38,333 bases of DNA from Monosiga brevicollis MX1. Its lineage: Eukaryota > Opisthokonta > Choanoflagellata > Craspedida > Salpingoecidae. The stretch spans positions 687,795-726,127 of the forward strand of contig NW_001865041.1 in NCBI RefSeq assembly GCF_000002865.3, given 5' to 3'. Made by a program: the position numbers and the translations under genes. Shown in pieces: positions 1-38,333 of this stretch (position 1 is its first letter; each line of letters begins with the position of its first letter). The notes under the pieces are model-generated. The model was not told where the DNA came from. It worked only from the letters and a program-made list of their open reading frames with translations, and searched no databases.

Positions 1-590
1 AGGAGTCTAACAGCCTGAGCACGGACGTGAGCCTGGAGGCGCGTGTGGCGACCGAGGAGACGGCTCGTGCGAGCGCCGATACCAGCTTGGACACGGAGAT
101 GAAGGCGCAGGATGCCAGCTTGGCGACGCGTCTGTCGGCCGAGGAGTCTAACAGCCTGAGCACGGACGTGAGCCTGGAGGCGCGTGTGGCGACCGAGGAG
201 ACGGCTCGTGCGAGCGCCGATACCAGCTTGGACACGGAGATGAAGGCGCAGGATGCCAGCTTGGCGACGCGTCTGTCGGCCGAGGAGTCTAACAGCCTGA
301 GCACGGACGTGAGCCTGGAGGCGCGTGTGGCGACCGAGGAGACGGCTCGTGCGAGCGCCGATACCAGCTTGGACACGGAGATGAAGGCGCAGGATGCCAG
401 CTTGGCGACGCGTCTGTCGGCCGAGGAGTCTAACAGCCTGAGCACGGACGTGAGCCTGGAGGCGCGTGTGGCGACCGAGGAGACGGCTCGTGCGAGCGCC
501 GATACCAGCTTGGACACGGAGATGAAGGCGCAGGATGCCAGCTTGGCGACGCGTCTGTCGGCCGAGGAGTCTAACAGCCTGAGCACGGAC
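1..590 (+). repeat. 141-bp coding tandem repeat, four complete identical copies plus a partial
   Basis: Complete copies start at 27, 168, 309 and 450. Bases 1-26 are the end of a fifth copy, so the array continues to the left. Copies look identical by eye, including third codon positions, which implies very recent expansion or homogenisation. The unit encodes 47 residues and keeps the reading frame. Copy number may be under- or over-assembled. Confidence 0.95.
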
Positions 591-3500
591 GTGAGCCTTC
601 AACTTCGTCTTTCAGGTGAAGAGAGTACTCGACTTTCTATTGATCTTCTTCTTTCTTCTGAAACCTCTTACCTTTACAGTTCTGATATTAGTCTTCAAGC
701 ACGTCTTTCTTCTGAAGAATCTCGTTCTGTACGTGACGATCTTAGTCTGCAAGTTCGTCTTTCACATGAAGAATCTCGGGCCTTTAGTTCTGATTTGAGC
801 CTTCAATCTCGACTTTCTTCTCAAGAGAGTGTTTCCGAGAGCAATGATATCAGTCTTGAAGATCGCCTTTCTTCAGAAGAGTCTCTTAGCATAAGCTCAG
901 ATCTGAGTTTGCAATCCCGTCTTTCTACGGAAGAGTCCCGGGGAATCAGCGATGATATTAGCTTGGAGGCTCGCATATCTGTCGAGTCATCCACGCGTTT
1001 TTCGATTGATGTTCTTCTATCATCGGAAGATTCTCGCTTGCTCAGTTCTGATGTGAGTCTACAATCCCGCCTGTCTGTTGAGGAGTCTCGTAGTCTTAGC
1101 ACGGATATGAGCCTTCATTCACGAATCTCAGTTGAAGAGTCGCAACGGGACACCTTCGATACCAGCTTGGACACGGAGATGAAGGCGCAGGATGCCAGTT
1201 TAACGACGCGTCTGTCGGCCGAGGAGTCGAACAGCCTGAGCACGGACGTGAGCCTGGAGACACGGCTCTCTGTCGAGACATCTCGGGGTGTGAGCAGCGA
1301 CGTGAGCCTAGAATCGCGACTCTCTGTTGAGGAATCTCGCGGTGTGAGTGATGACTTGAGCCTCGAATCTCGCCTTGCATCGGAGGAGCTTCGAGGGCAG
1401 AGTACCGATATGAGCCTGCAGACGCGCTTGTCGACTGAGGAGTCAAACAGCCTGAGCACGGATGTGAGCTTGGAGTCGCGGCTCTCTGTCGAGACATCTC
1501 GGGGTGTGAGCAGCGACGTGAGCCTAGAATCGCGACTCTCTGTTGAGGAATCGCGCGGTGTGAGTGATGACTTGAGCCTCGAAGCTCAGCTCACAGCAAT
1601 CGAGGCAACGGCTGCCAGCAGCGACGTGAGTCTTGAAGAGCGCTTGTCTCTGGAAGAGTCGCATGGCGTGAGCCTCGATGTGAGCCTGGAATCACGCCTT
1701 TCCCTTGAGGAGTCCCGTGGCGTCAGCAATGACGTGAGTCTGGAAATTCGTCTTTTGGGTGCGGAAGGCGACATCTCAACTGAAGTATATCGCGCCGATA
1801 GTGGCGAGTACAGTCTCGAGACAGATTTGTCCTCCTCAGAGGATGAGATTTCACGAATTAATGTTCGTGTGCTTGGCAACGCCAACCTTATTGCAACTCT
1901 ACGCTCGGATGTTTCTGCTCTAACAAATGCAACAGAAGAAGCTTTTATCTCGTCGGATGAGGTCGTTTCCACTTTGCAGGCTGTCTTGACCGCCAGTGTG
2001 GCCTCTGCTGTCAGCGATGCCGAGTCACGAGATTTATCTCTTGAGGTGGCTCTGCAAGCAGAATCGACAAGCCGCGTGAGCAGCATGCTGAGCTTGGAAG
2101 ATGCACTTGGTGACGAGGTGTCCGTTTTGGGAGCGGTGATTGGTGGGCTGAACACGGTTGTGAAGCAACATGAATCAGCCCGTTTATCAGCAGATCTCTC
2201 GCTGGCCAGCCTTATTGATTCCGTCAATGCGTCATTATCAGAGGAAGTAGCGCGAGCCCTTTTGGTTGAGGATCAACTAAGCTCTGAAGTGAGCTCAGAG
2301 GCCTCACGGGCCTTGATCGCAGAGGATGCTTTATCTGCAACAATTTCGAGTGAAGCAAGTAAATTGCAGGCTTCAATCGGTGGGTTGAACTTTGTACTCA
2401 AGGGTTTGGATGGGGATTTGGCCAGTGAAGTCTCGCGCGCGGGTTCCGCTGAGGCCTCGTTGACTTCACGGGCCTCCAGCGTTGAAGCCAACATGGCTGC
2501 CGAATTCTCGTCTTTGGAGAGTGTCGACGTTGACAACATTGATCGCATTGCGGTTTTGGAGACAGAGGTGTTCGGTCGAGCAGTACTGTTAGATCTTCAG
2601 CCCGATGTAACCTGTCACGTTGACAACTGCACGGTGGCCACCTTCCGAGCCTGTGCGACTCAAGCGCGGGCGGACGTGACGCTAAACTCGATGACGAAGC
2701 GAGTGCGGAGCTACATGCAAACACCCGATGACTGGGAGGTTACTGTTCGAGGCACAGAAGTGGATTCGGATTCGATCGACGTGGTTTCCATTTATTTCAC
2801 ACCAGTCATCTTCAATTCCTCCCTGGTCTCAGAGGTTTGCATTGACATGGAAGTCTACTTGCTAGATGCTGCTCCATCAAGCCGGCGGCGGCGTGCTGTG
2901 GTCTCCGCCAGTGATTACCAGAGTGCATTGAATAGTCAGCTGACAAGCCCCAGCTCGCCAGATGTGAACCAGCTGGCTTTTGATCCGAATGTGTTCTCAA
3001 ACGAGACAGATTTGACGCTGCGTGTCGAAGCTTTGGAGCTTGAGTTGGCCTTGCTGCGGCAGGAAGCCTACAATCGAGTGGCCGCACAAAATGAAACTCA
3101 AAGTGATGCCCTGGCCTCGGCTTCCAAATCGCTGGCCTCGCAGTTTGACGATGCCAATAACTTGGCAAATATCGCACTCATTCTGGGCTGCATCAATGTT
3201 GGACTCGTCCTGCTTTTGGGCATGGTGCTTTTCTTCATAATCCGGCAGCGCAAGGAAGCCTCAAAAGCTGAGCCGGAAGAATTGCGTACTGGAGCTTCAG
3301 CATATCGACGCTCTCAATCACATCAAGAAGAGGTTCACCCGGTCAACACGATGCATCCGGTGTTCAATTGGAGCCCGGTGGCGGACGGAAGCACGACGCC
3401 TGTTCACAAGTGGGCCGAGGATTTTGAGGAGGACGATATTCAGGTCGGAAAAGAATATGTCAATCCACTGCATGAACCGCAGACCTCGGATGATGAGATT

Positions 3501-4010
3501 GTTACACGTCGAAGCACCAATCCAGTCCAGTCACGCAATGCATTGATGAATGACACCATTTCAGACCTCATTGCTTCCCAAGGTATGCAGAACAGCGATG
3601 GTAGTTTTCAGACTGTAGACTTGGATGACGTAGCCAGTCCGAATGGAGCTGCTTATCGACGCAGCCGCGGCTCCTACATTGACATGGAAGGTTTTGATGC
3701 AGTGCGTTCAGAGTTGGTGCTCCCGCGTGTGGACGAGCTCTATGAGTCAGAGGATCGAGGCAATTTGGGGCACCCGGATGGAGGCCCTTCCCACCAGCCT
3801 GATGTAAACGTTGCAGTTGATGAGAACGTTGCTGCTAGCTCACCAGCGATTGATGGCTCGGATATAACCATTGATCCACCTGCAACACCGGCTTTGCCTG
3901 CTCGTGGGGCGAATCTTGAACTAACGGAAGAGGATGCTGAATTTCAGCGAGTTATTGGCGCACTTCAGGGCACAGCCGCGAAGGAGCCATCTCCATCTGA
4001 GATGAATTGA
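1..4010 (+). CDS. Repeat-rich single-pass membrane protein, 3' part (5' end outside window)
   Basis: The frame is open from base 3 to the TGA at 4008-4010 with no intron visible, about 1335 codons, so the start lies upstream. The first ~590 codons are tandem repeats of an 18-residue unit (pattern SLxxRLSxEESxxxSxDV). They include four identical 47-residue blocks at 27-590 that read as 18+11+18 residues. A less repetitive, probably helical region follows, then a segment with five or so cysteines and NxS/T sites (about 2600-2860), then a polybasic SRRRRAV motif at 2880-2900. A hydrophobic segment at about 3165-3240 (ILGCINVGLVLLLGMVLFFI) is followed by RQRK, as expected of a stop-transfer sequence. 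The acidic, low-complexity tail of about 255 residues should be cytoplasmic. I infer a long extracellular stalk on a single-pass receptor or adhesion-like protein. I do not recognise the family and assign no function. Confidence 0.8.
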   Translation, partial: ESNSLSTDVSLEARVATEETARASADTSLDTEMKAQDASLATRLSAEESNSLSTDVSLEARVATEETARASADTSLDTEMKAQDASLATRLSAEESNSLSTDVSLEARVATEETARASADTSLDTEMKAQDASLATRLSAEESNSLSTDVSLEARVATEETARASADTSLDTEMKAQDASLATRLSAEESNSLSTDVSLQLRLSGEESTRLSIDLLLSSETSYLYSSDISLQARLSSEESRSVRDDLSLQVRLSHEESRAFSSDLSLQSRLSSQESVSESNDISLEDRLSSEESLSISSDLSLQSRLSTEESRGISDDISLEARISVESSTRFSIDVLLSSEDSRLLSSDVSLQSRLSVEESRSLSTDMSLHSRISVEESQRDTFDTSLDTEMKAQDASLTTRLSAEESNSLSTDVSLETRLSVETSRGVSSDVSLESRLSVEESRGVSDDLSLESRLASEELRGQSTDMSLQTRLSTEESNSLSTDVSLESRLSVETSRGVSSDVSLESRLSVEESRGVSDDLSLEAQLTAIEATAASSDVSLEERLSLEESHGVSLDVSLESRLSLEESRGVSNDVSLEIRLLGAEGDISTEVYRADSGEYSLETDLSSSEDEISRINVRVLGNANLIATLRSDVSALTNATEEAFISSDEVVSTLQAVLTASVASAVSDAESRDLSLEVALQAESTSRVSSMLSLEDALGDEVSVLGAVIGGLNTVVKQHESARLSADLSLASLIDSVNASLSEEVARALLVEDQLSSEVSSEASRALIAEDALSATISSEASKLQASIGGLNFVLKGLDGDLASEVSRAGSAEASLTSRASSVEANMAAEFSSLESVDVDNIDRIAVLETEVFGRAVLLDLQPDVTCHVDNCTVATFRACATQARADVTLNSMTKRVRSYMQTPDDWEVTVRGTEVDSDSIDVVSIYFTPVIFNSSLVSEVCIDMEVYLLDAAPSSRRRRAVVSASDYQSALNSQLTSPSSPDVNQLAFDPNVFSNETDLTLRVEALELELALLRQEAYNRVAAQNETQSDALASASKSLASQFDDANNLANIALILGCINVGLVLLLGMVLFFIIRQRKEASKAEPEELRTGASAYRRSQSHQEEVHPVNTMHPVFNWSPVADGSTTPVHKWAEDFEEDDIQVGKEYVNPLHEPQTSDDEIVTRRSTNPVQSRNALMNDTISDLIASQGMQNSDGSFQTVDLDDVASPNGAAYRRSRGSYIDMEGFDAVRSELVLPRVDELYESEDRGNLGHPDGGPSHQPDVNVAVDENVAASSPAIDGSDITIDPPATPALPARGANLELTEEDAEFQRVIGALQGTAAKEPSPSEMN
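1160..1590 (+). repeat. Diverged and re-duplicated repeat blocks within the membrane-protein gene
   Basis: Bases about 1160-1256 are near-identical to part of the 141-bp unit, although they are separated from the array by ~570 bp of diverged, more AT-rich 18-residue units. A second block of about 110 bp at 1261-1370 recurs almost unchanged at 1477-1586. Both keep the frame. Confidence 0.8.
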
Positions 4011-4672
4011 GTGCGAAACTGAGCCTGGTGACACGGTGCTCAACTGAAATCTGACCCTGAGCTAACCTTCTACAAGATACTGTATCGCCTTTGCATGCGA
4101 ACGAAGGATCATCTTGCAGCTTAACTTCATTCTTGTGTTTTGTTTGTTTGTTTGTTTTTGGCGTTTCATTTGCTTGAGTTTTCGTGACCTCTTGGCTCTG
4201 CACCTGCTGAGAGCCGTATGTGCCCAGTCAGTTATAGCTGCGTGCACATGCGTGCTTGCGTGTTGGTTGTCACTGTGAATGTGTGAGTTTGACCCCCCTC
4301 CCCTTGAGCGGGCCGATGATATTGATGATGCTGATGGCGTAATTGAGCTACAATGGTTTGACTGTGGAGAGTTGATCATATCGAAGCCTTGTGCGACATC
4401 AGCATTTCAAATTTCTTCCCTGCATAATCCAGCATTCCACTTGTCCAGTTTCCGTACAAGACGACAACATTCGCATGCCCATGAAATGAAAAAAAAAAAA
4501 AAAGTTGAAAATGTCAGACGTTTAATGCACTTGCATTGCATTCTTGTTTGTCAAGCAACTAACTGGAGGAGTTCAAGGGGACGGCATACCCGCAGGGGGG
4601 CGGGGAGGGCAGCGTAGGGCGGGTGATTGAACCTTGCCCTGCTCGAACTGGGCAGGCCGTGCAACCATTTTG
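4011..4672. other. Spacer between the membrane-protein gene and the SLC35C2-like gene
   Basis: This 662-bp same-strand spacer holds the 3' UTR of the upstream gene and the 5' region of the next. It contains a short TTTG run near 4137-4155 and an A tract at about 4489-4502. No convincing coding frame, structural RNA or canonical AATAAA was seen. Confidence 0.6.
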
Positions 4673-6737
4673 ATGGAGGGCAATGGAGATGCACAAGCCT
4701 TGTTCTTCACCTTGGTGCTGATCGCCTCTTGGTATATCTTCTCCATTGGGTACGAGTCACGTGAATTCGGAAAATTGATGGCATGGGCTGAGCTTCAACG
4801 GAAAGAATTTGGGCGGCAGAGCTTACGTGCCGCTGGGGTCAGCGGCTTTCTAGACTCATGGAAAAACGCTCGCTTGAATGCTTGGTCACATAGGCTTACA
4901 TTTTACAACCAGTGGCTATTCGAGGTTGATAGCGGCAAACATTCCGGTATCGCTCGGGCGCTGTTGGACCGCATGGGCTGACCGGCACAATCGCTTGATT
5001 TTTTTACTGCTAGGGGTATGGCTTGGAGTTTCCCTTGACCATTACGGCCTGCCATGGCATGTGTACTAGCTTGATTGCCTTTGGCGCACGCCGCTATATC
5101 CATCGCCATGACATGGAGAGCATGCCACGCGTCTCTCTTCGCGATTGGATCTACAGTATCTCCCCAGCTGGTTCGTGACCCAATAGGCGACACTATGCTT
5201 GCGCTATCTGACCTGGCCCATGACTCAATGCCCCGGCTCTTGCCATGACCCTCAGGTGTCGCAGCAGCCCTGGATATTGGCACATCCAACATGAGCCTCG
5301 AGTTCATCAACATCACCCTGTACGGTTCTGATGAGCAGTGACCTCGCGTCTCCGGCACTCGAAACTCGTCGATTGATATTGCCTGTTTGCACATCGCGCG
5401 CGTAGTTATACTATGGTCAAAAGCACGGTGGTGATGTGGACGTTGCTTGCCGCATTTGCTTTCCGCTTGGAAAAACCGGTTTGTCGACTGAGCCAGCACT
5501 TGGTGGGAAGCAGGTCTAGGGGCAGGTCTTGATCTGTGACCCCATGAAATATTCTAGCATGAAGAAGGCTCACTCATTTTGTCAAACGTAAACCTGCCCT
5601 AGACGCGGGATCTATTGGTTGTGGTCGTCGCCATTTCACTCGGACTCATTCTATTTCGCGCAAAGGAAGGTGTTTCCTTTCATTCCATCGGCTTCTTCTT
5701 AGTATGTACATTCAAAGCTGGCTTCCAGACGCTCACACGGAGCTGGGAGCCGTCCATCGACTGGGCTTGATGTAACTTGAACAGGTTTTTGCAGAAGGGC
5801 CCAGGCTTAATTGGCTTCCCTGCTGCTGTGCATGGTAGATTTTGTGTGCATCCGTTATGGGGGGTCTACGTTGGGTCTTAACCCAACTTGTCATGCAGCG
5901 GGAAAAGGAGCGCCTCGGCACGTTGATCTATTGGGCGTGCTATTGGCATTTTGTTGTCTTTATTAGGCTAACACCGCACCTGTGGGGCGTGCTGGGTGAT
6001 GTGTCTCACAGGGTTGCGACACCCCATCGACACCATGGCTTTTGTTGCGCCTTGTATGGCAATCACGCTTGTGCCCTTTGCCATCATGTTTGAGGGTACG
6101 TGTTGACCAAAGCCAGGCAACCCTCAAAATGCCGCAGTACCTCAACCCATGTAATCACGCTCGCCACCTACGTCTGGTAGGGGCCAAACTCTTGCGCTCC
6201 CCTCTGCTCTTCTCGCAACTCTCGACGACGCTGGTGTCTTTGTTCTGGGTGGCCTTTGGTGCTGTGCTGGCCTTTGGCCTGACGCTGAGCGAGTTTTGGC
6301 TTGTTAAGCATACATCTGGGTGAGCAAGCGCCACGTGAAACGCAGTTGACAACGACTTGCTAGACTGGCTTGCCGCTTGGCCTCATGCGATACCCTTCGC
6401 CCTGCCTGCCAGGCTGACCCTGTCCGTGGCAGGCATTGCCAAGGAGATTTTTACCATCATGATAGCCGTCATTTGTGTACCAGGCAACCACCTCTCTACA
6501 GTCAACGTTTTAGGGCTACTCGTCTCGATTGCCGGCATTGCCTATTACAACATGATCAAACTCAAAAAGTGAGTGCCAACTGCCAACCAAACGACGTCTT
6601 GACTGCGATGACTTTGTGATTGTGTTCCATGGTCTTTGCATAGAAATGCCTCCACCACCTCGCCGCAAGGCCCTGCACCGAGCAAGCAGGGTTATGAGCC
6701 AGTAGCAGTGACTGAGACCGACATCGACCGACTTTAG
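4673..6737 (+). CDS. SLC35C2: SLC35C2-like nucleotide-sugar/triose-phosphate-type transporter
   Basis: Eleven exons: 4673-4749, 4894-4924, 5014-5170, 5256-5319, 5406-5478, 5603-5701, 5839-5917, 6012-6095, 6181-6319, 6413-6568, 6644-6737. They give 350 aa (human SLC35C2 365). Diagnostic segments run in family order: FSIGLTFYNQWLF in TM1, FPLTITACHG, ALDIGTSN, YTMVKST, MGGLRWVLTQ, HPIDTM, GAVLAFGLTLSEFWLV and LTLSVAGIAKEIF. About ten membrane helices are expected, in the early secretory pathway or Golgi. In animals SLC35C2 supports fucosylation of Notch-type proteins; the substrate here is not shown by sequence. The start is the first ATG before TM1. Intron 7 (5918-6011) must start with GC (gcacgt) to keep the conserved LGLRHPIDTM frame. 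Intron 2 uses a weak gttgat donor. The gene is convergent with ALG12. Confidence 0.93.
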
Positions 6738-7315
6738 TGAATAACAATTTGAGGCAACACGGCAATCATGCAAAAAATTAAATTTAAATTTAAACAAACC
6801 GCCCTTTGAACGTCTTGAAGATGTGGTATACGTGCAGCATGTTTCGGGGGCTTAAGTAGTTTCAACCCAGTCTAAACTCGGCACAGATCTGTTGTGGTCA
6901 GTCAAGTTGTTTCCGATTTTTGATTTTTGGCTGTATTTTTTCAACGCATCTGAAGCATCTGAGCGGTTTGTGGTCGTCAAAGAATAAAATTAAATTTTAT
7001 TTTTTTTGTGGCGTCATCAATGTTCTTATGATTGATTGGACAAGAGCTGGGAGCTGTTTGATAGCTTATACGGACCACGACGAGATCAATTAGACGTAGA
7101 CCTACAAACACTGCTAGGACCTCAATCTGGATTCAAAGCACGCACATGCACTGCAATACTGTGGAAGAAGAGCTTTAAATTTTGATTTTTTCGGATCAAC
7201 CTGCGGAAGAAAGTGGCAAGAAAGATGACCGCGGCTGGCCGCGATCTCGAGTAACCTTGTGGGCAGTCAAATTTACTGGGAAATGCGTTGCATTATGTAC
7301 AATTGTGGTACTGTT
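6738..7315. other. Convergent spacer between SLC35C2 and ALG12
   Basis: This 578-bp AT-rich spacer carries the 3' UTRs of both genes. It holds a palindromic poly(A) signal (separate entry) and another AT-rich self-complementary stretch near 6775-6798. No gene was seen. Confidence 0.6.
6983..7001. terminator. Overlapping bidirectional poly(A) signals
   Basis: AATAAA on the plus strand at 6983-6988 and AATAAA on the minus strand at 7001-6996 lie in one near-perfect AT palindrome. It sits 246 bp past the SLC35C2 stop and 315 bp past the ALG12 stop. The placement suits 3'-end formation for both genes; use is inferred. Confidence 0.5.
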
Positions 7316-10271
7316 TCAAAGACCAAGGGTGGAAACGCTTTTTGCAATCGCATTCGAGAAAACCCCTGCAAAGGCAATGTCCAGGAGGGCGAACGTGTCA
7401 AGATTATGATGGAAAGCCCTCACACTAACCCTATAACCAGCGGTGATGTGCACCGCATAGCAAAACTAGCCAAATGATCCTACCTTGATGGTATCGACGA
7501 TTGTATGATGCTGCTGGTATAGTGCAACATCTAGGGGAAAAAAAGCCACAGAGAAAGAGGGTGGGTTTCAAGGGTTAGTGGTAATGCACACAAGATGTAT
7601 CTTCGCGTGGGACATAAATGTACCATGTGCCTCAGCAATCAACCACTCAAATTGCTCTGGGCGGATCTGATCTGTCCATGATTCAACTTTGGAAAGGCTG
7701 TGCAGAGAGCGGCAAGGGAAATGCCGTCAGTCAAGTGCGACAAGAGATTGGCAGCGACCTAGTTGTGAGAACAAGGGAGCAAACACGCACTGAAGGGAAA
7801 GGTCATGCTCCAAAAATCGCGTGACGCCTGACTGCGCTGCCAAATTGCAGGCATGCAGGGTGGCGTTGGGCGTTTGGGCGTGTTGATGAAGCCAACGCAT
7901 GGCCTCACCTCCTGTGCAAAAACAAAACAAAACAAAACAAAAACAAAAAGCGTCAGCACAGCCGTCACAATTTGGCGGTAGCAGCATCATGGGCCAGTGA
8001 TGACGAAGCACCTGGGTAGTTGAGCATAGCTGCTCGCGAAAAGATCATGGCACAGCAAAGTCCTCCCAAGAGAGCGCCGATAACGATCAGTCGACCCAGC
8101 CACGAGAAGAGAGCGCCTCGTGCCCGAGGGCAGTCCCAGCTGTGATATCAACCAGAAATGAGAAAAAAGCACCATGCTTGCAGCGTTTTCCGAAAACAAG
8201 GATGTATCGTCCAGAGTGTGCCGTCACATTCGGCAAACAAGGCTCGCTACGCACAAGTCAGCCAAGCCAATGCCTGCGGCCACGTTTAACAGTGGCAGAA
8301 CGTAGATGACGAATCTCAGCTCCTGCATAGAAAAAATATCGACAACAGTTGGCAGACGATGTGTAAATAAAAGAGACAGATGAAGGGGTGAGTGCAGGAG
8401 AAACGTGGCTGGCAGCGAGGTCACCTTGTGAGGCAGAGCACTATAGAGGCCCAGGAAAGCCAGGCCACAGACGAGAATGGGACTATCGTCAAGCAGGAGC
8501 AGGTCGAGCAAAGCAAATGAGAGGGTTAGGCATTGAAAACTATGCCCGTGAAGCCGTGTTGAAATCTTTCAGGTGCGGAAGGTCTCTACACGTCACCACT
8601 GACCGGAAGCGAGAGCTTCGCCAGGCGCCCCACGCCACGAAAGGCAGACTAGCCCACAAATGTCGAGGCATGGGTGGTGAACAAAGGGTCATTCGATGCA
8701 AAACATTCTGGGCTAGGTGCGTCACGCAAAGGAACGCAACTTACGCTACGTTGAGACTGCGAGGCAGCACGGACAAGAAATACCAGCCGGGCGGCATAAC
8801 CTGGCACGTACAAGGCGTAGACGTGCCGGTGAGAGCAACGGCTCGAGCATGGCAATACAAGAACGAGAGCAGAAAAAACACGTGAGTCAGAAAGGAAAGA
8901 AAACATACGCCCCATTCGCTGCTTTTGTTGAGGACAGTGTTGAACCAAAGCACCTCGCCTTCCGGCCACAGCCAGCGGCCCCAGAACCACGAGTCGATGA
9001 CAGTGCTGAAGGCTGAAAAAGTATCCCCAGGGTTTGGTAAGCAAGATTCAGGGAAAGCAGGAGCATCCTCGCGGGGCAGGCGTATGATTGAAGATCAGGA
9101 CGCAGGAGAGCGCACCGATGGTTAAGAGGCCAGTAGGCAGTCCAACGCCCAACATGGTGGTAACGTTGAGGCGCCGTGTGAACAAGGCCAACAGGAAGAG
9201 GGGTCCAGCAAAAACAACAAGCTCTATCAAAATTACCACCAGCGCCCAAGATCAAGGCTGGCAAAATAGGAATCATGCCGGCAATGGTTGACGTTTATTC
9301 GTACCAGCTCGAAAGAGAGGGACGGCGAGGGCGATGATGGCGGTAAACTCGCGCCAACGGTTATCGATGGCGGCGGCCAGAGCAAAATTAGCTAAATGTT
9401 GGTAGGAATGGCGAACATGAGAGGGCGAACATGAGAGGGTATTTGCTAATTGATTCAGTTGTGAATGGCAGGGTGGGTGCAGGTCAACGGCCATGCTGGG
9501 ATTGAGAATTGTGGCGTACAGCAAATGAGCGCAAAGGTGTTGGGTAGGGTACGCGACATGTAAAAGGGGAGATGAAACTGAACGGCGGAGATCAAATTGA
9601 ATGCCAGGGCTGCGTTTCGCCCTAGGCGACGTTGCACAGCACGGCTCACGCTCACGTGTCCACACCAAACGAGGACGGCTAGGATTGCACGAGCTACGTG
9701 CGGCGAAGAAACAGGACATTGATTGTGCCATAAGAATGAAAGTGCGCTGCGAGTCCCAAATGAGAGTCGAGTAGAGCACCCGGAGACAAAGGACGTACCG
9801 GCAAGCTGTTGCGCAAAGCCATCAAGGCTAAAAATATAGTTGAAGAAGCTCAGCCAGGGTGCGACGAGCAAGGCGCCGGTAAACGTGCGCGGCACCACGC
9901 CTGGAAACTCATGATGGTCATACTGCGGGCGGTGGCAGTCATTGAGCGGGGGCTTGAAACTTGAGGCAGAGGGAGCTTGGATGATGCTTTCGCACACCAC
10001 AAACTACAACGTACTGCTGTCAGGTTGCGGCCATGGTGAACAATATCGTAGATGGCTTGTGTGTTGAAGCTCTCCTCGACCTAGGACGGCGCGAGCCAGG
10101 TAGCAAAACTTTGTGAGACAGAGTGCGTGGGTGCGTGCGTGCGTGGGTGCGTGCGTGGGGGTTGGTACAGTTTGAGATCAAAAACCCCACCTTGCTAAAA
10201 GGACAGATGTAGACGAGTAGCAACACCGTGATCAACACGATCAGCTCGCTCAGGCGCAGCAGAACCCCCAT
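7316..10271 (-). CDS. ALG12: ALG12, dolichyl-P-Man: Man7GlcNAc2-PP-dolichol alpha-1,6-mannosyltransferase
   Basis: This ER membrane GT-C glycosyltransferase adds the eighth mannose, alpha-1,6-linked, to the lipid-linked N-glycan precursor. Sixteen exons, 5' to 3': 10191-10271, 10015-10080, 9799-9922, 9520-9693, 9305-9391, 9116-9223, 8909-9012, 8745-8800, 8604-8648, 8425-8482, 8255-8322, 8012-8139, 7791-7911, 7624-7697, 7484-7530, 7316-7465; 496 aa (human 488). Landmarks: [10 protein letters not shown] with the loop acidic residues, [64 protein letters not shown] and NYPGGEAM. This is the ALG12 pattern rather than ALG9 or PIGB. The acceptor of exon 13 is preceded by a (TTTTG)n pyrimidine tract. 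The last exon is poorly conserved, so the exact C-terminus is uncertain. The gene diverges from SIN3. Confidence 0.93.
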
Positions 10272-11095
10272 GTTGACGCATCAAGGCACCCTCGATCGAG
10301 ACCGATTCGGCGCCGACGCAACAGTGGGAATGATCTGACAATCTGACCGGACGTGATGCTGCGAGCGAATGCAGTGAGGTATTAAAATTTAGCCTGAAGA
10401 ATGATGCAATGGGTCCTCAAAATGTCCGCGACGAATTGTCAGCACCGATGATTTGACCGTTTGTGTGATGCGTAATGACTGGCACACTCTGGCCGTGACC
10501 TCATTAATTTCTGTATGGATTTGAACTGTCTAATCATGTGTAAAACAATTCAGAACTAACTGCGGACACTCGGACAAGCCGAGCAGTCACGCAATCCACA
10601 CCAACCGCATTCGGATGGTCAGGTGCTGCCTGCCACAAGGCTGGTGCCGCGCGGGGCGCGCCTGCCGCTTTCTGATGGGTTTGGTCCGTGTCGTAGAGCC
10701 CTCGATGTCCATGGGGACGGCCACCACTCGAAACTTGAGGCGACTTTGAAACACGCTTGGTGCCTTGATGTGCGCATGCACCCGTCCGCCGCGCTTGTCA
10801 AGGAGAAAGCATCCTGATCCTGAGCAGTGGGTGTGACTTTGGACACACTTGAGACGATCAATGTTTCGAGGGGAATTGATGGTTTGTCTGGTGCATCGGA
10901 GGTCCGGGGGGAGGGGGTACTTCCGAGGAGCGAGTTGAGCGCATCTTCAGTGTTGGCTCTAATTGTTACTGTCAGCGTTGTCCTCAGTCAATATCAAATC
11001 TACCTGCTCAAGCCACCACTGACGGCCATCCTTATAGGGTAGAGCGGTGAAGATTCGTGTGCGTATGTGGACACGTTTCTGTGACAGAGAGAAGA

Positions 11096-11191
<96 letters not shown>

Positions 11192-11322
11192 GAGAGAGAN
11201 NNNNNNNNNNNNNNNNNNNNNNNNNNNNNNNNNNNNNNNNNNNNNNNNNNNNNNNNNNNNNNNNNNNNNNNNNNNNNNAGTTTGAGAGTTTGAGAGTTTG
11301 AGAGAGAGAGAGAGAGAGAGAG

Positions 11323-11391
<69 letters not shown>

Positions 11392-11963
11392 CACCATACG
11401 CAAAGTCAGAATTGGTTGAAAGGAAGCAAGGCGGTTGTGTCAATCTCATCTTCATGAGTGTGCTTGTTCATTTTGCTCTTTGAGGTACAGGTCGCTGCGT
11501 GCTCGAGAGTACACCTACCCATTGGGCCCGACCCTTTCATGCGCTCAAGACTCGCTGGCCTTTCAATCCCGGTTGACATCGCCTGGTCTGCTTTGTCTTG
11601 GTGCAGTTGTTCCAAACCAATCATCTGTAACGGCCCTCTGTTGCCCTTGCCTCCAACCCCCCCACACACTTGCACGCATGTTTTCAGCCGGATTCGCTTT
11701 GGCTCATTCAGCCCGTTGCCTCTTTGTCTCCATCACACCACTAGAGCCTTTCTTGGACCTTTGTCGGGCCAACCATCCCTCTCATCGCGGTTCGCGCGTG
11801 TTGTGCTTCCACTCACGCGCGCACACGCACAAGTACACCCATCTCCCTTGCTGCCCCTTGCTGCTACTAGCTCGGTGCGGCGGTAGGCCTGGGCAATAGT
11901 GATCAAGTCCTCTTGGCAAGGCCCCTCTTCTTCATTGCCGTCCACGCGCGTGGCCCTTGCAAG
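10272..11963. other. Divergent ALG12/SIN3 spacer with GA repeat and assembly gap
   Basis: This 1.7-kb spacer presumably holds both promoters and 5' UTRs. It contains the GA microsatellite and N gap (separate entry). A minus-strand frame is open from about 10994 to 10619 (roughly 125 codons), and a second overlapping frame at 10587-10781 is rich in basic residues. I recognise neither and treat them as unproven. The last 500 bp before SIN3 are C/T-rich, as in a leader or promoter. Confidence 0.5.
11091..11387. repeat. (GA)n microsatellite with TTTGAGAG units and a 79-N gap
   Basis: Nearly pure GA/CT repeat on both sides of the N run at 11200-11278. Immediately right of the gap are TTTGAGAG units (11281-11335), the same motif that fills the right end of the window. 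Open frames across it are repeat artefacts. Confidence 0.95.
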
Positions 11964-14900
11964 ATGGCCAAGCGTTCTCACGAAGGGGACGATTGGCAAC
12001 CGCCAACGGCCATGCCCAAGGTCGAGAGGCCAGACCAGTCGCCCAACAACTCTACCATTTCGTCTCAAGCCGCTGCTGCTGCCACTGCTCCCGCCACAAC
12101 GGCATCTGACCACGCCACAATCAGCCGTTCTCCCGCGACCGAGCCTCTGCGCACCTCGACCGCCATAACAGGCATGTTCATTCCCCATTCTTTGTCCTCA
12201 ACACACGGTCTTCCCGCCATACATTCAACCCATGCCCGTTAACGTGGTGCTACGCTCCGAAGCTTCACCACGGCATGCACCTTTCTGTTCTGGTGTCCCT
12301 TGGCTTGCCATGTGCCCGACTGATGTTTTGCACACGCGAGGGCAGAATGGATGCTCGGGCCATGCCACCACCATCGTTGTCGTTGTTCACCTTTCACAGC
12401 AATATCCCCCATCAGTGTCTAGTGTTTGTTATTTCTCGGGTATTCTTGTCACCGATGCCTTGCTCTCCCACCGGCAGCACGGTGTTGCTCTCCTGACTCG
12501 TTCATTGGTTGCTTTCTTGCCTTATTGTTGGCATGCTTTCTTTTGATCACTCTTGTTGGCCACGGTCAATTGTGCTCAACTCACTTCATTGATTTTTGCC
12601 CTTCGCTGCCCTTGCTCGCCAACTCAGATCCGGTCGGCCCTGCCGTGGCAACTGCCAGCGTACGTATTCCTGGCTTGCGCTTCGTTCATCAACCCCCTCC
12701 ATTCTGCAACCAGACCCTTGTGGCTTTTTTGTGTGTCTCGTGTTATCCACTGTTCCGGCTCTGCCTTCTCGCTTCGACCTTGCTCGCTGCCGTTTCGGGT
12801 CTATCTGACGTTCCACCCTTTGTTCTTTCTTTGTGTTCATCACATTACTGTTGAGTGCCTTACCCCTGCGCGCCCTTAACCACCCCCCACATACACACGC
12901 ACTGATCCAAAACTGCGGACCATGAGATTTTTTTTTTTTTTTTTTTGGTTCACCAGTCAGACCCCTCCAATATGTACTTTTACAATTCCCAACTTTTTGA
13001 AGCAATTGTCTTCTCGTCGTTGAACTCACTTCGGTTGTTGTTGGTCTGGCGCAGACATCAGCTTCGAGTGTCACCCAAGCGAACGCAGGTTCCACCAAGT
13101 CACCCGAGCATCACACCAAGCCTGCATCGGCGCGAACCCCAAATGAGGCAGCAGAGCCACCGGCCAAAAAGGGCCCGGGCGCCGGGGTTTCTCCCAATCC
13201 CCAGCCGAGTCAGGCAGCTTCTGCTGACTCCAGCCAGAGTACGCGTGAGCATGCCCGGCCGGTGCCGACTGGAGGCGAGAAGAGCTCTTCCGTGTCTCAA
13301 AGCCCAGTGCTTTCCAAGCCCCAGCCCCCTTCGCTGACCGCATCTTCGGAAAAGTCAGAGCTGCAGCAGGGTGCTGCTACACGGCCCAGCGAGAGCACCG
13401 CATCGGAGAAACCAGCTTCGCCATTGCGCCAGACACTTTCGCCCAACAAGCGTCCTACTTCTCCAAAGGACAGCACGGAACGACCTATGACCTCTTCAAC
13501 CTCAAGCGCTGCTATTACGACCAAGCCCGAGCCAGCATCAATGTCAGCGAGCACACCCACTGCTGCCGCAGGAAAGCAGTCCGGCTCTCCTCCCAGGTCA
13601 GGTGCAGATGTCCAAGGCAGTCCCAGCACCACCACCGCTGCTGCAGCAACGTCGGCCACCACCAAAGATTCGGCCGTGTCGTCAGTCAACTCCACCAGCA
13701 AGACCCAAGAGTCAGGCACCAAAATTGCCGACACCGCTCCCCCTGCCAGTGCCAAGCCTGAGCATGCCGATGCCGAACCTGTTGTCTCTGGTTATGCATT
13801 GGGGGCCATTCGTGACGGTCCTCAAGGCCTCAATGAACAGCCCGACCCATCCAAGAGCGAAGTTCAAATTGCCGGTGACTCGGGGTCAACTACTGCGACA
13901 AGTGTTGCCACCAGTTCTTCTGCCGCCGGGTCAACTAAACCGCAGAACAAGTCCGTCAGCAAGACAATGCCCGTGCCCGCACTAACACCAGATGATAAGG
14001 CCACGGATGCAAAGGGTCAGGCGTCACCTCCCGCTGCCGGGTTCAAGTCCACTGGTGCGGATGCACTGGCCAGCAAGACCGCCAGAACGTCGTCACCCTC
14101 GGCTTCTGACAATGCCAACGACAAGCCCAAGTCATTGCTGCCTGAGACGACTCTTGCTAGTCTGAGCGAGTCTCCATCCGTCAATGGCAAGCCACCAAGC
14201 TCTGCCAATGCTTCCCGCCATGGCGGAGAGGGTTCCAGTGGTTCGTTGCCCTTGCTTGTTTTATTTCAATGTTATCGCCTTGCGCCCCCGTTGTCAGCAG
14301 AAAAGATCTCTTGATTCGTTTGCAGTCTGCGGTCATTCGACCTCCGGCCGACCTTGGCTCAATTTTACCCCTGCTGCCTCTGCCTCACATGGTTTAGGCT
14401 TGAACAAGGGGCCAAAGAAAACCACTCCCCGAAATGATGCGCCCATGCGGTCCAATCCCGATGCCACCTCTGACGATAAATTGCCGAAACCAAAGGCCAA
14501 GTGCGTGTTTTGAACGTCTTCCATGCGTGTGTGTATGGAGAGGGGGTCTCACAATTATGAAATCACACCTGCATGGCTCATTTGCATCTTACTTTTGTCC
14601 CCGTCTCAACCCCATTTCAACGACATCAGGCCCAGTGCAGCGGTTCCATCTGCGGACCGGGTCTCAAAGGCCAACAACAACGATGGCCCGGCCCGTGCCA
14701 ACGCCACGTCCCGTGGCCCTCGCACCAACTCAGGCCGTGCAAGTGGTAGCTCACGGCCTTCGTCCAAGACTGCCGGAAACACCGGGCGTGGTGCTGATGC
14801 GACACCACGCAACGCCCGCGGCTCCGACAACAAGGCGGAGGTCGCTCCAGACACCAAGGCTAATACTGCACGGCCACAGGCCGGATGGTCGGCCAAACCT

Positions 14901-17024
14901 GAAAGTGCTGCCACTGCGGTTCGTTACGAATGTCTGAACGCCTCTTCTGGCTCTGCTCAGGCATCCACTCCTGCTTGGGCTGTAACTACGGCTTTCTTTG
15001 TTCATTTGTTTGTTCTGCACTGGCTCACAGAATCAGCGCTTGAAGGTGGAAGACGCCTTGTCTTATTTGGACAAGGTCAAGGCTCAGTTTGGTAGCAAGC
15101 CTCAAGTGTACAATCAGTTCTTGGATATCATGAAGGATTTCAAGAGCCAGCAGTACGTCCCTGCATCGCCTCACTGTCTCCAGACACGTGTGGGAATATC
15201 CCTCGGGTCTTTCTCTCACTTCTCAGTTTATCAATTTTGCTCTTGTAGAATTGACACGCCCGGCGTCATTAAAAAAGTATCGGAGCTGTTTGAGGGAAAC
15301 CCCGACCTCATTGTGGGCTTTAACACTTTCTTACCGCCAGGCTACAAGATCGAGGTGCCGGATCGTGAAAAGGTTTGTCTTGTGTTGTGTTGATCTTTCT
15401 TGTCTCGCGCTGCCATTGGCATGAAGGAGCTGCTTGGTTCACATGGCATGTCGAGCATCATTATATCTTACGTGCCCTTTCCAATGTCTACACCACTGTA
15501 GCCGCAGCAAATCCTCGTCAGCCAGCCGGGCCTGCCCTCAGTGCTACACACCACTGCGGGCGGGCGCGGCCTGACCGCTGTCAAGCCTGAGATTGAGCCC
15601 ACCCCCACGGAACGAGCTGTCGCTGCGACACCGGCTGCCGCAGCAAACATGGCGGCCACCGAGGCGGACGGCCAACCTCGGAAGCAGCTCGAATTTTCTC
15701 ACGCTATCCAATATGTGAATAAAATCAAGGTTAGCTCTAGCATTGCCCGACAGGCGTGCTGCTGACCATTACGGATGTTTTCTTTGCGGTTCGCTCACAA
15801 CGTGGCTCGGGGGTCTCTGCTTCGTGGCACAGAATCGCTTTGCTACGCAATTGGGCGTGTACAAAAACTTTTTGGAGATTCTGCACACGTATCAAAAAGA
15901 GCAAAAGTCGATCAACGAGGTTGGTGCTGTGGGGCTAGTGGGAAAGCTGGGCTGCCTACTTCAATTTACCGGATCGCGTTGAAGGAAGACACTTTGGCCT
16001 CATGGTCGTCACGTGTGCTTTGTGACAAACAACACAGGTTTACTCCCAAGTGGCCGACCTCTTTGCAAATCATAAGGACCTCCTGGACGAATTCTCTCAG
16101 TTTTTGCCCGAAGCCGTCCCTGCGGCTCAGGCCCATGCTGAACGTCAGCGCCGCCAGCAGCGCGAGGCTCGCCGGAGCCGGAGCCGGCGTGCCAGCGATG
16201 GCGAAAGCCGGGCCAAGCGCGCCAAACCATTGCCTGAACAGCTTTCTGAGCATGGCCTGAGTACCGAGGAGCTTGCTTACTTTGATCGCGTACGTCCTGC
16301 CGTTGTCTTTCTGGGACTTGGTTTCAGCCTTTGACAGCACCAGCCCTCATTTACACGTTGCGGTCTTCTTTTTGCATCTTTGAACAGATCAAAAAGGTGT
16401 TGCGCCCAGCTTCAGTGTATGACAGCTTTCTCAAGTGCCTCAACATGTTTTCGCACGAGATCATTTCGGCACAAGATCTCATCAACCTGGTGGAGGAGTT
16501 TTTGTCCAAGCACCACGACCTCTTTGATTGGTTCAAGCGCTTTGTGGGCTACAGCAATGCCAGCGACGAAGGGGCCGCAATGATCGAGCTGGGTAAGACT
16601 GGATGGGCTTTCTAACTTGAGCAGTGTTCTGCCCCAAGGCTGATCCCTCTCGTTTCTTTTGTGTCTTAGATCTGGCGAAGTGTGATCGGCTGGATCAGAG
16701 CTATCGCCTACTTCCCACTACACACCAGAAGCTACGTTGCTCTGGTCGGCGGCACTTGGAGCCCAACATCGCCAAGGTGCTCAATGACAAATACGTGTCC
16801 TTTCCAGTTTGGACCAGCGAGGACTCTTCCTTTGTAGCCAGCAAGAAAAATGCCCACGAAGAAGCCCTCTTCCGCGTAAGCTTATCAATCCCGAACAACT
16901 CATTGATGCCCCTCTGTCATGGCTCAAAATCATGTTCAAGGGCACTCGCTTCCCAATACGGCATGTGCTTCGTATTTTACCGTCGATAGGCTTAGGTAGC
17001 ATCACTAACCTGCGTGCTTTCGTC

Positions 17025-17057
<33 letters not shown>

Positions 17058-20024
17058 CCCTTAGTGTGAGGATGAACGCTTTGAGCTGGATTTGATTTTG
17101 GAGTGCAACCTTGCCACAATCCGTGTGCTGGAAATGGTCATGCATGAGTTGCAATTGCGCCCCGAGGATCAGCGCCGAACCTACTCGTTCAACATCAAGA
17201 ACCTTGGTGGACGCTCAGAGAGCATTCACCGCAAAGCCGTGTCCCGCATTTATGGCCCGCGAACAGACGACGTCTTGCAGGCTCTTCGCCGCGACCCCTA
17301 TGCACACATCCCCATCGTGCTGCAGCGCCTGAAGCAGAAGCAGCAAGAATGGCGCAAGGTGCAGCGTGCGTGGAACGAGTCGTGGCGTGATGTGATTGAG
17401 AAGAACTACCTCAAATCGCTTGACAATAAGTCTTCCACCTTCAAGCGCAATGATACCAGCGCCATCAAGGCCAAGATCATCCGCGCCAACTTCAAGGACA
17501 AGCGTGAACAAGCGCGCAAGGTAAGCAGGAAGAGACGCTTGCCAACTGTTTCAGCTCTGGAGGTTGCTTTCCATCAAGATGTTATTTCCTCGTCTTGAAT
17601 GGTACTGCATCCCCGAGACACCCACCAACTAATCTGATGGCTTGCCTGCATGATCTTGTCATTCCGCTGGGGCAGGCTCTCAAGGAACTCCGCAGTGGCG
17701 CAGACGTCGATCGGTCGCTGTACCTGCCCCGCGAGCTTCTGGACTTTTCTGAGGTATTGATCAAGTGACGCTTTGTTGCTGGTTGACAGCTTTTTCCTCT
17801 CTGCCTCAAAAACGCGCACTCGGTTGCAAAAGATTTGTTCCTTGCTTTCTTGCGTGCTTTCTTGCGGTTTTCTCACGGGTTTGATTTTTCAGGATGTGCG
17901 CAAGTATGTCAACCAAATTGTGTTGGCTGCCTACAACAAGGTGTCAAAGAGCGGCGAACAGACCCGTGATAACATTGCGGTGCGTTTGTAGCAGTATCAG
18001 CAACACCTGCTTGATGTGCGAGGGGGCGTTTGAGAAGACCAGTGAGCCAGTTGTTTCTGACACAGTCTTTGCTGTTCGTCCACCAATTAGGCCCTCTTGG
18101 ACGATTTTGTGGCGTCATATATCAGCGGCGAGTTCTCCGTGCCCTCGAAGCAAAACCGGGGCGAAGGCGCGTCGTCTGGCGAGCCCCGCAAGGGCGTCGA
18201 ATCAATCATGACGAAGGTAAGACCTCAGAGGCAAGCTTTCCGGCAAGCGTTGCATATGCACGTGGCAGCTCATTCCTTCTTTCGTTTCCACCTTGCCATG
18301 GTGGCAGGTCAAGTTTCGAGGTAGCACGCCTGCAAATGTCTTCTACTGCAGCAGTCGGTGGGCCGTGTTCTGGATGCAGTATAACGTGCGTTTCTAACGT
18401 TCTAGATTGGCCTGCCCTCCTGTTCAGACTTGGACGCTCAGGCCAACTCATTTCCCGTTTTGCATCTTCCAACTGTATCCAGATGCTGTGGACGCGCGTG
18501 GCTAACATTGTCAAGATTTGCCGCGAGTGCGAGCAGGCTTTGCGTGATGATCCAGAGGGGAAGCGGGCGCACGAGCGCCCTACTGCCGTCTTCTTGGCAC
18601 TGACCCTGCCCTGTAAGTTCACTGAGGCTTCAATCGCGTTGGGGCCGGGAAGAGGATGCGCGCCAAGCCAAGGTGCACTCGGTCGTGTGCTTGGAACTCA
18701 TGGTGGCACTGGTTGCAAACTACAGCCGAGTATGATCGCTCAGCACTACTGGACGTCTTTTTGGAGCTGACGACCAATGTGGTGGAGGGCAACAGCGACA
18801 TGCAGTCGTATGAGGACGCCATGCGTGATCTCTTTACCACAGCTTCCTATCAGCTGACTACTATTGACAAGCTGGCACACGCTTTGTACCGCCAGCTGGA
18901 GACGTTGATGGATCATCCCAGCTCAGCGCTCTCGGGTGCTTTCTTGCGTAATCTGGCTGGCGAGCGCTTCACGCTTGACGGCGAATCAGCCAATGAGTCC
19001 ACACAGACGGACTATTTGACCTATGTTGTGCACACCTTGGGCGACTCTAACAAGACGCTGTACAAGACGTACCATGCCGATGGCAAGATTTGCGTTGAAA
19101 TTATCGACCTTGAGCCAGGGCCTGATGGCACGACAACCACGGCCGGTGCCAATTGGCTCAACTACATCGAGAAATACATGGATTTCAGCCATTTAGACGA
19201 AGATCTCCTCCGTCAGTCTGTCCACAAGCCTTTTCTCAACCGGTTCGTTGCTTCTGTTCTCTTTGCTGCGTGCTCGTTGTTACTCCTGGGAATACCCTGC
19301 CAATGCCTCAGCGAATGCCTCACCGTTTACTGCTCTGATCCTACCTTCTTTAGAAACAAACGCAAGGCGGGCTACGAACAGCAAGCTAACTGGGAGGATC
19401 GCGTCGTTTTTGACAACAAGCTCGAGTGCCACTTCCGACTCAATGCTTACAAAATGTTTTTCGTCGTGCGAGTACGTGCACCTTCCCGGGTTGCATCTCG
19501 TCCTTGTCTAAACCCTCTGCATTCGATGTTTGGCGCCTCCTTCTCAACACCACACCTGTCCGTCTTTATCACTTGTCAGTCGGGCGATCTGCTCTTCCGG
19601 CACCGCGAAATCCCTCCCCAGTCTGAACGCCAGGCACCTCAATCACGGGTGCGCAAGCACAACAAGTTTCGGGGTTGGATTGGTTCGTGGCTTGAGAAAC
19701 ATACCACACAAGCGGAGCGTGAATCCTGCGACAACTTTTTGCGCGGCACCACCTCCAAGGTTGCGACGGAGAGCAGTAAGTGTTCTTACTTGTTCAAAGG
19801 TCACAATTTGGGCAGGCCATGATTCTGGCCTTAGCCTTGCACATTTAAACCCCTCATCGAATTCTTACTTTCCCGTGTCTGGCTGGGGCTGTCTTGCAGA
19901 GCATGTGAAGACGGATGTGCTCAACTATACAAAGTACACCACCAAGCGTCAGGGCCGTCAAGCCAACTTTCCAGGCACCTTCAGTGCAGCCAACACCGAA
20001 GACGCTTCTGCTCTACGCAAGTAG
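11964..20024 (+). CDS. SIN3: SIN3 transcriptional corepressor scaffold
   Basis: SIN3 is the nuclear scaffold that binds repressors through PAH domains and HDACs through the HDAC-interaction region. Twenty-two exons: 11964-12171, 12628-12659, 13055-14240, 14326-14500, 14630-14918, 15031-15152, 15249-15372, 15502-15729, 15833-15919, 16038-16289, 16388-16592, 16670-16875, 17065-17520, 17676-17753, 17893-17979, 18091-18216, 18308-18385, 18483-18612, 18726-19242, 19354-19471, 19580-19775, 19900-20024; about 1674 aa. Residues ~1-630 are Ser/Ala/Pro/Lys-rich and disordered. PAH1 (~631-715) contains [14 protein letters not shown] and IDTPGVI. PAH2 (~773-870) contains [12 protein letters not shown] and [13 protein letters not shown]3 is at ~897-965. 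The Sin3 corepressor domain follows, with [30 protein letters not shown] and YLKSLDNK. The C-terminal part keeps [10 protein letters not shown] and [12 protein letters not shown]. Intron 1 appears GC-AG (gcatgt). Exons 1-4 are the least certain. Confidence 0.93.
12928..12946 (+). repeat. Poly-T tract in SIN3 intron 2
   Basis: A run of 19 T about 110 bp upstream of the intron 2 acceptor. It is simple sequence with no other signal seen. Confidence 0.9.
17026..17057 (+). repeat. Poly-T tract at the SIN3 intron 12 acceptor
   Basis: A run of 32 T ends seven bases before the exon boundary (CCCTTAG at 17058-17064). It serves as an extreme polypyrimidine tract. Its length probably varies between strains. 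Confidence 0.9.
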
Positions 20025-20589
20025 AGTCAAACTCTTTTCTTAGACTCTTTTTTCGTTTGTTTGCCACGAACAAGGGCACAGTGTGATTTGTGTCTTGTCA
20101 CGATTGACAGCAAGCTCTTCATTCATGTTTCCCTTTGTCTCTTTTGTCCTGCTTCCGTTCCATCTGCGGCATGCTCTTGATTGTTGTTGGGATTCCCTCG
20201 TCTTGTCCGTCTTATCTGCTGGCGTATGGCGTCTTGTTGTTGCTTGTCATGGGGTGTGCAGTTATTTGTTGCCGCCTTGCTGGTTGATGAGCGTGTGCGC
20301 ATGTGCCTGCGCGCGCGCGTCAAGCCACTCGCGCTCATCACTTCGTGGTTCTTTGTCTTCAGATTTTTGCGGCAGAGAATAGCCTTTTGCACTTTACTTT
20401 GACGAATACGCGTTGTACGACTTATCGAATATTGATTTTTTTGAGGGCACAGCCCACTCTGCCACAACCAATGTACTGACATCACACCTTCTACTGTCGA
20501 AGAGCAAAACATGACACAAGTATCCATGTAATGATAAGACTCACGACATTCAAGCTAGCAAGGCTCACAGGCCACGTTGCAGTGAGGTT
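20025..20589. other. Convergent spacer between SIN3 and the DEP/villin-headpiece gene
   Basis: A 565-bp tail-to-tail spacer, T/G-rich on the plus strand. No AATAAA on either strand and no credible gene was seen. It probably consists of the two 3' UTRs. Confidence 0.55.
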
Positions 20590-23500
20590 TTAGAAGAGGC
20601 GGGCCAATTTCTTCTTTTGTTGCTGCCGCCAGAGAGGCAGTTTAACGAAATCGTCGCGGCTCATGTTGAAGACTTGTCGGAAATCTGACGGGCTCAGGTA
20701 TGATTCCTTTTGCGCCGGATCCACGCCACGTCGTCGTAATACCTCATGTGCTGTGCATCGCAGGTATTCGCACGCAAAGTAGGACTCCTCATTGGGTGCC
20801 TGATTAGTAGGCGCTTCGTCAGTGCATGATTCCACCTTGGGGCAGGTTTGAACGGCATCAGAAGCTTTTGGGGATGCACGTAAGGCTGTGACTGTGTGTG
20901 ACAGGGATGATCGTGGGGCAGTGGGAGGGACTGGCTCGATGCCTGCTGTTTCAGAGCATGTTTCAGAGCCAGCCTCTGAGTCTTGCTCTTGAACAGCAGG
21001 GTGTGATGGCTTGCGTGATGCTGACTCTTCCTGCCGTGGCAGCCAGGTGCCAGAGATGGCCTATACGATAGCAGATGGAGGTGAGGAATAGATGCGATGA
21101 GATGTCGAGGCATAAAGTGGCGAGATAGAAGCGTCATCTGATTTAAACTTACGCAATCATAGCTACCGCGGCCTTGCACGGTGGACAAGGACAATCGAGG
21201 TGACACCTCGAGCAGATCGATCGAGCCTTGAGGGCTGTCGTGTTCGTCGGTTGCAGCAATCGCTTCGAAACGTGACACTGTGGCTTTGAGCGTGTCAGCA
21301 ATGGCAGGCGCACGGGGCTTGGTGGGCACGGGTGGGGTTATCTTGGGTGCGCTGGGGCTGCGCTCGAAAACTCTCGCGACGGGCACAAGCACTTCAAATA
21401 CGCTCTCGCGTCCTGGCTTGCGTGGCACAACGGGGGGTGCAGCTGGATTTGGTTCAGATCGGGCATCTGATTGCAATGGCAGAGGCACGGGTGCTTTCTT
21501 GCGTGTTGTAACAGGGGAAGGCGAGGGGGATGCACGTGTTGTTGTTGTTGTTGTTGTTTTTGCTGTTGTCTGGGTAATCTCGGCTGACGTTGGCGCAGAT
21601 GGGGCCGGTGGGGCCGGCGGGGCAAGTGGAATCTCGGGAACTTCCTCATCGGCAATGGAGTTGCGACCCTTCTTGCTACGGCGACCAAACATGCGACGAA
21701 TTGAGCGGCGCGGCTCTTGGGTTGATCGGTCAGAGCTGGCCGGTGCATCAGTCTTATTCTCAAAGAGGCGGATCAGGTCCGTCAAGCGGCCTTTGGCATG
21801 GCCCGAGCCTGAAGATGCATCCTCACTAGCTGCAACAGGGTTGCGAGCTGACAAACTAGCAGAGGCGGTGTTCTCAGTGATGGTCGAAGTGTCCGGTTTT
21901 GGCGCACGGCGGCGCTTGCTCTTGCTTTCCGTATTGCGGTCATCGCTATTGGAGGACAAGCGCCGAAGGCTGCGCCGTATAAATCCTATCTTCTTCTTGG
22001 TGGGCGAAGCGAGGGCCTCAGCAATCTCGGCCGAATCGATGGACGGCTCGCGTACCAACGGCGGGGAAGATGGCAAAGGCTCGGCCGGGGAGGCTAGTGC
22101 TTGAGTCTTGGCGGGGTCATTCGTAAGCACAACGGACTGTTGCATTTGTTGCTGTTGTTGAAGATGTTCTCGGCGAGCTGCACGCTTCTGCTCAAGCTCT
22201 GCTTTAATGGCGGCCTCTCTTGCAGCACGCTCACTCTCCAACTGGGCCCGAACATGGGCTTCGCGCTCAGCCAGTGCTTGTTCAATCTTGCGAGAAATGT
22301 CGCCATGGGCCTGCTTTTTTGAACTGGCATCCCCAGTATCGAGCAACTTGACGCGTTCTGCCAATAGACCCTTGAGCTCACGCGCACGACCTGCGGCACC
22401 CTTGTTGGAATGCCCGTCCGATATTGGGCTGGCCGCACGGTCCCCACTGGGGCTCGGGACCCGAGGGGAGAGCCGCTCAGATGTTGTTGCAGTGTCGATC
22501 GCGCCTGGTGGTTGGGCAATGGGCTCGGCACTGTCCGTGGACGTCTCTCGTGGGGCCACGACCTGTTCCTCCGCATCATCGTCTTCGTCATCTAAGAGGA
22601 CTACGCGTGCGGTGCGGCGTTGCTGAGCCAAGCGCATTTGCTCAGGTGTAACTGGACTCTGCGCACGCGCCGCTGATTTAGGAACAGCGGCGTTGTCGAG
22701 TGGCCCACTCGTGGCCGGACAAGGGTCGACAACTTCTGGAATGCCATCTGGACAGTGCACGGTGCGCTTGGGCTTGTCATCAGGCCCCGATAGCGAGTCA
22801 CGGGGTCCATGACGGCCAGCTCGGTGAGCCATGTCTCGAAGGGTTTTCGCCGATGGTGTGGCGCTGTCAGCGTCATCCAACGGCAAGACGGCGAAGGATG
22901 NNNNNNNNNNNNNNNNNNNNNNNNNNNNNNNNNNNNNNNNNNNNNNNNNNGCATCGAGCTCCAGCTTTGAGTCGTCTTGCCCTGCACCTGCGTTGGCGAC
23001 GGACAGGGAGGGTAGGGCTTGGACCGGGGATGGTACTGAGGTTGCTTGCGAGGGTGACGGGGAAGCTTCAAAATAATCAGGCACGTTGGCATCAGCGCAC
23101 AACTTTGGGGATGCAGGGGCTGAGTTGGGACGAATGGCATCTGCTGCCGCAGGTCGACTGCTGCCACTTGCGGCTTCGTTGGGGGGTCCATCGAATAAAA
23201 GACCAGCGAGCGCATCATTATACAAACGGTCCGCGGCTTGCAAGTAGGAAAGCAGCTCATTAGTGACGTCAGTGCCAGTGCGACGGGCACGTTCTTGCGC
23301 CTTGCGGGTCAATACGGCGAGACGGGTTGTGCCCTGCTCATAGTACACCCGCTCGCGGCACTTGCTTCCTGGAGGCAGGTCTTTTTCAAAATGGTTCCAG
23401 CGACCTTCGAGCTGCCGCCGGCGCTCGTCATCCTCTTCTTCATCCCACGCTTCCATGGCCACGTCCATATCAAACCTGGGAACCAGCGGCAGCGGCACAC

Positions 23501-24808
23501 AAAACAAGTGAAGCCTCGTCAGCGATCATCGAGGTAAAATAGAGTAAGCAGCCCAAAAAGCAGGCTGGGAGCAAAAAAAACAAACAAACAAACTGGGGTC
23601 AAGGTGTTGGGAGGACATACCAAGAGACGCGCTGGTAGATGCTGGCATGATAAGTCACGCCAAAGTTGATGCTCTTGAAATCCCATTTGAGCTTGCGCTT
23701 TCGGCGCCGGCTTTTGGGCGAAGCAGTCAAAGTGTCGTTGAACTGGGTGGGAGTTGAGCTGAAGCGTCACATTGTCAGCCATGATGAAGACCGCATATCG
23801 GTAAGCACGAATCACGCAGCATCATAACATCGGGCTTCACTTTGGAGCAGCCCTTCCCCCCCCCCACTCCCATGAGTGGATGTGGGCACAGACACTGCGG
23901 ACGTACCGAAGAATGCTCGTGGTTTTGCAGGGCAAGCAAACCACCGTATCCGGCGTGACAGTGTTGGGGTCAATGCCGTCCGCATGCATGTAGCTGCGGT
24001 CACTGGGCCCCATGTCTAAGGCATACTCCATGGCATCCTCTGTGCCACTGGAGTAGGCCTCGCTCTGCAATCATGTCATTGTCGGCGCATCCCAGCAGAG
24101 GCGAATGAGCATGGCAACATACATTGCAATTGCAGAACATTTCTCTTGACAAACCTCAATCTCCAAGTAGTCACCATCACTTTCATCCTCATCCGACGAA
24201 TCGTCCATGAGGATGGGATTCCAGCGGTAGGTGGCCTTGTTGCTCGCTTCAAACACCTTGGCATCGACGCCACGATTGGCTTTGAGGTGGCCTTATTGCG
24301 ACAAAAGTCAAGCACAGCATATCCAGCACATGTTTATGAGATTGAGCAGCTTTGAAGTACTTGAGAGCTTGGCCTGTACCAGCAGTTCTTGATGCCTGCG
24401 CAGGGGAAGAGAGTCGCACAATACCTTGCAGAAGCATTCGTTGACAGAGATTGATGCCATCCAAGGAGGTGAGAACAAGCTTTTGTTCTAGCAGCCAACT
24501 GACCGCATCTTCACCGGTCAATAACCTGTGCGCGTGGTGCATTGCCGTGAAAAACCAAGCCGCAGCTCAAGCTATTAAGCCGGGGAATTCCCTGAGATGT
24601 GCGCAACGTACGTAATGACGCGATGATGGGCGTCAGTCGTGTGGAAAACGGGCACGCCCTCTTGCGAGGCCATATGTTGGGCAAGCTCCACGAGCTCTGA
24701 CTCGGTAAGCTCCCCGGAAGCAACCAATGGCTTCTTGCCACTCAAGGTCGTTGTCGTGTTGGTTGGTTGAGCCACTGGTGTGGCCATGAGCATGGCCTCG
24801 GCGTCCAT
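20590..24808 (-). CDS. DEP domain protein with C-terminal villin headpiece
   Basis: Seven exons, 5' to 3': 24612-24808, 24425-24525, 24155-24291, 23907-24064, 23621-23758, 21153-23475, 20590-21060; about 1174 aa. Near the N-terminus is a DEP domain (~residues 30-120): LAQHMASQEGV, then LLTGEDAVSWLLEQ, INLCQRMLLQG and FEASNKATYRW. The middle is acidic, then Ser/Pro-rich, with a charged coiled coil (KIEQALAEREAHVRAQ onward). The last ~40 residues are a villin headpiece, an F-actin-binding fold: YLSPSDFRQVFNMSRDDF, KLPLWRQQ and KKKLARLF at the stop. DEP domains bind membranes or GPCR/G-protein partners, so a membrane-to-actin linker is inferred. The start is chosen for its strong context (GCCATGG); an in-frame ATG at 24946 is possible. 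The 50-N gap at 22901-22950 keeps the frame as drawn. No orthologue is recognised. Confidence 0.85.
22901..22950. other. Assembly gap of 50 N inside exon 6 of the DEP/villin-headpiece gene
   Basis: The reading frame is continuous on both sides only if the true gap equals 50 modulo 3, which the drawn gap satisfies. Confidence 0.95.
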
Positions 24809-25880
24809 GGCTCTGGTGGTCAAAGAGCAGAATGCACGCACGCGAAAGCGTGTTCTCTGTTGTTGTGGTGACAAGCCGAGGGCAGCGATGAGCGGATGTT
24901 GCACACAGATTGACACATGGCGCTGTCTGCGCAGCAGATGGCTCATGATTGTAACCACTTTGGCAGCAAAGAAAGGTGCGAGCGCGAGAGCATAGCAGCC
25001 TTTCAGGATCAAGCCCGAGTTTGGGTGCGCAAGAGGCGTGACCTGACCCGGATCTTTCCCACCACCACCTGCCCATTTGACATTCATCAAAGTTGTTGAC
25101 CTACCTCTGATTAGATCTTGTGCCAGGACTCGGGAAAGTGGCGGATAGCTAATCTAGCCCAGCTTGCACCATCAAGCCCGACTCTGGTAGGGTAAGGACG
25201 GCTGCGATCCACACACGGCGGAACAGCAGGTCAAGAAAACCAAATAAACTGTGACTTGTGGTCGAAGTTTCGACTGTGGGAAGTTGGACTTGAGCGGGAG
25301 TCTGAACCTGCAGTTGCGTTTGTGGAAGGGAAAGCGAGATTTCGTCCTGATTCTCATGCGCGAGCGCTCTTTACCTATCTTCGAGTATGTCTGCGAGCTG
25401 TTGGTTGTTCCCACCCAGCAGCGCTGATGTATGTATGTCTGTATGAGCCCCCTCAACACATTCCAAGAGCGCCATTGCCGCCTTTAACGTGTCCGCCCGC
25501 TCGTCCGCCCGCTCCCCGCCGCACATAGTTGAGCGCCCCTCCAACTTGTGTCCGCATTTTGACCGATCCCATGCTGACAATCCATAAATAGGCTTCGTAC
25601 AACAACTATGTTTAGAGATAAAAATTTGCCGCCAAGATTCAAAAACCGATCTTTGTGTTTGGAGTTTTTTTTTTCTTTTTTTGAATTTTTTTTGGATTTC
25701 TTTCTCTCGTTTTGCTCCTGGTCGTCTCAACTTGAGTAGTTTCGAGGCAGCGTCAGATCCAAACGAGGCACTTTTGCTTCACATGGTCTAGGGCGTGCAA
25801 GCGCTTGGTAGATAGCTGGGTCCCTTTTCTCTCTTCTCATTACAATTTTGCAACGGCACATCGAGAGATCACCGAGCATC
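24809..25880. other. Divergent spacer between the DEP/villin-headpiece gene and NCAPG
   Basis: This 1.07-kb spacer should hold two promoters and leaders. The frame of the minus-strand gene stays open upstream to 25090, with a basic, low-quality sequence read as probable 5' UTR. A T-rich stretch lies at about 25663-25705. No separate gene is supported. Confidence 0.5.
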
Positions 25881-28800
25881 ATGTCGGTGGCTCAGCTCTT
25901 TGCCAATGCGCAGCGCAGCAAAACTCGTCAAGAGGCCTGTGCTGATGGCTTGCTGCGCTTGATGCTGGAACAACCAGCCGATGAGTTTGCAGCTGCATTC
26001 CGCAGCTGCTTTGAGCGCTGCCTCCTGATTTTCAAGCGCGAGCCCGCCGTCGAGCGCATCATTGAAATGGTTACCGTCTTTCTCAACAAGGCCTCTCAGG
26101 CGCGTCCATGGCCTTGCGGGTCCACGCCCCCCCCGCCCCCCCCCAATGCATCACACAAACACGGCTCGAGTCAACGCATACCCCTCATCCCACTGTATCC
26201 AGTCTTATGAGAGCACAGACAATCATCTGCAAATCCGCTTTCCTCTCATCTTTGGCGGCCTGCTTGTAGGTACCGGAGGGTGCCAGCATGGTCGACATGG
26301 TGCTGACGCGCATGACCGCGGTTGCAGCCGCACAGGATAAGAGTGTGCGCTTCAGGGCGTGTCAAGTCATTTCTCGTGTTTTGAACCGTCTCAGCGACGG
26401 TACTGATCTTAGCGAGGAGCTTTACGATGCCCTCGAGACTGTCGTATTGGATCGCATGCACGACAAGATTCCTGCTGTGCGTGTTCAGGCCGTAAAGGCA
26501 GCGGGGCGCTTGCAGGCGGTCGATGACGCAGACTGTCCCATTGTTCAGCGTTATCTTGCCCTTTTAAGCAAAGACTCAAGTGCCGGTATGCAGCTCCCAG
26601 CCATCCCCAATTATCGCCGCTTCAGGCGCCTTGAGCCCGCTTGCCTCTCCACTCAGGCCACTCTGCTCACTCATCCAGCTCACCAACTGTGCTATTTTTT
26701 TCTTTTCATTGTTTATTGACCTAGACGTGCGCTGTGCTGTCTTGCAGCAGCTCATCTTTACCAAAAACACCAAAACCGCCATTCTGGCTCGTTCCCGTGA
26801 TATCAAGACCCCCGTGCGAGTCGCATTCTTCAAGGTCAGTTGAAAATACCAGGCATCATCTGCAAACTCTATATACCGTCAACTGGGCCAATGACACCAT
26901 CTTTTACGCCTCATCTATACTTGCATTTCTTGTACGTATGTATTTTCCAATCTCCAGGCCATGTTGGATCAAGCAGTGCACTACAAGGCCATCAGCGTCG
27001 CTCAGCGCGTCGCGCTCTTGCGCGATGGTCTCCTCGAGCGTGAAGGTTTGTCTCCCATCGATCTGCCAGGCTATCGTGTGTACCTGTCTTTCTCACTGGT
27101 CATCTACCCATCTCTTTGCAGATGCCGTGCGTAAACAAGCCACCAAACTGGCCCTGAGTTGGTTTCGCTTGGCGGGTGGGCTCGATGCCCTACTGGACGC
27201 CATCGACGTCGAGCTCAACGTCGAGGTGGCCGAGGCCTTGTGCCAAGCCATTTTAAACTCTGGTTTGTTTTCACTTCCACTGGGCTTGTGCACACTGGGT
27301 CTTTTGCGTGCGATTTGCCCTTATTCATCATCTGGCCACAATCAGCTACATTAGCGAAACCCGTGCTCTCACACGTCGGCTGGCTGCTTGCTTTTGCAGA
27401 GGATGTTACCATGGAGGCTCTGAACTTGAGTGCCCTCAGTCCGTCTCGTACGTTCTTTTGGGTCCAGGCATGCAAATTTCTCCAGCAGCAAAAACGCCAG
27501 GAAGACCTTGAGGCCATCATGCCGTCAGCCTCAGCCCTCGGCGACCGAGTGGTTGCCTTGATTGATAGCCACGTACGATGCGGCCTTGGTTTTCCACCGG
27601 GTCTTGTGTGAACTGGCAATCATCCCTTTCGCGCTACCTCATGTCCGCAAAACTCATACTTCTTTTGACTGAATTCTGGCCTTTGTCTGGGATAGGCGGT
27701 GGCCCAGGAGATCAAGAACGAGCCAAGTGACGATGAGGAAGAAGTCATCAACAATGCTTTTGTTGTGCAACAACTTCTGCTGGGAGCGGAGCTGTTCGAT
27801 GCAGACAACGAGTTTGCTCGTCGCGAGCTGTCTGCCAAGTTGCGGTGTGTTGACGCAGACTCGACTCTGATGGGCTTTCTCTATGGCTCGAATTGTGCCA
27901 CGCGCCTTGACCGTTTTACACATACCTCCTCGGCACGCAAACTCACTTTTGCCGGCGTTGCCACGCTTTTGATCTCGGATGCACTTCGGCAGGCCGCTTG
28001 TGATCAAGCACTTCCGTGTCAGCGAGGTCATTGCGCCATGCATGAAGCTACTGGCCCACCTTCATCCTCACGCGACCGAGTTTACCACTGTTGTGGTGGA
28101 ACTTCTACGCGACATCCTCGAGCCGGTGACGGTACGTCTTGTGACTTTGCACCAAAGACTCGCCCGACATTCAGCGGTGCCAACAAGCTCGCAAACGACA
28201 GCTCTGCTCTCATGTTTGTGGCGTGGTATCTCATCAATTTACCTAATACACTTGCTGGCTTCATCTGGGGCTGCCCAAAACTCGTTATAGTACGTGACCA
28301 AGTCAATCTCAGAGAGCGAAAAGAAGCGCCTCCAAGTCAAGATTGCTGAACGTCGCGTCAAAATTCTTCATGTAGGCTTTTGCGATGCTCGTTTTTGTTT
28401 CTCTTGATGAGTGCATCACTTGATGTTGGTCGGCATGTTCTTCGTTGGTCACTTTAGCTCGAGGATGACAAGGAGGCTCGGGTTGAAGCGGAGGAGTTTG
28501 TCGAGGCTGAGAATATCAAAAAGCGTATCGAGGCGCTGCGGGCGGAGCAGGATGACCTTCGCGCTCAAATGGAGCCGCGGGTGGTTGAGAAGCGCCACCA
28601 GCTTGACGACAACGAGACATTGCAAGCACGCCTGCAGATCCTTCACACCGCCCTGGTTGCCAGCAAGGAGCCACTGCAAACGCGTCACGAAGACGGTGTG
28701 GTGGACACGATCGTTTTGCCAGGAGTGCAGCACCCCGACGCTGAAGTGCGCAACCTTGCCATTGCCTGCCTGGGCCTCCTGTCTCTGTGCGACAAGGTCT

Positions 28801-31028
28801 TTGCACAGAAGCACATTTTGCTCCTCCTGCAAGTTATCCAAGTTGATCAGGATGTGCTGCAAGTCACGGCTCTCCGCCACATCTTTGACCTTCTCCTGGT
28901 GTTTGGAGTCGAGGCATTTGCGACTGGGAACCAGGTGTGGCGTCACGACCTCTTGATCAATGCTAACAGTTAGTCTTGTCACGCCTGATCAGGCCTTGAT
29001 TTCTCACGCCTCTGGGTACAAATCCAACTCAAATAGATATCAGAGAGCGCAGACAGTGAGCAAGAACGCGCCATGGAGCGCGATACAACCATCGTGCCTA
29101 TCCTTGAACGGTTCGTTACAGCCAAGCTTCCTTTGGAGGCTCGTATATTTGCAATGGCCTTGGCTGGTTGTGGTTGGCCATGTCTTCTTTCTGTCCACTG
29201 ATGTCGCTCGATGATGGGTCTTCCAGATATTTGGAAAGCGATAACGATGACCTCAAGACCGTTGCAGTCCAAGGCTTTGCAAAGCTGCTGCTCAGCAACC
29301 GTTTGTCCAGTGTGCAGGTACGTTTGGTGCTGTTATTGGCTTTGAGTGGTTGCGTGCAAGCTCGTTGCGGTTCCTGCATGGTCTCAACCTGACGTGGTTC
29401 CACAGATTGTCTCTCGCCTGACGCTGCTGTACTTCAACCCAACCACGGAGGATCTGACCGATTTGCGGCAATGCCTATCCGTATTTTTTCCGGCCTATGC
29501 CTTCTCAAGCCGGGCACACCAGGTACCAAAGGCCAATTCTCAGCGACTTGTCTATTTTTTGCTCATCAATGAGCTTCAGCTGACGTTTTGTGTTTCAATT
29601 ACAGGATGACATCCGCGAGAGCATGCTTCCCACCCTTCGCATCGTCTTCCGAGCTCCCGCTGACAGTCCCATGGCCTCTGTCAAGCCCAGCACCGTGGCT
29701 GATATGCTTATGTACCTGACGCAGGTATGGGACGATCCATGTGGTTTTTGATTTATAATCATCATTAATCTCGCATGCCGGGCGTGCAATTGTTACTCGT
29801 TCTATCAACCTCTCTCACTCTTTTGCTCTCAATGTCCCTCTTGGCAGGCTGAGCGAGCGGGCTTGGGGGTGCATGGTGACTTGGCGGTGGCTCTAGCCAA
29901 CGAGGTCATTTCTGAGCCAGAGAGTCCAGACAACAAAGTGTTGCTTAAGGTATCGCTATGCGTGCTGAAAAGAACTGCTTGTAACTGTGGTTTGTTGACT
30001 GCATTTATGCTCACGAATGCGACATGTGCCCACCACCTATCGCCTTGGCATATTCATGTCCTGGCTGTCAAGGCTTTGAGCCTTGTGTCTTGGACCTCAC
30101 TCGAAGAGGAACAACTCCGATGCATGGTGGTCTTGATGGAGCAAGTGGACGAGCTCATGCTCGACAGCGCCGCCAACAAGCTGGCCAGCAAGGTTTGATA
30201 AACTTGTATAAACCCGAGACGAGTATATCTTCATCGAATGGTTAGCTAGCGTCGAAGGCTCATGCCGCGCTATTTCTTTATTCGGGTCGTGAACCATGTA
30301 GATTGTGGACGCTGTTCAAGCTGCATTGGGCACAGAGGGCCTAGATGGTGAGTCTTCATCCACACGTTCATGTGCCCTTACCTACATATTGGTTGCCAAT
30401 GGATGGCGGTTTGTACACGCCTTCCCCACTTGGCATTAACCACGCAAACGGACACATAGGCATTGACGAGGGATTGCGGGAGGCCATGCAAGCCCAGGCT
30501 CGGGAACATCAGGAGGCTCGTCAGCAAGAAACTCAGGCATTGGCAGCCGAATCCTCCACCCGCGCGCGTCGTAGCAGCCGGCAGCGTAAGGCAGCACAAC
30601 AGCCCATCTCCTATGATGATGAGTCAGAGCCGGACGCCGAGTCAGAGGACGACGAGGTGAGAAGATGTCACCGTGTTTGGGAACCATGTCCAAATGCATT
30701 CGGTCGATTCCACACTTTTGCACGTCATTGCTGACTTGCCACTGGGCATTGCTTGGTTGTATCCATACCAGATCTTGAGTTCTCGACAGGCATCGGGGAA
30801 AACCGAGTATCTGGTGCGCCAAGCGGGAGATCCCGAAGAGTAAGTGTCCCCGGCTGAGCTGGCAGGCGAAGTTCCACCATAGAAGCGTCTGCCATCCATG
30901 TTGAATTCTCGTTTTCATTTATTATCGTTCGCTTATCACACAGATTGGCTGAGTGGATGCCAGCCAGCGCTGTCAATTCGGCCCTGGTCGAAGCTTTTGC
31001 CATGGACAAAGAAAACAGTGTGTATTAA
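25881..31028 (+). CDS. NCAPG: Condensin I HEAT-repeat subunit NCAPG/CAP-G with chromo-like C-terminus
   Basis: CAP-G is the non-SMC HEAT subunit that binds the kleisin and DNA in condensin and compacts mitotic chromosomes. Twenty exons: 25881-26099, 26270-26585, 26725-26834, 26958-27045, 27122-27262, 27400-27572, 27696-27844, 27993-28131, 28291-28371, 28458-28934, 29037-29110, 29227-29317, 29406-29522, 29605-29724, 29848-29949, 30073-30192, 30302-30347, 30460-30656, 30772-30839, 30944-31028; 970 aa (human 1015). Landmarks: FKREPAVERIIE, HDKIPAVRVQAV, AISVAQRVALLRDGL, LPGVQHPDAEVRNLAI, QKHILLLLQVIQ and LRQCLSVFFPAYAF. Exons 19-20 (residues ~917-966) read like a chromodomain (KTEYLVR, PEE, EW.P, ALVEAF), which human CAP-G lacks. 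Intron 1 appears GC-AG (gcgcgt). The stop at 31026-31028 may be bypassed by a donor at 31018. Confidence 0.93.
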
Positions 31029-31837
<809 letters not shown>

Positions 31838-32733
31838 TCACTCAGGCTCAGCCGTGAGCGTGTAGAAAGCGTCCATGGCCTTGGTGGCAAAGAGACGAAA
31901 GCTGGCAATTTCCATGTTGGTAATGTTTTGCAAGCCAACGGCCACGGATTGCTTGATATCACCAACGCCGTGTTTCAGTTTGGTCGATCGAACGTCCTCC
32001 AGGTCGCGCACAATACGTCGCACCTCTTCTGCTGAAGCAATGTCCTCTGCGGCACTATGGATAGAGAGAGTCAATGTAGCTAGGGTGAGCACATGTCTGT
32101 GGAATAGGGCCAGCAGGCGAACATGGACCGAAGTTGGGGATGCACGCACTGTTCAAAGAGAAGCAGCGTGACTTCGCGAAAATGCGGTGGAAGCTCCGTA
32201 AAAGATTTTTTTTCTCGTTCCGCATCAAGCATTTGCTGCAGTGCGTCTAGCATTCAAGGTTCGTCAGGGCTGGAGGCCAACTCACAAAGGCTACAGGAGA
32301 AGACGCGCCCAAATGCAATCTCACCAGGATTCATCCAAGAAGGCATGATGATGGAGCATCGGTGTCGCGTACGTAGCATGATTCCGAGCCAGAGAGGTAC
32401 CTCAACGGGGCGACCGGCATGAAACGGGCCGATCGATCCCTAGACAATTGAGCGCGCCAAGGCGGATCGTTCTGCGTGAGTGCATGGCTCAAAAGTCTCC
32501 CACCCGCAAGCAGGCGAAAGCAGCAAAAAAAGCAGGAAAAAAAAAAAAGCAAGAAGGAAAGCACAAATATGAAGGGAAGAACCACAAACCTGGATGAGCT
32601 CGAATGTCGCATTAGAGAAGTTGGGTATGATGCGAATGGGCGTGTCCTCGGCAAGGAATTCGACCTCAGCCGGGCCAATCTCGCCACGACGTGGAACGGC
32701 TGATAGTCCTTCACCAGCCTCGCTACTCGCCAT
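31838..32733 (-). CDS. GINS2: GINS2 (PSF2), GINS complex subunit
   Basis: GINS2 is part of the four-subunit GINS complex that joins MCM2-7 and CDC45 in the CMG replicative helicase. Four exons, 5' to 3': 32590-32733, 32325-32439, 32150-32246, 31838-32054; 190 aa (human 185). Landmarks: the N-terminal AEVEFLAEDTPIRIIPNFS, GPFHAGRPVEVPLWLGI, RCSIIMPSWM, FTELPPHFREVTLLL, EDIASAEEVRRIV and the helix NITNMEIASFRLF. The frame stays open upstream of the ATG to 33165 but is cysteine- and serine-rich there, so I treat it as leader. The gene is divergent from U2SURP. Confidence 0.95.
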
Positions 32734-33476
32734 GGTATCCTCTGCCAAGGTAAGGTGGCTCGCAAAGCGCACCAAACTCCAGGCTTTTTGCTCAAAGTTG
32801 CCGGATAGCGCCTCACACAGAGGAAGACAGAGAGAGAGAGGGGGGCGGAGACACACACCACACACACAGACAGAGAGATGCGGTCTTGGGGCTGTTTGAG
32901 AATCGGATCGTCGTGTACAGCACAGAAGACGGACGCTGCCTTTCCCTTTCTGTTTCTGTGAACAGGCTGCTGCAAAAACGAGGCTTAAGGAAAAGACACA
33001 GCAAACCAAGAAATCAATCCCCCAGACACAAGACCAGAAACCAATGTGATCTGGCGATCGGCTCACGCATCCAATGCCGCGCGCATTTCCCAGATGCACA
33101 AGTCCAGGATGTGCGTAACGGTCACAAAAGCAGCAAATCCTGAAAACGAACACTTGGTAGCACACGTAGTGGATTTGTCATCCTTTTGAAATCGAGAGGG
33201 ACACGAGCGACGCGATAGAGGTGGGTGTGCCGAGAGGGCAGCGGGTGTGCGGAGGGAGGGGGGTGAAGGGCGTTTGCACACCCCCCTCCCCCCACCTCCC
33301 GCCGCTACAGATATGGGCAGTGCTACTGTTGCTGTTGCTGTCATTGTTCCTGTAGATGTAGATGCGGATGGCGTTGGTGCTTGATTTGTTGATCTGACCT
33401 GCTGCGGGAGGTGACGCCTGATTCATGTTGGTGTCTTGTACCCCTTGTGCAGCAACCACTTTCCTAACTCATCATC
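32734..33476. other. Divergent GINS2/U2SURP spacer
   Basis: This 743-bp spacer presumably carries both promoters. It contains short GA/CA-rich runs (about 32825-32880) and a G/C-strand-biased stretch near 33230-33300. No independent gene or clear TATA box was seen. Confidence 0.5.
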
Positions 33477-36400
33477 ATGCCCTGGTCTTCGGGGGCCAAA
33501 CCTCCGAAAAAGGTGAGAGACAACGTTGGGTCGTGAGACAGCGTACAAGGGAGGTGTTCAAAGTCTAGTTTGGCTGCCTCATGGGATCCGCAGCCCAGCC
33601 CTGGCAGTGTCGTATTGGGTGTCATGAATCCGTCTTACACCGTTTTGGCCGTGTCTTTGTCAGGCGGAGGCTGTCAAGGCATTTGCCTTCAAGGTACCGT
33701 GCCAACACTCCCATGAACATGTCCACTTCACTGTCTATCCGCCCCGTACCCTTGCTTCCTCTCTGAATTTTCTCTCGATGCGTGGCCTCAATCTTGCCAT
33801 TCCATGATACCAGGCACGCAACCCCTTTGAAGAGAAGAAGCGGGCCGAAGAAGCTCGTCGCAAGGTGAGGAGTGCATCGTGTCAATCCCTTCAAGCCACT
33901 ACTTGTGAAGATGTGTGCATCTTGACCCTTGCATGCCATGATGACTCCTTGTTAGCGAGACCAAGAAGAGGCTGCGGCTTGCTTTGCAGATTTTTTCGCT
34001 GAATTCGCAGATGATGAGCCCAAGAAGGGGTTTGTGCGCGGTGGTGTCGTTAATGATGGTGAGTCAAGACGCTAGGGTCCTGGCTTCTTGCGCCTTGGAT
34101 CTAGGTTGAACTCGTGCTGACTTTTCTTGACCCAACCCAACCCCTCAATCATGTGCTCGTTAGATGGCCGCAGCGCCCAATCAAGTGCTTCAGAGCAGCT
34201 GCTGGCTCGGTCAGCAAAGTCCAGCCGTCCATCCAACTTGACAGATATTTTTGGTGAAGACATCGAGGAAGAGAACAAGCCCAAGCGCAAAAAGCCAAAG
34301 TCCAACATGGAAATTTTTCGCGAAAAGCTAAAGCGGTATGTAGACGTAGTGACGGTGCTTTGGCGCGGGGGAGACGGCAACAGCGGCGGTGCATGGTTGT
34401 GAGCATCGTGTGAATGGCAGATAATTGCCTGCATCTAGCTTCACGTGTGACTCTTTGACATTGTCTGGCGGGCGCGTGGCGTTTCTTGGTACAGCGAGCA
34501 GGAACGACGCGAGGCGCGGAACGAGGCGCGGCGCGATGATGGAAATGTTGATCTTCGTGCCAGCGATTCCCTGGCGCGATCACTCGATGCCACGACACCC
34601 ACTGAGTCCGAAACCACGAATTTGTACGTGAACAACCTGCCCACAACTTTCAAGGAGGACCTGCTGGCTCAGCTCTTTGGCGTACATGGGCCGTTGGCCA
34701 GCGTCAAAATCATGTGGCCGCGTCACCCCTCCGAGGTGCGCGACAACCTCTGTGGCTTTGTCGCCTTTATGCGCCGGGCTGATGCACAACGAGCCCTGGA
34801 AAAACTGAACGGCGCCCTCGTCGAGGGGCACGATATCAAGACCGGTTGGGCCAAGGCCGTCCCCATCCCTCCCAAACCCTACTATATCCAGCCCGAGGCC
34901 GTCAAGGAGGATTATGGCTTGCCCTTCAACGCACAGCCCCTAAAGCCGCCTCCGTCTGGTCGCATCGACGAAGAAGAGCGTGCCTATCACACTCGGCATT
35001 CGGTAGTCCGAGTAAGCTTGCACATGCCTTTGCCCTTCAGCTTACCAGTCGTCGTGCCGAGGGTAGCAGCAGGGGTTGCTTGGAGCTAAATCTGGCCTGG
35101 CTCCACTCTCTATTCCTCATCCGGTCTTACCCTAGGTGCAAACGCCAGCGGACCCCGCTGTTCGCCAGCTCATTCACCGTGTGATTGAATACGTCATCAA
35201 CCATGGCCCTCACTTTGAAACGCTGCTCATCCAAAGCATTGAACGCGATCCACAGGTGCGGCATTCAAGTGATGACGGCCAGTGTGTTGTGGGAAAACCC
35301 AGGGCTTTGGGGATTTGCGTACGCTGCAAGACCTTACTTACGGCGTGCTGGTTCCCAAACCCTCCATGACAAGCAGTTGGCCTTTTTGACCGCGTTTAAG
35401 TCGCCCAATCACGTCTATTATCGCTGGAAGCTCTTCTCTCTCCTGCAGGTCTGTTTTTTCTCTTCGCGCAATCGGTCAGCTGTAGCCACGGTCCAAGCCT
35501 GATTTTTTTTTTCTTTGTCCCTGCTTACCTTTTCTTCTCCTTGAATGTTGTGTATGCGGTCAGGGCGAGGACCCCGACTCCTGGAAAGAGACCAAGTTTC
35601 GCATGTATGAGGACGGCCCGTGGTGGATACCGCCGGGCATGGACAAGACTGGCACATCCTCACGCAGTCATCTGACACCCAGGTCTGCTAATGCTTGCCC
35701 TCACTCACTCTGGCTTGGTCGCATGGGCGGGCAAGTGTGGTCGTATTCCATCGAGTGCGTCGCTCGGTGCTCTGACTTGGTATGCCAACGCATGAACTAT
35801 TGTATGATTGTCGTGATGCTGTAGTGAAAGAGATGAGCTTGAGAATCGCCTGCAAAACATGACGACGGAACGCCGGGACATTGGCGACACCATGTGGTTC
35901 TGCATGATGCACTCCGAGGCCTTCCAGGAGGTACGAGGGTCTTGAGGCGCTTTGCTTCCGCTGCGCGCACCCACGCAGCTTTTGTGTCTATCGCTGCCAA
36001 GCTTTTTGGCTCTTTTCTCCTCCCGAGTCAGCATCAGAACCTCATTTGGCCTTTTTCGTCACCGTGCAGATTGTGGATGCGATCGAAGAATCCTTGACAA
36101 TGCTCGAAACACCCATCTCGCTCAAGGTGGCGCGCCTATTTCTCATCTCCGACATTCTTCACAATAGCACTGCCAAGGTGAAGAAGGCCGGTTTTTTCCG
36201 CCTGCAGCTACAAAGCAAGCTTGAGAACATCTTTTATCACCTGCACCTGGCCTACCGTGCCATCACAGGCCGCCTTCGCGCCGAGCAATTTCGGGTATGC
36301 AACCATCCATCATCCGTGGCTTTCGGACTAGCGTGATGACGGCCGACTCTTTGGTTGTTTGTCCAGCTGCGCGTCATGCTGCATTGGGGGCACAGATATT

Positions 36401-36895
36401 TTTGACTCGTGTTTTCAGACAGCTCATGGTTGCGCGTCTGTGGTTTTCTGCGTACACAATGCATGGCTCGGGGTAGAAACACGTCATCTCGTGCCTCAAT
36501 GTTTGGCAACAATGGACCATCTATCCCCGCGACTTTCTCGATGGTTTACACAAGATATTCCACGAGGGTCGTGAAGACCAGGTCAGTCGCCGGCCTCCGT
36601 TGGGGTGCTCTTTTGGTGAGTCGGAACCATGCCACGGCAGGCAATGTTGCATCATATGGCATGGTGCTTCTTTTGGTGGCAGGCATCAAACGCGGATGCT
36701 GGTACAGGACCAGCGCAGGACCCGAAGATTGTCGAGGAGGACGTGGATGGTGTGCCGCTAGAAGACGAGGATGAGGACGTGGACGGCGTACCGATGGAGG
36801 AAGATGATGACGATGACGGCGTAGACGGCAAGCCATTGGAGGAGGAAGACGATGACGATGACGACGTTGATGGCCAGCCGCTGGAAGAGGAATAG
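33477..36895 (+). CDS. U2SURP: U2SURP/SR140-like U2 snRNP-associated protein, short form
   Basis: This splicing factor is associated with the U2 snRNP. Thirteen exons: 33477-33512, 33664-33693, 33814-33864, 33956-34058, 34164-34335, 34495-35011, 35136-35255, 35377-35448, 35564-35682, 35825-35930, 36070-36294, 36477-36581, 36683-36895; 622 aa (human 1029). N-terminal FADFFAEF and GFVRGGVVN match the family. An RRM (~172-255) has TNLYVNNLP and CGFVAFMRR, then KAVPIPPKPYYIQP. A SURP module (~304-392) has LIHRVIEYV and NHVYYRWKL. A CID-type domain (~410-551) has IGDTMWFCMM, VARLFLISDILHNSTAKV and WTIYPRDFL. The protein ends in acidic VDGVPLEDE-type repeats, as in the human protein. The cwf21-like segment and the Arg/Ser tail are absent. 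Its stop is 107 bp from the FRG1 stop. Confidence 0.94.
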
Positions 36896-37002
36896 CATGA
36901 TGTTGGCTTGGTTTAAAGTGAATTGACATTTGAATTATCGATTGATTACATGTTTGTCGTGGCTGCCGCTGTGTGTCAGAGTGGCGGATGGCGTTGGCGA
37001 GA

Positions 37003-38123
37003 CTATTTGCAATATCGATCTGCCTTGACCTTGGCACGGCGGTCAAGAAGGCTCTCGTGCAGGCGGCCCTGGCGACGTGCTGACCCCAAATCCCGTGCAT
37101 CCTCTTCGCTCACTTGCCACTTGCCGTTTTTACCGCTTTGAAACCTAGGAAAGCACCATGTGCAGACCCACCCAAAGTCAGGGAGTGTTGTCCTGAGCTG
37201 GCCTCAAGCTAGCGTTGAGGCCTGATTGCGAGCGAGGTGAAGGCAGGGATAGTGCAAAGAACCCGGCCCTTTGCCATCTGACCTCATGGCGAATGCTTCT
37301 TCCATGTTCTTCAATGAACCACCTTCGATATTGTAGTCGTCCTTCTTCTTCTTCTCTTTGCGCTCGGCGCAGGAGAAGGCTTGAAAAGTCGTGCCCAAAT
37401 CCATTTGATTCTTGTTGCAGGTACACCGGCGACCCGGCAGGATGCTGAGAAACTTTTTGTTAGGTCCACGCAAGGACACGTGTGTCTACACGACATCAGA
37501 AATGGGCCACGGAGATGAGTGGAGTGTGGCTGTTCTGACGCCCACCACCATAGGGCTGATGCACTCGTCGCAGAGAGGACTGGCGTTCGACGCGTCAGAA
37601 TGCAAGTTTTCGCACACACACCTCATCAGTCCACACTGCTTGGAAGAGCTGCAGCGCACCAATAGCTTCTGCCCGGGCATAGACTACGCCATCGTCGTTG
37701 TCATCCACCGTAACGTAGCGGTTGAAGGCGGTCTTAATGGCAATGCGCGCATCAGAGACTTTGATGATAGTAAAGACTTCCTGCGCCACCGGGCCGTCGC
37801 GCTCTTTGGCCACATCTTCCGAGGCCGTGAGTGAGCCATCGTCAATGGCCATTACATATGAGCGGCCATCACACTCAAGAAGCAGGTTGCCGGTAAATTC
37901 TTCAGGGGCGGCGACCTGCCACCAGGCGCCTACAATCAGCCAGTGTGGTGAGCTCTTGGCGCCAAACCGAGCAGTCATTTAGTCAGCGGACCGTACCGTG
38001 GCGAACGGTCTTGAGGGCCTTGCTCTCGGCAGCCTCAGCGTGAGATCGCTTGGCCTTTTTCTTTGCCTTTTTGGCGCCCTTGAGCTTGAGCGCCGAGGCT
38101 TTCACGACAGTGTACTCGGACAT
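37003..38123 (-). CDS. FRG1: FRG1 family actin-bundling/RNA-processing protein
   Basis: FRG1 is a nuclear/nucleolar protein linked to pre-mRNA splicing and F-actin bundling. Four exons, 5' to 3': 37997-38123, 37622-37929, 37283-37485, 37003-37144; 259 aa (human 258). The N-terminus MSEYTVVKASALKLKG and the Lys-rich run that follows match the family's nuclear signal. The beta-trefoil FRG1 domain (~43-195) includes GAWWQV, SYVMAIDDG, VSDARIAIKTAFNRYV and SLRGPNKKFLS. SCAERKEKKKKDD follows. The last exon carries LHESLLDRRAKVKADRYCK right at the stop, an almost exact family signature. The acceptor of exon 2 lies inside a short 67-bp intron. The gene is convergent with U2SURP; its promoter side runs into the TTTGAGAG minisatellite. 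Confidence 0.95.
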
Positions 38124-38153
38124 GATGGATGGCGTCTGGAGCAAAAAAAGAGT

Positions 38154-38333
38154 GAGAGTTTGAGAGTTTGAGAGTTTGAGAGAGAGAGTTTGAGAGTTTG
38201 AGAGAGAGAGTTTGAGAGAGAGAGTTTGAGAGTTTGAGAGTTTGAGAGAGAGAGTTTGAGAGTTTGAGAGAGAGAGTTTGAGAGAGAGAGTTTGAGAGAG
38301 AGAGTTTGAGAGTTTGAGAGAGAGAGTTTGAGA
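38154..38333 (+). repeat. TTTGAGAG minisatellite with 66-bp higher-order period
   Basis: TTT triplets are separated by GA runs of only two lengths, 5 or 11 bases (8-bp and 14-bp units, S and L). From 38159 the order is S S L S L L, repeated exactly at 38225, then L S L to the window edge. Each higher-order block is 66 bp. It lies just upstream of the FRG1 start. Confidence 0.9.

Follow-up and report, generated by a model that had tools for sequence, protein, structure and literature searches.

It is not settled how condensin finds its way to chromatin, and the answers proposed include linear motifs bound by CAP-G and adaptor proteins acting in trans. A locus of Monosiga brevicollis MX1, lying in a window of 38,333 nucleotides (the whole stretch of DNA that was analyzed, contig NW_001865041.1, to which all positions refer), raises the question of whether a CAP-G chain may itself end in a chromodomain-like module, as an earlier note on this DNA had claimed. 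If true, such a module, being part of CAP-G itself, would offer condensin a third route to chromatin, and a chromodomain would have been reused after the loss of its mark-reading pocket.

The gene occupied positions 25881-31028 of the plus strand. Its model, assembled manually on the basis of homology and splice sites, comprised 20 exons encoding 970 amino acids from the first ATG to the stop (CDS of 2,913 bases including the stop codon). Introns were GT-AG in 18 of the 19 cases; for intron 1 (26100-26269) a GC donor was modelled (CAG/GCGCGT), no fitting GT donor being seen by eye. The full-length protein displayed HEAT repeats and the Cnd3 C-terminal domain in Pfam (PF12719, E = 2.8e-74), and it aligned with five distinct condensin subunit 3 sequences in PDB, the best of them being the solved CAP-G 6igx (E = 2.7e-106). 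Judged from its predicted product, this is clearly the gene of condensin subunit CAP-G (NCAPG, condensin subunit 3), and the identity proposed earlier was borne out. The HEAT body and the Cnd3 domain are common to Monosiga CAP-G and to CAP-G, Ycg1, and Cnd3 elsewhere. In the alignment with 6igx (numbers matched by hand), S121-E122-E123 and D126 of the motif SEELYD (residues 121-126, positions 26411-26428) aligned with the acidic patch D136/D137/D141 of human NCAPG, so the linear-motif-binding patch seems to be kept. No relatives were found for the CAP-G core in the prokaryotic and viral contig collections, nor for the tail in the viral one, results which say little because these collections are prokaryotic or viral. 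In the own genome (39.47 Mb, 57 contigs) a second copy of the tail was not found, all three matches corresponding to exons of the CAP-G gene itself.

The end of the protein is encoded by exons 18-20. Exon 18 contained a basic segment, RARRSSRQRK (residues 889-898, positions 30561-30590 of the plus strand; residues 885-900 comprise six basic residues and one acidic), and finished with the acidic linker SYDDESEPDAESEDDE (residues 905-920, 30609-30656), whose end sits where the first chromodomain strand belongs. After intron 18 (30657-30771, GTGAGA...TACCAG, 115 bp, phase 0), exon 19 (30772-30839) encoded ILSSRQASGKTEYLVRQAGDPE and ended two bases into the following codon; after intron 19 (30840-30943, GTAAGT...ACACAG, 104 bp, phase 2), exon 20 (30944-31028) supplied the end of this Glu codon, LAEWMPASAVNSALVEAFAMDKENSVY, and the stop. 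The spliced reading runs from ...DAESEDDE through ILSSRQASGKTEYLVRQAGDPE to ELAEWMPASAVNSALVEAFAMDKENSVY and the stop, exons 19 and 20 together encoding the 50-residue tail ILSSRQASGKTEYLVRQAGDPEELAEWMPASAVNSALVEAFAMDKENSVY after the acidic linker. According to translation, Pfam, and alignments, the first part of the chromo-like module falls in exon 19, and its W-x-P and C-terminal helix region in exon 20.

The chromodomain motifs claimed for this tail were present and in order. It keeps IL, R, G, EYLV, G, W-x-P, L-V, and F, positions which we take to be those of the chromodomain core, in the order and spacing of PF00385 chromodomains (CBX7, HP1/CBX5, and LHP1 in PDB). Scores against the Pfam family Chromo (PF00385) were 13.6 bits (E = 0.064), 13.4 bits (E = 0.073), and 15.1 bits (E = 0.022) for tail queries of 87, 50, and 55 amino acids, respectively, and the match covered profile positions 4-50 of 53, the core residue pattern thus being found over most of the profile. 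The profile search suggested in the earlier note gave a divided outcome: Chromo was the first family listed each time, and the sole one for the trimmed 55-residue query, whereas all three scores lay under the curated cut-off of 25.1 bits and the chromoshadow profile PF01393 was absent. With the full 970-residue protein Chromo was not listed at E ≤ 10, and for the 87-residue query a phage tail family scored nearly the same (E = 0.072 beside 0.064), which limits the worth of such E-values.

Chromodomain proteins made up 29 of the 32 PDB matches of the tail in a first search (best CBX5, E = 0.029) and 30 of 36 in a second (best CBX7, E = 0.032; cpSRP43 is counted among the 30), with 4quc taken by us to be a chromodomain protein; since they are related to one another, these matches are not independent votes. 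The remaining ones were chains of glucose-6-phosphate isomerase and Mrc1 in the first search, and of isomerase, D_3_633 (presumably a designed protein), and Dmd in the second. Condensin chains did not appear among the 32 matches, and the human 6igx chain, of just 839 residues, may lack its tail. Within the own genome, the tail aligned ungapped up to the final Phe with two chromodomains (loci L001 and L002), and four others matched it poorly. Each of these two ungapped scores was reached by 2 of 60,000 shuffles and by none of 2,309 six-frame windows of 50 amino acids (fitted P per window of 3.2e-4 and 5.8e-5). Taken together, the top rank of Chromo in Pfam, the predominance of chromodomain proteins in PDB, and the shuffles supported the resemblance claimed earlier, though at a borderline level. 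An E-value of 0.022 over 24,736 Pfam models amounts to about 1e-6 for one family named beforehand, a figure that needs caution because the choice of family was left open to the earlier reader. For a pre-named family the match is significant, and once all families are corrected for it is borderline; the tail appears more chromodomain-like than chance, with evidence that is borderline and short of conclusive. The order and spacing of the core residues are observed, and the fold is what we infer; crude secondary-structure propensities gave one strand and the helix, and a predicted chromodomain fold is moderately favored.

On balance, we regard it as an even call that the CAP-G C-terminus (residues about 921-961, exons 19-20) would be a degenerate chromodomain by descent, in which the sheet and the C-terminal helix were probably kept and the cage and the hydrophobic N-terminal strand lost. 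The alternative that survives best, and which has an appreciable probability, is a chance resemblance, in which the C-terminus would be disordered in the usual manner of CAP-G, as in human, and 50 of its residues would happen to echo the chromodomain consensus, any action being exerted via short linear motifs (the basic segment, the acidic serine-rich stretch). Such an explanation has to face the value of about 1e-6 for one named family, the ungapped alignment with two own-genome chromodomains as far as the final Phe, and the coincidence of the kept positions with those of the chromodomain core. It fits well with best E-values of just 0.02-0.07 and a genome-wide reader who weighs many families. 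It also fits with the behavior of other condensins, in which linear motifs bind HAWK subunits: those of NCAPH, NCAPD2, and KIF4A bind human NCAPG (PMC11790958), and in Ycg1 a conserved pocket accommodates CR1 motifs (PMC11791182). In the excerpted text of the former article the C-terminus of human CAP-G is described as disordered, in contrast with the chromo-like tail of Monosiga, and its deletion did not significantly change the ATPase activity (PMC11790958), so by analogy an ATPase role is not expected for the tail.

An improbable alternative is that exons 19-20 are normally outside the protein, either through retention of intron 18, by which CAP-G would end 25 residues past the acidic linker, at a stop codon in 30732-30734, or through another splice form. 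The codon score of these exons was among the lower ones of the gene (0.24 bits per codon vs. 0.51 ± 0.15 for the remaining CDS, 2.3% of gene-body windows scoring below them) and an in-frame alternative acceptor at 30790 could remove ILSSRQ, both of which speak for exclusion. In contrast, the score was far above that of introns and flanks (-0.44 ± 0.20), only 0.3% of whose windows reached it, and the junctions 30656/30772 and 30839/30944 turned out as the earlier note had placed them, both introns being GT-AG with fitting phases. By these measures, exons 19-20 look coding.

Chromodomains hold methyl-lysine in a cage of three aromatic positions, Tyr, Trp, and Phe. In the alignment with HP1-alpha, these positions corresponded in the tail to S916, Q937, and D940, none of them aromatic. 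The Gln after EYLVR and the Asp after the next Gly were therefore confirmed at cage positions, and the N-terminal one, absent from the earlier note, is a Ser inside the acidic run that replaces the histone-gripping first strand; the view that methyl-lysine is not read canonically was strengthened, three cage positions being lost rather than two. The 50-residue tail contained four basic and eight acidic residues, and residues 901-920 none and ten, respectively. Compared with PF00385 chromodomains, the tail presents 15.1 bits for a cut-off of 25.1, Ser/Gln/Asp in the cage, and no hydrophobic first strand, and its module ends a HEAT-repeat condensin subunit.

Shadow domains are likewise without an aromatic cage, and a chromoshadow-like dimerization module or a nucleic-acid-binding one had also been suggested for the tail. 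Either is highly improbable: the charge counts disfavor DNA or RNA binding, the W-x-P of chromodomains is retained, and searches with the tail did not list PF01393 at E ≤ 10, which leaves a chromoshadow domain unsupported, although very weak matches can be lost to the filters of HMMER. A six-frame search for chromoshadow domains in the own genome was empty and detected no positive control either, so it does not show their absence. Weakest of all is a working methyl-lysine reader inside condensin that would target marked nucleosomes, to which the chromodomain resemblance and the acidic run ahead of the domain, a feature shared with the HP1-alpha chain that topped the first PDB search, lend something, and which as a canonical reader is predicted to be very unlikely because all three cage positions are lost and the histone-gripping strand is now an acidic run. 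The chromatin-reading arm envisaged in the earlier note thereby stays a conjecture.

If the tail is a degenerate chromodomain, it may grip another protein instead, since the pocket that reads methyl marks is lost. Among acidic chromodomains that lack a methyl-lysine cage, cpSRP43 would be the nearest, albeit partial, precedent. Its CD2 and CD3 are described as methyl-lysine-independent, with acidic residues in place of cage aromatics and an electronegative surface, and the modified cages, with Glu and Asp, hold arginine-rich tails that are taken up as an added strand (PMC4660199). The parallel is only partial because cpSRP43 keeps the cage Trp, which is Gln in the CAP-G tail; of the cpSRP43-type features the acidic cage replacement is present and the cage Trp absent. 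Moreover, cpSRP43 is a chloroplast protein, and the peptide ligand of the CAP-G module is a proposal. If the module is folded, docking of a basic peptide in the manner of the cpSRP43 chromodomains is the most likely function that we infer, tentative though it is and rather unlikely overall. A tethered docking module would accept a basic peptide as an additional strand, independently of methyl-lysine; the candidate ligand could lie 22 residues upstream in the same chain, namely the RARRSSRQRK segment, giving an intramolecular switch, or alternatively the basic tail of a partner or of a histone. The tail would then constitute a second ligand-binding surface, in addition to the HEAT repeats with which this HAWK subunit binds linear motifs. 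More doubtful still is the complete scenario, in which a chromodomain was fused to CAP-G in one condensin I lineage and turned into a methyl-independent basic-peptide clamp, acting as a docking arm or as an intramolecular switch in competition with the known linear-motif ligands.

A fusion between CAP-G or condensin and a chromodomain was not found in titles or abstract openings among the matches listed from the open-licence literature. A Monosiga CAP-G sequence is included in a supplementary alignment of PMC5651216, and the excerpted text of that article mentions no such domain. Coupling of condensin with a chromodomain is shared with Drosophila condensin II, where Cap-H2 is coupled to the chromodomain protein Mrg15 via the MRG domain (PMC4426367); Mrg15 has also been named as a condensin adaptor in trans (PMC5784890). 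There, however, the coupling occurs in trans and through a different subunit, whereas the CAP-G tail lies within the chain. If real, the module would be a case of a familiar domain that has decayed and occupies a new location.

Concerning its origin, a shared intron position was considered as independent support and was rejected by eye over the own-genome loci: the CAP-G intron lies within the codon of Glu943, before Leu944, and the match of the CHD-like locus L005 ends after TWELSS and that of L012 after DDIQ, neither end coinciding with the CAP-G position. The tail may derive from the repeated retroelement-like chromodomains of the genome, L002 giving the best pairwise score (54), but its margin over L001 (49) is small and the tail has introns. 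The L001 locus (1501-1659) carried, within a single open frame, a clear chromodomain (Pfam E = 3.3e-13); the next best matches to it in the genome were the repeated copies of retroelement-like type (48% identity, E = 5.8e-10), and it might be a domesticated copy.

As regards the surroundings of CAP-G in the window, pieces of a Sin3 co-repressor were found upstream on the plus strand (17065-19822; Sin3_corepress E = 2.2e-6, Sin3a_C E = 7e-34). Runs of N occurred at 11200-11278 and 22901-22950, the second within a long minus-strand reading frame. About 510 bases past the CAP-G stop there is a long CA dinucleotide repeat (31538-31749; 160 + 44 bases), and a reading frame at 34451-35089 displayed an RRM (E = 2.3e-12) and by eye resembles what we take to be the splicing factor U2SURP.
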